From IMG/VR virus record IMGVR_UViG_3300022745_000628, positions 62,001 to 126,000 of that record: a stretch of DNA of 64,000 nucleotides. One strand, written 5' to 3'. This DNA is from a virus. Within the stretch, counting starts at the first letter, position 1. Each line of letters begins with the position of its first letter. A program made the translations under genes and the position numbers. Under the pieces are notes generated by a model. That model searched no databases. It was given only the letters and a program-made list of their open reading frames with translations, and was not told where the DNA came from. Below are positions 1 to 64,000 of this stretch, one piece after another.

Positions 1-1311
1 GAAGAGCAGTTCAAATTCGGATTTTTGGTACGTTGCGCAGAAGAAGGGCTAAACGCTGCACAGATTGAGTTGCGTACCAAACAAGCATCTTGGAATCCGA
101 TTGATTGGTTAGCTGACACATACGATTACGGGATAGATAAGGCTCGAGATGTGTGGCACGCCGGCCGGAAAGCTTACGATACTGCAAACCAGTACGGTAA
201 TAATTTCAGAGACGCTGCTTATAACAGCTATGTGGCGCCGATAGCCGGCCCAGCTGATCAGGCCGCTAATATGTGGAACGAGGGTGTTAAAAACGTAAAC
301 CAGTACGGTAAGAATTTCAAAGACGCTGCTGGTTACAACTATGGCATCCAGCCTACGCCAGCGACGGCTAAACCGGCTACCACCCCTGCGCCGACTACTC
401 CATCGCCAATTAAGCCAGCTCCGCAGCCTAACATTATTCCATCGCCGAAAAGCATGGGCGAAGCCGCTAAACAACGGAATGCTGGCGGTATGGGAGCTAT
501 GAAACTGAGCGGCTTGATGGATCCGTTGAACTTAGGCCACAACATGGCTTCTCTTGGAAACGCGGCTGCGTCTGTAATGACCAATCCGCTTGGATTGCGA
601 TCCGCAGCGCAGACACTGATGCACCCTGATACGCTTAATATTGGCCACAATATGGCTGCGTTAGGCAATACTGCTGCATCAGTGCTGACTAATCCACTAG
701 GTTTGAGGTCAGCAGGTACTGCATTATTGGATGCCGGCAAGCATTTCCTGCCTAGAGCTGCTCAGGCTAAGTATGTAACGCCTAGCGCTGCTCAACCAGC
801 TGCACCGCAACCGCAACCGCAACCAGTAGCACCGCAAGCAATGGCCGCACCTCAGCGACAGCCTCGTGCACTCGGATTAGACGGGCCGTATCAAGGTAAG
901 TCGAATAGCCTACACAATTTTCTTAGTACTATGCCGCCAGAGTGGGAACAATGGTACAACAACCAACTTAAAGTGCGAGCAGCAATGCAAGCAGCACCTG
1001 CGGCTAACGTAGTAAAGAGCGGCTCCGCGTCATCTGATTTAATTAGCGGCGCAGCTAACGTCGGCGCTAACGTGATGACTTTGCCGATTAAATGGCCATT
1101 GCTTGCTGCAGCTGGAGCAACTGCGCTAGGTGTAGGAGCTGGCCATTTACATCAACGTGCGCTTACGGCTCAGGCGCTAGATCCAGAAGATATTCAAAAA
1201 CAAGAGTTGATCCAAGCATACTTGTTGCATCGCCGGCATATACTCGACGAGAAGGCCAGACGTAATTCGGCTGACCGAGAAGTCCAGTTTGCACAAGGTT
1301 TTAATGGATGA
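1..1311 (+). CDS. Glycine-zipper, proline-rich phage protein (5' end outside window)
   Basis: The frame is open from base 1 with no convincing start, so the N-terminus lies upstream; the TTG at 25 is the first candidate but has no ribosome site and the preceding codons look coding. The visible part has two related Asn/Tyr-rich segments (xNQYGxNFxDAA, near codons 65 and 100), a Pro/Thr-rich linker, a 27-residue tandem duplication (codons 176-202 and 212-238), a Pro/Gln-rich linker, and near codons 350-385 an Ala/Gly-rich hydrophobic segment containing GATALGVGAG. A charged helical tail ends the protein. The glycine-zipper segment suggests a membrane-inserting or ejected virion protein, but the family is not recognised. 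The stop overlaps the next start (ATGA), so the two genes are probably translationally coupled. Confidence 0.7.
   Translation, partial: EEQFKFGFLVRCAEEGLNAAQIELRTKQASWNPIDWLADTYDYGIDKARDVWHAGRKAYDTANQYGNNFRDAAYNSYVAPIAGPADQAANMWNEGVKNVNQYGKNFKDAAGYNYGIQPTPATAKPATTPAPTTPSPIKPAPQPNIIPSPKSMGEAAKQRNAGGMGAMKLSGLMDPLNLGHNMASLGNAAASVMTNPLGLRSAAQTLMHPDTLNIGHNMAALGNTAASVLTNPLGLRSAGTALLDAGKHFLPRAAQAKYVTPSAAQPAAPQPQPQPVAPQAMAAPQRQPRALGLDGPYQGKSNSLHNFLSTMPPEWEQWYNNQLKVRAAMQAAPAANVVKSGSASSDLISGAANVGANVMTLPIKWPLLAAAGATALGVGAGHLHQRALTAQALDPEDIQKQELIQAYLLHRRHILDEKARRNSADREVQFAQGFNG
526..714 (+). repeat. In-gene tandem duplication of 27 codons
   Basis: Two copies (526-606 and 634-714) encode nearly identical peptides beginning LNxGHNMAxLGN and ending TNPLGLRSA, separated by nine codons. 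The DNA differs at many synonymous positions, so the peptide is conserved although the nucleotide repeat has decayed. This looks like an old duplication kept under purifying selection. Confidence 0.85.
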
Positions 1312-1688
1312 GAGAGCTGCCGCCAGTACCCGGTACTTTAGCACCGAAATCGGTAGACACTAAATTCCGGTACGAGTCGACCAACAAACGTAATCCAAAC
1401 CATAAATTTCAATGGTTTGCTAATACCGAACGAATTCCGGTGCTGTGTTCCGATGGGCAAGCATTAACTCAGCAAGAATTAGATTCTTTAGTCTTACAGC
1501 ACGAATTTCAAAGTCGGTTGTTTGATTTATCTGTGCCGGAAGACATGGCAGCCTATAACGATGTAATGGATAAGATTTACAATGGTTGGTATGCCAAGAT
1601 TGATAAACAACAAAGATGGCCGGAAGGCCGGACACACCCGACAATCTGGCTCGAGTGGGCAATTCGTTACAAAATTCCGCGTCGGTAA
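1308..1688 (+). CDS. Hypothetical phage protein, 126 aa
   Basis: The ATG lies inside the stop of the previous gene (ATGA), a common coupled arrangement. The product is hydrophilic, rich in Trp, Tyr and Arg, with no signal peptide, membrane segment or motif that I recognise. Near the middle is a stretch of the type LTQQELDSLVLQHEFQ, predicted helical. Its place between two glycine-zipper proteins suggests membership of the same virion or injection gene set, but no function can be assigned. It is likely real because of its spacing and because the neighbouring genes use the same strand and style. Confidence 0.65.
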   Translation: MRELPPVPGTLAPKSVDTKFRYESTNKRNPNHKFQWFANTERIPVLCSDGQALTQQELDSLVLQHEFQSRLFDLSVPEDMAAYNDVMDKIYNGWYAKIDKQQRWPEGRTHPTIWLEWAIRYKIPRR

Positions 1689-1693
1689 CTAAC

Positions 1694-2674
1694 ATGCAAA
1701 ACAAGCTGGCACTTAATGTCGTTCGATCTCCCGAAGCAATGGAGCAGTTTCGAAAGGATCGATTTAACGCATTATTGCGTGTTAGCGCATTAGCCGCCGG
1801 AATAGGTGCTGGCGCAACGGCGTTACCACAGATTCCTAAGTTATTCGAAACTGCCAACAGCTTGGATATTCCAGATCCAGCAGATAGCTACGTAACCATT
1901 GGCGATGTGCAGCCGGATCCCAAGAAACGAGTGAAACTCAAGCACGAGTTACCAAAATTAGCTGGATTAGGATCTTTGGCTGGCGTGGCTATTGGAAATG
2001 CGGCTAGCAAGGCATTGCCTTATATACAAAGCGGCGCAGAAAGTGTTGGATCCGCAGTCAATTCTGGATTGGCAGGACTTAGCGATCTAAAAGATCGTAT
2101 AGGTGCAGCTATTACGCCAGGCGAAGATAACGCAGGTGTGTATTCCGGACTATATGGTCCTACGTTGGCAACTGGCGCAGCTATGGGCGGCGTTGGATTA
2201 GGAATGTACGGAGCTCACAAATTAATCAAAGGTATTAAATCTCGGCAGCGCGATGCGCAACTTGCTGAAGCTAAGCGAAAATACGAAAAGGCCTTGCAAG
2301 AAGAATACGAGTCTATGTTGCTGCAGAAGCATTCCGTTGACAGTTTGTACGAAAAGCGCGCGGATCTGGCATCTATGGCAAATTCGTTGTACGCCAATAC
2401 ATACGGCCCGCTAGTTTCTACTATTACCGGCACACCTAAAGAAGAAGCTTGGCGATCGTATTTAGGCACCATGCTTGCTTTAACAGCGGCAGGCGGCGCT
2501 GGCGGATATGTAGCCGGTCGCTATATGACTGCCAAGAAGAGTCCGGAGCAGCTTAAAAAGAAGATTTTGCAACAACGCCAGGCTCAGCGGGAAGCAACCC
2601 CGTACTCCGCCATTCCGTTCGGGTACACTGTTCCTGTAGACCCGAGTACTCACGTATTAGAATCGCTGGGATAA
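1694..2674 (+). CDS. Glycine-zipper helical protein, 326 aa
   Basis: An upstream ATG at 1616 would overlap the previous gene by 73 bases; I choose ATG 1694, five bases after that gene's stop. The product has at least four Ala/Gly hydrophobic segments: AAGIGAGATA near residue 35, GSLAGVAIGNAASKA near 95, GAAMGGVGLGMYGAHK near 170 and AAGGAGGYVAGRYM near 265. The third is followed by a long charged helix containing KYEKALQEEYESML. This alternation of glycine zippers and amphipathic helices suggests a membrane-inserting virion or ejection protein. It also carries YEKRAD, an instance of an aromatic-x-Lys-x-Ala motif seen in several head-module proteins. The family is not recognised. Confidence 0.65.
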   Translation: MQNKLALNVVRSPEAMEQFRKDRFNALLRVSALAAGIGAGATALPQIPKLFETANSLDIPDPADSYVTIGDVQPDPKKRVKLKHELPKLAGLGSLAGVAIGNAASKALPYIQSGAESVGSAVNSGLAGLSDLKDRIGAAITPGEDNAGVYSGLYGPTLATGAAMGGVGLGMYGAHKLIKGIKSRQRDAQLAEAKRKYEKALQEEYESMLLQKHSVDSLYEKRADLASMANSLYANTYGPLVSTITGTPKEEAWRSYLGTMLALTAAGGAGGYVAGRYMTAKKSPEQLKKKILQQRQAQREATPYSAIPFGYTVPVDPSTHVLESLG

Positions 2675-2676
2675 AA

Positions 2677-3006
2677 ATGGATAAATCGGATTCCGATCAA
2701 GATCTCGAATCGGTCGAGTTGCTGCCAGCGTTCTACTGGATTTGTCAAGAATGCGGTAAAAATCAGTATCAGCATGCTATTCATGTTGAAATGTCGGCGG
2801 AAGACATGCAAGAAGTGTTGGAAGATCTGGGAATCGATATAGCTGAGCAGTTAGGTAGTGGAGAATTTTTGAAGATCCCAACTATCGTAGAATGTAAGGA
2901 TTGCTCCTCGCGTTTTAAAGTAACCTGCCCATTCGTTAAAGACGAACCAGATACGGAAGAAAATGACCAATCCGATGGATCTGCATTTGGGGACTTCTCC
3001 GAATAA
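2677..3006 (+). CDS. Small zinc-ribbon protein, 109 aa
   Basis: It starts two bases after the previous stop. Two CxxC knuckles (C23/C26 in CQEC and C73/C76 in CKDC) sit on either side of a helical, acidic segment, giving a four-cysteine zinc-ribbon arrangement. The tail is acidic. Its 3' end overlaps the start of the polymerase gene by 44 bases in another frame, so the two are probably co-translated. Small zinc ribbons near polymerases can be transcription cofactors, but this is inference from position only. The beta-prime N-terminus encoded next door shows no zinc cluster of its own, so a separate zinc protein beside it is worth noting. Confidence 0.6.
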   Translation: MDKSDSDQDLESVELLPAFYWICQECGKNQYQHAIHVEMSAEDMQEVLEDLGIDIAEQLGSGEFLKIPTIVECKDCSSRFKVTCPFVKDEPDTEENDQSDGSAFGDFSE

Positions 3007-6000
3007 TAATCAACCGTCTGCATTAGACGGTTACGACGGATTAGAGTCGCAAGCACCGGATATTCCAGCTATATCTCCGGAAATTACCGAGAAAGACTTA
3101 CGCGAGTTTGCGCATCCGCAGCAATTGCGTGCCGCTATATATGACAAAACTCTAGCTGCCGCGCAAGCGATCCAGCCTGTGCAAAATAATCGGTACAAGT
3201 TATCTGTCACCGACGTACATTACGCGGATCCAGACCATTTTGATCTAACTAAACAAAAACAAGCGCTATTGTCCGGCGGATCTATTGGCCGAAGACTTCG
3301 CGGTACATGGGTACTAGAAGATGCAGCTGGAAACACTCTCGGAAGCAAAACAACGACTTTGGCACGTATTCCGCATTTGACTGACCGCGGTACGTTCATT
3401 AATAATGCCAACGAGTATTCACTAGTAAGCCAACTGCGGCTACGCCCAGGCATTTACACACGTAAAAAGGCTAACGGTGAAATAGAAGCACACGCTAACG
3501 TAACAAAAGGGCCTGGGCACAAGCTATTTCTAGATCCTAAGACCGGCGTATTCAAGCTAGGCATGCAACAATCCGAAATGCCAGTTGTTACGTTACTTAG
3601 GGCTATGGGTGTTAACGACGCGCAGTTGCGCGATGCTTGGGGTAACGAGCTAGCAGCCGCTAATATGCGCAAAGACGATGCGCAAGTCATTACTAAGCTG
3701 CACAAGAAGCTGGTACACAAGGTTGATCCTGACAAGTCGCCATCAGAGCAGGTAGTCGATGCTTTTCACCGTATGGAGCTGGATCCAGAAGTATCCGCGC
3801 GTACATTGGGACATCCGTACACCAATATGACGTCGGATGCGATACTGGCTACAACCAAAAAACTATTGGCTATTAGCCGTAATGAACAAGAAACGGACGA
3901 TCGCGATGCAATGCCGTTTCAAACATTGCACGGTCCGGAAGACTTATTGGCGGAGCGCTTGTCCAAATCACGCGGCACTATGAATAAGTTGCTGTGGAAA
4001 GCGTCAGCTAAAGGCGAGCTAGGTTCTGGTTTAAGCGGTGCTTTCGATGATGACGTTAAAAGTGCACTACTGACATCCGGGTTAGGTCAAGTGTTGGAGG
4101 AAGTTAACCTCGGTGAAGTGCTGGATCAGCAGAACCGGGTTTCGCGTATGGGTGAAGGTGGTATTACAAGCGGGGATTCGGTTCCTGAAGAGAGCCGTGC
4201 GCTCCATCCCTCACAATTCGGATTTATCGACATATTGCGTACTGCAGAAAGTTCGCGCGCAGGCGTCGATTTACGTCTAGCTAATTCTGTTCGAAAAGGG
4301 CCTAATAATACGCTGTATACCAAGGTTATTGATAGAGCAGGTAATCCTGTTTATCGTAAGCCTATTGCGATTGCCGATTCTGTTTTAGCATTTCCAGGTG
4401 AAATGGAGTCGGATACTCCATACGTTCGAGCCATTAAGAATGGCCGTGTAACTGTAGTAAAACGTGACGACGTGGATTACACAGTGCCGCATATGGAAGG
4501 CACCTTGTCACCTATGGCTAACCTCATTCCAGGCAAGTCAGCGGTTAAAGGTCAAAGACTAGTCATGGCATCTAGAATGATGCAACAAGCCTTACCGCTT
4601 AAAGAGCCTGAAGCGCCATTCGTACAATCTGCTAATCCAGATAAAGATGGCGAAAGCTTTGAAGAGACTTATTCTAAGTTCATGGGCGCAGTGAAAGCTG
4701 ACCAGCGTGGCCGAGTTATGGCTGTATCGCCAGACCATATTGAAGTTAAATACGCCGACGGCGATACTAAAAAAATTGAGCTGGCTAACAATTTCCCGCT
4801 TAATCGTAAGACTATGTACACGCAAACAGCTGCGGTACAACCCGGCGATTTTATACAGCCCGGTCAATTGCTGGCACATTCCAACTTTACAGACAAGCAG
4901 GGTGTTACAGCGTTAGGTAAAAACCTTCGTATAGCGTATATGCCATACGACGGGCGTAATTGGGAAGACGCGGTGGTTATCAGTGAATCGGCTGCTAAGA
5001 AGTTCACGTCTGAGCATGCTTATAAGCACGACCACGAGTTTACAGAGGCCGATAAGCCAGGCCGCGCGCGTTACATTAGTATCTTTCCAGGCAAGTACAA
5101 CAAAGAAACGCTAAGCAAATTTGATGAAAAAGGTGCTATTAAACCCGGTACTACGGTAAAAGCAGGCGATCCGCTGCTGCTTATGGTTTCTGAAAAAGAG
5201 CGCAATAAGAAATCTATGATTCGCGGCAATAAGTCTGTGTTTCAAGATAAGTCGATTCTGTGGGATCACGATTACGATGGACAAGTTACCGACGTAATTC
5301 ATACGCCTAAAGGTATGTCCGTAGTTGTTAAAGCTTATAAGCCCACGCAAGTAGGGGATAAACTTAGTCCCAGATATGGGGACAAAGGCATTATCAGTCA
5401 TATCGTTCCGGACGAACAGATGATACATGACGCTGATGGTAAACCATATGAGATGTTAGTTAGCCCGCTTGGCTTAACATCTCGTATTAATCCAATGCAG
5501 TACGTGGAAAACGCGCTAGGTAAAATTACCGAAAAAACAGGTAAAACCTACAAAATCAAGGATTTTGACGGTAACACAGACTTAGCGCAATATGCCGCAG
5601 ACGAGCTCAAAAAGCACGGGCTTTCTGACACTGAGACGGTGATCGATCCTAGAACCGGTAGAAAAATACCGGGCATTGTGACCGGCAATCGTTGGGTAAT
5701 GAAATTGCATCATATGGCTGCGGACAAGTTACAAGGTCGCGGACTGGGGTCTTACGATGCTACCGGCGCGCCAGCTGGTAAGACTGAAACATCCGACTCG
5801 AGTAAACGGCTTGGGATGTTAGAAGTTAATGCGATAATGTCTTCGGGCGCTACGAATGTCTTGCGAGAGGCGGGGCTATTGCGTGGGCAAGCTAATCCGC
5901 AATACTGGTCGGAATACATGTCCGGACTGGATCCTAAGACGCCAGAAGTCCCGTTTGTATACGACAAGTTTGTTAACATGCTGAAAGCAGCCGGGATTAA

Positions 6001-7444
6001 TCCAGTGCGGAATGGGCCTAAAACCCAGCTTATGGCACTGACAGATGCCGATATAGATAAGTTAGCTGGCAATCGAGAGCTCAAAAATGCTGAGACGGTT
6101 AACTGGAAAGACATGGCGCCGGTGGATGGCGGCTTATTTAGCCAAGATCTAACTGGTGGGCACGGATCCATAGGCGGCGGAGGCGGCTCGAGATGGAGCT
6201 ATATGTCTTTGCATACGCCTTTACCTAATCCTGTAATGGCTGAGCCAATTCGGCGTGTACTTGGTTTAACTAAACCGCAGTTTGAAAATATTATCGCTAG
6301 TAAGGATAGTATTAACGGCGAGACTGGCCCGCAGGCTATTCACAATGCGCTTAAGAAGATTGATGTGACGCGAGAACTTGCGCAAGTACGTGAGCAAATC
6401 AAATCTGGTAAAAAGACCAAGCGCGATGATGCAATTCGTAAAATCGGCTATCTAAAGACTGCTGAACGTTTGCAAATGCATCCGTCTGAATGGATGTTGA
6501 GTAAAGTGCCGGTTATACCGCCTATTTTCAGACCTGTGTCTGTAATGGGCTCGAAAAAACTACCGTTGGTAGACGACGCTAACTATTTGTACAAAGAACT
6601 GTGGGACGCTAACCAGACAGTTAAAAACCTGTCTAAGCATTTAGATCCTAAGGATTATGGCGATGAAATGTTGGCGACTTACAAAGCGTTCCAAGCTGTA
6701 ACGGGTTTAGGCGATCCGTTACAAGCCAAAAATAAAGAGCGCGGCGTTGCCGGCATATTAAAGCATGTACTCGGAGCTGGCGGCCCTAAGTCTAGTATGA
6801 TCCAGCGTAAGTTGCTTGGAAGTACTACTGACTTCGTTACGCGCGGTGTAATTGCACCAAACCCAGATTTACATATGGATCAGGTAGCGCTACCAGAAGA
6901 GCAAGCCTGGGATATGTACCAGCCGATGCTTGTTCGTCGAATGGTGCGTAGCGGTATGAGTAAGATGGATGCGTTGCGAGCTGTCGAGCAAAGACAACCG
7001 GTTGCTAAAAAAGCACTAGACAACGAACTCGAGGACGGCGTTGTGTTGTTCAATCGAGCTCCGACTTTGCACCGTTATGGCATTATGGCTGCAAAGCCGG
7101 TGCTGACTAAAAACAAAATTATCGAATTACCTACGTTCGTTTACGCTGGATTGGGCGCAGACAATGACGGTGATCAGATGAACATCCACGCTTTAACGAC
7201 ACAATCCGCTAAAGATGAAGCCATGGAAAAGATGTTGCCATCGAAGAATTTGTTCAATGTCAGCGAATTCAAGGTGCACCAGCTGCCATCCAAAGATTAT
7301 GTGGCTGGACTGTACGCTGCATCTACTGCACGAGACGACAAGAATCAGGTTATGTATTTTGATAGCCCAGAAGCTGCTATCAGAGCATATAAAGCTGGTC
7401 GAATCGATCTTGGTCGGCGTGTGAAAATATTAGATAAGAACTAA
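2963..7444 (+). CDS. rpoB-rpoC1: Fused RNA polymerase beta / beta-prime N-terminal half, 1493 aa
   Basis: A single chain carries bacterial-type beta and then the first part of beta-prime. Beta signatures in order: TDRGTFINN and VSQL followed by RPGIY (about residues 138-165), HPSQFG (about 415, the place of bacterial HPTHYG), a segment matching NFEDA (NWEDAVVISESA, about 665), VGDKLSPRYGDKG (797-809, canonical GDKxxxRHGNKG) and LGMLEVNAI (about 950, canonical GEMEVWAL). Beta-prime signatures follow: GGLFSQD (about 1055), NRAPTLHRYG (about 1365) and the catalytic magnesium loop ADNDGDQM with D1400, D1402 and D1404 intact. The usual four-cysteine zinc site of the beta-prime N-terminus is not visible. 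The chain stops just after the segment equivalent to GLYYMT...ARVKV in E. coli beta-prime; the rest is in the gene at 10973. No alpha or omega subunit is seen. Confidence 0.95.
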   Translation: MTNPMDLHLGTSPNNNQPSALDGYDGLESQAPDIPAISPEITEKDLREFAHPQQLRAAIYDKTLAAAQAIQPVQNNRYKLSVTDVHYADPDHFDLTKQKQALLSGGSIGRRLRGTWVLEDAAGNTLGSKTTTLARIPHLTDRGTFINNANEYSLVSQLRLRPGIYTRKKANGEIEAHANVTKGPGHKLFLDPKTGVFKLGMQQSEMPVVTLLRAMGVNDAQLRDAWGNELAAANMRKDDAQVITKLHKKLVHKVDPDKSPSEQVVDAFHRMELDPEVSARTLGHPYTNMTSDAILATTKKLLAISRNEQETDDRDAMPFQTLHGPEDLLAERLSKSRGTMNKLLWKASAKGELGSGLSGAFDDDVKSALLTSGLGQVLEEVNLGEVLDQQNRVSRMGEGGITSGDSVPEESRALHPSQFGFIDILRTAESSRAGVDLRLANSVRKGPNNTLYTKVIDRAGNPVYRKPIAIADSVLAFPGEMESDTPYVRAIKNGRVTVVKRDDVDYTVPHMEGTLSPMANLIPGKSAVKGQRLVMASRMMQQALPLKEPEAPFVQSANPDKDGESFEETYSKFMGAVKADQRGRVMAVSPDHIEVKYADGDTKKIELANNFPLNRKTMYTQTAAVQPGDFIQPGQLLAHSNFTDKQGVTALGKNLRIAYMPYDGRNWEDAVVISESAAKKFTSEHAYKHDHEFTEADKPGRARYISIFPGKYNKETLSKFDEKGAIKPGTTVKAGDPLLLMVSEKERNKKSMIRGNKSVFQDKSILWDHDYDGQVTDVIHTPKGMSVVVKAYKPTQVGDKLSPRYGDKGIISHIVPDEQMIHDADGKPYEMLVSPLGLTSRINPMQYVENALGKITEKTGKTYKIKDFDGNTDLAQYAADELKKHGLSDTETVIDPRTGRKIPGIVTGNRWVMKLHHMAADKLQGRGLGSYDATGAPAGKTETSDSSKRLGMLEVNAIMSSGATNVLREAGLLRGQANPQYWSEYMSGLDPKTPEVPFVYDKFVNMLKAAGINPVRNGPKTQLMALTDADIDKLAGNRELKNAETVNWKDMAPVDGGLFSQDLTGGHGSIGGGGGSRWSYMSLHTPLPNPVMAEPIRRVLGLTKPQFENIIASKDSINGETGPQAIHNALKKIDVTRELAQVREQIKSGKKTKRDDAIRKIGYLKTAERLQMHPSEWMLSKVPVIPPIFRPVSVMGSKKLPLVDDANYLYKELWDANQTVKNLSKHLDPKDYGDEMLATYKAFQAVTGLGDPLQAKNKERGVAGILKHVLGAGGPKSSMIQRKLLGSTTDFVTRGVIAPNPDLHMDQVALPEEQAWDMYQPMLVRRMVRSGMSKMDALRAVEQRQPVAKKALDNELEDGVVLFNRAPTLHRYGIMAAKPVLTKNKIIELPTFVYAGLGADNDGDQMNIHALTTQSAKDEAMEKMLPSKNLFNVSEFKVHQLPSKDYVAGLYAASTARDDKNQVMYFDSPEAAIRAYKAGRIDLGRRVKILDKN

Positions 7445-7506
7445 TGCGACACAGCACCGGTTGTACAATTAAAACATCGCTTTCTTCTATTAGGATTTAA
7501 CTACGT

Positions 7507-8391
7507 ATGCCCAAACAAAACGGAACGTCTAATCTAATTTGGTCGTCTCGAGAGATCCCGGACGAAATATCCCAGCCAATCACCAGCGCAGCTGGGCATA
7601 TCGCAGAGGGTGTTAAAGATAATCTTGGACTAGGATTAGGTGCCGGCGGAGCGGCCGCGGTAGCCAATCAATTAGCTAATCGGGCGATGCCTAATATCGC
7701 TACGAGTAAGCCTGTAGTTGGGCCGGGTATGCTACGGGCCGCTGCCAAGATCGTTGGTCCGTGGCGCACACCGGCGGCAGGCGCTGCGGTTAGCTCGCTA
7801 ACGCACGGGCGATCTGCAATCGCTGGTATTCTCCAGAACTTGGCTAATGTAGCCAGCAGAGCAAAAACGCCGATACAAGCTGGAGCCGGTAATACATTAA
7901 AATGGTTAGGAGCCGGGGCTGTTGGCGGAGCCGGTTATGGCGCGTACAAAGGCTATCAAAACGCAGAGAAAGCAAGAACGGAAGCTATGGATACAATTCA
8001 AACTCGTCCTGTTGTTAAATGGAGCTCCGCGCGCGATTTCGGACGTCTGGCCGGTTATAAGCTCGCTGCTGACGTGACTGCTGATGCGCCGGCTGCTAAA
8101 GAGCGCCGACCGCTTAACCAGATTAACGGTAATGACATTGTTGGCGGTGCAACATTCGGGTGGCTAGGTAATCGGATTGGCGCACACGTGCCGGTACAGA
8201 ATCCTGCTGCCAGCTCGTATGCTTCGCAAGGTATGCACAGCAGTATTCCAAATATTGGCAAGATCCTTGCGTTAAACAGCAAACGTATGCCACCGGTGAC
8301 TAATGACCCTAAAGCCAAGTTAATCGGTACAATCTTAGGTGCTTTAGGCGGTGTCGGTGTATCCAAAGGGGTCGACGCCTTAGGCGGTTAA
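7507..8391 (+). CDS. Glycine-zipper protein between the polymerase genes, 294 aa
   Basis: The ATG is preceded by TAGGA at a workable distance. The product is Ala/Gly-rich with several zipper-like hydrophobic stretches: LGLGAGGAAAVANQLA near residue 40, WLGAGAVGGAGYGAYKGY near 140, VGGATFGWLGNRIG near 212 and LIGTILGALGGVGVSKG near 275, the last followed directly by the C-terminus. It contains YKLAAD, another instance of the aromatic-Lys-x-Ala motif. It resembles in style the products at 1, 1694 and 18925 and may be part of the same membrane-active set, possibly ejected with the genome. No enzymatic motif is visible and the family is not recognised. Confidence 0.65.
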   Translation: MPKQNGTSNLIWSSREIPDEISQPITSAAGHIAEGVKDNLGLGLGAGGAAAVANQLANRAMPNIATSKPVVGPGMLRAAAKIVGPWRTPAAGAAVSSLTHGRSAIAGILQNLANVASRAKTPIQAGAGNTLKWLGAGAVGGAGYGAYKGYQNAEKARTEAMDTIQTRPVVKWSSARDFGRLAGYKLAADVTADAPAAKERRPLNQINGNDIVGGATFGWLGNRIGAHVPVQNPAASSYASQGMHSSIPNIGKILALNSKRMPPVTNDPKAKLIGTILGALGGVGVSKGVDALGG

Positions 8392-8449
8392 TTTTCGGAG
8401 CGATGTACAGTTGACGGATACCATACCAATTCGTAACAATTCATAACCA

Positions 8450-9625
8450 ATGTTAATTTCCAGACGTATTGAACTCGATCCAAACAACAAGCAGGTTGGT
8501 CTGTTCCGGCGGCACGCCGGTACAGCTAGGCACGCTTGGAACTGGGGTTTGGCCGAGATCAAGAAGGTCTTGGAAATCCGCAAGGTTGAAAAAGAGCGAA
8601 CTGGCAATGCTGTTACCAAAGTGCCCACCGCGATGGACTTGCACAAACGACTTGTTGCCGAAGTTAAAGTAGCAAACCCTTGGTATTACGATGTTTCGAA
8701 ATGTGCGCCGCAAGAAGCGTTACGCAACCTCGAAAAAGCGTGTAAACGCGTTTTCAAAGTTAAAGGTACTGGGTTTCCTAAATTCAAAAAGCGTGTCAGG
8801 CGTGCTGTATTTGAGTTGACTAATTCTACTTTCAGACGAGCTGGCAAGAAGATTAAGTTGCCGGTTATTGGCTGGATTCGTTGCAAAGAAGCCATCCCGG
8901 CTGACCACGTTATCAAATCAGTGTGTATTAACCAGCGAGCCAATCGTTGGTTTCTGGCTTACAGCTACGAAGTCGAAACCGTTGTCGCCAACGGTCATAC
9001 CGACACAGTAGGTGTCGATCTAGGGCTTAAAACCTTAGCGACATTGTCCAACTGCGAGACCATTGTTCAGCCAAAGCAGCTCAAGCTGCAAAAGAAACTA
9101 GTCAGGTTGCAGAGAAAGCTTGCCCGTCAAAAACGCGGCAGCAACCGACGTAACGTTACCAAGCAAAAGCTTGCAAACGTACATTATCGAATATCTTGTA
9201 TTCGAGCAGATCTAACGCACAAGTTAACTTCACGCTTAGCCAAAAACCACGGCGTAATTGCGATTGAAGACTTGAACGTTCAAGGAATGCTTAAAAACCA
9301 TTGTCTAGCCCGATCTATTGCCAACGCAAACTTTTCGGAGTTTCGAAGGCAGCTCGAATACAAGACTTTACTTTACGGTTCGCAACTCGTTGTTGTCGAC
9401 CGTTGGTTCCCGAGCTCAAAGACTTGTCATGTCTGCCAACATAAGCAGGAAATGCCTTTGTCTAAAAGGGTATTTTGTTGCGAACAATGCGGACAAACGT
9501 CTGACCGGGATTTGAACGCGGCCAAGAACCTAGCAGCGGCCGGCTTGGCCGTTTTAGCGCAAAGAACCCGCAGAGTGGGATCGCTTTGCGAACTAACCAA
9601 AGACGCTACTTGTAGCGTTTTGTAA
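8450..9625 (+). CDS. tnpB: TnpB RNA-guided nuclease (IS200/IS605 family), 391 aa
   Basis: The product has the full TnpB layout: an N-terminal helix-turn-helix/wedge part beginning with the typical RRIELDPN and RHAGTARHAWNW segments, then a split RuvC domain. RuvC residues are intact: D190 in GVDLGLK, E273 in IAIEDLNV and D354 in DRDLNAAKN. A four-cysteine zinc finger (C326, C329, C344, C347) sits between the last two. Length fits the family (about 400 aa). Known TnpB proteins are programmable DNA nucleases guided by an RNA made from the 3' end of the element; I infer the same here because no catalytic residue is missing. The gene has no obvious ribosome site, lies between the two polymerase genes in the same orientation, and has no partner transposase in the window. 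Confidence 0.93.
   Translation: MLISRRIELDPNNKQVGLFRRHAGTARHAWNWGLAEIKKVLEIRKVEKERTGNAVTKVPTAMDLHKRLVAEVKVANPWYYDVSKCAPQEALRNLEKACKRVFKVKGTGFPKFKKRVRRAVFELTNSTFRRAGKKIKLPVIGWIRCKEAIPADHVIKSVCINQRANRWFLAYSYEVETVVANGHTDTVGVDLGLKTLATLSNCETIVQPKQLKLQKKLVRLQRKLARQKRGSNRRNVTKQKLANVHYRISCIRADLTHKLTSRLAKNHGVIAIEDLNVQGMLKNHCLARSIANANFSEFRRQLEYKTLLYGSQLVVVDRWFPSSKTCHVCQHKQEMPLSKRVFCCEQCGQTSDRDLNAAKNLAAAGLAVLAQRTRRVGSLCELTKDATCSVL
9600..9621 (+). terminator. Hairpin at tnpB 3' end
   Basis: ACGCTAC (9603-9609) and GTAGCGT (9612-9618) pair perfectly around a TT loop. The stem extends to ten pairs with A-T and G-T closing pairs, and runs into TTTT. It overlaps the last codons of tnpB. It could be a Rho-independent terminator or the right-end hairpin/guide-RNA scaffold of the element; the sequence cannot separate these. 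Confidence 0.55.
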
Positions 9626-9650
9626 GTATTAGAAAGCAGCGAATTGATTT

Positions 9651-10304
9651 ATGAACGAAGTATTGATGAAATTGGCGCAACGCCGTATTTGGAGTGACGC
9701 TGTCGCTCAAAGTAAAACGGCTGTTGTCGGGCCCGGTGGCCCGCCTCCTATGGCACAACCACCTATGGACCCGTCCCAAGGTGGAGTTGCGCCACCAATG
9801 GATCCATCTCAAATGGGTGGAGCTCCGCCCATGGGTATGCCTGCGCCTCCAGCTGGAGCCGGTATGCCAGATCCGATGCAAGCGCCGGCTATGGCGCAGC
9901 AACCGGCTCCGACTCCCGCACCAGTAAAACAAAAGGCAGAAGATTGGTTGCCAAAGCTTGATACCAGGCTTTACAACCTACAGCAACAACTTTCGGCGAT
10001 TATGCAAGCTGTTGGCGCTCAGCTGCCAACCGATGCAATCATCTTGCCGCCTGGCGCATCAAATCCACCTATGGAAGCCGCTATGCCACAACCAGGGCCG
10101 CCGCAGCCGCCAGCAGACCCTGCGGCAGCGGGAATGCCTCCTGGCGCCGATCCTTCGGCTATGGCTGGTGATCCTTCGGCCATGATGGCGGACCCATCAG
10201 CAATGGCTAAGCAAAGCTCTATCTCGGATATCATCCGTAGTTCCGACAAAGCAAGTGCAGCTCAAGCGCTTGCTTTATTGCTGCGTAGACCGGTTACAGC
10301 TTAA
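9651..10304 (+). CDS. Pro/Met/Gln-rich low-complexity protein, 217 aa
   Basis: A short helical N-terminus (MNEVLMKLAQRRIW) is followed by a long disordered Pro/Met/Gly region with repeated PPMDPSQ units, then a central helix (about residues 100-125) and a second low-complexity region with three DPSAM repeats. It ends in a helical basic tail. The DPSAM wording recurs in the probable scaffold protein at 21824 (PMDPSAMK), suggesting the two share an origin or partner. Disordered Pro/Met-rich regions of this sort are common in internal virion proteins. No function is assigned. It ends 32 bases before a strong terminator, so it closes the first part of the polymerase region. Confidence 0.6.
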   Translation: MNEVLMKLAQRRIWSDAVAQSKTAVVGPGGPPPMAQPPMDPSQGGVAPPMDPSQMGGAPPMGMPAPPAGAGMPDPMQAPAMAQQPAPTPAPVKQKAEDWLPKLDTRLYNLQQQLSAIMQAVGAQLPTDAIILPPGASNPPMEAAMPQPGPPQPPADPAAAGMPPGADPSAMAGDPSAMMADPSAMAKQSSISDIIRSSDKASAAQALALLLRRPVTA

Positions 10305-10335
10305 GGCACACAGCAGTAACTATTACGCGCATGAG

Positions 10336-10371
10336 ATCCACATTGTATAAACACAGTGTGGATTTTTTTTT
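10336..10371 (+). terminator. Rho-independent terminator
   Basis: ATCCACATTGT (10336-10346) pairs with ACAGTGTGGAT (10353-10363), with a single G-T wobble, around a six-base loop, and is followed by an uninterrupted run of T to 10371. This is a textbook intrinsic terminator that ends the transcript from the upstream genes before the small genes at 10389 and 10651. Confidence 0.9.
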
Positions 10372-10388
10372 ATTAGTCAGGAAACGCT

Positions 10389-10631
10389 ATGCTTGTCGAA
10401 TCTCATAATAAATTGGCGAATATCCAGAAATTTGCAGCTACGCGCGTAGTGATTTACGACGATTTCAATAATCCTATCGCGTTAGCCGTACAGCTTGATT
10501 CTGGTACGTATGTCACTAGTACGCTAGGGCAACCAGACTTTGCCGCATTACTGCAGAATTGTGGTGTACAATCAACCACGGTTATTACAGAGGTAGCACA
10601 CGTACCTCGTAGCCAGTTGAAATTCCAATAA
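10389..10631 (+). CDS. Hypothetical small protein, 80 aa
   Basis: The ATG is preceded by AGGAAA nine bases upstream, a good ribosome site, and lies just after the terminator, so it probably heads a new transcript. The product starts with a short helix and then looks beta-rich (RVVIYDDFNNPIALAVQLD). There is no membrane segment or cysteine motif. It may be a small virion or regulatory protein; I do not recognise the family. It is followed after 19 bases by the coiled-coil gene. Confidence 0.6.
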   Translation: MLVESHNKLANIQKFAATRVVIYDDFNNPIALAVQLDSGTYVTSTLGQPDFAALLQNCGVQSTTVITEVAHVPRSQLKFQ

Positions 10632-10650
10632 CCTGATACAGGAGCAACTA

Positions 10651-10941
10651 ATGTCAGGATCAGCAATGCTGGATCAAATCAGCGAGATTATGCAACTTAC
10701 CAAGGAAGTTGCCGTGTTAAAGACTCAGGTGTCCGAGCTACAACAGGCGGTTACCGGGCTTGTGGAAGTGATGAACGACACGGCTGCGCGGACTAGCGTG
10801 TTTATGCTTACCAATTCTCAAATAATGCTGCGAAAAGGTGTTTGTACCGAAGCAGAGTGGGTGCACGTGCTGGAAGAAAGTAAGGTAGCCGTAGAGGAAG
10901 AGCAAGCTAGTGCCGCTGCAATAGCTGCCGAAGGCGCCTAA
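10651..10941 (+). CDS. Small coiled-coil protein, 96 aa
   Basis: The start is supported by GGAG seven bases upstream. Residues 10-45 form a heptad-like coiled coil (MQLTKEVAVLKTQVSELQQA), followed by a second helix that is acidic and Ala-rich at the end. Such short coiled coils often oligomerise. It sits directly upstream of the second polymerase gene, with 31 bases between them, and could be co-transcribed with it. No specific role can be stated. Confidence 0.65.
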   Translation: MSGSAMLDQISEIMQLTKEVAVLKTQVSELQQAVTGLVEVMNDTAARTSVFMLTNSQIMLRKGVCTEAEWVHVLEESKVAVEEEQASAAAIAAEGA

Positions 10942-10972
10942 TCCGACAACCGTTGTAACGTAAAATAGTTAC

Positions 10973-13822
10973 ATGTCGCAAGAATTAACTGTCGGGCAAT
11001 TATTAATCGATCAGGCACTACCGCCGTCTATGCGCGGAGTGCCGCGGACGCTAGACGCCAAAGGCGTTAGCGCATTATTCCAGGAATTGGCTGAGCAACA
11101 TCCCGATGCATACCGCGATATAGGTAAAAAGATATCGGATATCGGCAGAGATGCCGCTACCATATCCGGTGGCTTCACAAGCGGTATCGCGCACTTGCAG
11201 CAACCAGAAGCAGCTAAACGAATTCGTAAAGAATTCGATGCTAAACTTCAAGCAATATATGCGCAGCATCTTTCAGAAGATGAGAGAAATAAGCAAGTTA
11301 TTGCACTTGCCGGCACTACGCAACAACAAATGGCGGAAGAAGTATATCAAGAAGCGCTAGCAAATAAAAACCCGATTGCGTTACAAGCAATGACTGGCGT
11401 ACGCGGTAATAAGATGAACGTAAACAGTCTGTTAGGCGCAGACATGTTGTACGCAGACCATAAAAATCAGCCTATTCCCTTGCCGGTTACTAGAAGTTAT
11501 TCCATGGGGTTAACCCCTGCTGAATACATGGCTGGCGCATTCGGAGCGCGAAAAGGGACGGTAGATTTGAAGCTAAGTACCTCTAAAGCCGGGTTTCTTT
11601 GTTTAGATGCAGACACATTAGTGCGTATGGCAGATTTTTCTGTCAAAAAGATCTGTGATATATCTGCCGGTGACATGGTTATGGGGGCAGATTTAAAAGG
11701 TAATTGCTTCCCGAGCCATGTAATCGCGTTGATCGATACAGGTGTAAAACCAGTAAATCGATATGATTTTCGTTATGGAAAATCCAGATCCAAATTTATA
11801 TCGATCACTGGCACTGCTGAACATAAGGTATTAGCACGTAAAAGTACTAGGACAAGATCTAAGAAAGTTCGAGTGTATCCGGACGCAAGCAGGGAAATGG
11901 CTGAGTTAGGTTTATTTGGTAATACCGGCACTACCAAATGTGAATTAGTCGTAGCGCCTCTTGGCGAAGATATGCCGCTAGTAAACTGTGCCTTTCAAAT
12001 GGCCACACCGCTAGAACCAGCACAAACTTACGACATTTGCGTGGATAATCCGGATCATTTGTTTGTGTTGGCTAATGGCGCTATTGTTAGCAACTCCAAA
12101 CAATTGAACCAGATATCCCATCGATTAGTTGTTACAGATACAGACGGCGAAGCTCACGACCCCGAAAATCCGCGCGGTATGCCCGTAGACACGGATAACA
12201 AGTTTAACGCTGGTTCGTTGCTTGCCCACGATGTAGCTGGCTACAAACGAAACCAAATACTCACGCCCAAGATTTTGAAAGATATCAAATCGCAGGGACA
12301 CGACTCTATCTTGGTGCGCAGCCCTATTGTGGGCGGCCCAAAAGATGGCGGAGTTTACGCTTATGACGCCGGCGTGCGAGAACGCGGCGGATTGCCCCCA
12401 ATAGGCGACTTTGTGGGTTTAGCCGGAGCACAGTCAATCGGTGAAATCGCGACGCAAGCGTCTATATCCAGTAAGCACTGCTTAATGGGTGGAACTCTAG
12501 TACGAATGGCCGATTTGTCTGTAAAAGCTATAGAAGACATACGAGTTGGCGACCAGGTGTTAGGCGCCGACATGTTTGGAAAGAGCACGCCAGTCAAAGT
12601 AGTTAACACATTCGACAACGGAGAGCGTGAATGTTCGCAGTTCAAATATCAAAAAGGTGCTTCGGCTATCGAGCTATGCAGTACCGCTGAACACAAAATA
12701 TTAGTCGTTACACCGTACGGTAATGAATTATTGGCTGCCGGGGTGGAGCAAGATCCATTATTTGTAAAACTAGCGGATAGTGATGAAATTTGTGTACAAG
12801 ACTACTCCGTACCGTTAGGAATGCAGCCTACATACGATATTGAAGTAGATCACCCGGATCACTTATTTGTGTTGGCAAACGGATTAATAGTTAGCAATTC
12901 CGGCGGGGTTGTCGGAGCGCAAGCTGGGGCACTAACCGGGTTCCCGTTGTTTAACGCTTTAATACAGGTTCCGGAAGTATTCCCAGGTGGCGCAACGCAT
13001 GCCCAAAACGACGGGCGTGTGACGGATATTCGCCCAGCTCCGCAAGGCGGAACATTTGTAATGGTGGATGGACAAGAACACCATGTGCACAGCAACTTGA
13101 AACCTACGGTTAATCTCCGTGATATGGTTGAAGCTGGTGACGTATTGTCCGAAGGATTGCCTAGCCCCGCAGAATTTGTCAAACATAAAGGTGTAGGCGA
13201 AGGCCGCCGGCAGTTTGTTACGGCATTTTCAAAGGCGCTACAAGAAGCAGGTGCTAAACATAATCGGCGAAATGTCGAGTTGTTAGCGCGCGGAGCTATA
13301 AACCACGTCCGCCTAACTGACGAATACGGTAATTTTTCTCCTGGCGAAGTACATCCGTATCAAACACTTGAAGCTATGTGGGAGCCTAGGGCTGGGTACA
13401 TAGCCGTAAGTCCGGAATCTAGTAAGAATTACTATCTAGAAAAACCGGTATTACATTACACAATCGGCACAAAGATTAAGCCGTCGATGATTGCCGAAAT
13501 GAAGAAGTACGGGGTTAAGCGCGTAATAGCCCACTCGGAGCCGCCTCCGTTTGAACCAGAAATGATTCGAGGTATGGCGTCGGTATCAGAAGATCCAGAC
13601 TGGATGACCAATATGTTCGGATCTTATCAAAAATCCAGCTTGTTAGACGCCGTGCACAATTCAAGAGAATCTGATGAATCCGGTACCAGTTACATACCAG
13701 CGCTAGCGCATGGTAAAACGTTCGGGATCTCTGGAGCAACAAAAGGTTGGAATCCAAAGGAATCGCCGATTAAACCGCCGGATTTTACACAACCGAAAAC
13801 TGTGTTAGACGATTGGGACTGA
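10973..13822 (+). CDS. rpoC2: RNA polymerase beta-prime C-terminal half with two inteins, 949 aa precursor
   Basis: This completes the beta-prime left unfinished by the fused gene at 2963. It begins with LTVGQLLIDQALP, matching the TTVGR...LP segment that follows the break point in E. coli beta-prime, so the two chains abut without loss. Other motifs: SGGFTSGI (about residue 63), trigger loop GARKGTVDLKLSTSKAGFL (191-209), and GAQSIGEIATQ (485-495) leading to SGG (643 on). Both of the last two motifs are interrupted by inteins (residues 210-374 and 503-642); removing them leaves a 644-residue protein. The C-terminal part has RRNVELLARGAINHVRL and GEVHPYQTLE, like the end of beta-prime. No Shine-Dalgarno site is visible; the ATG lies five bases after a TAAAATA box. 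Confidence 0.93.
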   Translation: MSQELTVGQLLIDQALPPSMRGVPRTLDAKGVSALFQELAEQHPDAYRDIGKKISDIGRDAATISGGFTSGIAHLQQPEAAKRIRKEFDAKLQAIYAQHLSEDERNKQVIALAGTTQQQMAEEVYQEALANKNPIALQAMTGVRGNKMNVNSLLGADMLYADHKNQPIPLPVTRSYSMGLTPAEYMAGAFGARKGTVDLKLSTSKAGFLCLDADTLVRMADFSVKKICDISAGDMVMGADLKGNCFPSHVIALIDTGVKPVNRYDFRYGKSRSKFISITGTAEHKVLARKSTRTRSKKVRVYPDASREMAELGLFGNTGTTKCELVVAPLGEDMPLVNCAFQMATPLEPAQTYDICVDNPDHLFVLANGAIVSNSKQLNQISHRLVVTDTDGEAHDPENPRGMPVDTDNKFNAGSLLAHDVAGYKRNQILTPKILKDIKSQGHDSILVRSPIVGGPKDGGVYAYDAGVRERGGLPPIGDFVGLAGAQSIGEIATQASISSKHCLMGGTLVRMADLSVKAIEDIRVGDQVLGADMFGKSTPVKVVNTFDNGERECSQFKYQKGASAIELCSTAEHKILVVTPYGNELLAAGVEQDPLFVKLADSDEICVQDYSVPLGMQPTYDIEVDHPDHLFVLANGLIVSNSGGVVGAQAGALTGFPLFNALIQVPEVFPGGATHAQNDGRVTDIRPAPQGGTFVMVDGQEHHVHSNLKPTVNLRDMVEAGDVLSEGLPSPAEFVKHKGVGEGRRQFVTAFSKALQEAGAKHNRRNVELLARGAINHVRLTDEYGNFSPGEVHPYQTLEAMWEPRAGYIAVSPESSKNYYLEKPVLHYTIGTKIKPSMIAEMKKYGVKRVIAHSEPPPFEPEMIRGMASVSEDPDWMTNMFGSYQKSSLLDAVHNSRESDESGTSYIPALAHGKTFGISGATKGWNPKESPIKPPDFTQPKTVLDDWD
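11600..12094 (+). other. Mini-intein 1 in the beta-prime trigger loop, 165 aa
   Basis: It starts at Cys210 (block A CLDADTLVRM) and ends at Asn374, followed by extein Ser375. Block B is GTAEHK, and blocks F and G are TYDICVDNPDHLF and LANGAIVSN. The residue before the terminal Asn is Ser instead of the usual His. There is no LAGLIDADG or other endonuclease domain, so it is a mini-intein. The insertion splits the trigger-loop sequence between AGFL and SKQLNQ, equivalent to the SGYL/TRRL junction of E. coli beta-prime. Splicing by cysteine at position 1 and serine at +1 fits class 1 chemistry. Confidence 0.92.
12479..12898 (+). other. Mini-intein 2 after the AQSIGE motif of beta-prime, 140 aa
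   Basis: It starts at Cys503 (block A CLMGGTLVRM) and ends at Asn642, followed by extein Ser643. Block B is STAEHK, and blocks F and G are TYDIEVDHPDHLF and LANGLIVSN, again with Ser before the final Asn. It is clearly paralogous to the first intein (shared LVRMADxSVK, GDxVxGAD, PDHLFVLANG). No endonuclease domain is present. The insertion lies between SSKH and SGGV, equivalent to the highly conserved TFHTGG stretch of bacterial beta-prime. Confidence 0.92.
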
Positions 13823-13854
13823 TCCACGCTAGGTGTGCAAGCCTTAAGTTTAAG

Positions 13855-13915
13855 CCGCATTTTTATTGTTAAGATGCGGTAAACTATAAAAAGGTACATC
13901 TCACATTTTTACCGC
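13855..13915 (+). promoter_or_regulatory. Mutually exclusive hairpins upstream of the head module
   Basis: CCGCAT (13855-13860) can pair with ATGCGG (13874-13879). The overlapping GCGGTAAA (13876-13883) can instead pair with TTTACCGC (13908-13915). The two stems share the middle arm, so only one can form at a time. A TATAAA-like stretch lies inside the second loop. The arrangement resembles an attenuator or leader switch for the gene at 13928, which has no clear ribosome site. Function is inferred from pairing only. Confidence 0.45.
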
Positions 13916-13927
13916 AGAACAAATACG

Positions 13928-16177
13928 ATGCCCCTTCAAAAGAAACTGGCGTTCAACCTAAATACCAATGGTAATACCGGGTTTGAACAATCCTTCGCAA
14001 ACCTGGCTCATGCGTACCTGAAAGATGCTGCTCCTAGTCTGATGGACCATGAGCTGGGTTTTCAATTACTGGACACCAACGAAGAAAACACTCGCGCAGT
14101 CGGTGTTTTTGGATTCATGGTGGGCTCTCAGGTGCTATACGCACCGGTATTTTTCTTAAACGGCGACTTGAAAGGTAACGAGCTACTGTACGTTAAGTCC
14201 AATGATATGTTCACGCCGCTGAAAGAAGGCTGGCTGCAATATATTATGAACCGTAAGCCTCAATCGCTGGGAGAGCCTGGAGACCCGTCGTCTATTAATC
14301 CGTCAATCCGTCGACCGGATTTGAGTCAGTTCTATCAAACACCTGGAAAAATCGCTAGCCACGTAGCAGACTTCGCTATTGAGTTCTTGCCAAGCTACGC
14401 AGCGATCACGACAGCTGAATTTGCGAAAGAAGCTGAGGATCTTCGCGGGCTGATATCTGAGAAGTTCAATCTCGATCGATTTATGAAGTCGGCGAGCTCA
14501 GACGATCTTAAAGTGCTTTGTGACACACTGGAATCAAATTCGACGATTGCCGGACGATTCGCCGAATGGTACGGTTTTGACAAGTTGGCGGAAGCTGTCA
14601 AGCGTGCTAAGCAAGACGAGACCCAGCCATCGGCGTTGGATTTGCCAGATATTTCCAATCCAGACCTGTTCTTCGAACCAAGCAAATTGGATGTCTATTT
14701 GGACGTAGACAGCATGCCTGGCGACGCAACGGATCCAGAAAAGGAATATTTCTACTCTCATAACATATTGGTACGAGATAACCGTAAAGTTGAAGAGCAC
14801 GCCAAAGTTCTGGACGAAAGTTCGGATATCAAACTGAGCAATCCAAACTCTACCGGTAAATACCAAGTTCTGGATAAAACTGGCTTGACCGTAGAACGCG
14901 TTGTGCTCAGCCGACCGATCGGACCTAACTCGGTTACTGAAAAGGTGGCTATCCTCGATCCAAGCGGCGACGTACGCTTGGTCTTTAAGCGCGACGCGGT
15001 GTTTGTGGTTAACGATGGAAAAGACGCTCAGAAGGCATTTTCAGACTGGTGGGCCACTGTCGGTTCTAACAGCGTAGATCGTAACAGTACGTATATTGCC
15101 GTTACAAAAGACGGCGTATCTAGCATTCCGTTTGTTATCGAGCGTTCGCTCGGCAAGGCTGCCGACGGCTCGTCTGCTTATGAGATCTCGTTCAAAGGTT
15201 CGGAATCCTGGGATACCTACGACAGCTCTACAAAAAGCAAGGATGGTCAGCGATTTGTAAGTAACAATTCTCGAGAGTACCTGTATATCGGCTCGAAAGC
15301 CGATTCCAAGCTGCACGTACATGAAGGATCGATATACGCGCCGGCGCAAGCTAAATTCATTAAAGTTGATCCGTATCCTGACAGCGATGCGTTTGTACCT
15401 GGCGATATTCACGACGCGCAACGACGATTGCAGCGTGGAACTATCAAGGTGAAAGCTACCCGCGACGCAAATCGTTATGCCATCGACGGACAAGAAATGG
15501 TTTCCAAACAAGCTGCACTTAAGACTTTGGTGCTTAAGTACCGCTTAGGATTTGATTCGGCTAAAGATGTATTGTCCAAGTTGGCTACCGCGGCTCCGAG
15601 AGCTAACTATGCTTTCCGGATCAAACTAGCTGATCCGATGTTGACCGATAACGCGCAACATTCGTTTGGCGTGGACTTTACCCCGCAAACTGACCGTAGC
15701 ACGAACTTCATGAATTTCCAAGGTAGTATGGCTCCGTCCAGCGAGCAGCGCAGCACAATTTCAGAATTGTCCGGTGCCAACTCGGATTTGTCCGGATACA
15801 ACATTTTGACAGAAGGTCGCAACGCAGTTAAGAGCTACGTGCAAAATGCTGCGGATCGTGGAGATAAAGACATATTCGATGTCGGTATGCTATCGTCGTT
15901 GCTTAAGGCAGTTAAGGATGACATGATCATCGATCAATACATCCCAGACCTGATGAAAGCAATGGATAAACTCGGCCGGCTGTTATTCCAATATTATTGG
16001 CATTACGACAAGTTTTCGGCGAGGTTCGGCAAGTCAGATATGCCAGAATTGGAAGACGCTTTGCGTAACAGTTTCGAAATGTTGTCGGAAGTTATACTGT
16101 TCTTGAAGAACAAGACAATCGATCCGTACGCTGAAAACGACACTCCAGACATTTCCCTTAACACATCGGCTGCTTAA
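13928..16177 (+). CDS. Large unrecognised virion-type protein, 749 aa
   Basis: It is the first gene of the head module. The N-terminal third is mixed and helical, with a GVFGFMVGSQVLYAPVFF segment near residue 60 that is hydrophobic but reads as a folded core rather than a clear membrane helix. The middle is beta-rich and the C-terminal 120 residues are helical. Lysine codons are mainly AAG, as in the capsid and sheath genes, suggesting high expression. By position a portal protein would be possible, but I see no portal-specific feature and the length is unusual, so I leave it unassigned. Its N-terminus (MPLQKKLAFNLN) carries a Lys-Leu-Ala element like other head-module proteins. Confidence 0.75.
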   Translation: MPLQKKLAFNLNTNGNTGFEQSFANLAHAYLKDAAPSLMDHELGFQLLDTNEENTRAVGVFGFMVGSQVLYAPVFFLNGDLKGNELLYVKSNDMFTPLKEGWLQYIMNRKPQSLGEPGDPSSINPSIRRPDLSQFYQTPGKIASHVADFAIEFLPSYAAITTAEFAKEAEDLRGLISEKFNLDRFMKSASSDDLKVLCDTLESNSTIAGRFAEWYGFDKLAEAVKRAKQDETQPSALDLPDISNPDLFFEPSKLDVYLDVDSMPGDATDPEKEYFYSHNILVRDNRKVEEHAKVLDESSDIKLSNPNSTGKYQVLDKTGLTVERVVLSRPIGPNSVTEKVAILDPSGDVRLVFKRDAVFVVNDGKDAQKAFSDWWATVGSNSVDRNSTYIAVTKDGVSSIPFVIERSLGKAADGSSAYEISFKGSESWDTYDSSTKSKDGQRFVSNNSREYLYIGSKADSKLHVHEGSIYAPAQAKFIKVDPYPDSDAFVPGDIHDAQRRLQRGTIKVKATRDANRYAIDGQEMVSKQAALKTLVLKYRLGFDSAKDVLSKLATAAPRANYAFRIKLADPMLTDNAQHSFGVDFTPQTDRSTNFMNFQGSMAPSSEQRSTISELSGANSDLSGYNILTEGRNAVKSYVQNAADRGDKDIFDVGMLSSLLKAVKDDMIIDQYIPDLMKAMDKLGRLLFQYYWHYDKFSARFGKSDMPELEDALRNSFEMLSEVILFLKNKTIDPYAENDTPDISLNTSAA

Positions 16178-16179
16178 CT

Positions 16180-16629
16180 ATGAGTCAGATCCCCTGGACG
16201 CTACAACCTGTACAATTCGACGATTTGGTTGCCGAAACCTGGCAAGTTGTCAAGTTAAAGGTACCGTGCCGCGGTGATGTTCGTTCGCTACTTGTAACAA
16301 ATATCACCGATGCAGACGCCGAGGTGTCGATCGAATTGTTTACACTGGAAGGGGCCGCGTATGCAGCATACGAATTGACTCCGCCAGATGACGTTGTTCC
16401 GTACACAGGGTCAGCACCGCACGGTTATTCGGTAACTGGTAGCGTGATCACCGGGCAAGGTGGATCCGCTACCATAGCGTCCGGAAGTGCGTATCCTTAT
16501 GCTAATTGCGACGGCTCCCGAACACAGCCAGAATACCAACTTTGGCTGGCTATCAATCCCGGTACCGGGGGCGAAGGGGTTGCCACTGTCGTGGTCTCCG
16601 GAATGTTCGCACCAGTTGGCATCTACTAA
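16180..16629 (+). CDS. Beta-rich structural-type protein, 149 aa
   Basis: It starts two bases after the previous stop. The product is nearly all predicted beta strand, with many Thr, Val and Gly residues and few charged ones, as in decoration or head-fibre domains. Near residue 100 is a Gly/Ser/Ala-rich loop. There is no signal peptide or enzyme motif. Tight linkage to the large protein upstream suggests the two act together in the virion, but this is inference. Confidence 0.65.
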   Translation: MSQIPWTLQPVQFDDLVAETWQVVKLKVPCRGDVRSLLVTNITDADAEVSIELFTLEGAAYAAYELTPPDDVVPYTGSAPHGYSVTGSVITGQGGSATIASGSAYPYANCDGSRTQPEYQLWLAINPGTGGEGVATVVVSGMFAPVGIY

Positions 16630-16634
16630 AAACC

Positions 16635-17591
16635 GTGAAATTAGAACATTATCTGGATTCCGCCAACCGAGCTCCGGATTGGCGGTGGCAGAGAGCTGTA
16701 AACATTCAAGATAATAACGACTTAGCGGCATCTAGAAGTCGAGATGGTTTTCCAGGGTTTTCGTTGATTAAAGAGGCGGCGTCCTTCCGCAGTTATTACG
16801 CTCGTGCTAACAACATGGGAGAATTTCGGGCGGTGATGGAACGATTTCCGCATATATTTCGAGCACACCAGCTATATTCCGATAACACCGATCGTTTACG
16901 CTATGCGCTGGAAGCTAATCTACTTACTGAGCGCAATTCGCTCGAAATAGCCCATTTGCTGAATCTTCCAAAAGAGACGGTGGATATGTATGAAGGGGTG
17001 TTTTTTAATGTTAAACCGTATCTACAAAATAAGCAGTATCTACTGCACTGCGTGATTAAACCAACGTTCGACGAAAACACTTATATGCGCGAATACGATT
17101 TTCTATGGAAATTGTATGCATTATTTCTTGGGCCATATGTATTGGACGCTATGCAGTCTATGTTCCCAAATCCGGTGTATTGTCACTCTCCGGATAACGT
17201 TGTACCGGTACTAAGAGACGATACTATGGACACAGCAAGTCTTAGAGCATCCATAGCTGCCAAGACTCTGAAGTTCACAGAACAGAACAAATTGCCGGTT
17301 CTTGAGCTATTTGCCAAGCTTACAGCTATTGCTCGAGATGCCGAAGCGGGCGGTAAATCTCAAGATTCTATGCTGGCGGCCGTGCAAAGCGTATTTGAAC
17401 ATATGCAATTACATATCGGACGCCATGCATTAACAAGTGATAATAAGGCACTAACTTATGATAAAAGTGCGGTAGAATTGAATATCACAGAGTTAACGCA
17501 AGTATCGTTATACGGCGGACTACCGGATAATGACTCTGTTCCAGATATTAGTTTTGATAAACTGATAGAAGAGAACAACTCTAGACGGTAA
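16635..17591 (+). CDS. Hypothetical protein with helix-turn-helix-like segment, 318 aa
   Basis: The open frame reaches back to 16506 inside the previous gene, but GTG 16635, just after that gene's stop, is the better start. The product is helical. Residues 100-126 (NSLEIAHLLNLPKETVDMYE) look like a helix-turn-helix of the sigma/terminase type, in which a helix is followed by a Leu-Pro turn and a recognition-like helix. The remainder has Trp, Tyr and Phe-rich helices. It could bind DNA during packaging or regulate late genes; no family is recognised. Codon use is more AAA/AAT-rich than in its neighbours. Confidence 0.6.
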   Translation: MKLEHYLDSANRAPDWRWQRAVNIQDNNDLAASRSRDGFPGFSLIKEAASFRSYYARANNMGEFRAVMERFPHIFRAHQLYSDNTDRLRYALEANLLTERNSLEIAHLLNLPKETVDMYEGVFFNVKPYLQNKQYLLHCVIKPTFDENTYMREYDFLWKLYALFLGPYVLDAMQSMFPNPVYCHSPDNVVPVLRDDTMDTASLRASIAAKTLKFTEQNKLPVLELFAKLTAIARDAEAGGKSQDSMLAAVQSVFEHMQLHIGRHALTSDNKALTYDKSAVELNITELTQVSLYGGLPDNDSVPDISFDKLIEENNSRR

Positions 17592-17617
17592 AACCTTTGT
17601 AGTACGGATAATGACTA

Positions 17618-18925
17618 ATGGCACGTTTGGACGCGGCTACCGAAAACAAATTGATGCAAGCTGTTGAAAAAACGGCGAGTCTTGTCGAATGCGAAGGACT
17701 TCATCCGACAAAGGCTTTGGAAAAGGTTGCGCGGGATGCTTCCCTAACCCGCGGAGCTATTGAAATTGTGGCGCGAGCCTACAATACCGGTAAATCAAAT
17801 GCTATCAGGGAATCTGGCTCTGACGTATTTGAAAAGAGCGCTTCTTTCGAAAGTGCTGACTCGGCAGCTGTAATTAGCGCGATATTTCCGGAAGGCGAGA
17901 TTAAAACGGCTGCACCTAAGGTCGACGAAACAGCGTTTTCAATCGACTACTTTTGGGCACCGGAGTCCTTACTTCCCAAGAAAGCTGCTGCATCCAGTTG
18001 CATCAATTTCGAAGATTTGTTCCCAGCGCAAGCTACCAGTATCGAAAAAGATCCGCAACTGGTCCAAGCCGGCATCGCTAAACGCGCCGCATATCTCCAC
18101 CGACAAGTCCAATACTGGCAAACCGAGGCGGCTAACAACGCTCAAGAACAAATTGATGCGTTTTACAAGTTAGCTGCTTATTTCGATGCTGACGATTGTG
18201 ATCCGTACGAAAGTGTGTTGCGCGGCGTCCGAGCATTTGGCAGTCCTAGCGACGTGTTTATTATGGAAAAAGTCAAGCCGGAAGCTCCGACGCGACTTTG
18301 GCACGCTAAGAACGCCAATGCGGCTGTGCCAATTAATCGACAACATCAGGTGTTTGAATTGCTAGAAGCCGTCAAAACGGCTACAGCTAAATGTCAGTAT
18401 TCGCAATCTACGGTAACAAATATCGCTAACGGAATAGCCGAGCTTATAGCGGACGGACAACCGTTTCGTACAGACAGCGTGATTCCTGAACGGACTAAGG
18501 TAGCAGCTGGTATTAATCCGATATCTTTGCTCGGAATCAACGAATTGATGCGGATTATGAACAGCACCGGCGACGAGCTCGGAAATCATCGGCAAGGTGC
18601 AGCTGATTTCGAATCCGCAGCCGGCCAAAAAATGTTGGCCGACATCGGTACACCTGATCACGAACAAAACCTGCGCCGAATTGCGGTAAAGAGTAACCTG
18701 CAAAAGATTCTATCTAGCGACCCGATTTTGCGAGGCTATTCGCCACATGACGTGGCACAGGCCTTTAATCAATATGCTCAAATTTCGCCGACTACAATTG
18801 ATCGAGATCTGCCAACACGTATGGCGCTTCGTCGACAATTGAGTCAGGACGGCCTTGAAACATTTGACCAGCAGCAGATCGCAGACCTGGACAGCTCACT
18901 TAGAACCGGAAAGACCAGCAAGTAA
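17618..18925 (+). CDS. Helical head-module protein, 435 aa
   Basis: The product is helical, Ala-rich and without membrane segments. It contains several copies of an aromatic-x-Lys-x-Ala motif (VFEKSAS near residue 71, FYKLAAY near 188) and many Lys-x-Ala pairs. Its gene overlaps the next one by the TAATG stop-start junction, so translation is probably coupled. Lying upstream of the prohead protease, it may be an internal head or core protein processed during maturation. No enzyme motif is visible. Confidence 0.65.
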   Translation: MARLDAATENKLMQAVEKTASLVECEGLHPTKALEKVARDASLTRGAIEIVARAYNTGKSNAIRESGSDVFEKSASFESADSAAVISAIFPEGEIKTAAPKVDETAFSIDYFWAPESLLPKKAAASSCINFEDLFPAQATSIEKDPQLVQAGIAKRAAYLHRQVQYWQTEAANNAQEQIDAFYKLAAYFDADDCDPYESVLRGVRAFGSPSDVFIMEKVKPEAPTRLWHAKNANAAVPINRQHQVFELLEAVKTATAKCQYSQSTVTNIANGIAELIADGQPFRTDSVIPERTKVAAGINPISLLGINELMRIMNSTGDELGNHRQGAADFESAAGQKMLADIGTPDHEQNLRRIAVKSNLQKILSSDPILRGYSPHDVAQAFNQYAQISPTTIDRDLPTRMALRRQLSQDGLETFDQQQIADLDSSLRTGKTSK

Positions 18926-20304
18926 TGGATCTAAGCAAAGTCGATTTGCAAACTGCCGCTGACGCACTTAAGAAATACGCGGCCGCTAAACAAGCAGACA
19001 TTGGCATGTCGGCACTCGGCGATGTCGGCATGGGCGGACTTATCGGGGCTGGACTAGGTGCTGGCGCGGGAGCTATTTACGAAGGTTTCCAGCCTGGCAA
19101 GAAAAAGAACTACCTGCAAAGAGCTATAACCGGGGCGGCCCTTGGTGGCACACTTGGCGCTGGCGCGGGAGCTGTTAAGAACTTAGTCACAGACTGGAAC
19201 ACACCTAAGCCAGATACAGACAGTTCCTTAATAAAGAAGCTTGAAGATGCGCATGCGGTTGGAGATATAGCCGCTTACAATGCACACCGTAAAGCTTTGG
19301 AAGACCGCGGTTTGAGCGTCAACAGTGATTCATTATTAGGATCTATTGCTAACAGCGCTACAACGCATAGCGTGAATAAAGACTTAATGGCCGGCGCCGT
19401 AGCATTTGCACCTACAGCCGCACGGCACTATCAAGCTGAAGCTGTTAACGGCAAAGAGATTATGAATCATGCTGTTCGCCGAGATGCTAACGGTAATGTG
19501 ATCCACAATGAATTTGCTGACCGCCTGCGTACTATGGCAGACGAGACCGCGCCAGTGCCAGATATATCGGCAGTTAATGCGGCTAAAACTGCACCGGTAA
19601 TCACTAAAGATGTTATCGATAATCGGCCAGCGCCAACAGCTGATCCGCTATCGGTTGTAGAAAAGACCGACCCTAATTTCGCACGGCGTGAAGCAGAACT
19701 TCACAAAAATATGCTGAACGCGATGAATAACGCTAAAAATTTAAATAATGATAGCGACGCGCTTAAGAAAATTCGCGGAGAAGCTGCGGACAACATGAAA
19801 CAAGTGCGTTTGGAAGCAGCCGCTGCTAAACACGACGTCAGTCAAATGGCTAGCAAGGACAAACTGTTTCAGCAGTTAAACGATGTACACGACAGCCAAG
19901 CGCAGTTAAAGCACAAAGAGAACATCCAAAAAGCGGAACTTAAGTACCAAGAAGATGTAGCGGCGCGAGAAGCCATGAAACGCGACGCAGAGCTTAAAGG
20001 CCGTAAGTTTGAGACCGCTACCATGCGCGACGGTAAAATATGGGATCCAACGGGTAAGCGTTTAAATGTGACCATGCGTCCACGAGCGCAGGGTGGTAAT
20101 GTCGAGCATGCTAAGCATATGGACGATATCCGAAGATCTGCAATCGGAGCTAAAAAAGATGTAGCGAAAGCTACAACTAAGGCCGAGCTGACTACTGGTA
20201 AGGGTCTTGGATCTGTAGGGTTGCGTGCATTGCTTGGCTATTTGGCAGGTGCTGGCGCAGAGGGTTTGTACAGTCATTTAACCATGCCGTCCACCGAAAA
20301 GTAA
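18925..20304 (+). CDS. Glycine-zipper and coiled-coil protein, 459 aa
   Basis: The start overlaps the previous stop (TAATG). Residues 25-55 hold GMGGLIGAGLGAGAGAIYEG and residues 70-90 hold GAALGGTLGAGAGAVKN, two strong GxxxG-type glycine zippers. A long charged helical region spans roughly residues 240-370, and a third zipper (LLGYLAGAGAEGLYSHL) lies close to the C-terminus. Membrane-spanning glycine zippers at both ends of a coiled coil fit an ejected channel-forming virion protein, but no homologue is recognised. It ends one base before the protease gene. Confidence 0.65.
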   Translation: MDLSKVDLQTAADALKKYAAAKQADIGMSALGDVGMGGLIGAGLGAGAGAIYEGFQPGKKKNYLQRAITGAALGGTLGAGAGAVKNLVTDWNTPKPDTDSSLIKKLEDAHAVGDIAAYNAHRKALEDRGLSVNSDSLLGSIANSATTHSVNKDLMAGAVAFAPTAARHYQAEAVNGKEIMNHAVRRDANGNVIHNEFADRLRTMADETAPVPDISAVNAAKTAPVITKDVIDNRPAPTADPLSVVEKTDPNFARREAELHKNMLNAMNNAKNLNNDSDALKKIRGEAADNMKQVRLEAAAAKHDVSQMASKDKLFQQLNDVHDSQAQLKHKENIQKAELKYQEDVAAREAMKRDAELKGRKFETATMRDGKIWDPTGKRLNVTMRPRAQGGNVEHAKHMDDIRRSAIGAKKDVAKATTKAELTTGKGLGSVGLRALLGYLAGAGAEGLYSHLTMPSTEK

Positions 20305-20305
20305 C

Positions 20306-21805
20306 ATGCTTAAACTTATAGACCCAGCTTCATTTGATTTTGACGCACCAATATTTGAATTGGTGAAAGCCTCCAGCCGTGGACTGATTGGCTACGATCG
20401 CAGTGTGTTTGAAAAGCGCGCGTCGTCAGGTATTTTGTGCAATATCGACGATATGCTTAAACAAGCCAAATCAGATGAGCCGCTTGTACATATGTTGGCA
20501 ATGGGTTCTACAGAACACACCGGGCCTAATCGAAATGGTGATGGCTGGCGTACAGAAACTTTGCGCGCTACTCACCCTACATTCGTGAAGTTTGCCAGGC
20601 TGTACAGGAACCACAGTAATAAAAATCCGGAAAAGTCCTACGGTCGCATTATCAAATCTGCGTTTAACGAGACAAATCCGCGCGTGGAATTGATAGTTGC
20701 ACTCAATGGTAGTGACGCAGCTGCTCGCCGAAACGGCGGATTAGTTGCCGATAAAGAAATGCATAAGTTAGCGTCTGGTAAAGAGCTCGCCGTATCTATG
20801 GGCGCTACTTTACCATTTGACGTGTGCTCGTACTGCGGAAACAAATCTAAAACTCCAGCTGAGTATTGCCGTGGTACCCATGAGGGCGGCAATTGCGAAG
20901 CCGGCGGTTTGCAAACCAAAATGGGGGCACTTGTAAACATTAACGGTGATTTACATCATTTACATGCTGATAACCCAGCTCCCGGCCTCAAATTCTTCGA
21001 CATTTCGCACGTATTTCGCCCAGCCGATCGTATTGCATATGCGCTCGGGCAACTAACCAAATCCGCTGGCGATAACACTATGAGTAAATCGGCTGAAGCT
21101 GCGTTACTCGCTGGTATTACTATTCCAGAGTTAGTATACGAAGAAGATGTACAGAATTACGATACAAACGTACAACGGCTATTAAAGGTTGCGCAGACAC
21201 TTGCTAACTATGAACAAGAAATAGAAAGTGGCGAGAAGTTAGGCGACAGCTATTACTCAATGGCTTTTAGCAGCGAACTGTTTCCAGCAGATATGAGCGC
21301 TGCGCGAAGCGTACGTAACAAATTTTCTATGTTTTTAGGTGCGTTGGCGCGTAACAAAGTATGTCTTCCGGTAGAAGGCTTGATCAGCTTATGTACTGAC
21401 GAACCATTCGAGAAAACTGCTGCAACCGCTAAACTAGTAAAGGCCGTTTTGCCTGGGATTTTCACACAATTATTGCAAGACCCAGAGCTTCCGAGCTTAC
21501 TTAAAACTTCGTACTATCAGCCTGTAGTTCCGCATACTGTTGATAGTTCTTTTGTACAATATCATCCAATACTAGAAAATTTTTCTTTGTATAAAGGTGA
21601 TATCGAAAAACGTGCGACGCGTGCTTGTTTACAATTGATTGAGAATACCTTAGTTAAAGTCGGGAATCACCGCCCTACGGTAACTAACGGTAATCTGTTG
21701 AAACTTGCAAAAGAGTATGCGTTGTACAAACTGGCCTTCGTGGCCGCCGCGGACTGTGGACCAGCCGAAACACGTTTGGCAGTTTTACAAAACTACTGCA
21801 ATTAA
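20306..21805 (+). CDS. Prohead maturation protease, 499 aa
   Basis: The N-terminal half has the layout of phage prohead serine proteases: MGSTEHTGPNRNGDGW near residue 70, the candidate catalytic His103 in YRNHSNK followed by a Gly-Arg-Ile strand, and candidate Ser164 in ELAVSMGA. The FFDISHVFRPADRIAYAL segment further on is also typical. An unusual insert just after the serine carries C174, C177, C188, H192 and C197, probably a zinc site. The C-terminal half is helical and holds several aromatic-Lys-x-Ala motifs (FEKTAA, LYKLAF). The enzyme would cleave scaffold and head proteins during capsid maturation. It lies directly upstream of the probable scaffold and capsid genes, the expected order. 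Confidence 0.8.
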   Translation: MLKLIDPASFDFDAPIFELVKASSRGLIGYDRSVFEKRASSGILCNIDDMLKQAKSDEPLVHMLAMGSTEHTGPNRNGDGWRTETLRATHPTFVKFARLYRNHSNKNPEKSYGRIIKSAFNETNPRVELIVALNGSDAAARRNGGLVADKEMHKLASGKELAVSMGATLPFDVCSYCGNKSKTPAEYCRGTHEGGNCEAGGLQTKMGALVNINGDLHHLHADNPAPGLKFFDISHVFRPADRIAYALGQLTKSAGDNTMSKSAEAALLAGITIPELVYEEDVQNYDTNVQRLLKVAQTLANYEQEIESGEKLGDSYYSMAFSSELFPADMSAARSVRNKFSMFLGALARNKVCLPVEGLISLCTDEPFEKTAATAKLVKAVLPGIFTQLLQDPELPSLLKTSYYQPVVPHTVDSSFVQYHPILENFSLYKGDIEKRATRACLQLIENTLVKVGNHRPTVTNGNLLKLAKEYALYKLAFVAAADCGPAETRLAVLQNYCN

Positions 21806-21823
21806 CCAAGGACTTTGTTTACT

Positions 21824-23077
21824 ATGAAAAGTTTGTTCGAAGCAATGCGCGAACTGTCGAGTGGCGTAGAGACTGCAAACTCTGCGCAATACAAGCGGGC
21901 TGCCGAGGTCGGAAAGACCACGCACCCAGTTGATAAATTGGATGACGGCGGCAAGCCTGCAGTTGTTGGTGCGTTCGGAAACGAGCAAGCCGCGGATGTC
22001 AAGGCACAACAGCCACAACTCTTGGAAGGCCCCAACGATGTGACCTACAACCAAGAAGCGGCTGCTGATCAAACAAATATTAAGAAGACTGAGATTGGGA
22101 AGGATCCAGCCGTCGAACGTGATTACAAGACCACGTCCTACGACCCAGGCACTACACACCCAGCACGCGTCGACAAGAAAGCTTCCAGCAAGTACGCATC
22201 GGCTTCGCTTAGCGAATTGCTCGGCATGCATACCAAGATTGCTGATGCAATCATGGCTGATGTTGCAAACGGCCAGCCAGTTAAGACTGCGTCTGCACAA
22301 TCGTCCACACAACCAGCAGCTCTTGATATCGATAAACTAGTCAAAGAAGCAGCTGATCACCCAGAAAACCAACCTTTTAAGGAAGGTTACGAGTTGGCAG
22401 CTAAGCTTGGTTTCCAGGCAGCTGGCGCCGAAGCATGGGTTTCCGATTACGTCGAAAAGATTGCAGCTGAAGCAACGCTCGATGCAGACCTTGTAATTGG
22501 TTTGCTCGAAGGCATGGCGCACAAGGCGGCTAACGACAAGGATATGGCTGCCGAGTCTTTTTCTGAAGAAGGTGCGGAGCATGGTAGCCCCGCAGCACCC
22601 AAGCCTTCCGAAGATAAGCCAGTTGAGGGTGCAGCATCTCCAGCAGCTATCGCTCCTGAGTCCGTAGATCCAGCCAGTATGGGTGGTGACGGCGACGGAT
22701 CGGACATGAGTCAAGAAGAAGCCATTGCAGCGCTTGACAAAGCATTGCAAGACTTAGGCATTTCACCAGAAGAACTGGTGGAAGCGTTGCAGCACTCCGG
22801 ATCCACCGGCGGGGCACCTGAGGCAGGGATGCCTCCCGAGGCAGGGATGCCATCGGCAGGTGCTATGCCCGGCGCGGAGGCAGGGATGCCTCCCGCAGCT
22901 GGTGGAGCCGAAATGCCTATGGACCCAAGCGCAATGAAGTTGGGCCAAGATCTCCAAGCATTTCGACGCAAGAATCTGCTAGCTAAGCTTGCAGGCTCTC
23001 CGCAGCCGGAACTTTCGAAACGAGCGAAGGCTAACATCGCAAAGATGAAGTCTTACGTGTCTGAACTTTGCAAATAA
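21824..23077 (+). CDS. Probable scaffold / prohead core protein, 417 aa
   Basis: The open frame has a TTG at 21815, but ATG 21824 stands 11 bases from AAGGA and is the better start. The protein is acidic, Ala-rich and largely helical or disordered, with a Pro/Met/Gly-rich repeat section near residues 330-375 (repeated EAGMPP units) and a basic helical C-terminus (KRAKANIAKMKSYVSELCK). Location between protease and capsid genes, low complexity, and a basic tail that could dock on the capsid all fit a scaffold. AAG-biased lysine codons suggest strong expression. It carries YKRAAE and VEKIAAE, instances of the shared Lys-x-Ala motif. Confidence 0.65.
   Translation: MKSLFEAMRELSSGVETANSAQYKRAAEVGKTTHPVDKLDDGGKPAVVGAFGNEQAADVKAQQPQLLEGPNDVTYNQEAAADQTNIKKTEIGKDPAVERDYKTTSYDPGTTHPARVDKKASSKYASASLSELLGMHTKIADAIMADVANGQPVKTASAQSSTQPAALDIDKLVKEAADHPENQPFKEGYELAAKLGFQAAGAEAWVSDYVEKIAAEATLDADLVIGLLEGMAHKAANDKDMAAESFSEEGAEHGSPAAPKPSEDKPVEGAASPAAIAPESVDPASMGGDGDGSDMSQEEAIAALDKALQDLGISPEELVEALQHSGSTGGAPEAGMPPEAGMPSAGAMPGAEAGMPPAAGGAEMPMDPSAMKLGQDLQAFRRKNLLAKLAGSPQPELSKRAKANIAKMKSYVSELCK
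22820..22890 (+). repeat. Palindromic 14-bp repeat, three copies
   Basis: GAGGCAGGGATGCC occurs at 22820-22833, 22838-22851 and 22877-22890. GGCA and TGCC within each copy are complementary around GGGA, so each copy can form a small hairpin. The copies are identical in DNA, unlike most repeats in this genome, which suggests recent duplication. They encode the EAGMPP units of the probable scaffold. Confidence 0.8.
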
Positions 23078-23092
23078 GGACTTAAAATCTCC

Positions 23093-23470
23093 ATGATTAC
23101 TGACGAAACACTCGCAAAGCTCTCGACACCTGAAAAGGTGTTGGAGCATTTGGAACTTAGCGACGTTGCCTTGCAAAAGGCGGCTGCTGCTGAGGAAGCA
23201 CAGAAGGTTGCCAGCGATGCTGTAAAGGCGTTGATCGGCCCAACAGTTCAAACAATGCTACAGTCCGGCGTTATTCGAAAGGATCAAGCTGAGAAGTCAG
23301 CCAGCATTCTTTTGAGCCATGCTGAATCATTGAAGTTGTTGGCGAAGGTTGCGCAGTTTGTAGCTAACCAGCCTTCTAACATCGGAAAACCTGCTGACGT
23401 TGCGAAGCACGCAAGTGCTGACGACTGGGCGGAACAAGACGCGCGATTTTTGGAAAAACTTCGCGGCTAA
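23093..23470 (+). CDS. Small helical head-module protein, 125 aa
   Basis: AAGGA stands 11 bases before the ATG. The product is almost wholly helical and Ala/Lys-rich (ALQKAAAAEEAQKVASDA near residue 28), with no cysteine, membrane or enzyme motif. It lies between the probable scaffold and the decoration-like protein. It could be a second core or scaffold component, or a minor capsid protein. No family is recognised. Confidence 0.65.
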   Translation: MITDETLAKLSTPEKVLEHLELSDVALQKAAAAEEAQKVASDAVKALIGPTVQTMLQSGVIRKDQAEKSASILLSHAESLKLLAKVAQFVANQPSNIGKPADVAKHASADDWAEQDARFLEKLRG

Positions 23471-23515
23471 TCCTTTTTAACTTGAAAATCACACGAGCAC
23501 GGAGGCTCAACGATA

Positions 23516-24079
23516 ATGACAGCACCATCGCAAATGTTCGAACACTTCCTTGACCCTTTGAAGGGTTGGTGGGATTGGGCGTGTTTGAATTTCGTGGCTA
23601 AGCAATCCGCAGACGTCGAATTCGACATTCCTGCTGGTCGCGTTGTTCACTTGAATTCTAGTGGCGAATTTGTTACCGGACAGTCGGGCGTTACGATGCC
23701 TATGTTCTTGTTCACCGGTAGCGCAGCTTTTGACGTGAATGTTCCAAGCGGAACGACCGCGGCAGGCACCTTTGTTAGCCAACCTATTCTTCCTTCGGGT
23801 GAGATGATGGCTTTGGTTGCAACTGGTGGCTACGAGTTGTCCAGCACCGAATATGACACGACAAAGACTTACGCAGTAAACGATCTTTTGACAGCTCACC
23901 CAGCGGACGATGATTCGGCAGTCGGCGGAGTCCTCACCAACGTCAAAGTTGGTGGCGGCGGAAGCACTACCTATATCGATCCAATCTGCGGCGTTGTTTC
24001 AAAGATCGGACAGCGAAACGAGTACAACGTGCGTGTATTGCACTTTTGGACCGTTTACTTGCCGGCATCGAACGATTAA
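23516..24079 (+). CDS. Head decoration-like protein, 187 aa
   Basis: A strong GGAGG site lies upstream of the ATG. The protein is beta-rich, with a DIPAGRVVHLNSSGEFVTG start typical of decoration proteins that begin with a strand-loop-strand, and Gly-rich loops such as VGGGGSTTY near residue 143. Position immediately before the major capsid gene is the usual place for a decoration or stabilising head protein. The assignment rests on position and composition, not on a diagnostic motif. Confidence 0.6.
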   Translation: MTAPSQMFEHFLDPLKGWWDWACLNFVAKQSADVEFDIPAGRVVHLNSSGEFVTGQSGVTMPMFLFTGSAAFDVNVPSGTTAAGTFVSQPILPSGEMMALVATGGYELSSTEYDTTKTYAVNDLLTAHPADDDSAVGGVLTNVKVGGGGSTTYIDPICGVVSKIGQRNEYNVRVLHFWTVYLPASND

Positions 24080-24089
24080 TCCACAAAAC

Positions 24090-24116
24090 CAACCGCCGGC
24101 TAATAACCGGCGGTTG
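24090..24116 (+). terminator. Hairpin terminator upstream of the capsid gene
   Basis: CAACCGCCGG (24090-24099) pairs perfectly with CCGGCGGTTG (24107-24116) around a seven-base loop, followed by a T-rich but interrupted tail. It probably ends or attenuates transcription after the decoration-like gene; alternatively it stabilises the 3' end of a processed transcript. The capsid gene then has its own 80-base leader. Confidence 0.65.
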
Positions 24117-24196
24117 TTCTTGTTTTCAATTTCATCAAAAAACTGGCCCCGTCGGAAGGACTCCGATGGTCGCTTCACGGAGGAAGAACTTAAAAC

Positions 24197-25123
24197 ATGG
24201 CTACACAAGAACAAATCGGTGTAATGAACCGCACGTTTCTTGATACGATCGAATCCGGTCAGTACAAGAAGGCCGCGGATGCCGTTACCGATTACACTCG
24301 AACGAAGTTGCGTGAAGAAGGATTCTTCCGCAAGATTATGCCACCGATCCAAGTAGACGACAGTCAACTTGATCGACAAGTTAGTGATCCACGACCTGTG
24401 ATCATCATCGACCGTCAGGCCGAAAGTGGTCCAGCCGTAACCATTCCTTTCGCGACGACCCCACGTAATATGTGGATCAAGGGACCGCGATACATGGTTG
24501 CTTTCAGCCGTATCATCACCCCACAGTTCCAAACAGATAAGGATTATCTGCGAACGTGGCATATGGACATCCGTCAATTGGTCTCCGACCAAGCGATCCG
24601 CGATATCGGTACTGAAGAAGATACCAAGTTTATTTCGGCTGTTAACTCGGTCATGGTCGGCGCAGATCAAGCGGTTCCAGCTAACAACAACGTTGTTCAG
24701 TGGAAGACGATTCCAGGCGGAATCACCCGCGACGCGATCAAGTCTGCTAAGGCAATCATGCGAAAGGGGCCTTCGAAGCTCTCCGCTGAAGTTGCTTTGG
24801 TTAACCACGTTACTATTCTCGAGTTCGAAGCGTTTGATCGTAACGAAATCGGTGGTGACTTGGCACAAGACATTTTCAAGAATGGCTTCGCCGAGAAAGA
24901 AATTTTCAACCTCAAGTTGTTCGCAACGATCAAGGACACGCTTGTTCCTGACGATTCGATGTACTTGTTTGCGGATCCAAAGTTCATTGGAAAACACTTC
25001 GTTCTCGAAGATGTTACCATGTACATGGAGAACAAGGCATTCATGCTTTCGTTCTTCGCATACCAAACTACTGGTGCTGCAATCGGGCACACCGGCGGCT
25101 TGGCTCGCGCTGACTTCGCATAA
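24197..25123 (+). CDS. Major capsid protein (HK97-fold type), 308 aa
   Basis: A strong GGAGGAA site precedes the ATG by about 12 bases. Length and order (protease, scaffold, decoration, this gene) fit a major capsid protein. The sequence shows an N-terminal helical arm, then a mixed alpha/beta body with segments such as RPVIIIDRQAESGPAVTIPF and YMVAFSRIITPQF, like the E-loop and P-domain strands of short HK97-fold capsid proteins, and a C-terminal beta-rich part. By my reading about 19 of 21 lysine codons are AAG, against mostly AAA in tail genes, as expected for the most abundant protein. It contains YKKAAD near its N-terminus, a possible processing or docking motif. Confidence 0.78.
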   Translation: MATQEQIGVMNRTFLDTIESGQYKKAADAVTDYTRTKLREEGFFRKIMPPIQVDDSQLDRQVSDPRPVIIIDRQAESGPAVTIPFATTPRNMWIKGPRYMVAFSRIITPQFQTDKDYLRTWHMDIRQLVSDQAIRDIGTEEDTKFISAVNSVMVGADQAVPANNNVVQWKTIPGGITRDAIKSAKAIMRKGPSKLSAEVALVNHVTILEFEAFDRNEIGGDLAQDIFKNGFAEKEIFNLKLFATIKDTLVPDDSMYLFADPKFIGKHFVLEDVTMYMENKAFMLSFFAYQTTGAAIGHTGGLARADFA

Positions 25124-25142
25124 CCAGTAAGGAGCGTTTACC

Positions 25143-25469
25143 TTGTCGATTGATCACACTAAACTGGCGGAAGCTGCAGATACTCTGAACGCAGAGATCT
25201 ATTCGCCAGTTTTCTTCGAAAAGCTGGCTGCGGCCGGTATTGTTGTTGAAAATGCTGAAGAATCGATCGAGTTCCTAAAACTCGCTCAGAATCTTCGCGC
25301 TCAATACGATAACTCGCAGACTAAGGTTGCAACCGATCGCGTCGCGGCGTTGCGCCAAATTAATGCTGAGATCTCTGGTGAGAAAATTGCTAGCGCTAAC
25401 CCCGTAGTAGTTAATCCAGCGATCGCTCGCGCCGTGTTAAACCTATCGCTAGCTGAAGCTGGCGAATAA
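25143..25469 (+). CDS. Small helical head/neck protein, 108 aa
   Basis: The start is a TTG, supported by AAGGAG eight bases upstream; no better ATG exists. The product is helical, with FFEKLAAAGI near residue 25 and a Lys/Ala-rich body. It follows the capsid gene by 19 bases. It may be a capsid-associated or head-completion protein. No family is recognised. Confidence 0.65.
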   Translation: MSIDHTKLAEAADTLNAEIYSPVFFEKLAAAGIVVENAEESIEFLKLAQNLRAQYDNSQTKVATDRVAALRQINAEISGEKIASANPVVVNPAIARAVLNLSLAEAGE

Positions 25470-25484
25470 TAAAGAAAGGATCTC

Positions 25485-25724
25485 ATGACAACCTTAGCTC
25501 AAAAAACGATGACGGTTGTTACCAATCCTACCGGTGGTACGATTACTTATTCGTTTTTGCCAAAGCACGGCATGACCTTGACGGCCGGCGAATCAGTTTC
25601 AATCCCAGGTGATTTGGTACAGACATTGGCCGCACTTCCTCGTCAACGTAAGTTTGACGCATTGAAGGCTGCCATCGTAGCCAACAAAATCACCTTGACT
25701 TCTCGACCTATCCTCAACGGTTAA
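25485..25724 (+). CDS. Small beta-rich protein, 79 aa
   Basis: AAAGGA precedes the ATG by about 7 bases. The product begins with Thr/Val-rich strands (TMTVVTNPTGGTITYSF) and ends with a short helix. It resembles in style the small proteins encoded in other head modules. It closes the capsid transcript: a strong terminator follows 43 bases after the stop. Confidence 0.65.
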   Translation: MTTLAQKTMTVVTNPTGGTITYSFLPKHGMTLTAGESVSIPGDLVQTLAALPRQRKFDALKAAIVANKITLTSRPILNG

Positions 25725-25766
25725 TAACCGTTGGCTGAGTTGAGTGTTCAAGTAACGTGTTAAAAT

Positions 25767-25795
25767 AAATAAGCCGGGGCAACCCGGCTTATTTT
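25767..25795 (+). terminator. Rho-independent terminator after the head module
   Basis: AAATAAGCCGGG (25767-25778) pairs perfectly with CCCGGCTTATTT (25783-25794) around GCAA, followed by T and a T-rich tail. The A-rich 5' flank makes it potentially bidirectional. It separates the capsid operon from the fibre module. Confidence 0.92.
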
Positions 25796-25820
25796 GTTCT
25801 CCTGCCACGGGATCTACTAA

Positions 25821-26252
25821 ATGGAATTGCAATATAATTCGCAGACGCCGACAATCCAAAACCACGGTACTATTGCACCGCAGTGCGACTCTCACGGCAA
25901 TCTAAAGGTTTCGATAGAAGCTGGCGGTGGCGGCGGAGGTGGTGGCGGAGGTTCCTCGCTAGTAACATCTACCGGGTCTTGGGTCAACGCGACGCTGACA
26001 ACCAGCGGGGTAGATCAGAACGTGTTAGGGGCTAATTCCGATCGTATCGCCATTCAGATTATCAATCATTCCACGACGGCTACCATCTGGGCCTCGTTTC
26101 ACGGTACCGCTAACGCTTCGCAGCATAAATACATTGAATTGCTGCCTGGTGATATGTGGGAGAACCCGCCTAATTGGTGCCCAAGCGGGGCGCTGCACAT
26201 GGTAGCTGACGACGATAACGTTCCCTATGCCATTATCGAAGGTGTGCCTTAA
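25821..26252 (+). CDS. Gly-linker structural protein, 143 aa
   Basis: The product has a short N-terminal strand region, then a run of ten glycines near residues 35-44, then a beta-rich C-terminal domain (about 95 residues) with Trp and Asn-rich loops. The polyglycine acts as a flexible linker between an attachment segment and an exposed domain, a layout seen in phage head fibres and adhesion proteins. It has its own transcription unit, between two terminators. The family is not recognised. Confidence 0.65.
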   Translation: MELQYNSQTPTIQNHGTIAPQCDSHGNLKVSIEAGGGGGGGGGGSSLVTSTGSWVNATLTTSGVDQNVLGANSDRIAIQIINHSTTATIWASFHGTANASQHKYIELLPGDMWENPPNWCPSGALHMVADDDNVPYAIIEGVP

Positions 26253-26288
26253 GAACTACTAGCTAACTAGCTCGCACCCAGCGTTATT

Positions 26289-26326
26289 AGCGCGTCCAGT
26301 TATAATCAAGCTAGGCGCGCTTTTTT
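26289..26326 (+). terminator. Probable terminator
   Basis: AGCGCG (26289-26294) pairs with CGCGCT (26316-26321), followed by a run of six T. The loop is long (21 bases), so the hairpin is weaker than the others, but the stem is GC-only at its core and the T tract is clear. Confidence 0.65.
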
Positions 26327-26356
26327 GTTGTCACTATTAGTTAGTAAACACGCAAT

Positions 26357-29300
26357 ATGCCACTGTTCCACAAACCAGGTTTAAGCTTCTTAGTTCAGCA
26401 ATATCTGACGGAAGCCCAAAAATATCAAGCACGGCGGAACATATCCGTTCCGTGGGGCGGTGACGATGATAACGGCAACGCATTCCGAGTACGCAGCCCG
26501 TTTGAGACCGACGCGGCAGCTACGCTTAGTTTTGAATCGGCTATGGGGGATGATTACGCGTATCTATACGTAGATAGCGACGAGAAATTTAACTACGGCG
26601 CTGGAAATAGCAATACAAGTACAATCCATACCCAAGGCGTAGATTACTATCGTCGCCGAATCGTCACTGCGTCAATGGCTACGCTTATAGACGAGGCAGT
26701 GCACGACTACGGCTACACGCTGCAGCATTATTCGTCGGATTTCAATAATTACTACCGACATACTGTATCTGACGACGACGGACAGATCGGTTCATTTGTA
26801 CAGGACATAGATGCCGGGGTCTACACCTATCAGCAGGTGCGTCCGTATTACGAGCAGATTTTTTCGACAGACGGACTCGGTTACGCAGAGCTTTATGTTG
26901 AAGGTACCGACTACGCAATTGAATTAACCAGCTATGACGGCGCAAATTCCGGGTATCTCGGGCTATTCAGCCCTCAAATAAATTTGTCGCATGAATCCAA
27001 CAATGTTGAGCAAACTATCGAGTTGAGTGCGGCAGCTATAATGCTGGACCGGCAGTCTTACGATGACGGCAACAATAACCGCTCTACTATCACGTTAGGC
27101 CAAAACCAGAGCGCCCCGTGGGTAGGCACATTGCGACTGCAATCGTCGTACGACGGTGATTCCGCGATAGCCTGGGTAGATTTGCGCAGCCCAGACGATA
27201 TGACATTGACCATGTACGTGGCTGCCCAAGATAATGATTCATACGTAAAGACGTCGATGGATCCTTACGATCGCGTAGTCCGAACCAAGATAAATGCGCC
27301 CGGTAATTCGTACTATACGTTTACCGAACAGTACGAACAGGATCTACATCGCGCCATCTATTCTTCGGATCTAGATGATTTCTTGATGCTGGAAAATATG
27401 CAGCCATACGGCTATTTCCTAAATCATTGGGCACCTGACGGTTCTAGGTTTTATTGCCATACCGTTTCTGATGACGAGGGGTATATCAAATTAGATGTGC
27501 GCGATTACGTCGGTAACTATGAAGCCCATCACACGGTGTACCAGGGCTACCACACGTTGTACGCTAGCAACAGCATTGGCGAAGTAGTTGTCAACTTAGA
27601 CGGTTTTGACAAAGAGATCTATTTGCAAGCCAATGACAATCTCACAGCGTCGTATATCGATATCACCGCCAATACGGTGGCTATAGTTGAAGTGTTCAGT
27701 GGCGAATTTGCTGGTGTTAATGCGGAGATACGGGCTGATGCTGCAAAACTGTCATTGACTCGTGATACCGAGTACGCGTCTATCCTAAATAACAGCAAAA
27801 TAGAATTCAAGAAACTCGATGCATACGATATCGATACGATCGTACTTTCGACTTACTACCTAGATTCCGGAGAAGTGTCAGCGACTGCGAAACTGGATTT
27901 AGTAAATTCGGACGGCAATACTGAATTAATTACGCAGTACAGCGCGGATAATTCATACCAGCAATTGTTATTCAATCCGTATACCCCGTCAATTTTAGCG
28001 AGTGTGCGCGGCGCGGATTTCATAGATAGCATCACAGAGACCGCTGTAGGGTTTACATCATCGAAGCTGTACCTTTCCGATTCTACAGCTGCGTTAGAAT
28101 GGGCAAACAGCATAAATGGATTAGGCGCCGGAAACAATATTAAAAAGCATACGTTTGGCATAGACGCGGGTACGGCATCGCTGTATATGACGGACAACGA
28201 TGAGTTCGATGCCGGAAATATGACATATCGGCACGCTACTACGTGGGGCCATACCAGTTACAACCACGGAGTCTTTATGCTGCAGTCGAACGACTACGTG
28301 CAAGTAGACTGGGACGTGGCCGATAATCCGTATAGTTTAATGACAGTTAACAGCGAGGGCAATTGGACCAGTACGGCGTACACATATTCAAATGAATCGA
28401 TATTTCGAATCTACGATTGGTATAACGACGTCAACGTTATTGAGCAGTACATGAATCAGTATGGTTACTTCATTAACCATTACTCATCTGACGGCACACG
28501 GTACTATGGTTTTGAACTCAGTGATGATGACAGTCGAAATGCGCTCGTACTATATGCTTATGGAGCTGGCAATGAGCTAGTCCAGCATTGGGACCGTACG
28601 CTTGAGACAATCAACAATTCTGATGGCCACGGCACATCACAGGTAGTTATGACTCGTGGTACTGGCACAGACGGTGGGTATCTTCACCCAGTATTTGATG
28701 TAAATCTTACACAAACTTATGATGCTAATGCTTGGAACTTTCGATTTAACCTAGACCAAACACTTATTGGTTGGGTATTATCTAGCATACAAAATGTTAG
28801 TGGCGGACACTCAACATCCATCACACAACAATCGCTAGGTACAACTACTATTGAAAGTAGGCAGGATAAAGATTCCGCTAATATACGTTCATGGATTCGC
28901 AGTTCTAAAACAGCTGCATTTATGGAAACAACTAACGTATCGATTGGTACTGGACGGCTAGACTGTTCAGCTTCACAAGTAACTCAGCGATATACACCTG
29001 CATCTGGTCCAGTACAAACAACTGTACTAACTAAAAATGGATTTACTCCAAGTGCTGTGCGTTACGCTCCGACTGTAATTATATTTTCAGAAACCGAATG
29101 GACGGTTCCGCCGCAATACAGTGTTACGTGGGATACGCATACTTACGAGATATTTTGCGATGCTGGAGATCTAGAGATGTTGCTACCAGAGATTACCTCA
29201 GACCACTGGGGACATGAATTTGAGTTCTTTCTAATAGATAGCTCACATGTGTGCACACTTACTCCTTTTAGCGGGCAATTGATAAGCCAAAACCCTAATA

Positions 29301-29386
29301 AGGAATTGACAGATCAAGGCCAGTATGTGTCGATAAGAGCATGTTCTGATGGAAATTGGTATCTGACAGCATCACTCATTCCTTAA
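26357..29386 (+). CDS. Tail fibre protein A, 1009 aa
   Basis: The N-terminus has the fibre-attachment motif LTEAQKYQARRNI (compare LTDAQKAQARANI in many fibres) and is nearly the same as that of the fibre at 29927 (MPLFHKPGLSFLVQQYLT). The body is beta-rich, Tyr/Asp/Asn-rich and contains three copies of a roughly 28-residue unit of the form YGYxxxHYSSDxxxYYxxxxSDDD (starting near 26698, 27399 and 28449). The C-terminal domain, also shared with the second fibre, contains GFTPSAVRYAP and ends near RACSDGNWYL. Base use becomes more AT-rich with different codons from about 28560 onward, so the last 270 residues may come from recombination. Role: host-receptor binding, by inference from the fibre family. 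Confidence 0.85.
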   Translation: MPLFHKPGLSFLVQQYLTEAQKYQARRNISVPWGGDDDNGNAFRVRSPFETDAAATLSFESAMGDDYAYLYVDSDEKFNYGAGNSNTSTIHTQGVDYYRRRIVTASMATLIDEAVHDYGYTLQHYSSDFNNYYRHTVSDDDGQIGSFVQDIDAGVYTYQQVRPYYEQIFSTDGLGYAELYVEGTDYAIELTSYDGANSGYLGLFSPQINLSHESNNVEQTIELSAAAIMLDRQSYDDGNNNRSTITLGQNQSAPWVGTLRLQSSYDGDSAIAWVDLRSPDDMTLTMYVAAQDNDSYVKTSMDPYDRVVRTKINAPGNSYYTFTEQYEQDLHRAIYSSDLDDFLMLENMQPYGYFLNHWAPDGSRFYCHTVSDDEGYIKLDVRDYVGNYEAHHTVYQGYHTLYASNSIGEVVVNLDGFDKEIYLQANDNLTASYIDITANTVAIVEVFSGEFAGVNAEIRADAAKLSLTRDTEYASILNNSKIEFKKLDAYDIDTIVLSTYYLDSGEVSATAKLDLVNSDGNTELITQYSADNSYQQLLFNPYTPSILASVRGADFIDSITETAVGFTSSKLYLSDSTAALEWANSINGLGAGNNIKKHTFGIDAGTASLYMTDNDEFDAGNMTYRHATTWGHTSYNHGVFMLQSNDYVQVDWDVADNPYSLMTVNSEGNWTSTAYTYSNESIFRIYDWYNDVNVIEQYMNQYGYFINHYSSDGTRYYGFELSDDDSRNALVLYAYGAGNELVQHWDRTLETINNSDGHGTSQVVMTRGTGTDGGYLHPVFDVNLTQTYDANAWNFRFNLDQTLIGWVLSSIQNVSGGHSTSITQQSLGTTTIESRQDKDSANIRSWIRSSKTAAFMETTNVSIGTGRLDCSASQVTQRYTPASGPVQTTVLTKNGFTPSAVRYAPTVIIFSETEWTVPPQYSVTWDTHTYEIFCDAGDLEMLLPEITSDHWGHEFEFFLIDSSHVCTLTPFSGQLISQNPNKELTDQGQYVSIRACSDGNWYLTASLIP

Positions 29387-29399
29387 CAGAAAGTCAAAC

Positions 29400-29759
29400 A
29401 TGAACATAACACCACCAAACCTCACCCAAGAAGAAAAGACCGCCATTACTGTGCGGAACTTAACTGCGCAGTTAAATCGTTCCAAAGACGATATCAAAGG
29501 AACTTTCATCGAGTCCTTCAAATCCTTTTGGTATACGGGACGACCAGGACAAGCCCCAGTCCTCAAGTCCAAAGAAGAAATCAATGCGATTCTCGAAGCT
29601 TTGGATGCTGTAACTCCTGGCCAATCCAAGATACCATTTGCTTGGGCATCTGTACTCCTAACAGCACTTGTAACCGCAGGTGTTGACATTGACCCAACCC
29701 AGTACCAACCACCTTACGAACTTGATGTAACCGATACTTCGATTCGTATTAAGGTGTAG
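29400..29759 (+). CDS. Fibre-module protein, paralogue of the gene at 33221, 119 aa
   Basis: The product matches the one at 33221: a NLTxxLNxS segment near residue 18, an FxxxFWYTG/LFWTDG element near 42, LDAVTPGQS/LDATKPGLS near 72, a hydrophobic helix containing LLTALVTAG near 90 and a short beta tail. It lies 13 bases after fibre A and shares its divergent 3' base use, so the pair may have been acquired together. Role unknown; a fibre-assembly or fibre-capping protein is possible by position. Confidence 0.7.
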   Translation: MNITPPNLTQEEKTAITVRNLTAQLNRSKDDIKGTFIESFKSFWYTGRPGQAPVLKSKEEINAILEALDAVTPGQSKIPFAWASVLLTALVTAGVDIDPTQYQPPYELDVTDTSIRIKV

Positions 29760-29762
29760 CTC

Positions 29763-29900
29763 GTGCCGGGCCATTCCATATCCAAGTACACCCATGAAGC
29801 CTATATCGAGCCTAGCTCTAACTTTAAGCCCGCGCTACATCACAAGAAGTTACGTAGGCGGCCCAGTAATACATGCGTAGCGCGTGAAACCACTATTTAA
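29763..29900 (+). CDS. Possible small protein, 45 aa
   Basis: A GTG start three bases after the previous stop opens a 45-codon frame filling most of the otherwise empty 167-base space before the second fibre. The peptide is basic (HKKLRRR) and hydrophilic. There is no clear ribosome site. It could also be untranslated leader. Support is only position and an uninterrupted frame. Confidence 0.35.
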   Translation: MPGHSISKYTHEAYIEPSSNFKPALHHKKLRRRPSNTCVARETTI

Positions 29901-29926
29901 GTAAACCAAGGTTACCGTAACAAACC

Positions 29927-32368
29927 ATGCCACTGTTTCATAAGCCGGGCCTAAGCTTTTTAGTACAGCAGTACCTAACTGATTCGCAAAAGACTCAGGC
30001 GCGCGGTAATCTGGACGCGCCTTGGGGAGGCGACGACAGCGAAGGTAACAGGTTTTTAGTACATTCTCCGTATCAAACCGAGGCGTACGCCGACTTCGAG
30101 TTTAGATCGCAAAACTCTGAAGACGTAGCGCGTATGGCTGGCGACGCTGTCTCCGGCTGGGTTATGCAGTCTCAATCGGAATTTCGGCAGAGTTCCGCAG
30201 GGTTGGCGCCTTACTTACATCAGCGTATTATTTATAACGTCGAGACAGATGTTAACGTGATGTGGGAGGCGATGTACGACTGGGGCTACGCACTCAATCA
30301 TTATTCGTCCGACAACTCGAGATATTACCAGTTCTTGGTTTCCGATGACGACAGTTGTATCCGGACATTGGTGGCTACCAATGACCAATACAACGAGCAT
30401 ACACATCTGTCTAATCGTAGCGAATTAGTGCAGTACTCTTACGACGAAACGGGAGCCCAGGTTGTAGATATAAATTACGGCGTAAACTACGACGGTCGCG
30501 CCGTACCTACTTTCGACGTAGCTTTGAACTGGGAAATGGACGGAACGGAAATACTTAGTCGCTTGCGTTATGACTACGACAATTACGAATGGGTAATGAG
30601 TCAGCAGCACACCAATGTGTATAAAACTCAGTCGTTGTTGGCGCCAGATCGGCTATACCGGTCCATAGAAAATATCGATGGTGGACTAGTTCAGTTTTTC
30701 GAGCAATCCAATCTTTATTACTGGTGGCTGCAGTCCGAAGGCCCTGACAGGTTGGCCAGCCTATATGTCAGCCATGACGACAACGTAATCGATATGTATG
30801 TGGAGGACACTTATTTATCCGCAGAGACGACTACCGGCTCCAGCGGTTTTTGGATAAATGTAATCGGAGATTTTCCAGGTAGTTTTCAAACTGGGCATAC
30901 TAAGCTGCAATACGATGAAGACTTTGAATCAATCGTTTTAGAAACTACCGTCCAAGTTGGACCATATCCGTGGCAACCCGATGATTTATCATCCACGTCC
31001 ACGCAATCGGTTACGTCGTTCGAATTTTCGACAAAGGAATACAACTGGGAAGGTTACTCCGCTATGAATCCTGGTGGTTTTAGCCACCGTGGACATATCG
31101 ACGGCAACATACTGACGCAGGCAGAGGCGTATCTCGGTGACAACAATCACGGGATAATGTATTTTTACAGTAATTATCTAGATGATCCAGACGCCGGTTT
31201 ATACGGAGTTTCTGCTGGAATAGCTATAGACAAGGCACCAAGTTACAACCAGTTGGGCGCGCGATTATTTGCGTTCGGATTCGATGGCAATACTAGCCCG
31301 TACCAGAACTACATTGAGACATTCAACGATAACGGCAGTGTACGGTTGCGAGCTGGTTATGACGATGTCTTCGCCCAAGTAGACTGGTCTACATCCGGCA
31401 TACTTACAAGTGTAGACGCCAGCGGAGAGTACTATTTCCACGAACAAACCGCGGTAGACATGCAAACACGTTATATTTACGACCGATATAACGATGTGTT
31501 TGCACTGCGTGAGCAGTTTCTCGACTACAACTGGACAATTGACTCGTACTCCTCAGACGGACAGGTTGCATATTTACAGCTAAACCCCGGGTATTCCTAC
31601 GCAGAAGCTTACTACCGCGGTAATGTTGCGTCGCAAGCTTTATGGATAAGCATAGGGGATGATGATTACGACCATCCGGCTTACGAACTGCAAATGAACT
31701 TGAATTATGCCGATACCAATAATTTCTACAACAATTTCAAGTATGACTGGTCATCGATTGGCTGGCTTATGGAAGCCTACAATACGCAAGATGATTCGCG
31801 TAGTGCGTTTAATGCTGCTTGGACAACCATATCCAGCAGGTGTTGGCCCAATTACAACGTGGATCCGGGTACATATTGCGAGCACATTGTAACTCAGAGC
31901 TCCATTGAGTCGAATACAGCTAGTTCCGACGGTAATGGTGTATACAGCTACCAAAATGCATCAGGAATATTTTGGGAGTTAGACATACCAGAAACTGGTG
32001 AATACCAAGACGTAACGTTCGATAGCAGCGGTTTCACACCAAGCGCGATGCGTTACCTGCCGCACGTATTCCGATATTCTGAAGTTTTGGATGTGTTTTC
32101 TGCAGGCTGGAATCAGCACTCTATCGAAGTATACGCTGACGTAGATGACGCAATAGTTGTGCTGCCAGAGATAGTGCCCGATCATTTCGGAGGTGAGCTG
32201 CAGATACTAATACTGGATACCAGTGGTGGCGCGTGCATAATTGCGCCAGCCATGGGGCAGTATATTAATGGGTATCCGTACACCATCAACAACGTGACAA
32301 ATACACTTATTAAACTCCGTGCGTGTTCTAACGGAAATTGGCTAGCATTAACTCTTTACCCTGATTAA
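29927..32368 (+). CDS. Tail fibre protein B, 813 aa
   Basis: It is a paralogue of fibre A, with the same N-terminal attachment region (LTDSQKTQARGNLDAPWGGDD), one clear copy of the 28-residue YGY/HYSSD/SDDD-type unit near 30272 and one degenerate copy near 31518, and the same C-terminal domain (GFTPSAMRYLP, RACSNGNWLAL). The middle is unrelated in detail, rich in Tyr and Asp, as expected for diversifying receptor-binding fibres. Two similar fibres in tandem could form a heteromeric complex or give the phage alternative host ranges. No depolymerase catalytic motif was found. Confidence 0.85.
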   Translation: MPLFHKPGLSFLVQQYLTDSQKTQARGNLDAPWGGDDSEGNRFLVHSPYQTEAYADFEFRSQNSEDVARMAGDAVSGWVMQSQSEFRQSSAGLAPYLHQRIIYNVETDVNVMWEAMYDWGYALNHYSSDNSRYYQFLVSDDDSCIRTLVATNDQYNEHTHLSNRSELVQYSYDETGAQVVDINYGVNYDGRAVPTFDVALNWEMDGTEILSRLRYDYDNYEWVMSQQHTNVYKTQSLLAPDRLYRSIENIDGGLVQFFEQSNLYYWWLQSEGPDRLASLYVSHDDNVIDMYVEDTYLSAETTTGSSGFWINVIGDFPGSFQTGHTKLQYDEDFESIVLETTVQVGPYPWQPDDLSSTSTQSVTSFEFSTKEYNWEGYSAMNPGGFSHRGHIDGNILTQAEAYLGDNNHGIMYFYSNYLDDPDAGLYGVSAGIAIDKAPSYNQLGARLFAFGFDGNTSPYQNYIETFNDNGSVRLRAGYDDVFAQVDWSTSGILTSVDASGEYYFHEQTAVDMQTRYIYDRYNDVFALREQFLDYNWTIDSYSSDGQVAYLQLNPGYSYAEAYYRGNVASQALWISIGDDDYDHPAYELQMNLNYADTNNFYNNFKYDWSSIGWLMEAYNTQDDSRSAFNAAWTTISSRCWPNYNVDPGTYCEHIVTQSSIESNTASSDGNGVYSYQNASGIFWELDIPETGEYQDVTFDSSGFTPSAMRYLPHVFRYSEVLDVFSAGWNQHSIEVYADVDDAIVVLPEIVPDHFGGELQILILDTSGGACIIAPAMGQYINGYPYTINNVTNTLIKLRACSNGNWLALTLYPD

Positions 32369-32402
32369 TTTCAACGTTTTTTATTTTGAGGAGATTTAGA
32401 TT

Positions 32403-33113
32403 ATGGGTCCGATCCGATTAAACGGTCCTGGCGATTTTTACACGGTGATCGATCAAGTAGCCGATCGCGGCACTTACATCGAGGCTGGCATCGAAAACCC
32501 GTCCGAAAAGATCGCTACCATTCAGGTGCTCAAGGACGTTATTTCGATTGAAAAGCGCTATGACTCGTTGGCTACGATTAACGCAAAGTTCGGTTCTGAA
32601 GTAGCTGTCGAAGCTACAGAAACCGCGCTGGCGATTAGCATACCCGTATTCGAAGTGGCTATCGGCGAAGGCGTCAAAACGCGCATGACCGACACTACTA
32701 TCGAATCACACATTTATGTAGACGACGAGAACCGCACAGTCGATCTGCATATGGACAAAGCCAATGTGCACATCGAAGTTACTCAGGGATCGAGTTTTTC
32801 CGTAATCGATGTGCAACCTACCGAGATATTGATTAAAAACGAAGCTGGCGCGACGCTGCGAATCAGTGGCGACGGAGTATCTGCGGTAAATAGTGCAGGA
32901 TTCGGAATCAGCACGGGCAGCGGCACTGTAGAGATCACCTCGCCGTTGATTATTCCGCAAGTGGACAAAGCTACGCTGCTGTCCGGGGATTATCCCGGAA
33001 ACATTGCCATTTACTATTACAATGAAAATGACAATGACGGCGTCCGCCTTGCGTTTAAAGATCACGTGAACGCCGTTTGGAAAAACGCAAGCGACAATTC
33101 AGTTGTTGCGTGA
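32403..33113 (+). CDS. Beta-rich fibre-associated protein, 236 aa
   Basis: GAGGAG lies 10 bases before the ATG, a strong ribosome site compared with the fibres upstream. The N-terminal half is mixed; from about residue 100 the sequence is a regular series of short strands (TIESHIYVDDENRTVDLHMD, NVHIEVTQG), suggesting a triple-stranded or beta-helical shaft. The C-terminus is polar. It may be a short fibre or a fibre cap. No family is recognised. Confidence 0.65.
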   Translation: MGPIRLNGPGDFYTVIDQVADRGTYIEAGIENPSEKIATIQVLKDVISIEKRYDSLATINAKFGSEVAVEATETALAISIPVFEVAIGEGVKTRMTDTTIESHIYVDDENRTVDLHMDKANVHIEVTQGSSFSVIDVQPTEILIKNEAGATLRISGDGVSAVNSAGFGISTGSGTVEITSPLIIPQVDKATLLSGDYPGNIAIYYYNENDNDGVRLAFKDHVNAVWKNASDNSVVA

Positions 33114-33220
33114 CATATTCGGCAATTTAATTGGTAGGATATTGGTAATACCCTACGCTTGTCAGACTCGTTGAATCCCCCCATTTAACAATTAAACTCC
33201 CTTTTTCAGAAAGTCTCGCT

Positions 33221-33622
33221 ATGTCTCGTGTTCCAACTCCAGGCGCTGCTGGCGGTCCTAGCGCTCGTGTGCCTAACCTATTTCCACCTGTTCCTATGAC
33301 CGAGGACGAGCAAATCAAGGCCGTCGCGCGGAACCTCACGCGATTGTCTAACCAGCTTGCTGGTACACTCGCTTCACAATTTGACCAGCTTTACAAGTTG
33401 TTCTGGACCGACGGCAAAGACGTGCGATCCGCAGATTTCTTGAATAAGTTGGCTGATACGCTCGACGCTACCAAGCCAGGCTTGTCCGGCCAGCTGGTGC
33501 AACTCGCTGAAGCGATTTCGCAGACCTTGGTTATTTCCGGAATGGTGCAGGCTGAAGATGTGGCGCCAAAATTGCCGATTTCTGTAGACTCGAAAACCGG
33601 CAAATTTACCGTCGGCGAGTAA
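33221..33622 (+). CDS. Paralogue of the 29400 protein, 133 aa
   Basis: It shares with the 29400 product the order of NLTRLSNQL, LFWTDG, LDATKPGLSGQL, a hydrophobic helix and a short beta C-terminus, at roughly a quarter to a third identity by eye. It has an extra Pro/Gly-rich N-terminal extension. Preceded by a 107-base non-coding leader and followed by a strong terminator, it forms the end of a unit. Its function is unknown; each paralogue follows a fibre-type gene, which suggests a fibre-linked role. Confidence 0.7.
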   Translation: MSRVPTPGAAGGPSARVPNLFPPVPMTEDEQIKAVARNLTRLSNQLAGTLASQFDQLYKLFWTDGKDVRSADFLNKLADTLDATKPGLSGQLVQLAEAISQTLVISGMVQAEDVAPKLPISVDSKTGKFTVGE

Positions 33623-33653
33623 TTTGTCGATTTCAACGCCAGCACATACGCAT

Positions 33654-33681
33654 AAAACGCACGGGCTCCCCGTGCGTTTTT
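33654..33681 (+). terminator. Rho-independent terminator
   Basis: AAAACGCACGGG (33654-33665) pairs perfectly with CCCGTGCGTTTT (33669-33680) around a three-base loop, followed by a further T. It is probably bidirectional because of the A-run on the 5' side. Confidence 0.93.
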
Positions 33682-33697
33682 GCTATAGTTGAGTATT

Positions 33698-34129
33698 ATG
33701 ACTACACAACGATTTCTGCAAGATAATGTCGTCAAAACTAAGCGCGTAGACGTAAGCCTGGCTAATGTCCCGGCGAATACTACCGTCGTACTTACGATGC
33801 CGTCGCACGATATTACACTAAACGCGGCCGAAGACACGTATTTCCCAGAAAACGCTGCGTTGCCGTCCAAGAATGTTTTTGATGCTATTGTCGACTTGTA
33901 CAGTATGGCTGAAAGCGCATTAGCGCGTCCGACTGTCGAAGAGTTTATCTACAGCGCGTCCGGGCAGTTAACACAGCTCAATTACGCGGACGGCAGTACG
34001 TCGCAGCTTACATACGACGCCAATAAACGCGTAAGCCAGCTGGTCACAAAGACTAAAGATAATGCACGTATAATCACAAAAACATTTGTTTACGACGGCA
34101 ACCGTATTTCCAAAATCATTACGAGTTAA
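33698..34129 (+). CDS. Small protein with YD/RHS-like repeat, 143 aa
   Basis: TTG 33689 is in frame, but I prefer ATG 33698. The N-terminal half is beta-rich; the C-terminal 65 residues form a YD-repeat-like pattern (YSASGQLTQLNYADGS, then YDANKRVSQL and YDGNRISKI), as in RHS/teneurin shells. Here only three repeats occur, so it cannot form a full RHS barrel. It starts 17 bases after a terminator, so it needs its own promoter or read-through. Possible role: short adhesin or fibre tip; not certain. Confidence 0.65.
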   Translation: MTTQRFLQDNVVKTKRVDVSLANVPANTTVVLTMPSHDITLNAAEDTYFPENAALPSKNVFDAIVDLYSMAESALARPTVEEFIYSASGQLTQLNYADGSTSQLTYDANKRVSQLVTKTKDNARIITKTFVYDGNRISKIITS

Positions 34130-34132
34130 TTA

Positions 34133-35476
34133 ATGGGCACACAGATCCTGCAATACCCAATTGCTGAGCCGCTCTCGCCAGATCAGCCGCTAGTGTTAAA
34201 AGATGTGCGGCTGTCCGCCAGGCCGATCACTACTGACAACAGCGCGACGTGCACTATTACAGCTGTGCTTGACGGTACTGCTAAGGTAGCAACGCTAGAA
34301 CTTCCAGACGAGTACGCGCAATGGCTGTTAACCGGCCGCGGTATTGTCAATATATCGCCAGACGGCACAGTGGTAACATTGCCATACGCCACTGCCGTTA
34401 ATATCAACAATGTCAGCAACGCACCTAGGAAATATGCGTTTGGCAGACAAACAATACAAATATATTTACAGTCTGTAACCCCGCTAACGGTTACGCAGCT
34501 TTTCACAGTACAGGGGCCCGCGCTCGAGACACAGTTCACCGGTTCCTCGGTGTTCAGCGCTGACACGATTAACGCTGACACGCTAGCTTCCGGAAGCGGT
34601 ATAGGAAACCTGACGGTTTTGGCCACGGCGGTAGAGCTGTCAAAAGAGTATTCGACGTCTGCAACCAGTATCACTCTGGTTGGCGCCACGATTGGGTTTG
34701 ACAATTCCGGCACTAACTTACAACCGCAGCTAAACCAGGCGTTTGCCGGGCTGACCTGGGTGTTTAAAAATTGCGTATTTACCAGCAAAACACTGTGGAT
34801 AGCTTTGAAACCAGGCGGCTCGGTCCGATTTTACAATTGCAATCTTGGAGACGTCCGAATTTGCGGCGGAGACGAGACCAGCTCAGTTTATTTTGATAAC
34901 GACTGCTTCGTTACAACAATTGTCGGGGACGGCGAATTTGCAGGCTTGTTGCCGGCCGTGCTAAAAGGAAAGTACGCTATTACCGAGGATCACACGGTAA
35001 CGGATTTTCGCGAAGCTGTCCGAGATATTGTTGGCCTAGCTATTCCGGAAATTAGCAAGGCTATATTGAAAGACTTAGCACGCGGTACAAATTCTGGCGA
35101 TCTGGCAATAGCGCAGGTAGCCGATGCCGTTGACAGTAAAGTACGGCTGGCTTTGCAAACGTTTGAGCCTGGTATGCCAGGCCAGATATTCGGCCCTATC
35201 AATCTTTCTGACGAGATTAATGCAAATCTTCAGACCGCGTTGCGCGGCGTGCTTAACTCTTTGCCGGAAGCGCTAAACCTCAAAGACATGATTTTCAATG
35301 AGATATTGACTGGAAAATACAACCTGCCGAATTCATTGGGTTGGTATTTACAGCAAATTTACGAGGTTTTGGGAACGCAGCCTGACGCTCTTAAAACATT
35401 GCTTGAAGACAGCAGCACTGATATCGCCAAACAATCGCATTTAACGGCAATGTTGGCGTTAATGCATAGGCGGTAA
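34133..35476 (+). CDS. Fibre-module structural protein, 447 aa
   Basis: It starts three bases after the previous stop. The N-terminal 280 residues are predominantly beta strand with Thr/Val/Ala repeats, including a region resembling a right-handed beta helix near residues 150-260 (runs of the form VFKNCVF, VRFYNCNL, VYFDNDCF). The C-terminal third is helical and could trimerise. It may be a spike or short fibre. No catalytic motif is visible. A terminator follows. Confidence 0.65.
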   Translation: MGTQILQYPIAEPLSPDQPLVLKDVRLSARPITTDNSATCTITAVLDGTAKVATLELPDEYAQWLLTGRGIVNISPDGTVVTLPYATAVNINNVSNAPRKYAFGRQTIQIYLQSVTPLTVTQLFTVQGPALETQFTGSSVFSADTINADTLASGSGIGNLTVLATAVELSKEYSTSATSITLVGATIGFDNSGTNLQPQLNQAFAGLTWVFKNCVFTSKTLWIALKPGGSVRFYNCNLGDVRICGGDETSSVYFDNDCFVTTIVGDGEFAGLLPAVLKGKYAITEDHTVTDFREAVRDIVGLAIPEISKAILKDLARGTNSGDLAIAQVADAVDSKVRLALQTFEPGMPGQIFGPINLSDEINANLQTALRGVLNSLPEALNLKDMIFNEILTGKYNLPNSLGWYLQQIYEVLGTQPDALKTLLEDSSTDIAKQSHLTAMLALMHRR

Positions 35477-35496
35477 TTACATGCACGACTGTAGCC

Positions 35497-35523
35497 TAAA
35501 ATAGAGGTAAGCACCCCTATTTT
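35497..35523 (+). terminator. Probable terminator before the long fibre
   Basis: AAAATAG (35497-35503) pairs with CTATTTT (35516-35522) and GGT with ACC, with one A-C mismatch between, around AAGC; it is followed by T. It sits 10 bases before the start of the long fibre gene, so it may also influence that gene's translation. Confidence 0.65.
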
Positions 35524-35532
35524 TGAGGCTTT

Positions 35533-38500
35533 ATGTCGTCACAAGCATTTTTTCAGAGCAATGCGGATCCTACCAAACGTCTTAATCTAGATGTGGACGG
35601 CATTGCCCATTCGGCTATAAGAACTATCACGGTTCCGGATCGTAGCTTATCTATTGGTGTAGCTGCGGACGTCTATATTACCGCGATATCCGGCATGACG
35701 TCTGGAAACGTCCAAGCTGCGCTGAACGAGCTCTACACTGCAATTTCCAGCATAAATCCAGATGTGCAGTGGGACGATATTCTAAACAAACCGACTACAT
35801 TTCCACCGTCTGCGCACAGCCACGCTACAGACGGATGGTTTACCACGATATTATCTGCGAAAGCCGATTTGATAACCGGCGTAGTTCCAGCAGCACAATC
35901 CCAGCCAAGCTCCATCTCGTTTAATACCGATACTGGCGAATTAACGCTGACAGACGCTACCGGCGCGGATACTGTCGTGGATCTAAGCATCGGCACCAGT
36001 GATACTACGTCATTCGCAATTGTTCAAACCAATGAAGTAGACATATTTGACCCTACTGCCAATCAGTATGTTCCGATTACGGTAGATAACGGGGAACTGC
36101 TGTTAAACGGCGACCCTATGGTAAACACGGCGACCTCTTACAGCGATCCTAGCTGGTTGACCGCGCTGTCGTACACCAAGCTGACAGATTCAGATACGTG
36201 GACGTTATCGTACGACGCGAGCACTGATACGCTGTCTTTAACCGACCCTAACAGCCTTTCGTATACAACCAGTCTAGGTCTTGGACACAGTTCTATAGCT
36301 AGGTTCGAAAGCCTGGATTTATACGACGATGTTCGGGGAGCTTATGGCAATCTGTACATCGAAGACGGAGTCATTCGGCTTCACTACACTTTAGATAGTT
36401 TTGTATTTATAGATCAGGTGTCTATACACTCCCAGTACGTATCGTATAACGATTCGCAAACAATCCCGACGCTAAATCAAACGTTAGCTCGGGCGAATAT
36501 TAATGCAGAAGCGGCTATTACTGCTGGTACGACCTCGCAGTATTGGCGCGGAGATAAGTCTTGGCAAACGCTCGATACAAGTGTAGTCCCTGAAAACGGG
36601 AACCTATATGCCACGAATGCGAGATCAATTGCAGCGACGCTCACCGGCTACACGAGCGGGGCTGGAACTGTTGCGTCCACCGATTCGATCTTACAGGCGA
36701 TTCAAAAACTCAACGGCAATGATGCGTTGAAGGAACCGTCGATAACAGCTGGGACTACTGCCCAATACTGGCGAGGTGACAAATCCTGGCAAACGCTAAA
36801 TCAAGCTGCGGTCGCAGGGCTGACTACCGCGGATAGTCCGACGTTTGCGGGCTTGACGATCAGCGGAACGACTCCAACGATCAATCTCGGGGCAAGTAAT
36901 TACCTTAAAGTCCAGAGCAATAGTCTGTACTTTAATAATGGGAACGGCGATCAAGGGGTTGTCCTAGATGGGCCACTGTCGCAAGGGACTTATTCGATCT
37001 CTCCTTACGCGATGCTCTTACCGTCGCAGAGATGGGCACCATTCGGCGCATCAGCACGCGAGATTCGAATGGTGGGCGATGCGGTCTACGCCACTGGCAA
37101 CAGTTTAGCGGTAAACGAGCTGATCAACTCAGGTGGCTCGTATGCAAATCCATCTTGGGTGACTTCGCTTGCATGGTCAAAGATCACAAGCACTCCAACA
37201 ACTGTCGCAGGATACGGCATCACTGATGTCATCAATTCAACGCTGACAGGTTATACGAGCGGGGCTGGGACAGTCGCGTCAACGGATTCGATTCTGCAAG
37301 CGATCCAGAAGCTCAATGGCAATGATGCGTTGAAGGTAACGCTTAATGGTGCACTTGGTACACCGACATCAGGCACACTGACGAACTGTACTGGCTTGCC
37401 AATATCGACCGGTGTTAGCGGGCTAGGAACCGGCGTAGCAACAGCACTAGGTGTCAATGTTGGTAGCGCTGGAGCATTTGTTACATTCAATGGAGCACTC
37501 GGCACGCCTTCAAGCGGCACTGTCACGAATTTAACCGGCACAGCATCGATCAACATTAACGGCACTGTTGGCGCGACGACGGCGAATACTGGGGCGTTCA
37601 CGACTCTATCGGCAACGGATGCGGTCACGAATGCAGTTGGTACGATAACCACGTCGAAACCGTTTACGATTTCTCAAACGTGGAATGCAAGCGGTACTAC
37701 GTTCGCAGGGCTACTTATCGATGTAACTAAGACAGCTGCTGCCGCCGGGTCGTACCCATTTAATCTTAAATACAACAGCACGAATTACGTTTATTTCGAT
37801 CCGGCGACTACCTATTTGAACTGCATGGGTGGATTGCAAACGGGCAGCGGGACTACAAGTAACGTGATTGTGCTCGGGAGTCAAATACTCATTGGATCGT
37901 CATCCACACTGACATTTTACAACGCTAGCGGAACATTCACGCTAGCGAGGGATGCCGCTGATAACATACTAGCGCAGAAAAACGGCACAACCGCCCAAAC
38001 ATCTCGACTATACGGCACCTATACGGATGCTAGTAACTACGTTCGATCGTCACTAGCCACAACATCAACGACGATTACATGGGCTGCGGAATCGGCTGGA
38101 ACCGGGGCGGCTAATATCGATTTAGCGATAACGCCGAAAGGAACAGGCAAGGTTACCACACCCGGAATAATTAGTGCTTTATCATTTCAAGACACTGGTA
38201 CTGGAACAGGGGACCATATCTTATGTGCTATTCGGCGCGATTCTTCCTACAACTATTTTTTGCTGAATTCTACTGGATTGCGACTTGGAAGTAATGCTTT
38301 AATCAACTTCTATTCTGGGATTAGTACAATCGGGACTACCGATTTAGGTCTATATCGTAATGCTGCTGGGGTGCTCGAAATTAACACCGGCACCTCAGGA
38401 ACGTACCGTGATTTAATTCTACGCAAGATTAATCATTCTGGCGATATTTCTGCGACAGCATGGACTACATCTGGCTTAAGTATTATTCAGACTGCTTCAA

Positions 38501-40269
38501 CGTTTACTGATAGTTCAAGCTCTGGCACCGTAGCACTAGCTTATAGTAACAAGTTCGGTGGAAACACTATAGCCGCAAGTAGTGCCACGACATATACAAA
38601 GTACATAGGGTCATATTTTGTAAATGAAACCGCCGGAACTAATGTTACTTTCACGGATCGTTATTCATTAGGAACGGATAGTTTTTGGGTTAACTCTGGA
38701 ACTATTACTACCTCACAGCCAGTATTACTTAATCAAACATGGAATGCCGGCGCTGTTACCTTTTCTGCGGCAACTATTAACGTTACCGATACTGCTAGCG
38801 CATCAGCATCATTGCTCCAAGATTGGCAGGTTGCCAGCACGTCGAAAGCATCGTTACGCAAGTCGGGCGATTTGTTTGTTGCTGGTATCGACGTGTCGGC
38901 GAACAATGGCAATGTTGCCAACGGTTGGACTAAATCGGGTTCGTTGTTGATAGGACTCGCAGCGAGTGCCGCGTGTATTCATCTCGACGGCAGCAACGGC
39001 GGCATCATCATTCCCAACGCTGCTTATCCAATCAGTCACGGAAACGGAAACGTAAAGGTGTGGGCTCCCAGTTCAGGTGTGTGGGAGCAACGCAATTTAA
39101 CAACCGCCCAAACGTCGCGGCTATACGGCACATATACCGACGCGAGCAACTATCGCCGGTTATCGATTGCATCTACGACAGCCGGGGCATTCACCATTAC
39201 TCCAGAAGGTGCTGGGACCGGGGCTAGCGGGAACACACTTAGTTTTCCTGACACAGTCTATCTGTCAAAAACAAGTGGTAATCTGCTGGCTGCATATGAC
39301 ACAGATGGAACCACTGTACGTACAACTATCAACAGTCAAGGGATATTTACGCGTGGTTTTAAGTGCGGTAACACCTCGTCTACAACACCGGTTTACGATG
39401 CCGCTACTTTTGGAACTAATCTGCAAATTGATGCGGGAACTTTAGGTAGTTATGTTCGTGGCGCGTCCAACACCCTTTTTGGATGGAACTCGACAGCTAA
39501 TAATGCTAATGGGACTGGACTTGATACTGCATTAGCTAGAAATGCTGCCGGCGTTGTTGAAATCAATACGGGAACTGCCGGTACTTACCGCGACCTAATC
39601 TTACGGAAGATTAATCATTCTGGCGCTATCTCGTCAGCAGCTTGGACTACATCTGGCTTAAGCATTATTCAGACTGCCTCCACGTTTACTGATAGTTCAA
39701 GCTCCGGCACGGTTGCAACGGCCTACAGTAATAAGTTCGGCGGAAACACGATTGCAGCCAGCAGCTCGACTACCTTTACAAATTATGTTGGCTCGTATTT
39801 TTCAGTCGAAAGCGCTGGCACAAACGTAACGCTTACAAATAGCTGGGCGTTAGGCGCCGATTCTTTACGAGTCGGCACTAGCAACCAGATGACCGTCACG
39901 GCAGCTGGGGTACTTAGCTGTCTATCGGTATCAGTTACCGGCAAAATAGCGGTTGCGCTTACATCGTTAACAGATGCCGCAACTATTGCAGTAGATGCTA
40001 CAAGCGCTAACAAGTTTACCGTTACGCTAGGCGGCAACCGCACACTAGGCAATCCGACGGGCACATTTGCGGACGGCCAGATCATTACATTCAGAATTAA
40101 ACAAGACGGTACCGGCAGTCGCACACTGGCTTTCGATACCAAGTATTATTTCGGCGCAGATATCCCGTCTGCTACGCTATCTACGGCAGCTAGTACAGTT
40201 GATCGTATATCGTTCGAATATGATTCGAACAGAGACAAGTGGGACTGCATTTCGTTCTTGAAAGGTTAA
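35533..40269 (+). CDS. Long repetitive tail fibre, 1578 aa
   Basis: The N-terminal 300 residues include the common fibre element WDDILNKPTTFPPSAHSH (near 78). The middle is a series of degenerate repeats: GYTSGAGTVASTDSILQAIQ appears twice, TAGTTxQYWRGDKSWQTL twice, and a TAQTSRLYGTYTDASNY unit twice. A 112-residue block (38356-38691 and 39538-39873) is duplicated, starting RNAAGVxEINTGT. The C-terminus (about 110 residues, ending near YDSNRDKWDCISF) is a beta-rich cap common in phage fibres. No intramolecular chaperone motif was recognised. It probably binds host receptors; repeats would allow length change and recombination. Confidence 0.85.
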   Translation: MSSQAFFQSNADPTKRLNLDVDGIAHSAIRTITVPDRSLSIGVAADVYITAISGMTSGNVQAALNELYTAISSINPDVQWDDILNKPTTFPPSAHSHATDGWFTTILSAKADLITGVVPAAQSQPSSISFNTDTGELTLTDATGADTVVDLSIGTSDTTSFAIVQTNEVDIFDPTANQYVPITVDNGELLLNGDPMVNTATSYSDPSWLTALSYTKLTDSDTWTLSYDASTDTLSLTDPNSLSYTTSLGLGHSSIARFESLDLYDDVRGAYGNLYIEDGVIRLHYTLDSFVFIDQVSIHSQYVSYNDSQTIPTLNQTLARANINAEAAITAGTTSQYWRGDKSWQTLDTSVVPENGNLYATNARSIAATLTGYTSGAGTVASTDSILQAIQKLNGNDALKEPSITAGTTAQYWRGDKSWQTLNQAAVAGLTTADSPTFAGLTISGTTPTINLGASNYLKVQSNSLYFNNGNGDQGVVLDGPLSQGTYSISPYAMLLPSQRWAPFGASAREIRMVGDAVYATGNSLAVNELINSGGSYANPSWVTSLAWSKITSTPTTVAGYGITDVINSTLTGYTSGAGTVASTDSILQAIQKLNGNDALKVTLNGALGTPTSGTLTNCTGLPISTGVSGLGTGVATALGVNVGSAGAFVTFNGALGTPSSGTVTNLTGTASININGTVGATTANTGAFTTLSATDAVTNAVGTITTSKPFTISQTWNASGTTFAGLLIDVTKTAAAAGSYPFNLKYNSTNYVYFDPATTYLNCMGGLQTGSGTTSNVIVLGSQILIGSSSTLTFYNASGTFTLARDAADNILAQKNGTTAQTSRLYGTYTDASNYVRSSLATTSTTITWAAESAGTGAANIDLAITPKGTGKVTTPGIISALSFQDTGTGTGDHILCAIRRDSSYNYFLLNSTGLRLGSNALINFYSGISTIGTTDLGLYRNAAGVLEINTGTSGTYRDLILRKINHSGDISATAWTTSGLSIIQTASTFTDSSSSGTVALAYSNKFGGNTIAASSATTYTKYIGSYFVNETAGTNVTFTDRYSLGTDSFWVNSGTITTSQPVLLNQTWNAGAVTFSAATINVTDTASASASLLQDWQVASTSKASLRKSGDLFVAGIDVSANNGNVANGWTKSGSLLIGLAASAACIHLDGSNGGIIIPNAAYPISHGNGNVKVWAPSSGVWEQRNLTTAQTSRLYGTYTDASNYRRLSIASTTAGAFTITPEGAGTGASGNTLSFPDTVYLSKTSGNLLAAYDTDGTTVRTTINSQGIFTRGFKCGNTSSTTPVYDAATFGTNLQIDAGTLGSYVRGASNTLFGWNSTANNANGTGLDTALARNAAGVVEINTGTAGTYRDLILRKINHSGAISSAAWTTSGLSIIQTASTFTDSSSSGTVATAYSNKFGGNTIAASSSTTFTNYVGSYFSVESAGTNVTLTNSWALGADSLRVGTSNQMTVTAAGVLSCLSVSVTGKIAVALTSLTDAATIAVDATSANKFTVTLGGNRTLGNPTGTFADGQIITFRIKQDGTGSRTLAFDTKYYFGADIPSATLSTAASTVDRISFEYDSNRDKWDCISFLKG
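36640..37335 (+). repeat. 93-base direct repeat in the long fibre gene
   Basis: Copies at 36640-36732 and 37243-37335 encode the same 31-residue peptide including GYTSGAGTVASTDSILQAIQ. They differ at many third positions, so the protein is conserved more than the DNA. Confidence 0.85.
38356..39873 (+). repeat. 336-base duplicated block in the long fibre gene
   Basis: Copies at 38356-38691 and 39538-39873 are offset by exactly 394 codons. They encode a highly similar 112-residue block with YRDLILRKINHSG and SNKFGGNTIAASS. It is likely a repeated fibre-shaft domain. Confidence 0.85.
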
Positions 40270-40272
40270 TAA

Positions 40273-40710
40273 ATGGCTAGCCCGATTACCAACACACGCG
40301 GCACGATACAGACGTTGCTTACAACCGAGCTCAATAGCTTGGCTAACAACACTAATGCTATATCTGGATCTGCCATTACGTTTACAAATGCAGGACATTT
40401 ACAAGCTGAAATCGAGTTGGTCGTTACATTCGGTACGGCTCCTACGGCTAACACCTGTTTAACGCTGTGGTTGCTTCGCGAAGTAGACGGCACTAACTAC
40501 GAAGACGGCGGATCATCCGTAACTCCTGGCAGAGCACCGGACGCCTTTTTTCCTTTACGGGCTGTTACCACTGCGCAGCGTATTATTATGCCGATTACCA
40601 ATATGCCGCCCGGCACAGCTTATGTGTTAGTGCGTAACGACGGTACCGGGCAAACTACGGCGGCTAGCGCCAACACAGTCAAAATCCGAACGTTTACCCA
40701 GCAATTCTAA
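40273..40710 (+). CDS. Beta-rich fibre-module protein, 145 aa
   Basis: It starts three bases after the long fibre's stop and ends at the start of the next gene (TAATG overlap), so it is in the same translation unit. The product is nearly all beta strand with a helical start. It resembles receptor-binding tip or capping proteins in size and in its Thr/Gly-rich loops. No family is recognised. Confidence 0.65.
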   Translation: MASPITNTRGTIQTLLTTELNSLANNTNAISGSAITFTNAGHLQAEIELVVTFGTAPTANTCLTLWLLREVDGTNYEDGGSSVTPGRAPDAFFPLRAVTTAQRIIMPITNMPPGTAYVLVRNDGTGQTTAASANTVKIRTFTQQF

Positions 40711-41462
40711 TGATTTACAACTCGTCGCTGTGGCGAAACTGCATATTGGCTTTTTATGCCAGCGCCTTTGGACCTACCGGCACAAAGGCTTGGGATAACA
40801 GCTACAAACAGCAGCACGGTACTTTTAACGGCTTAGCGCCAGACGTAGCATGGGGTGTGTATCTCGGACGGCAGATGCTCGCCACTCCCGCAGCATCCGC
40901 CCAATTTTGTGACTTCGGCAGTTTTACATTGCCAGCCAGTTTCAGCATCATGGCTTGGTTAAATCCTGTTACTGCGGCGTCGAGCTCTAAAATATACATC
41001 TCTAACGAGAACTCCGCTGGTTCCGCCGGATTTTCTATAGGTATTAACTCGAGCAATAACCTCTATGGCAGAATCGGCACCGGGCTTATGACCGCCAACT
41101 CGGCTGCATCTGCCGGCACGACTTATTGTGTGATTCTTACCGGCGATACCTCTTCCGGAACACCTAGTTTGTACATAAACAACGTTACGCAAAGCGGTAC
41201 ATCCGCGACAGTATCAAGCTACAACGCCGGCGGAAATCTATATTTAGGTAAGCGCCCGACTGGGTTGTCCACACAGCCTGGCGACTCTCGCATATACGAA
41301 TTTCGTATTTACGATCGAATACTTACCGCGCAAGAGATAACCGTATTATCTTCTAACATAGGTATTTCCTACGTAACTCCTCGCCGAGTACAGCCTGGTA
41401 CTGTGGCTGTTGCAGCATCCCGCAAAAATTTCATGAATTTGGGATTCCCTGTTACTTGCTAA
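40710..41462 (+). CDS. LamG-like (concanavalin fold) protein, 250 aa
   Basis: Residues about 60-215 have the strand pattern of a LamG/pentraxin jelly roll: FSIMAWLNP, GFSIGINSSNNLYGRIG, TYCVILTGD, GTPSLYINNV and the closing YLGKRPTG followed by DSRIYEFRIYDRILTAQEI. The last segment is a hallmark of LamG_3-type domains. Such domains bind sugars and are common on phage fibres. The gene overlaps the upstream stop and is the last of the fibre unit. Role in host-surface binding is inferred from fold and context. Confidence 0.8.
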   Translation: MIYNSSLWRNCILAFYASAFGPTGTKAWDNSYKQQHGTFNGLAPDVAWGVYLGRQMLATPAASAQFCDFGSFTLPASFSIMAWLNPVTAASSSKIYISNENSAGSAGFSIGINSSNNLYGRIGTGLMTANSAASAGTTYCVILTGDTSSGTPSLYINNVTQSGTSATVSSYNAGGNLYLGKRPTGLSTQPGDSRIYEFRIYDRILTAQEITVLSSNIGISYVTPRRVQPGTVAVAASRKNFMNLGFPVTC

Positions 41463-41551
41463 AATATAGGGAGTAACTTGCTATATACTGGATGCACGTG
41501 TGTTACCAATGGTAATACTGGTAATTTCAGGACACTGCAGGAGACTTATTT

Positions 41552-41725
41552 ATGTCACAGCAACGTATGACGTCAGAACAAGCGATCAACCTTCTTAATC
41601 AAGCAGTTATGCAAATCAAGGCGACGCGAGAAGAACACATGGTCCTCTCGATCGCGCTTGAAACCTTGAAAGAAGCAGCATCGCCAAAGACGCCAACTGC
41701 GCCGGAATCTGAAGTAAAGAATTAA
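41552..41725 (+). CDS. Small helical protein, 57 aa
   Basis: The ATG has GCAGGAG (41537-41543) upstream at good spacing. The peptide is two helices (SEQAINLLNQAVMQIKATRE and VLSIALETLKEA) with a Pro/Thr/Glu tail. The strong ribosome site, length and AAG/GCG codon use support a real gene. It may be an assembly partner for the next protein, six bases downstream. Confidence 0.7.
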   Translation: MSQQRMTSEQAINLLNQAVMQIKATREEHMVLSIALETLKEAASPKTPTAPESEVKN

Positions 41726-41731
41726 CTGCAT

Positions 41732-42718
41732 ATGCCAGTTGTAGCCACGCCGATAACCGTAACTGCGCCAACAGCTGAGTGCGCAACAAATGCTGCAACT
41801 CCTCCGGGGTGTGCAGTTACGACCGGAACTAGCGCGTGCCGTAGTCAAGGTATCGTACTAACTACGACACCGGTAGACAGCGGCACCGGTAGTTTAGTAC
41901 CGGGGCGTATTCGGTGTGCTTACTTTAATGGCGGAGCGGATAAGACATTTCGTTGGAAAATGCTGGATATGTCCGGCAATTTGTTGGATATGTCTGACTG
42001 CGTTTGTGTAGGCGATTCCAACGAACCGTGCCCTTTCTCGTTCAAGCTTCTGCTTACGGAGTATTTTGGCGGCGATCCTGTAATTGAATTGACTGGGACG
42101 ATAACTGACACAGACACTGGCGAGATCAGTGTAGTGTTCCCAAAAGCCAAATCGCAGCTGGCCGGGATGTTTTTTGCGCAGATGGTCATGTATGAGACAG
42201 TAGACGGCGATCCAAACCCGGTATTAACTAACCATTTCTATTTGGTTATTAACCGAGATTTGCTGCAGAACAACGATTTCGGAATGTTATCGGGACCGCC
42301 GACTATTGCTGAAGTACGGTTATTTTTGCGAGATTCGGGTAACGCTGAATCTTATTTGTTGGACAATTTCAAATTCGACGATGCAGAAATTGCCTTAGCT
42401 ATAATGCTTCCGGTGCAATATTGGAACGAAATTCCACCGCCGGTAAATCGTTTTAACACGATGAATTTTCCATTTCGTTATCACTGGCTGCACGCCATCA
42501 GTGGGCATTTAATGAATATGGTGGCGGAACACCAACGCGCCAACCATCTCGAGTATTCAGCTGGCGGGGTTAGCGTTAATGACAAAAACAAAGAGTTGAA
42601 CTACTCACAAATTGCCCACCTTCGTTTGGAAGAGTACAAGCAATTTGTGCGCGCCAAGAAAATCGAGATCAACATTCGCAGCGGATACGGATCTTTCGGC
42701 TACACCTATAGGCGCTAA
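41732..42718 (+). CDS. Neck/connector-type virion protein, 328 aa
   Basis: The N-terminal 90 residues are Cys/Thr-rich (ECATNAATPPGCAVTTG, DCVCVGDSNEPCP), unusual for a cytoplasmic phage protein. The middle is a beta domain similar to baseplate/neck Ig-like folds. The C-terminal 140 residues are helical, with VRLFLRDSGNAESYLLDNF and ALAIMLPVQYWNEIPPP, a layout seen in head-tail connector proteins (helices in a ring). The gene lies upstream of the tail sheath, as neck proteins usually do. I give it as probable connector; no single family is certain. Confidence 0.6.
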   Translation: MPVVATPITVTAPTAECATNAATPPGCAVTTGTSACRSQGIVLTTTPVDSGTGSLVPGRIRCAYFNGGADKTFRWKMLDMSGNLLDMSDCVCVGDSNEPCPFSFKLLLTEYFGGDPVIELTGTITDTDTGEISVVFPKAKSQLAGMFFAQMVMYETVDGDPNPVLTNHFYLVINRDLLQNNDFGMLSGPPTIAEVRLFLRDSGNAESYLLDNFKFDDAEIALAIMLPVQYWNEIPPPVNRFNTMNFPFRYHWLHAISGHLMNMVAEHQRANHLEYSAGGVSVNDKNKELNYSQIAHLRLEEYKQFVRAKKIEINIRSGYGSFGYTYRR

Positions 42719-42723
42719 ACCGA

Positions 42724-44190
42724 ATGGCCACAGAATTAGTTTATTTTCCGTATGCCGGAAATGCGTCGTTAACCGCCACTATTACGTTGCGCGGTTCTGG
42801 CGACATTATAGAAACGGCTACGGCAGTCGCGCCAACAACTTTTAATCTAGGTGGCACGACTACGTGGCAAGCAGCCACCTTTTCAGGTGCCAATTTCGGA
42901 CCGTTTGCGTTACATGTATTTGACGGCGCAACCGAAATAGCCACATATGATATTGGAATGCTAGGCCCGCGAGCGCTAGCAACACCTATTCAAAATACTG
43001 GCAATATCAATGCTTTTGAACAAGTTCTGGTAGACCATCTGTTTTTTGGCGAGACTCGTGTCTGGTGGCGATTGGCCAGTGATTTTCACGACGCCGGTCC
43101 GTACGTTTATAAGCTACAGGCTAGTTACGGAGCCCATCAGAACGCAATAGATTGGGTGGATGTTTCTGTTCCGCACAGCGAAATCAACTTTATCCCGTAC
43201 GTAAATATGCGAGAGCGTACAGGTAAAAATATGCTTACGCATTATCGCGTAATGCTTTATACGCCCACCGGTACATATTTGTCGAATCCTACGCCGGTTT
43301 GGGGAAACCTAAACAGCATAGATTTCAAATATGCCCAAGAATTAACTAGAAAAGAGCGGATCCGGCTGCGATCTGTATCTGTCCCTGGTTATTTACTGCG
43401 GCGCTTACGTTATGGCACTATTAGCACCGTGGGCACGGATCTTTTAACAAGAGAAGTTGTACGTACCGATATATCCACAACCTGGGGTACTCCATTTGAT
43501 ATTGGGTATCATCCGCCGATCCCTATGGATATAGACCCGACATACGGACCTAATACTGAAAATAGAGGTGGCGGAGATATCCAGACAAATAATACGCTTA
43601 TTCGGCAAATGAATGCCAGGGTATTAGCACAGCCAGATGTGGCGTTTGAAGACGTGTGGGTAAATGCTCAAACTGACGAACGCTGGCTGATTCAGGTAGT
43701 TAAGCCAGTGGCGGCGGTGCGCGGTATTCCGATTGTGCGCGAATTAGCTATGAATTTGATACCGCGTACGCACGTTATTTACAAAATACCGGTCGACGGT
43801 TTTTCGTTAAATACCCGTACAACTGACGAAGAATCCACAGCGCAGGTAGGCGACGGATGCAATCCGGTAAATCACGATTTCCCTACAACAGGTGCTATGC
43901 TATATACAGCCGACGATTGCTGCGGTATTTCAGGAGCCACTGTGACTATTTACACTCAAACCGATTATTCTGCCGAAAACACTGGCGCCGACTTTGTAGT
44001 GGCTTCTACAACCACTACTACCGGCGGGCAATGGACAGAAACAGTAAATTTGTCGGAAGGGGAGTACGTCGTAGTATTTGAAAAGCCTGGGTTTTTTGGC
44101 CCAGATACTCAAACAATTACAGTCACAGACCCGCCGGATCCGGATGCCGGCGAAACTATAGGCGAATTCACCAGTACTTTTGAGTTTTAA
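42724..44190 (+). CDS. Virion protein with Ig-like/carboxypeptidase-regulatory-like tail, 488 aa
   Basis: It begins five bases after the previous stop. The N-terminal part has repeated beta segments, with a section near residues 130-230 (DWVDVSVP, NMLTHYRVMLYTPTGTYLSN) that resembles a fibronectin-type domain. The C-terminal 90 residues, with two adjacent Cys (DDCCGISGATVTIYTQ) and VNLSEGEYVVVFEKPGFFG, have the pattern of a CnaB/carboxypeptidase-regulatory-like domain: a strand pair, a GxY turn and a KPGF strand. Such domains are common on phage surfaces. Role probably neck or whisker; not proven. Confidence 0.65.
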   Translation: MATELVYFPYAGNASLTATITLRGSGDIIETATAVAPTTFNLGGTTTWQAATFSGANFGPFALHVFDGATEIATYDIGMLGPRALATPIQNTGNINAFEQVLVDHLFFGETRVWWRLASDFHDAGPYVYKLQASYGAHQNAIDWVDVSVPHSEINFIPYVNMRERTGKNMLTHYRVMLYTPTGTYLSNPTPVWGNLNSIDFKYAQELTRKERIRLRSVSVPGYLLRRLRYGTISTVGTDLLTREVVRTDISTTWGTPFDIGYHPPIPMDIDPTYGPNTENRGGGDIQTNNTLIRQMNARVLAQPDVAFEDVWVNAQTDERWLIQVVKPVAAVRGIPIVRELAMNLIPRTHVIYKIPVDGFSLNTRTTDEESTAQVGDGCNPVNHDFPTTGAMLYTADDCCGISGATVTIYTQTDYSAENTGADFVVASTTTTTGGQWTETVNLSEGEYVVVFEKPGFFGPDTQTITVTDPPDPDAGETIGEFTSTFEF

Positions 44191-44191
44191 T

Positions 44192-44404
44192 ATGTCCGCT
44201 AAACCAACAGAATCCAAAGAGTACCCTACTAAACCCCCGCACGGCATTACAATGTCTATGTATGGGTATGTACCAGACAACGCCCAAATGATTAACGTAG
44301 CTAAAGGACTGGCGCAACTACCAAATGTCATCCAACAGCAGCCGGCCGGCATGCAACCTCAACCTCAATTCTCCGGAAACAGAAGCGCTTTTTCCGGACA
44401 ATAG
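44192..44404 (+). CDS. Small protein, possible 5' part of a frameshifted gene, 70 aa
   Basis: The frame could begin at TTG 44180, but ATG 44192, one base after the preceding stop, is better. The product is Gln/Pro-rich toward its end (QQQPAGMQPQPQFSG). Its last 80 bases overlap the next frame, which is shifted by +1. At 44390-44396 is a GCTTTTTCC stretch where a +1 slip on TTT would join the two frames. It may thus be the N-terminal part of the 44325 product or a separate small protein. Confidence 0.55.
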   Translation: MSAKPTESKEYPTKPPHGITMSMYGYVPDNAQMINVAKGLAQLPNVIQQQPAGMQPQPQFSGNRSAFSGQ

Positions 44405-45062
44405 TAATTTACAGAATCGCTTACCGACTATCGATTCTATATGTCAGTTCGGGTTAACACCGTTATTGATGTCTGGGATAATTCGCGATACGCTGATTAA
44501 TCATTTTTCTAGTCATCTTAATATGATTAGTCCGGTTTTGCGGAAATATTTTACAAACAATACTTACGCATTATCCAGGGATAATGGCGGCGATCAAGAG
44601 AACCCAATATTCATTGATACATTAGATCGTTGGACCCCTACATTATCAGAAGCTAGGCCTGCTTTTGTTATAAAAGATGCGGATTGGACATTCACGCAAT
44701 TAGGTATAAATAACCGTGTACACACAGAACTTAGAACAGGCGAAGAGGCCTTTTTAGGGCTATGGTCTGGCGCACATACGGTATTTGCCTTAGCTTCTGA
44801 ATCAGGGTTAGCCAAAATATTAGCTACAGAAGCCGCTAAACTATTGCTATGGCAGTCATTAGAAATCCAGCGGACTACGCAATTAATTGACTTTAAGGTT
44901 ATGAAGCTGGGCTGTGCTAATCGCTGTGCTGAATCAACAACAAATTACGTGGTACCGGTAGATGTGGGATATGTAGCGCAAGAATCTTGGACTCTTATAG
45001 AAGATGCTCCTAGACTCAAACAGATTAAATTTAGCGCAACTAACCTACTCCGGGACTACTAA
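44325..45062 (+). CDS. Tail/neck protein, start uncertain, 245 aa as read from ATG
   Basis: The convincing part runs from about residue 24 (FPDNSNLQNRLP) to the end: alternating helices and strands, with TELRTGEEAFLGLW and a Cys pair CANRC near residue 198. The first 23 residues, Ser/Asn/Pro-rich, look unlike coding and overlap the previous gene in another frame. Either translation starts within, or a +1 slip from the 44192 frame supplies the N-terminus. Position just before the sheath gene fits a tail-terminator or neck protein; this is inference. Codon use is AT-rich relative to the neighbouring sheath gene. Confidence 0.6.
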   Translation: MSSNSSRPACNLNLNSPETEALFPDNSNLQNRLPTIDSICQFGLTPLLMSGIIRDTLINHFSSHLNMISPVLRKYFTNNTYALSRDNGGDQENPIFIDTLDRWTPTLSEARPAFVIKDADWTFTQLGINNRVHTELRTGEEAFLGLWSGAHTVFALASESGLAKILATEAAKLLLWQSLEIQRTTQLIDFKVMKLGCANRCAESTTNYVVPVDVGYVAQESWTLIEDAPRLKQIKFSATNLLRDY

Positions 45063-45124
45063 ATTTTGTTCTAATTTAAGTAGACCACCAAAACCTCATT
45101 TCGCCACGGAGGGCGAGGCTTCAA

Positions 45125-47962
45125 ATGGCTTATATCAAACCGCAAGTTCGGGTTTTTCAGGAATTCACGACCTCGCCTAGTATTGGCGACAATATTCGGC
45201 GGGCGCACATTTCAGGCCCGAATGCATTGCTGCACCGATTCTCCAAAGCTGCTGAGAAGCCGCTAATTGGATTGGGCAGCTATGTCAACGACACTGATAC
45301 CGCTTATTTCTGGCCTGCTAAGCAAGGCGGATCGCTTGTAGATCTCGACAGTGTTAAGCTTTTCGTCGAAAACGGATTGCTTAAATACTTCGAAGATTTG
45401 ATCGGCGAAACGTCTGGTGACCTGGGTACGATTACTCCAGTCTCTGGGCGCGCTAACTACATCACGCACGATACGGTTAACTGGCGTACAGCCAACAGCT
45501 ATTCCCGTAGCTCCTTGCTATTGGACCGAGACGTCAAGATCGGCGACGTGGCATATATTCGTGGTATCGAAGATCCAGAAGGGGATTGCATCGAGCACAC
45601 GCTTTGGACCACGGTGGCGGGGTTTTCAGCTAATACGGTCGCAGCTGTAGTAGGCAGTGCTTACTCTGATGCCGCTAACGCCGAAGATTCAAGCTATGAC
45701 ATTGATTCGACTTTTACAGCTGGTCAAGCGAACTGCGTACTTGTTGCTAATATCGACGGGGAATCTTACGATGGATTGCCAAGCGGTAACATCAGTGAAA
45801 CATACACGATTGAAGTAATCAAGTCTGCCGTCGCTGGATGTCAAGCTGCTCGGTTCCGCGTCACCTCTGCAAGCGGTAACGACGATGTATCGGAAGTAAC
45901 ACCAGCGGATTTCGGCGACGCTACTACCATCGGCACACGCGGACTGACCGTGACTTTCGACCTTAGCGAAGGCGGCGGTTGCGGCGATGACGCTATAGCC
46001 GCTGGTCTGCCAGCAGATCAGTTCATTGTCGGACAGACATGGGAAGTTTCTATTACGCAGCAAGGCTATGCAGCCTGCGCAACTGCAAACAACACTTATA
46101 CCGGATCTTTCGACGACACCTACATTATCACCGTTGTTAAAGGTGGTAAGTGGGCAGACGGGCCTAAGATCTCGGTTCGAACCGCTCGTGGACTAGATAG
46201 CTCTGGTCCTACCAGTGTGACCGGCAATGCTGTATCTGTACCAGTTGGCTCGTACGGCCTCACAGCATCGTTTGCTAAGTGCTCGGGCGGTGGCGGATCT
46301 TTGAGCGGTCTACGTTATGGCGATATTTTCTACATCGACGTGGTATCTAGCTCGTCCGGACCAGTTCGAACACTGATCTTGCGAGACAACTTGCCATCCG
46401 GTTTGCTTGCCGCTGACGACCTCGATTTGAAGTTGTACATTCAAAAAACCTTTGAAATCAACCCACATCGTACCGAAAGCGCTCCGCTAACCAACTACGA
46501 CACGTCCGCTAGCACGATCACCGTCAACAGCGGTATTACTGCTTATGATTCGACTTGGACGTTGAACGGCGAAGAACAAGTGCTCACGCTGGAATCTGGT
46601 TGCACATTGGCAAACAGCCGGCTATGCGGACAATTGTTTGCAGAGTATCGAGAATTCGTTGACGACCTAACCAACGACATTCGAATTGCTGTTACGGCAG
46701 CCGATTTGGATGACATTCCTGGTCCGCTCGAGCCAAGCAATCCATTGAAGTGGGGCGTATACAAGGCGTTGATCAATACCAGCTCGTCTGGCGTTGCTTA
46801 CACGGCTGTCGCTGACCCTTCGGATCCTGATTCTTGGCAAACTGTTTTGGACGCCGCTGAAGGCCGTCCGGACATTTACAACTTTGTACCGCTTACCTTC
46901 GATACCACGGTTCAAAACCTTTTCGTAGCACAGGCTGTTAACGAATCGGCACCGGAAGTTGGAAACTGGAAGGGCGTCATCCTTTCCGGACAGTACAAGG
47001 AAACCGCAAAGGTTGTAGGTGGCGACGATGTTTTGGCGACGATTGCCGAAAACATTGGAACAACCGAAACCGACTACACCCTTATGACTATCTCCAACGC
47101 TACGTTGCTAACTGACGACGTACGATCTGGGGACAGTGTTCGGTTCTTGTACGACACAGACGGTTACGGTGGAGAAATCTACACGACATATGTTGTACAA
47201 AGCGTTTTGTCAGAAACCAGCCTTATTCTCGTAGCCGGTCCAGACGTAGCCGTCTCCGTGCCACAAAAGGTAGAAATCTGGCACACACTTACCAAGAGCG
47301 AGATCGCTACCGACCTAGTCGAGCAAGCACAATCTTTCGCAAATCGTCGGGTGGTTTTCACTGCTCCGGACATTGTCTACGAAGCTGGCCTGCCAACCCC
47401 AGGCTACTTTGTATGCTGCGCCGTCGGCGGATTGATCTCGTCTGTCCAACCTCATCAAGGTTTGACGCACGTACAGCTATCCGGTTTGGGCGGAATTGTG
47501 CAACGCACGCGTGACTACTTCAAGGCTAGCTTGCTAGACCAACTGTCAGCTGGTGGCGTATGGACTGTCACAGCCGATCGCGCTGGTACAATTTTCACCC
47601 GCCACGCTGTAACAACCGACACTACGGATCTAAAAAATCGCGAAGAAATGATTCGCCGAAACGCGGATTCGATTTCCTACGATTTTGTCGAGTTGCTAAA
47701 GCCGTATATCGGTCGAACCAACGCGACGCCGACTGTGCTTACCAAGCTTGATTACGAAATCAACAAGAAGCTGGACAGCTACACTTCGGTTATCGTCAGC
47801 CAAGACTTGGGCCCACAACTTATTTCCGGAGCTATCGCTGTCGACAGCACCGGCGCCAAGTTGCTCCGAATCCATCCGCTCGCAGCAGATAGAATCGAAA
47901 TTGTCCTTAACGTGTCGCTACCGGCACCGGGCAACAATATCGATCTTCACATTGTTGCTTAA
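45125..47962 (+). CDS. Tail sheath protein, 945 aa
   Basis: A strong GGAGGG site precedes the ATG. The N-terminus (VRVFQEFT) and C-terminal 250 residues match contractile-tail sheaths: VCCAVGGLISSVQPHQGLTH, then GGVWTVTADRAG, TRHAVTT, REEMIRRNADSISYD, LKPYIGRTNATPTVLTKL and a final beta hairpin with IEIVLNVSLPAPGNNI. A large insert (about residues 195-430) holds two similar beta domains. Length is far above the roughly 400-650 residues typical of sheaths, because of this insert. AAG-biased lysine codons and the strong ribosome site agree with abundance. The sheath polymerises round the tube and contracts at infection. Confidence 0.92.
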   Translation: MAYIKPQVRVFQEFTTSPSIGDNIRRAHISGPNALLHRFSKAAEKPLIGLGSYVNDTDTAYFWPAKQGGSLVDLDSVKLFVENGLLKYFEDLIGETSGDLGTITPVSGRANYITHDTVNWRTANSYSRSSLLLDRDVKIGDVAYIRGIEDPEGDCIEHTLWTTVAGFSANTVAAVVGSAYSDAANAEDSSYDIDSTFTAGQANCVLVANIDGESYDGLPSGNISETYTIEVIKSAVAGCQAARFRVTSASGNDDVSEVTPADFGDATTIGTRGLTVTFDLSEGGGCGDDAIAAGLPADQFIVGQTWEVSITQQGYAACATANNTYTGSFDDTYIITVVKGGKWADGPKISVRTARGLDSSGPTSVTGNAVSVPVGSYGLTASFAKCSGGGGSLSGLRYGDIFYIDVVSSSSGPVRTLILRDNLPSGLLAADDLDLKLYIQKTFEINPHRTESAPLTNYDTSASTITVNSGITAYDSTWTLNGEEQVLTLESGCTLANSRLCGQLFAEYREFVDDLTNDIRIAVTAADLDDIPGPLEPSNPLKWGVYKALINTSSSGVAYTAVADPSDPDSWQTVLDAAEGRPDIYNFVPLTFDTTVQNLFVAQAVNESAPEVGNWKGVILSGQYKETAKVVGGDDVLATIAENIGTTETDYTLMTISNATLLTDDVRSGDSVRFLYDTDGYGGEIYTTYVVQSVLSETSLILVAGPDVAVSVPQKVEIWHTLTKSEIATDLVEQAQSFANRRVVFTAPDIVYEAGLPTPGYFVCCAVGGLISSVQPHQGLTHVQLSGLGGIVQRTRDYFKASLLDQLSAGGVWTVTADRAGTIFTRHAVTTDTTDLKNREEMIRRNADSISYDFVELLKPYIGRTNATPTVLTKLDYEINKKLDSYTSVIVSQDLGPQLISGAIAVDSTGAKLLRIHPLAADRIEIVLNVSLPAPGNNIDLHIVA

Positions 47963-47987
47963 TTTCAATCACAAGGACGTTTGACAC

Positions 47988-48548
47988 ATGGCCGATACTT
48001 CAGTTTTTAATGCTAACCAGGTATATCGCGGTGCGTTTAACATCGCGAATAGCGTGGTAACGTTCGCCGGACAAGCGGCAGATCACCTTGTCCAAAACAT
48101 TCAATACAACTTTACGCAGCAAATCTCCATGATTTACGAATTGGGCTCGCCCAATGTGTATTTCAATGGCGGACGCGCTAGCGGTAATGCTGCATTGAAT
48201 CGTATCTTGGTGGCGCTAACCAAAGACAAACTTTTTGAGAGCTTCAACGATGTGTGTAGTCCAAACGATATTCATATTACACAGGCGTCCGGGTGTACCA
48301 CAAAGCCGTCGGGTACCGGCGGCACGGTTAGTCCTACAAACACGGTCAATCCTTTTATAAATACCCGCAGCGAGTTGGTTTTGAAATCTGCTGTGTTGTC
48401 AAACATCGGCGGATCGCAAGACAACCAATCAGCTGTGTTTACTGAGCAGATGAGTTTCTTGTTTTTGAACATGACGCGTTCAGTAGGAGCGGGCACTGGT
48501 CAGACCACTACACCTGCCGCTACTACTCCAACTACGGTTGTCGCTTAA
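47988..48548 (+). CDS. Tail tube protein, 186 aa
   Basis: AAGGA lies about 11 bases before the ATG. It follows the sheath directly, which is the usual order for contractile tails. The size and beta-rich pattern (SVVTFAGQAADHLVQNIQYNF near residue 25) fit a tube protomer. There is a Gly/Pro/Thr-rich loop near 105-120 and a disordered Thr/Ala tail. A strong terminator follows, ending the sheath-tube unit, which is expected to be highly expressed. Confidence 0.82.
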   Translation: MADTSVFNANQVYRGAFNIANSVVTFAGQAADHLVQNIQYNFTQQISMIYELGSPNVYFNGGRASGNAALNRILVALTKDKLFESFNDVCSPNDIHITQASGCTTKPSGTGGTVSPTNTVNPFINTRSELVLKSAVLSNIGGSQDNQSAVFTEQMSFLFLNMTRSVGAGTGQTTTPAATTPTTVVA

Positions 48549-48578
48549 TCCGCTGCAACTTCAAAAGTACGGTAAATT

Positions 48579-48608
48579 AAAAGCCGCGGGATCCTCCGCG
48601 GCTTTTTT
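48579..48608 (+). terminator. Rho-independent terminator after the tube gene
   Basis: AAAAGCCGCGG (48579-48589) pairs perfectly with CCGCGGCTTTT (48596-48606) around a six-base loop, with the T-run continuing to 48608. It separates the abundant sheath and tube from the baseplate operon. Confidence 0.94.
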
Positions 48609-48622
48609 CATAAAGGTATGGT

Positions 48623-51328
48623 ATGAGTCACAGTTTTAATAAAACTAGCATAGATTTTACTTCTCGGCTAATCAAAGAAAGCCTACAGAAGCTTCAGAAT
48701 CAAGAGGCTATCGGCGCTAGCGGATCGCAACTACAAGCGCCGCAAGACCCGCAAAATCAAGGGTTTGGGCGTAGCAGGGCTCTAGACACCACGGCCAGAA
48801 TACTTACTGGCACTATTGTCGATACTGTAGCGGTTGCAAATATCTACCGAGTTAGCTTAGAGCGTAATAAACCTATCGCGATAGGTATTATGTGCACCGA
48901 TACGTCTCTCGGAGTATACGGCGCAAAATCGCTAACAACGTTATTACCAGGCACTCAGGTCGAGTGTATCGTGCATAATGATACGTCCATAGTTCATATC
49001 ATAGGCGTGGTCCCGCCGAAAAATACGAGTCGTATATACGCACAGCAGGCCATATTGCACGGAGCAACTCGTAGCCGTGTTGATGACGCCCACAAAAAAG
49101 CCTTCAAATTAGACGCCAACCTGGCTTCGGCCACGGCCGGTCGATTATTCGATTCAGCAGGTGGCGGCGAAAGCGGGTGGGTCACAGAAACAGGCATGCG
49201 GATGTTTATAGATCCGTTTATGGCTATGTTTGGCCTGGATGAGATGTCCAGCCTATCGTTCTTCTATCAAGATATGATGACCAAGTTCGCAGCCTACAAT
49301 TTGCAGCATTGGACGTCGGTTAGCGAAGCTGAATATCTCAACGATCAAGACGAGTCGCTACATTGGCACGGCTACGCCACATATCCGTGGGAAAACTTAG
49401 GTTTAGCCGCCAGAGCAGACATATCTAAGATTCAGTCGAAATCTGAATGGCAAGTAGAGTCGCCATACTTAGGCAAGATGGACTTGATCAGTCCGACAGC
49501 AATGCCATTCCACCGACTACGAGACTTTTATGGCTATCTAGGGCAAGGTGGAAAGCGGTTGCTTGTAAGTATACCGGTCAACTTCTCAGACTCAGGCGAC
49601 CTCGGTTCCGACGGTACGTTAGATATGAACGCTGGCACGCGTACCCAGTTTTCCAAATTCGGGGAAGGTGTCATACAACCCGGCTTAGCGGATCAATCTA
49701 TCACGCTCGATGGGCACATTCACATGCAAACTGTGAAAGGTGTTTCTATATCTAAGCGAGGGCTTATCACCGCGCCAACGCGCGTTGCTAAACCAGAAGA
49801 TCCGGCCGGAGACAACGAAAGCAATTACAAAGCCTCTGGAGTTATAGGAAACGGGGCGGCGCACAAAATAACTGGTAAACTTCGGACTAGCGATATTAGC
49901 CCTTCCAGGCAAAAAATAGCTGGTATGCCCGACTGGCACTCCTATATTTACAACTATGCCAGTTTGCAACCATTTCTCAATCATAAGCGTGATTACAAGG
50001 TACCGGAAGAATCAGCCGCTACGTATGCCAATGGCATATCTGAGCAAATACCTAACATTTCTGAGCTAACTAACAAACAAGATATAGACGTTGAACAATA
50101 TAAGCGTAAGCAAAAGATTGATCACCGCTACGGGGAGCAAGATATCTATTCGTTAGGCGGCAGCATCGATATTACCGATGATGGTAATGTCGTCATAACT
50201 AACGGGTGTGGCGCCGAAATTCGCTTAGTAAATGGCAACATCGAGATATCTTGTCCCGGTGATATCATTTTCAACTCGGGCCGCGGGACACATATTAACG
50301 CTGGCAGAGCTTTTACAGCTCGAGCTAAGTCTGATATAGAGCTAAGCACATCAGAACGGGATATCCGTATTAAAGCCGAGCAGAGCGCCTATATTTGCAG
50401 CGGAAACAGCGGTACCGGCGGAATACTACTAGAAAGTAAAGGTGGCGGAAATGACTATGACTTTACTAAATCCGGTAACGACGTTTCGTTTAGCGGGGTA
50501 GCTATCAAGTCAGATACAGGTAATTTCACTGCGGTAGCTAATGCGCAATATCTGCGCACAACAGCTGGTCCAATCGTATTAGACGCCGCAAAAGGGCAGG
50601 CGGACTTGGTTACATATTCCACAGCCATATCCAATTTCACAGCTAATGGCGAGAACTGGTACTTTAACACCGCCGGAGATACAGTATCTGGCCCAGCGGC
50701 CGTATTACAGTCTCAGCAAATGATGCTGCCAGGCGATATGTTTCTGGGCGGGAATATCGACGTGGATGGCTCTTATCGCGGTAATGGGGACTTATCTATT
50801 ACTGGAACAGGAGCGCATTCCGGTGGGCCATTCTGGGGCGATATCGGTAGCGGAGCAGATAGTCTTCGCACGGAGCTGGATCAAATTAAAAATCAGCTTA
50901 TATCCACAATACCTACCGAGTCCGGACAAGGTACTTATGATGGCAAATTGAAAGATCTGTGGTACGCCGATATGCGTGCCGGTAACGATGAAGTTATTTC
51001 TAAGATGACGTTCACATTTTGCACAGATGCTCAATATAAAACAGAAAACTACAAAACATATGAACCACGATGGCAACAGTTAGCTAGAATAACTGGGGCT
51101 AACTTAATAAGTTGGGAAGAAAAGGCTGTAAACGATACGTATCCGTATCCTGGCACAGCTGCCTTTACAACTGATACGTTAGTTATCCAAGATTTCACGA
51201 TATTCGATGCTAACAATAGTCGAGCTCGAGATCGCGGAATGACTGGCGATAGCGTAGCGGATATCTACGGAAATCCTAGCTACGCGGAGCTAACAAACAC
51301 ATCGTTACAAAACTTCAAGGTTATCTAG
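48623..51328 (+). CDS. Baseplate spike / hub protein with OB-fold and beta-helix, 901 aa
   Basis: Residues about 55-130 have the strand order of the OB-fold of gp5/gpV-like baseplate proteins (RILTGTIVDTVAVANIYRV, ending HNDTSIVHIIGVVPPK). The middle is helical. Residues about 510-620 form a regular beta-helix like that of spike proteins (GGSIDITDDGNVVITNG, AEIRLVNGNIEISCPGDI, HINAGRAFTARAKSDIEL). The C-terminal 200 residues are mixed. No lysozyme domain is visible. It probably forms the central membrane-piercing spike. It starts the baseplate operon, 75 bases after the tube gene's stop. Confidence 0.78.
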   Translation: MSHSFNKTSIDFTSRLIKESLQKLQNQEAIGASGSQLQAPQDPQNQGFGRSRALDTTARILTGTIVDTVAVANIYRVSLERNKPIAIGIMCTDTSLGVYGAKSLTTLLPGTQVECIVHNDTSIVHIIGVVPPKNTSRIYAQQAILHGATRSRVDDAHKKAFKLDANLASATAGRLFDSAGGGESGWVTETGMRMFIDPFMAMFGLDEMSSLSFFYQDMMTKFAAYNLQHWTSVSEAEYLNDQDESLHWHGYATYPWENLGLAARADISKIQSKSEWQVESPYLGKMDLISPTAMPFHRLRDFYGYLGQGGKRLLVSIPVNFSDSGDLGSDGTLDMNAGTRTQFSKFGEGVIQPGLADQSITLDGHIHMQTVKGVSISKRGLITAPTRVAKPEDPAGDNESNYKASGVIGNGAAHKITGKLRTSDISPSRQKIAGMPDWHSYIYNYASLQPFLNHKRDYKVPEESAATYANGISEQIPNISELTNKQDIDVEQYKRKQKIDHRYGEQDIYSLGGSIDITDDGNVVITNGCGAEIRLVNGNIEISCPGDIIFNSGRGTHINAGRAFTARAKSDIELSTSERDIRIKAEQSAYICSGNSGTGGILLESKGGGNDYDFTKSGNDVSFSGVAIKSDTGNFTAVANAQYLRTTAGPIVLDAAKGQADLVTYSTAISNFTANGENWYFNTAGDTVSGPAAVLQSQQMMLPGDMFLGGNIDVDGSYRGNGDLSITGTGAHSGGPFWGDIGSGADSLRTELDQIKNQLISTIPTESGQGTYDGKLKDLWYADMRAGNDEVISKMTFTFCTDAQYKTENYKTYEPRWQQLARITGANLISWEEKAVNDTYPYPGTAAFTTDTLVIQDFTIFDANNSRARDRGMTGDSVADIYGNPSYAELTNTSLQNFKVI

Positions 51329-51329
51329 T

Positions 51330-52382
51330 ATGTCGTTGCCGAATCCAGCTGCACCATCTAATGCTCACGGCTTACTGCGCGAACAGCTTATGTTTGCCGG
51401 TTGGCAAGACGGCGATCCAATCCCTGACAAGATCTACGAAACGCTAACACGGCTAAAGAACGAGGCGCTGGCGGATTTAGACGAAGAACTGACAATATCG
51501 CAGGATATTGCCGTACAGCGCCTGCGGGCTAAGCTGGCCAAAAATAAGTTCGCGACCATTACGGACTTGCCGCCCAAACAGCAGCGCGAAGCGGTGGAGT
51601 TTGTCCAAAGCAGCATAGAAGCTGTGAAAATAGCGCAAGCACAAGCAGCCGAAGAGGCCGCGTTAGATTCTAAGTTGCATCCAACTATTCAAGGTCAGAC
51701 CAGAGAGCATCTCAAAGACTTGGCTCGGCGTAGAGCGCAATCGCAGATGGAGCAAGCGCCGCAAGAAGAGCCGACAGGATCTTATATTGTCGACGATCGA
51801 GAACCAGAAACACCGGAACCGTTACCAGAGGCCCCGAGACACTGCCCATGTTGCAATTGGGACCAATCTAAAACATTTGAAATTGAAGTAACGCAGGAAC
51901 ACAAAGAACGCTTCATGGTTTCTGTGTTAGGCGGTTCTCGATTTACTGACAAAATCAGTATATTCAGCGGAGCTGCTGCTATTACGTTTCGAACGCTGAC
52001 CACCGCGGAAAACGCCTTATTGCGCGAAGAGTTAGCCTATCGATCTAGGGACGGCAAGATTGTTACGGACGCCGCGTACGTGGCAGCGTGGTTGGAAGGC
52101 CGCTTGGTCATGGCCGTTGCGGAAATTAGCGTGGCCGACAAAGCCACACGCGTTTTCCCAGAGTACCATGAGTGGTTAAAAACCATTTCAAAAGACAGCG
52201 CTGCAAACGCCGAGGCTACGCCGCTGGAGCAGTACACAGCGCAGTTCTACGCACAAGTGCAGCAAGAACCACTGCGTAAATTGTTAAACGACAAATTTAA
52301 GGCTTTCGACCGCCTAGTAGAGACGCTGTTGCAACGCATTGAAGACCCAAATTTTTACAAGGGGATCGAATACTCGGCCTAA
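51330..52382 (+). CDS. Baseplate/tail assembly protein, chaperone-like, 350 aa
   Basis: The N-terminal 150 residues are helical and charged (a coiled coil near 35-110). At about residue 171 is HCPCCNWD with three cysteines, followed by a domain with VSVLGGSRFTDKISIFSGA and AAITFRTLTTAENALLREEL, a pattern like that of T4-type baseplate hub assembly proteins and tail assembly chaperones. It lies between spike and tape measure. The stop overlaps the next start (TAATG), so expression of the two is coupled, as in tail chaperone pairs. The chaperone identity is a probability, not a certainty. Confidence 0.55.
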   Translation: MSLPNPAAPSNAHGLLREQLMFAGWQDGDPIPDKIYETLTRLKNEALADLDEELTISQDIAVQRLRAKLAKNKFATITDLPPKQQREAVEFVQSSIEAVKIAQAQAAEEAALDSKLHPTIQGQTREHLKDLARRRAQSQMEQAPQEEPTGSYIVDDREPETPEPLPEAPRHCPCCNWDQSKTFEIEVTQEHKERFMVSVLGGSRFTDKISIFSGAAAITFRTLTTAENALLREELAYRSRDGKIVTDAAYVAAWLEGRLVMAVAEISVADKATRVFPEYHEWLKTISKDSAANAEATPLEQYTAQFYAQVQQEPLRKLLNDKFKAFDRLVETLLQRIEDPNFYKGIEYSA

Positions 52383-52762
52383 TGGTGCGGGCAGCCACTA
52401 ACCACGTGGTAGACTTTTCGAAATTTGATCCCCGTAGTTCTTTTGATTGGCACCGCTTACGAATCGTGTTAAACGATCTCGATAGGCAAATGACCGCGGA
52501 TTTGCTGAAATTACGGCACATGGAAGAAGCTTCTTCCATGATTGCCCGTTGGCGTACTTCCGACGGGGCGCGCAGAAGTCAATATATTACAGACTTAGCA
52601 GAAATGCGGAAAGACGTCGTGTCATTGATTAGCCCATGGATATTGCTGGATCCGGAATTAGAAAAAGACGAACAAACTAAGATTTTCGAAGCTATGTACG
52701 CGCAATACAAGGAAATGGCCGCAGCAGGGTTGATTAACGACGGCTCGAAACCCGTAAAATAG
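52382..52762 (+). CDS. Small tail assembly partner, 126 aa
   Basis: It is translationally coupled to the gene before (TAATG). The product is wholly helical with a Trp-rich, Arg-rich start (SSFDWHRLRIVLNDLDRQM) and no cysteine. Its position immediately upstream of the tape measure is typical for the second component of a tail assembly chaperone. A programmed frameshift fusion, which many such pairs have, is not seen: the junction is a plain stop-start overlap. Confidence 0.6.
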   Translation: MVRAATNHVVDFSKFDPRSSFDWHRLRIVLNDLDRQMTADLLKLRHMEEASSMIARWRTSDGARRSQYITDLAEMRKDVVSLISPWILLDPELEKDEQTKIFEAMYAQYKEMAAAGLINDGSKPVK

Positions 52763-52793
52763 AATGAAAAGCCGTTTTCTAACAAGGTAATAA

Positions 52794-55700
52794 ATGACAG
52801 AGCAGCTGTATGCATCGTCGGGCTACAGCCCGCCACCACAAAGCTTTATCGACGCGGCACAGCAGGAATACCTGTTTAATTCCCGTGGCCGTAGAGCTCC
52901 TAGGCCTGTATTCATGCCTGGAGATCTTGGTGGGTTTGAGGGCATCGGTAATCAGGTATTGCCGCATATCACGAGTCTGGGCCCGAACGAGCTAGCTATT
53001 ACGCAGTTTAATGCTACTCGTAATGTGTTTGACCAATTGAACGATTATCAAAATATGGTCGGCACGTCGAAAGCCGCACGGTTTTCCAGAGACTACGACG
53101 CCAACCGTATTTCGCAAATATACGGTGGTGGTATTCGTATGGCCAGCGGTCAGAAAAAACTGACCAAACAGCAGCAAGAGCAAGCACGCGCTGTTGGGCA
53201 AATGACGGCCGACAACATGAGCACAGCTATCGGCATATTTGGCGAAGATGCAGTAGATTCGGCTATGGGTAGCGCAGGGTCCGCCACGGTGATGGCTCGT
53301 CGAATACACAAAGCAATGCAGACTGCGATGGACCCTACTACTGGCGAAATAGGTTACACGGCCAATAGATCGGGCAGGTTATCCGCTGGATTGTACGACC
53401 AGCTGTATGGCGCTGCCGCTGCTCCCGAGGCCATGCGCGGTATACGAGCTGGTCAAACCGGCGAGTTGTTTCAAGAATTGCAATCGCGCGGAAGGCTTGG
53501 ACGTCCGCTCACATCTTTAAGTCTGGCCGAGCAACGCGGGCATCTGCCTAAAGAATTAGATGCTACGTCGCTCCGTCGCATAACAATGCAATCTGGCGAA
53601 GTGCAAGCGGCTATAGAAGCTGGGCAGCCTGTTACACCAGCCATGTTGTCCAGAACTGAAGCAGCTGTGAAGGCTACGCATAAACAACTTACAGATCCCA
53701 ACAAACATTTGACACAAGACGAAGTATCTAAACTAACTGGCGGCGAAGCCATGTTGCAAGATACCGAAGTCACCCGATTGGCCGACAAGATGCGCGGTAT
53801 GGCGAAATCTGTGCGAGCCATGCAAGATCTATTTGGTGATGCCGGTAAGCCGAACGCGCCTATGCGCGAAATAGTGCGAGCTATTGAAAATATGACGCAG
53901 GGCGCCGCCAGCTCCATGAGCGAACCGCAAATCAACGACCTTATTCGTAAAACGCAGGCTATTGCTAATAAGACAGGGCTAGGCGTAGACGCTGTATCCA
54001 TGTTGCAAAGCAATTCGGCGATGATGTCGCGTCAAATAGGCGGACACGGGTTATTAGGCGTACACGCTGCCAACGACTCTTTGCTACATGTTCAAGCAAT
54101 GGGGGATATGGGTGCATTCGACAATGCGACATGGGGTTCGGATACTAAAGAACAAGCGTTACACCGAGAAAGCAGCTTGCGAGTGCGAGCGGCTAATTCA
54201 GCGGCCGCCCAGCAAGCTGCGGTTGTAATGCGAATGCGCGATACATCTAATCTGAACGTTAAAAAGGATAGCGAGCTCGGCGCCTACATGGCTGCCGTAC
54301 AAGCTGGTGACGCCACCTATACGTTTAAAGGTAAGCATCTGTCCGTGGCTAAACGCGACGGAGCTTTCCGAGAAATGTTGAAGCGCGACTCCGATCAGTC
54401 TGCCGAAGATATCTCGGCTATGATGTCTGACAAGATAGGTAACGAAGAGTACGTCAATAAATACAACACAGGTGCTCTAGCCACAAAGGCTCAAGGGCTC
54501 GAGCAGCGGAGAATGGTTGCGCCAAAGCTAGCTCGTTATTTGCGCGGATCACTCGGTAAAGACATTAACGAACAACTACTGTCTTCCGGAGCGGTACAAG
54601 ACAATCAAATAGATAGCTTCTATAAGGGCGTGGCATCGCGTGTAACGCAAGATGCTTTCGATATGGATTCCGGTACGTTCAATGACGAAGCTGCGCGTAC
54701 GGAAGCGCTAGGGGCCTCGCAGGAACGGGCTATTGCAGCTGAGATTGATTCTCGGATGAAAGACAAGCCAGAAAAAGAACGCGAAGCATTAAAGAAGAAG
54801 CTGACAGACACGCTGAAGTCATCCCGTACTCGTCGCGGATCGAGCGCATATGCCGCGCTGAACGCGGCTGCCAACTTAAACAAAGATCCTAATAATCCAG
54901 CCGACCGTACGACACTGGAAGATTTGCGTCGCCACAGTAATAAAAGCGTGCAAGATACTGCAGACAAGATGGGCCGCGATGTTTCTGTAGAAGGTCTCAA
55001 ACGCGATGCCGCGGCTGGTTTCGGCAGCGGCGATTTCTTGTCAAGAATTAGCGACGCGATGACCAACGCAACTGGTGACGAAAGCGCAGATAAGATGCTG
55101 CGCACGTTGCTCGGTACGCCAGATACAGAAGCGCTGAAAATTAACGAAAATGACGGTGTATTTGCGCATATTTATGGCTTGGTAAATGACAGTCGAAAAC
55201 TCGACCCGGTCAATAATAAAGACGATTTTGTCAAGTTTAAGCAAAATTCCGAGATAATCGAAGCGCTGGGTTCAGGCGGCGCGTCAGCTAAAAATGTTCT
55301 GGATAAAGCTAAAGGCAGCGGTACTAAACTACCGGACGCATTACGCAAAGATCTTGAGAAGATTGCGAAAGACCCATCTAAAGCCGGCCGTGCCTTAGCA
55401 AAAGAAAAGGGCTACGCTGTGGATGCCAAAGTAAAGGGCGCTGCAGTAAGCGACCACGCTAAGTTGGCTAAAAAGCTTGGAGAAATATCGAAAGGCAAAA
55501 TAGGCGGGCCAGGCACGCGTGCCGAGCTCGGCGGCTTTTTAGATCGAAATGCAGTACACGGCGAAGCGCTATTGCGTGATGATGTTAGCATGCAGCAGCT
55601 TGGTTCTGGCGGGTTAGCGCTGGTCCAAGAAACGCAGGAAACTAGTGCGAAAATCAAAGAATTGCTCGCGAATGCTAACAAAGATGGCCGCCAAGTTAGT

Positions 55701-56162
55701 TTGTCCGACTATCGAGATCCTAACTCCAAACTGACAGAAAAAGAGCAATGGGACATTGAAGCCGGGCTTAAACGCAATGCGAAAGCCTGGGCGGAAATAG
55801 ACAAGCGTAAAGCAACCGGAATGATTGCCGGATCTAAGGGCAGCGTAGCTAGCAAACGTTGGAACAGCGAGGAAACCAACACAGCTAAAGCCGTGGAAGC
55901 GCTTAACAAAGTTAATACAGACGCTACTGGCGCAGCAGGCATGGCTCCCGGAGATACTCAATCTGCCGCTGCTAACGCGCGCATGTACAACAACGTTACT
56001 AAACCGTCCGCGACGTCCACAGAGCTCAAAAATGCTGAGGGCGCTAAACAAGACGAGCATATTGTTGTATCAGGCGTGCTACAACTTCGCCCAGACGGTA
56101 ACGTTGAAGCGGCGATGGAGGGTCAGCGTACCAGTCAAAAAGCCTTTGCGAGCGGAAGATAA
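52794..56162 (+). CDS. Tape measure protein, 1122 aa
   Basis: It is the longest helical protein of the tail module, rich in Ala, Lys, Asp and Gln, with many heptad-like segments and no membrane segment of usual type. It sits between the chaperone-like pair and the hub genes, which is the classical place. At about 1.5 angstrom per helical residue, its length would set a tail of roughly 170 nm. A Gly-rich patch lies near residues 420-440. No peptidase or transglycosylase motif was found. Confidence 0.75.
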   Translation: MTEQLYASSGYSPPPQSFIDAAQQEYLFNSRGRRAPRPVFMPGDLGGFEGIGNQVLPHITSLGPNELAITQFNATRNVFDQLNDYQNMVGTSKAARFSRDYDANRISQIYGGGIRMASGQKKLTKQQQEQARAVGQMTADNMSTAIGIFGEDAVDSAMGSAGSATVMARRIHKAMQTAMDPTTGEIGYTANRSGRLSAGLYDQLYGAAAAPEAMRGIRAGQTGELFQELQSRGRLGRPLTSLSLAEQRGHLPKELDATSLRRITMQSGEVQAAIEAGQPVTPAMLSRTEAAVKATHKQLTDPNKHLTQDEVSKLTGGEAMLQDTEVTRLADKMRGMAKSVRAMQDLFGDAGKPNAPMREIVRAIENMTQGAASSMSEPQINDLIRKTQAIANKTGLGVDAVSMLQSNSAMMSRQIGGHGLLGVHAANDSLLHVQAMGDMGAFDNATWGSDTKEQALHRESSLRVRAANSAAAQQAAVVMRMRDTSNLNVKKDSELGAYMAAVQAGDATYTFKGKHLSVAKRDGAFREMLKRDSDQSAEDISAMMSDKIGNEEYVNKYNTGALATKAQGLEQRRMVAPKLARYLRGSLGKDINEQLLSSGAVQDNQIDSFYKGVASRVTQDAFDMDSGTFNDEAARTEALGASQERAIAAEIDSRMKDKPEKEREALKKKLTDTLKSSRTRRGSSAYAALNAAANLNKDPNNPADRTTLEDLRRHSNKSVQDTADKMGRDVSVEGLKRDAAAGFGSGDFLSRISDAMTNATGDESADKMLRTLLGTPDTEALKINENDGVFAHIYGLVNDSRKLDPVNNKDDFVKFKQNSEIIEALGSGGASAKNVLDKAKGSGTKLPDALRKDLEKIAKDPSKAGRALAKEKGYAVDAKVKGAAVSDHAKLAKKLGEISKGKIGGPGTRAELGGFLDRNAVHGEALLRDDVSMQQLGSGGLALVQETQETSAKIKELLANANKDGRQVSLSDYRDPNSKLTEKEQWDIEAGLKRNAKAWAEIDKRKATGMIAGSKGSVASKRWNSEETNTAKAVEALNKVNTDATGAAGMAPGDTQSAAANARMYNNVTKPSATSTELKNAEGAKQDEHIVVSGVLQLRPDGNVEAAMEGQRTSQKAFASGR

Positions 56163-56165
56163 CCA

Positions 56166-56654
56166 ATGCCAGCAGTATTTTCAGATAGAACTGGGCAGGT
56201 ATCGGTAGTCACCGGCAACGGCATTGCACCGGCTGCTTTGACCATTAGTACCGGCACGCTGCAATTAAGTTCTAACCCTGTTATCGTCAATAACACGATC
56301 GTGACCAGCATATCGGTAAACGAGAACGTAAACGCACAATTCGCTTTGTCATTAAACAAAAGCGTACACGCGTACATATTTGGCGATCAAGTCGGACAAA
56401 TGGAAATAGGCGGTATGGCTTTTGGAAGCATGTGTTTCAAAGGTACGGTCCCGCAGCCTAAATCCGGGTTGCTGCGCATACAGGAGATATATCATGCAAA
56501 TAAGATGAGCAGTCGCGCACAGCCACTACTTATCGATATTAGCGGTATTAGTTACAGCTGCTTTTTAACGGGCGGCCGGTTCGGGTTCGTAGATCCGCAA
56601 AACAATGTAGCACAATGGTCATTTTCACTTGCTAGTGTAAAAACACAATCTTAG
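56166..56654 (+). CDS. Tube-like/baseplate protein, 162 aa
   Basis: It starts three bases after the tape measure. The product is all beta with one helix, with strands such as TISTGTLQLSSNPVIVNN and CFKGTVPQPKSG, similar in design to tail-tube and tube-initiator proteins of the baseplate. It could be the first ring under the tube. Supported by position and fold pattern rather than motif. Confidence 0.6.
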   Translation: MPAVFSDRTGQVSVVTGNGIAPAALTISTGTLQLSSNPVIVNNTIVTSISVNENVNAQFALSLNKSVHAYIFGDQVGQMEIGGMAFGSMCFKGTVPQPKSGLLRIQEIYHANKMSSRAQPLLIDISGISYSCFLTGGRFGFVDPQNNVAQWSFSLASVKTQS

Positions 56655-56663
56655 GAGATTCCG

Positions 56664-57425
56664 ATGATTAATCACGTTAGAACGTTATTGATCAACCGAA
56701 AGGTTGCGGATCTACCTAGATACGGGTCGGTAGACGAGTTTGTCCCTACAGACTACAAACCGGCGCCAGAAACCGCGGTTATACGCGCACTGCGTAACAA
56801 CATATTCGGTAGTGACCCGGATCTAGATTTTGTGAATTATCGAGCGCATATGTGTATGCGGTTATTACACGGCAGCCCGTGGGCGGCTTACATTACGCAT
56901 CGCGATTCGCGGATTACTTACGACATAAAAAACCAGCAGTTCTTCAACGTATTTAACACCACGGTTACTACAACATCTGATTTAACTGTCGGAGTTACAG
57001 GTAAATTTTGGGCTGACGAAATAACTGGCCGCGTATCTCGTCGCTGGACTATAGCATTTAATGGCACAGATGTTACCGTAGTGGACACGTTTACTAATAC
57101 AACTCAAACACAAGGGCGTACCGACGTTATAAAGCTGGTAAACAGTAATTTGTATTTCGCGTTGCCAAGCACAGCGTCCGAAGGTTTTTACGCAGAGGTA
57201 ATCGCTCGAGCCAAACCTGTGCGATCTATTACGGATATTATCGATCAAATTAGTCCGAATATCGCGCAAGCTGCGGCTAGCGAGATATTTAGCCATGTAG
57301 CTGATTCTGAAATTAGACAATTGTTCGCGTTATGGAACTACGAACCTTTATTACTATGTAAGTACGCAGCATTGTTACTAGGGTTGGCCAGACACACGGA
57401 ATTGTTAAATGAGCAAAACGCTTGA
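56664..57425 (+). CDS. Baseplate protein, 253 aa
   Basis: TAGGAG lies eight bases before the ATG. The N-terminal 85 residues are helical, the middle beta-rich (TSDLTVGVTGKFWADEITGR) and the end helical (LFALWNYEPLLLCKYAALLL). The last helix is hydrophobic enough to be buried or membrane-touching. It overlaps the hub gene by 17 bases. By position it is a baseplate component; the family is not recognised. Confidence 0.65.
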   Translation: MINHVRTLLINRKVADLPRYGSVDEFVPTDYKPAPETAVIRALRNNIFGSDPDLDFVNYRAHMCMRLLHGSPWAAYITHRDSRITYDIKNQQFFNVFNTTVTTTSDLTVGVTGKFWADEITGRVSRRWTIAFNGTDVTVVDTFTNTTQTQGRTDVIKLVNSNLYFALPSTASEGFYAEVIARAKPVRSITDIIDQISPNIAQAAASEIFSHVADSEIRQLFALWNYEPLLLCKYAALLLGLARHTELLNEQNA

Positions 57426-59079
57426 TATTCTTACATATCGGCTAACTATCACTGCCGAGATAAACGGCAAGCCTATAACTAATATCAACAATTTCAGTTC
57501 TACGTTTGCAATAAATACAATCCCATCCGCTAGTCTTACACTTGCGACCGGACGGGAAGTGCAAACTCTGGCTACCACTCCGTTTCACGATATCGGACTA
57601 GATAGCGATAAACCATTGCCCGCTAAGGTATGGGTGACTTATTCAGATCTTGCCGGTGCTACATACAAAGTACTTGTGTTTGAAGGTGAAACAGCTGGCG
57701 TTGGCTGGGCCAGAACGGCTAACCGCGCGAGTTTTATTATCCATCTGAAGCATTGGTTGAGTCATTTGAATTACGCCAGCGCTTTATCGTCTGCGATTCA
57801 TCCGGGAAATCCAGGTAATCTGACTTATCCGGCGGTAGAGCAGGTATTTCAAATTAACGCTGATACCGGAGAGGCGGGCTCAGATCGCCAAGGCTGGATT
57901 CACTCGATAACCACCGACGGACTTGATACCGCAATTGAAAAAGATATGTGGGACGAGCTCCTACTGCCTTACCTTAAAGAAGTAGTAGCACAGGATCCGT
58001 TCGATAGTCAATTAGAAGAAGTGCCGGTAAATACCGAAGCCAACGCCAAAATACTGGACGCGCTTAAGCGCATGACCAGATCAGAAATCGTAACCGCGGG
58101 TTACGACGGCGGAGCGCCGCTAGCGTTAAATTTGATCGATGCGCAAACCGAATTGCCAAGAGGCGACACAGACCAATTATTGGGCGGAATAGGTACAGAG
58201 TTATCCGACCGCTCTTCTCAAAGTTTTGCATATACGACTATTTGGGGAAAATTGATCGGTGAATACGGTCCTACGTTTTTATTCGAAATAGTTCCAACCG
58301 TATCCCATGCCTTAGTAGTGCCCATATCTGGCGCGCTGCGCAAAGACCCTTGGATGGTGTTATCTGGTGACGATCAATTACAAATAGAGCTGTCTGGCGA
58401 GATGGAGCAACCTCTTCGCGCTATCGCGATTATGCATCCTCTAGAAGATGTCACCAACATTAACAACGGCGGGCAGGTCACCCCGTTAAGCGTGGGCGGT
58501 AGCTTTGGCATGTACCAAGGCTCAAATACCGGCGCTATCTTGTTTAAAACCGCACCAGGTTGGCTTACGGCCGGCATGAGTGGGTATCGGGGAGATGCCG
58601 AAGGTCAGGGCGTCGGAGAAGGCGCAGATACCGTAGTTACATCAGCAGACGAGCTCGAGCCGCAGGCAAATAATTCAGACAATGTAGAAAAATTTGCCGA
58701 CGGCCGTAAAAAGAATGCGATGCTGGCGCAAGCTTATGCGCAGCAGCTATATATCAGCGAAATACTGAAAAGTCGAATCGGCTCTGTAACAGGCCCGTTT
58801 CGTCAGGATATTGCCCCAGGTTCCACAATCAAAATATTGGCGCCAGAAGATTTACTGCCGGAAATTCGCCAAGACGAGCGCACCGATTTTCTTGCAAAAG
58901 TAATTCAAGTTACTTCGGTAATTGATGCCCAAGATGCCTCAGCGGCCACTACTTTTACGCTTACTCACTGTCGCACTACGGTTGAAAATAAAAGCGATAA
59001 TTACAGTAGCCCGGCCCCGGCCTTATACAAAGCCGGCTGGGTTGGTGGCGAGCTTAGCAAGGCAGAACGAGTTAATTAA
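57409..59079 (+). CDS. Baseplate hub protein (gp27/gpD-like), 556 aa
   Basis: The N-terminus has the strand pattern of tail-tube-like hub domains (LDILTYRLTITAEINGKPI, STFAINTIPSASLTL), followed by a gpD/gp27-like body with an OB-like segment (YKVLVFEGETAGVGW). A hub trimer would hold the central spike and contact the tube. The C-terminal part has a Gly/Asp-rich stretch near residues 400-415 and a final strand region. The stop overlaps the start of the sigma-like gene (TAATG). Confidence 0.72.
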   Translation: MSKTLDILTYRLTITAEINGKPITNINNFSSTFAINTIPSASLTLATGREVQTLATTPFHDIGLDSDKPLPAKVWVTYSDLAGATYKVLVFEGETAGVGWARTANRASFIIHLKHWLSHLNYASALSSAIHPGNPGNLTYPAVEQVFQINADTGEAGSDRQGWIHSITTDGLDTAIEKDMWDELLLPYLKEVVAQDPFDSQLEEVPVNTEANAKILDALKRMTRSEIVTAGYDGGAPLALNLIDAQTELPRGDTDQLLGGIGTELSDRSSQSFAYTTIWGKLIGEYGPTFLFEIVPTVSHALVVPISGALRKDPWMVLSGDDQLQIELSGEMEQPLRAIAIMHPLEDVTNINNGGQVTPLSVGGSFGMYQGSNTGAILFKTAPGWLTAGMSGYRGDAEGQGVGEGADTVVTSADELEPQANNSDNVEKFADGRKKNAMLAQAYAQQLYISEILKSRIGSVTGPFRQDIAPGSTIKILAPEDLLPEIRQDERTDFLAKVIQVTSVIDAQDASAATTFTLTHCRTTVENKSDNYSSPAPALYKAGWVGGELSKAERVN

Positions 59080-59855
59080 TGGCAATTCCGGATTACATCG
59101 ATAAAACACTGCCTTTGGCTAGTGGCGGGCGCGCAGCTCAAACCGAGCCGTTTATCAGCGAATACAACGCCTGGAAAGCGGATCGTACACCTACCACCAC
59201 CGGAGCTTTGTTACAGGCCGTTAATCCGTTACTTACCAGTATGGCCGCGCGCTACGACGACAGCCCTAATTTAAAAGGGCAGGCTAAGTTGCTGGCTTTA
59301 AATGCTTTTGATACTTACGATCCTGCAAAAGGCACACTTCGTAACCATCTAATTTCGCATTTATCCGGCTTACAGCGCCAGTCAGCTAAAAATGACCAGA
59401 TTATCTCCATACCCGAGCGGATCGTAATAGATCAGAGTAACTTACGTAACGCCGAAAAAGAACTATCGGACGAGCTCGGTCGGGATCCTACCGATATAGA
59501 GTTAGCTAATCACAGCGGAGTGCCGCTGAAACGCATAGGGTATATTCGCAAAGCACGTCACGCGATTAACAGCAGTCGGTTTGTCGATGAGGCCGGCGAA
59601 CAGTATTCCCCTGCGTCCGCTATTCCTGAAAATAACGCTATGGCGGATGTTTGGCAAAATATCGTGTATCACGATCTGAGCCCGACGGACCAGCTTATTA
59701 TGGAACACAGCTTGGGATTGCGCGGTAAACCTGTTTTAGAAAACCGCGCGTTAGCTTCTAAGCTAGGAATTAGCGCAGGCGCGGTTAGCCAGCGGAAAGC
59801 TAAGATTCAACAGGCCTTGGATGAGCGGTTCCAACACACGGTATTTGGTGAATAA
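59079..59855 (+). CDS. Sigma-70-family transcription factor, 258 aa
   Basis: The protein has the layout of a small sigma factor. A region-2-like segment (LLALNAFDTYDPAKGTLRNH, residues about 67-88) matches the helix bearing core-binding and melting residues of FliA/WhiG-type sigmas. A region-3-like helix bundle follows (ELSDELGRDPTDIELANHSG, about 128-147). A region 4 with a helix-turn-helix closes it (LSPTDQLIMEHSLGL and ALASKLGISAGAVSQRKAKI, about 201-248). It would pair with the phage polymerase, or with the host core, to read late promoters. It sits within the baseplate operon, overlapping both neighbours by TAATG, so it is made with structural proteins. Confidence 0.85.
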   Translation: MAIPDYIDKTLPLASGGRAAQTEPFISEYNAWKADRTPTTTGALLQAVNPLLTSMAARYDDSPNLKGQAKLLALNAFDTYDPAKGTLRNHLISHLSGLQRQSAKNDQIISIPERIVIDQSNLRNAEKELSDELGRDPTDIELANHSGVPLKRIGYIRKARHAINSSRFVDEAGEQYSPASAIPENNAMADVWQNIVYHDLSPTDQLIMEHSLGLRGKPVLENRALASKLGISAGAVSQRKAKIQQALDERFQHTVFGE

Positions 59856-60316
59856 TGGCCAATTCTGGCGGAACAGCGGGAACTCCAAAAAGTGCTATCG
59901 ATACCAACTTCAATCGGTATCTAGAGAAGCTGCGCATCAACGCAGCGGTATTGCAAAATGCATTTCAAGGTAAAACACAGCGGAAATGGCTGGCGGTCGA
60001 CAACGCTGGATTAGATCCGAGCGTTTTACCTGACCGGCTTCTAGAACGCAAAAACTTAAACGCTGCTTACGACGAAATAACCGGATCCGGCACTCCGGGT
60101 ACTCTAGGCGACATAATAGCTACCAAATTGCAGCTGGACTATTTAGCTATGGCAGAACGCGCTGCGCGAGCTCGCGCCGTCAGTTTGCCGAGAGCGGCGG
60201 CGTTAGCACACGGACGCAGATACGGTCAAGCACACGGCGCTATTTTCACAGACGCTCCCGGAGGAATACCGCACGCGATTAGCAATTACATTCGATCGGG
60301 AGGGCTATCCCGATAA
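59855..60316 (+). CDS. Small baseplate-module protein, 153 aa
   Basis: The start overlaps the sigma gene's stop and the end overlaps the next start (TAATG). The product is helical and Ala/Arg-rich, especially in the middle (AMAERAARARAVSLPRAAAL). It is basic overall. By position it belongs to the baseplate set; no function is recognised. Confidence 0.6.
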   Translation: MANSGGTAGTPKSAIDTNFNRYLEKLRINAAVLQNAFQGKTQRKWLAVDNAGLDPSVLPDRLLERKNLNAAYDEITGSGTPGTLGDIIATKLQLDYLAMAERAARARAVSLPRAAALAHGRRYGQAHGAIFTDAPGGIPHAISNYIRSGGLSR

Positions 60317-60780
60317 TGGCCAATACCTATGACATCATTGCCTTTTCCGGTGCCGGATTTGACACGTTGCGATTAACTACGCAGTCGATTTTCTATTCGG
60401 ACGGGGAAGCGTCGCTTTGCACGGGTATTCAAAAACTCTGCCAGAAGTGGCTTTTGGAATTCCTGACTGCCCGAGGGTCGATGGGATTTCATTTAGCCAA
60501 TCGCGGAACAGATTTTCTAAGAGTATTTCGCGAACGACAATTTAACTCTGAAAGCGATGTACGTAGTCAATTCAATTTTGCTAGTACGCTTGTCTATAAC
60601 AATCTGATTAGCGATTGGACAGCCGCTACGCCGGACGATGAGAAACTCGGGTCTGCCGTACTGAACGGTATAGTCTTGTCCCCCGGTACACTATTGTTAA
60701 CCGTACAAATCACAAGTGTGGCGGGTACAAGCGCTACATTCAAAACACCAATTACAGTACTGCCAGCACTAGCAATATGA
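60316..60780 (+). CDS. Baseplate wedge protein, gp25-like, 154 aa
   Basis: The N-terminal strand (DIIAFSGAGFDTLRLTTQSI), the helix LCTGIQKLCQKWLLEFLTAR, and the NRGTDFLRVF element in the place of the wedge family's GSRxFxPxFG turn give a gp25/gpW-like plan. Its size and its place directly before the gpJ-like gene support this. The canonical EPR motif is not visible, so the match is by layout. It would help form the baseplate wedge ring. Confidence 0.6.
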   Translation: MANTYDIIAFSGAGFDTLRLTTQSIFYSDGEASLCTGIQKLCQKWLLEFLTARGSMGFHLANRGTDFLRVFRERQFNSESDVRSQFNFASTLVYNNLISDWTAATPDDEKLGSAVLNGIVLSPGTLLLTVQITSVAGTSATFKTPITVLPALAI

Positions 60781-62405
60781 CTATAAAAGTAAAGTCAGTG
60801 TCTGAACTTAACAGTTTGGATGTACAAAGCAATCAAGCGTTAATGTCGCAAATCATAGGTGCTGCATACCCCGAGCTAGACACAAGTCGCGGTGTAATCC
60901 ACGACGTTATTTGTTTTTTAGCTGGCGGTGTCGTAAACGGTGTGACGCAGACAGAATTGCAACGTGTTTATGACTCGCGCAGCTTACTTGCTGTAAAAGC
61001 AGATCCGACCAAATACGATGCGGATGTACTAGACAACATCCTGTCTAATTTTTTTATCGAGCGTAACGCGGCATCTACGGCGGTTGGCAATATTACAGTC
61101 GTAATATCTGACAATGTTACGACCGTAATACCTAGCGGGGATATTTGGGCGATTGGTGGACTACAGTTCAAGACAATTTACTCTGTAGTAGCTCGTGTAA
61201 CTGGTACCACTATTATTGCTGGTAACGACAGAGCCATCTTTTCGCGAGGAGACGGCACGTACGAGTTTACTATTCCAGTTATCGCAGTCACAGCCGGAAG
61301 CGCTGGTAATATGCGCGCTGGTTTGACTGCTGTGCCGGCGTCCCCTGCCGCTAGATTCGTAAAGGCTTATACATCGGAAGATTTTACTGGCGGTGCCGAT
61401 TCAGAATCAGTGGACAAACTTATCGACAGAGTTATTAAAGGTATTCCTGCGCCGGTAGCCGCCGGCGGCAGTAATTTACAATCGATGCTGCGGCGTTACG
61501 GACCTTACCCTACGGCAGAGTTTTCGATAGTCGGTTTCGGTAACCGAGCGCAGTTGCGAGACAAACGCTCTTTGTTTCCGATCGCAACAGGTGGAAAAGT
61601 AGATGTCTACGCTAGAACTGCCGTCAACACTATAACGATTAACAAGCGCAAACAATGCGTTTTACAAGAAGTCCTCGGACCTAAATCTAGTTTGTGGTCC
61701 GCCCATATCTTAAAAACCGATTTCCCAGGTTTTTACAGAGCTCTGTCGGCTAGCAATTCCACCACTAACGTTGGAAACTCGTTCCCTATCGAAAGCACGC
61801 TGAAATCGATTAATCTGGAAGATTACGATTCTGCGCCGGACATTCAAAACAATACAGAAGGCGCGTTCTCCGCGTTCCAGACAGCTACTCTTACGTTTAT
61901 AGATACGCTGACAGACACTTCAACGCTGACGCCAGGAGACACGGCGTACTACAGCATTGCGTTAAACGGACAGCCGGGTATTGCCGAATTACAGCAAGTC
62001 GTCAGCGATAGTGCTCACCGTATGTGGAGCGGCGATGTATTGATCAAAGCTGCGGTACCTGCCGAGATATTCATAGATATATCGGTGGATAACGGCAGCG
62101 TCAGCCTTTCAGACGCGGATAAACAAATTATTCAAGCTGCGGCAGCTAGCGCAGCCACTCCAGCAGGTTTTCCTGGCAAAGTGTACTTATCCGATATGAT
62201 CCGCGCGGCAGCTACGGCATTGCCAATAGGTACACAGCTTAGACGGCTTAGTGCGTACGCTACTGTGTTGCAGACAGACGGTACTGAGCTTCACATCTCA
62301 AATAGCACAGAGCTGACCATCCCGGATTTGCCAGATCAAGGGGTTACAGCTGCCACAGTAGGTTTCTTCTGTCACCCTTCCAACGTGAGCGTATCCACAA
62401 ATTAA
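60777..62405 (+). CDS. Baseplate wedge protein, gpJ/gp6-like, 542 aa
   Basis: It overlaps the previous gene by four bases (ATGA). The body has the Baseplate_J layout: helical N-terminus, a beta domain with AVGNITVVISDNVTTVIPSG and IWAIGGLQFKTIYSV, then FTIPVIAVTAGSAGNMRAG (residues about 164-182), a hallmark where added values follow the T-G-x-x-G-N turn. The C-terminal part repeats a beta-alpha-beta domain (ILIDISVDNGSVSLSD region near 440). This is a core wedge protein of contractile tails. It lies in the classical order after a gp25-like gene. Confidence 0.85.
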   Translation: MTIKVKSVSELNSLDVQSNQALMSQIIGAAYPELDTSRGVIHDVICFLAGGVVNGVTQTELQRVYDSRSLLAVKADPTKYDADVLDNILSNFFIERNAASTAVGNITVVISDNVTTVIPSGDIWAIGGLQFKTIYSVVARVTGTTIIAGNDRAIFSRGDGTYEFTIPVIAVTAGSAGNMRAGLTAVPASPAARFVKAYTSEDFTGGADSESVDKLIDRVIKGIPAPVAAGGSNLQSMLRRYGPYPTAEFSIVGFGNRAQLRDKRSLFPIATGGKVDVYARTAVNTITINKRKQCVLQEVLGPKSSLWSAHILKTDFPGFYRALSASNSTTNVGNSFPIESTLKSINLEDYDSAPDIQNNTEGAFSAFQTATLTFIDTLTDTSTLTPGDTAYYSIALNGQPGIAELQQVVSDSAHRMWSGDVLIKAAVPAEIFIDISVDNGSVSLSDADKQIIQAAAASAATPAGFPGKVYLSDMIRAAATALPIGTQLRRLSAYATVLQTDGTELHISNSTELTIPDLPDQGVTAATVGFFCHPSNVSVSTN

Positions 62406-62418
62406 CGAGTTCAATTTT

Positions 62419-63963
62419 TTGCCGTCAGTTTTTGACGACGCTGAACAATTCGCACATCAGCTGGGAAGCTGGTGGTGCGGAGATTATGACGGCGCCGATC
62501 AAATTTATGGCGTAGTACAAGCGATGCTGAGAATTGCTAAATCCAACGACGAAGATGTCGATAGGATTGTGGATAGCTACGCTCGTACTAAAATCGCGCC
62601 GTTACGTACCAAAACATGGATGCGGCTACGCTTGCCGCGAATTCGACTGCAACCCGCCGGAGATCGGTCGTACGATACAGATATTAATTTTGATGACGGC
62701 TGGGAATACGACGTAGACCGTACGCAACCGAGGTTTGTATACGAACTGCCCAAAAATATCGTGGATATAGCCGCGCTTGCAAACTATCCAGCTGCTCCAG
62801 ATGCCGTGCTTACTGGCGGATTGGATTTCATAATTGAAAACAATCGCGTAATCAGTAATTACGATTTACTAGAGTTTCAAAACGTGCTTGAAACAGAAGA
62901 CACCGGGGTAGACAGCTTTGATGCTGATAACGTCGAAATATGGGCCTATGGCGTAAGTATCGATTATTCGGACATGTATCGGCTATTCGGATATATAGCT
63001 CAGATAAAGAAAGCTTCGTCGGAACAATACAATCGAATAGTCAACACATACCTAGACTGTCTGATTAGTGGTGTTACCGAGAACACGCTGTTCAATTTCA
63101 TATTGGCGTGCTTCGACGAACCACAAGTCAAAAATGACGTCGAAATAGTAGAAGCCATATACGCTAATGCTACTGAGCACACGATTATTACGGATCGCGA
63201 AGTATACAAGCACTCGAGTTTCAATACCACTCTCGTAGCAGTCGGCGATGTAGTTCGTAAAGGAAACGTATTGTCCGATGCAATACAGTTGTTCGAAAAC
63301 CTTGCCGATGCAAATCTTGTCACAGCGTTGATAGATTTACCATTTTTGGCGCCATGCCTTAAATTTCCGGTAATCCTGGAAAACAGAGACTTACCGCTAA
63401 TAATTACGAATTTGCACGGATTTACAAAACTCAGTTGGGAACTTCCCGGCGATACAGCACAAGCTGACGAATTTTTTGATTATGTGCACGAGCAAGGTTT
63501 AGCCGCAACCCGGCAAGATATTACGTGTGTGGATCGAAAATATATAGTAACTGTGCCAGATGGCCCTAAAGGTGTAAAAAGTTACCATAAGGGTACACTG
63601 GCTCACTATTTAGATACGCGGGTTAATTTAACAAGTGAGCCAACTAGCGCCACACTGCCCACTACTATCAATCCGTACAAGTTTTTTGCAAAAAACGTGT
63701 TTCAATCTAATCTGGCGGTAATAGTTGTAAAACTACCGCCAAGATTTCAAGGCAAGAATTTGGACGTGTTGCGTAAGGTGTGGGCGCTCCTTCCGCCAAC
63801 GAATAACATATATTTTGTGCTAGAATTGCCTACACAGGTCGAAAGTATTGGTCCTAGTTTTGTAACTACCGGAATTGACGTTTCACACGGCGCTATTATC
63901 CAACCGTTAGAAATTGATGCCTCAGTAGTCGATGTCGCGACGGTAACATTCCGAGAAATCTAG
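62419..63963 (+). CDS. Baseplate-module protein, 514 aa
   Basis: The frame opens at TTG 62419, 13 bases after the preceding stop; no upstream ATG exists and the next in-frame ATG would remove conserved-looking sequence. The N-terminal 60 residues contain Trp-rich helices (HQLGSWWCGDYDGADQIYG). The rest is mixed alpha/beta, with a hydrophobic strand segment near residues 430-440 (LAVIVVKLPPRFQGKN). By position it may be a second wedge or tail-pin protein. No family is recognised. Confidence 0.65.
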   Translation: MPSVFDDAEQFAHQLGSWWCGDYDGADQIYGVVQAMLRIAKSNDEDVDRIVDSYARTKIAPLRTKTWMRLRLPRIRLQPAGDRSYDTDINFDDGWEYDVDRTQPRFVYELPKNIVDIAALANYPAAPDAVLTGGLDFIIENNRVISNYDLLEFQNVLETEDTGVDSFDADNVEIWAYGVSIDYSDMYRLFGYIAQIKKASSEQYNRIVNTYLDCLISGVTENTLFNFILACFDEPQVKNDVEIVEAIYANATEHTIITDREVYKHSSFNTTLVAVGDVVRKGNVLSDAIQLFENLADANLVTALIDLPFLAPCLKFPVILENRDLPLIITNLHGFTKLSWELPGDTAQADEFFDYVHEQGLAATRQDITCVDRKYIVTVPDGPKGVKSYHKGTLAHYLDTRVNLTSEPTSATLPTTINPYKFFAKNVFQSNLAVIVVKLPPRFQGKNLDVLRKVWALLPPTNNIYFVLELPTQVESIGPSFVTTGIDVSHGAIIQPLEIDASVVDVATVTFREI

Positions 63964-63964
63964 T

Positions 63965-64000
63965 ATGCTAACTCCGATTCAGAACAAAATACTTGGGACA
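63965..64000 (+). CDS. Start of a further gene (3' end outside window)
   Basis: An ATG one base after the previous stop (TAG) opens a frame of 12 codons, MLTPIQNKILGT, to the window end. Spacing and strand fit the operon. Nothing further can be said. Confidence 0.5.
   Translation, partial: MLTPIQNKILGT

What the first reader, a model, noticed from the sequence alone, without database searches (positions are those of the whole stretch)
11600..12898. Two paralogous mini-inteins in the catalytic core of beta-prime, with potential cross-splicing
Both inteins lack endonucleases, both begin with Cys and end in Ser-Asn followed by Ser, and share blocks A, B, F and G closely. They sit in the trigger loop and just after AQSIGE. 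Because the N-terminal half of one resembles that of the other, intein 1's N half paired with intein 2's C half could splice out the 128 residues between them, giving an inactive or altered product. The polymerase can only work after splicing, so splicing is a possible control point on phage transcription.
Basis: partly seen in the sequence, partly recalled or inferred. Interest (0 to 1): 0.85.

Follow-up and report, generated by a model that had tools for sequence, protein, structure and literature searches.

The report
Twin inteins in phage RNA polymerase
A large bacterial virus carries two self-removing protein inserts (inteins) inside the two moving parts of its own RNA polymerase's active centre, and related viruses carry the same kind of insert at about ten closely packed positions in those parts, so the enzyme should work only after the inserts cut themselves out.

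Summary
Sequence, conserved splicing residues, AlphaFold/Foldseek and gapless intein-free homologues all support ordinary class 1 mini-inteins. One label was wrong. Intein 1 interrupts the bridge helix (E. coli beta' L796|T797). Intein 2 interrupts the trigger loop immediately after the catalytic histidine (H936|I937).

The larger result was outside the window. Among 113 distinct beta'C ORFs, 25 carry 36 related inteins at about 11 junctions. [quoted passage not shown] Genes carry up to three inteins, with exteins of 5-9 residues between some neighbours; 17 inteins keep a LAGLIDADG-sized insert. Relatedness tracks insertion site rather than genome, and intein-free relatives 85-86% identical exist. 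This fits a mobile family rather than duplication inside this gene.

Cross-splicing is chemically conceivable but unsupported. A regulatory 'control point' has no positive evidence. A distant relative's beta and beta' are abundant in virions, so splicing may mature a packaged polymerase (inference). Splicing itself is untested.

The parts
10973..13822 (+). beta'C ORF (949 aa precursor): C-terminal part of a bacterial-type multi-subunit RNA polymerase beta' subunit with two in-frame inteins
   Evidence: Pfam RNA_pol_Rpb1_5 E 1.6e-13 and NCBIfam rpoC E 3e-38; 113 distinct family ORFs incl. window
10973..11599 (+). N-extein (209 aa), ends in the bridge helix ...ARKGTVDLKLSTSKAGFL
   Evidence: gapless alignment to intein-free homologues and to E. 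coli RpoC 767-796
11600..12094 (+). intein 1, mini-intein, 165 aa, site BH209 (bridge helix; E. coli after L796)
11600..11602 (+). intein 1 Cys1 codon (block A nucleophile)
   Evidence: Cys in 36/36 family members
11813..11824 (+). intein 1 block B T-A-E-H (TxxH)
   Evidence: T and H in 36/36
12026..12094 (+). intein 1 blocks F/G TYDICVDNPDHLFVLANGAIVSN, terminal Asn
   Evidence: TIGR01443 intein_Cterm above cut-off; terminal Asn 36/36
12095..12478 (+). middle extein, 128 aa; +1 Ser at 12095; ends in trigger loop ...AQSIGEIATQASISSKH (catalytic His equivalent last)
12479..12898 (+). intein 2, mini-intein, 140 aa, site TL337 (trigger loop; directly after the E. coli H936 equivalent)
12479..12481 (+). 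intein 2 Cys1 codon
12683..12694 (+). intein 2 block B T-A-E-H
12830..12898 (+). intein 2 blocks F/G TYDIEVDHPDHLFVLANGLIVSN, terminal Asn
   Evidence: TIGR01443 above cut-off
12899..13819 (+). C-extein (307 aa), +1 Ser
2963..7444 (+). partner subunit: fused beta plus beta' N-terminal part (1493 aa) with catalytic DxDGD motif (GADNDGDQM)
   Evidence: 30.6% identity over 97% to Salmonella phage Arash gp206

Best explanation
Both inserts are class 1 mini-inteins that lost their homing-endonuclease domain. They belong to a mobile intein family that has repeatedly settled in the two moving elements of the active centre of this phage polymerase family. The 949-aa precursor is translated with both inteins. 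Each folds locally into a Hint domain and splices by the standard route: Cys1 N-S acyl shift, transfer to the +1 Ser, Asn cyclisation helped by block B (TxxH) and block F His, then O-N shift. This restores a continuous bridge helix (AGFL-SKQL) and trigger loop (SSKH-SGG) in a 644-aa mature beta'C. SHOWN by sequence: position, boundaries, complete splicing residues, predicted fold, gapless empty-site homologues, a site-wise family with endonuclease-bearing alleles, presence/absence between close relatives. INFERRED: that splicing happens, that it is cis and independent for each intein, and that the unspliced enzyme is inactive. The sites are probably favoured because they are conserved homing targets and because an insert there can be lost only by exact deletion. 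By analogy with Arash virions, the spliced enzyme may be packaged for use at the next infection (weaker inference).
For: Boundaries and residues: (Cys1, block B Thr and His, terminal Asn 36/36; block F His 35/36; +1 S/T 36/36). Fold. Npu DnaE intein, also ending SN, aligns with intein 2. Empty-site gapless alignments. E. coli mapping. Site clustering; about 2e-8 against S/T/C-capable junctions if sites are taken as independent. Full-length ~380-aa alleles at the same two sites (L168/L051 at 209; L048, L028, L153 at 337). Close empty/full pairs L028-L019 85%, L048-L076/L066 86%. Site-wise relatedness. Single beta'C in the record. Structural-gene neighbourhood shared with Arash, MCP homologue at 24197-25123; Arash beta and beta' among the most detected virion proteins (PMC10585845).
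Against: No protein data. The penultimate residue is Ser instead of the usual His, although active Npu DnaE has the same. Intein trees are poorly resolved (few starred branches). The Pfam intein-splicing model PF14890 itself gives no hit in the record, and Hint profiles score near their cut-offs on the single inteins. Arash is only about 28% identical in beta'C, so its virion data may not transfer.
Confidence: 0.9

Rival explanations
1. Conditional splicing: the two inteins act as a (double) lock that delays polymerase activity until a signal or assembly/packaging step releases splicing.
For: Both moving catalytic elements are interrupted; endonuclease-free inteins are kept (19 of 36 in the family are mini). 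M. smegmatis DnaB carries two inteins in one protein with different rates and redox response (PMC6195587). Intein 1 has several extra cysteines.
Against: Sporadic presence; relatives about 85% identical lack the intein; most relatives in the extein-based scan have none (4 of 32 loci carry inteins). The -1 residues are Leu and His, so no -1 Cys redox trap. No conserved regulatory feature seen.
Confidence: 0.08
2. Cross-splicing: intein 1's N half pairs with intein 2's C half and removes the 128 residues between them as well.
For: C-terminal 23 residues 20/23 identical. Domain-swapped inteins can give alternative protein splicing in engineered cases (Aranko 2013, as cited in PMC8175363).
Against: Each intein is contiguous, complete and predicted to fold with high confidence on its own; intein 1 is fully translated before intein 2. 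Eight relatives also carry two or three related inteins, some 5-9 residues apart. The product would lack everything between bridge helix and trigger loop, so no benefit is evident.
Confidence: 0.03
3. The inserts are retained as structural domains (like lineage-specific beta' insertions such as SI3 in the E. coli trigger loop) and are not spliced.
For: RNA polymerases do tolerate large domains in the trigger-loop tip (established knowledge, SI3).
Against: Splicing residues essentially invariant across 36 members; insertion breaks helices rather than the loop tip; sporadic empty sites without gap; same family occupies about 11 different junctions always before S/T.
Confidence: 0.04
4. Recent duplication inside this gene produced the second intein from the first.
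For: Shared TLVRMAD..SVK and YDI.VD.PDHLFVLANG..IVSN; one-clade test not rejected (p-AU 0.074, 0.19).
Against: DNA similarity limited to a 68-bp stretch at 75%; same-site inteins of other phages are the best matches; labels follow site, not genome.
Confidence: 0.08

Closest known systems
Mycobacteriophage terminase (TerL) inteins, seven insertion sites in the ATPase domain (PMC5050341)
   Same: Phage enzyme with inteins at several conserved active-centre sites; empty and full alleles; splicing-competent and endonuclease-bearing forms
   Different: Host protein is a terminase; here RNA polymerase beta' with about 11 junctions, ten in two 14-residue stretches, and up to three related inteins in one gene
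Inteins of eukaryotic and viral RNA polymerase second-largest subunits (RPA2/RPB2/RPC2; PMC1635734)
   Same: Multiple non-allelic inteins in RNA polymerase, all near the active cleft
   Different: Those sit in the beta-like subunit, are mostly not closely related to each other, and come from eukaryotes and their viruses; here the beta'-like subunit of phages and one related intein family
M. smegmatis DnaB inteins DnaBi1/DnaBi2 (PMC6195587)
   Same: Two inteins in one essential protein, one a mini-intein
   Different: The DnaB inteins differ in sequence and splicing mechanism; here both are class 1 and homologous
Npu DnaE intein (PDB 4kl5, 2keq)
   Same: Hint splicing fold; ends Ser-Asn; best structural match of intein 1 and best sequence match of intein 2 in the PDB
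   Different: Naturally split, in DNA polymerase III alpha; low sequence identity (21-28%)
TerL with two inteins in a crAss-like phage (PMC7886860)
   Same: Two in-frame inteins in one phage gene
   Different: Hint-Hop type in terminase; zeta crAss-like RNAP genes are disrupted by stops and frameshifts, a different situation

Membership tests
Class 1 intein | N-terminal Cys/Ser/Thr nucleophile at intein position 1 | tested here: met
   Cys1 in both and in 36/36
Class 1 intein | Block B TxxH | tested here: met
   TAEH in both; T and H 36/36
Class 1 intein | C-terminal Asn and +1 Cys/Ser/Thr | tested here: met
   N|S at both sites; N 36/36, S/T 36/36
Class 1 intein | Penultimate His in block G (usual, not obligatory) | tested here: not met
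   Ser in both and in 33/36; same as Npu DnaE, an accepted class 1 intein, so not an excluding feature
Class 1 intein | Hint splicing fold | tested here: met
   AlphaFold pLDDT 95.8/90.9; Foldseek best hits are inteins
Class 1 intein | In-frame insertion in a conserved site with intact, gapless empty-site homologues | tested here: met
Class 1 intein | Protein splicing activity | not testable with these tools
   needs expression/mass spectrometry
Mini-intein | No homing endonuclease domain | tested here: met
   165 and 140 aa, no LAGLIDADG/HNH; same-site relatives of about 380 aa have LAGLIDADG motifs
Class 3 intein | Lacks N-terminal Cys/Ser, uses block F Cys (WCT) | tested here: not met
   Cys1 present in 36/36; no WCT motif seen in the alignment
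Bacterial intein-like (BIL) domain | Not in conserved catalytic sites; no conserved +1 nucleophile | tested here: not met
   conserved sites, +1 S/T always
Split intein | Two separate ORFs | tested here: not met
   single ORF

The most novel reading that the evidence does not exclude
Probability: 0.07. Interest if true: 0.88.

Novelty: new variant of a known kind. Interest (0 to 1): 0.6.

Why it matters
Inteins are known to prefer conserved sites, and non-allelic inteins in one gene are usually not closely related. Here one related family occupies about 11 junctions of one gene, ten packed into the two elements that move during every nucleotide addition, with up to three per gene and exteins of five to nine residues between some neighbours. 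That offers a natural system to ask how inteins move to new sites close by, how neighbouring homologous inteins avoid mispairing, and whether splicing delays a phage polymerase. The family also supplies many new natural Cys1/+1 Ser mini-inteins of 126-178 aa, a useful size for protein engineering.

Tried and rejected
The search for related loci with the unspliced precursor found nothing because its patterns fell in divergent stretches; the intein-free alignment solved this. Pfam PF14890 gave no hit in the record, so that curated intein model alone would miss these. A tree of 17 beta'C inteins suggested that all trigger-loop inteins form one clade; with 36 inteins this was rejected (p-AU 0.0016), so I do not claim two clean lineages. 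Gene conversion between inteins of one gene was looked for: within-genome similarity (N block 0.435, C block 0.656) is not above same-site between-genome similarity (0.445, 0.675). Other insertions of 40 aa or more inside beta'C were searched for and none remained after excising these inteins. Conservation alone does not explain the sites: windows around 413-442, 464-473 and 519-527 are as conserved but empty. Paper searches found no report of inteins in a phage beta' bridge helix or trigger loop; the library holds open-licence papers only.

Full report
WHAT IS THERE. The window is bases 62001-126000 of a 193,796-base virus record. ORF 10973-13822 encodes 949 aa that match the C-terminal part of bacterial RNA polymerase beta' (Rpb1 domain 5, TIGR02386). 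The partner ORF 2963-7444 (1493 aa) is a fusion of beta and the N-terminal part of beta', with the catalytic motif as GADNDGDQM. Both start with Cys, have TAEH (block B), a TYDI.VD.PDHLFVLANG..IVSN C-terminus and a following Ser. They are 39% identical to each other (E 4e-30). At DNA level only 68 bp (75%) align, so recent copying is not visible.

ARE THEY INTEINS? Pfam gives Hint-type matches: intein 2 passes Hom_end_hint; intein 1 is below cut-off alone, while the whole protein passes with two Hint stretches. TIGR01443 (intein C-terminus) passes for both. AlphaFold with an alignment of relatives gives pLDDT 95.8 (intein 2) and 90.9 (intein 1). Foldseek's best PDB matches are the Mtu RecA intein splicing domain and the Npu DnaE intein. 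The unusual Ser-Asn end is shared with the Npu DnaE intein (alignment). With the inteins taken out, the extein aligns without a gap across both junctions with intein-free homologues, including Salmonella phage Arash and Vibrio phage D181 at site 1 and the closer relatives at both sites.

WHERE EXACTLY. Alignment with E. coli RpoC is gapless across both junctions. Intein 2 lies directly after the equivalent of H936 in AQSIGEPGTQLTMRTFH|IGG, the trigger loop with its catalytic histidine (element names from established RNA polymerase knowledge; their coupled role in the nucleotide addition cycle: PMC2776397). So each of the two moving elements of the active centre is interrupted once.

THE FAMILY. 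Scans of IMG/VR and GTDB contigs gave 113 distinct beta'C ORFs including the window; 25 contain 36 inteins. In window-extein numbering the junctions are 196/197, 200, 201 and 209 (bridge helix), 324, 328, 333, 334 and 337 (trigger loop), and one at 356; some neighbouring numbers could be one site because of alignment. Ten of these 11 junctions lie in 28 residues out of 644. Counting only positions where the family often has S/T/C, 9 of 66 candidate junctions lie there, giving about 2e-8 for 10 of 11 if junctions are independent, which they are not fully. Equally conserved stretches elsewhere are empty. Catalytic residues are nearly invariant: Cys1, Thr and His of block B and terminal Asn 36/36, block F His 35/36, +1 Ser/Thr 36/36. 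Nineteen are mini-inteins (126-178 aa); 17 are 373-418 aa, most with recognisable LAGLIDADG motifs, including alleles at both window sites (209: L168; 337: L048, L028, L153). The window's mini-inteins therefore look like endonuclease-deleted forms. Genes L023 and L024 have three inteins, and neighbours are separated by exteins of 8 (L023), 9 (L024) and 5 (L184) residues. In a scan whose patterns lie upstream of all sites, 4 of 32 loci carried inteins. Scans with intein queries favour intein carriers, so 25 of 113 is not a frequency.

HISTORY. The best match of each window intein is the intein at the same site in another phage (209: L023; 337: L043), although for intein 1 the margin over its neighbour is small (99 vs 94 bits). 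On a 36-intein tree, exact-site labels need 17 changes against 25 (minimum 21) when shuffled; genome labels need 30 against 31. Inheritance by site dominates, with some moves between sites and elements (6 changes). Holding the two window inteins together costs likelihood but is not rejected (p-AU 0.19; 0.074 on the smaller set). Trees are weakly supported. Relatives 85-86% identical differ in having or lacking an intein (L028/L019 and L048/L076), the mark of a mobile element.

HOW IT MOST LIKELY WORKS. Each intein should fold by itself and splice by the standard class 1 route. The 644-aa product then has a continuous bridge helix and trigger loop. Only one beta'C copy exists in the record, so if this polymerase works, splicing should be required; this is inference. 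The beta'C gene lies in a block of genes homologous to Arash structural genes, with the major capsid protein homologue at 24197-25123. In Arash, beta (gp206) was the most detected virion protein and beta' (gp216) among the top five; its authors note carry-over as an alternative (PMC10585845). A packaged, previously spliced polymerase is thus plausible in this family, at 26-31% identity.

CROSS-SPLICING AND CONTROL. The two C-terminal blocks are 20/23 identical, so mispairing is chemically conceivable, and domain-swapped inteins have produced alternative splicing in engineered form (Aranko 2013, as cited in PMC8175363). Against it: each intein is whole and compact, intein 1 is complete before intein 2 is made, and several relatives live with two or three homologous inteins very close together. 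The regulatory idea has a precedent in the two DnaB inteins of M. smegmatis (PMC6195587). Here it has no positive evidence, and sporadic occurrence argues against dependence on it.

NOVELTY. Multiple non-allelic inteins are known in eukaryotic RNA polymerase second-largest subunits (PMC1635734) and in phage terminases (PMC5050341). I found no report of inteins in a phage beta' bridge helix or trigger loop, nor of one related family filling about ten neighbouring junctions; the search was limited to open papers. I therefore rate it a new variant of a known kind.

Noticed in passing
window 8450-9625 (+): TnpB-like RNA-guided nuclease gene (NCBIfam TnpB E about 1e-80; Pfam OrfB_IS605, Cas12f1-like_TNB) lies between the two RNA polymerase ORFs; no Rfam hit nearby.
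   Followed up: partly
G000:54196-55449 (L010 ORF 10001-12313): A third intein in the same phage: 418 aa with LAGLIDADG, starts CSRKG, ends ISN|C, in a protease-like protein.
   Followed up: partly
L010:13210-15006: Probable fourth intein (CHDDQTEVLT ... ISGN|C, LAGLIDADG_3 match) in another protein of the same phage.
   Followed up: no
L010:9330-9974; L018 and L132 just downstream of beta'C: Hint-like stretches lacking the Cys nucleophile (ASGTLVTMCDG..., LTAETAILLDDFS...), possibly degenerate or repurposed Hint domains.
   Followed up: no
L023:1050-2252 and 3519-5300; L011:3102-4412: Relatives carry further, different in-frame intein-like inserts in the beta/beta'N ORF, one in L023 right beside the catalytic DFDGD motif, so L023's polymerase may contain five inteins.
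   Followed up: partly
L171-L179 (contigs up to 459 kb): Huge-phage loci where an intein C-terminus (TYDLEVDHPDHQFYLANG..TSN|SHS) starts a separate ORF with DnaE-like sequence: candidate naturally split inteins.
   Followed up: no
L170:2-1594: A terminase-like protein (SGKSS motif after the junction) with a C-terminal intein block 75% identical to this family: the family may have reached TerL.
   Followed up: no
L013-L016, L024, L046, L051/L168: beta'C is fused in frame to a long C-terminal extension in these relatives (ORFs of 1200-2254 aa), while in the window the next ORF 13928-16177 is separate.
   Followed up: no
L060 ORF from 1181 (2109 aa): One protein with three other inteins, two of them separated by short exteins.
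   Followed up: no
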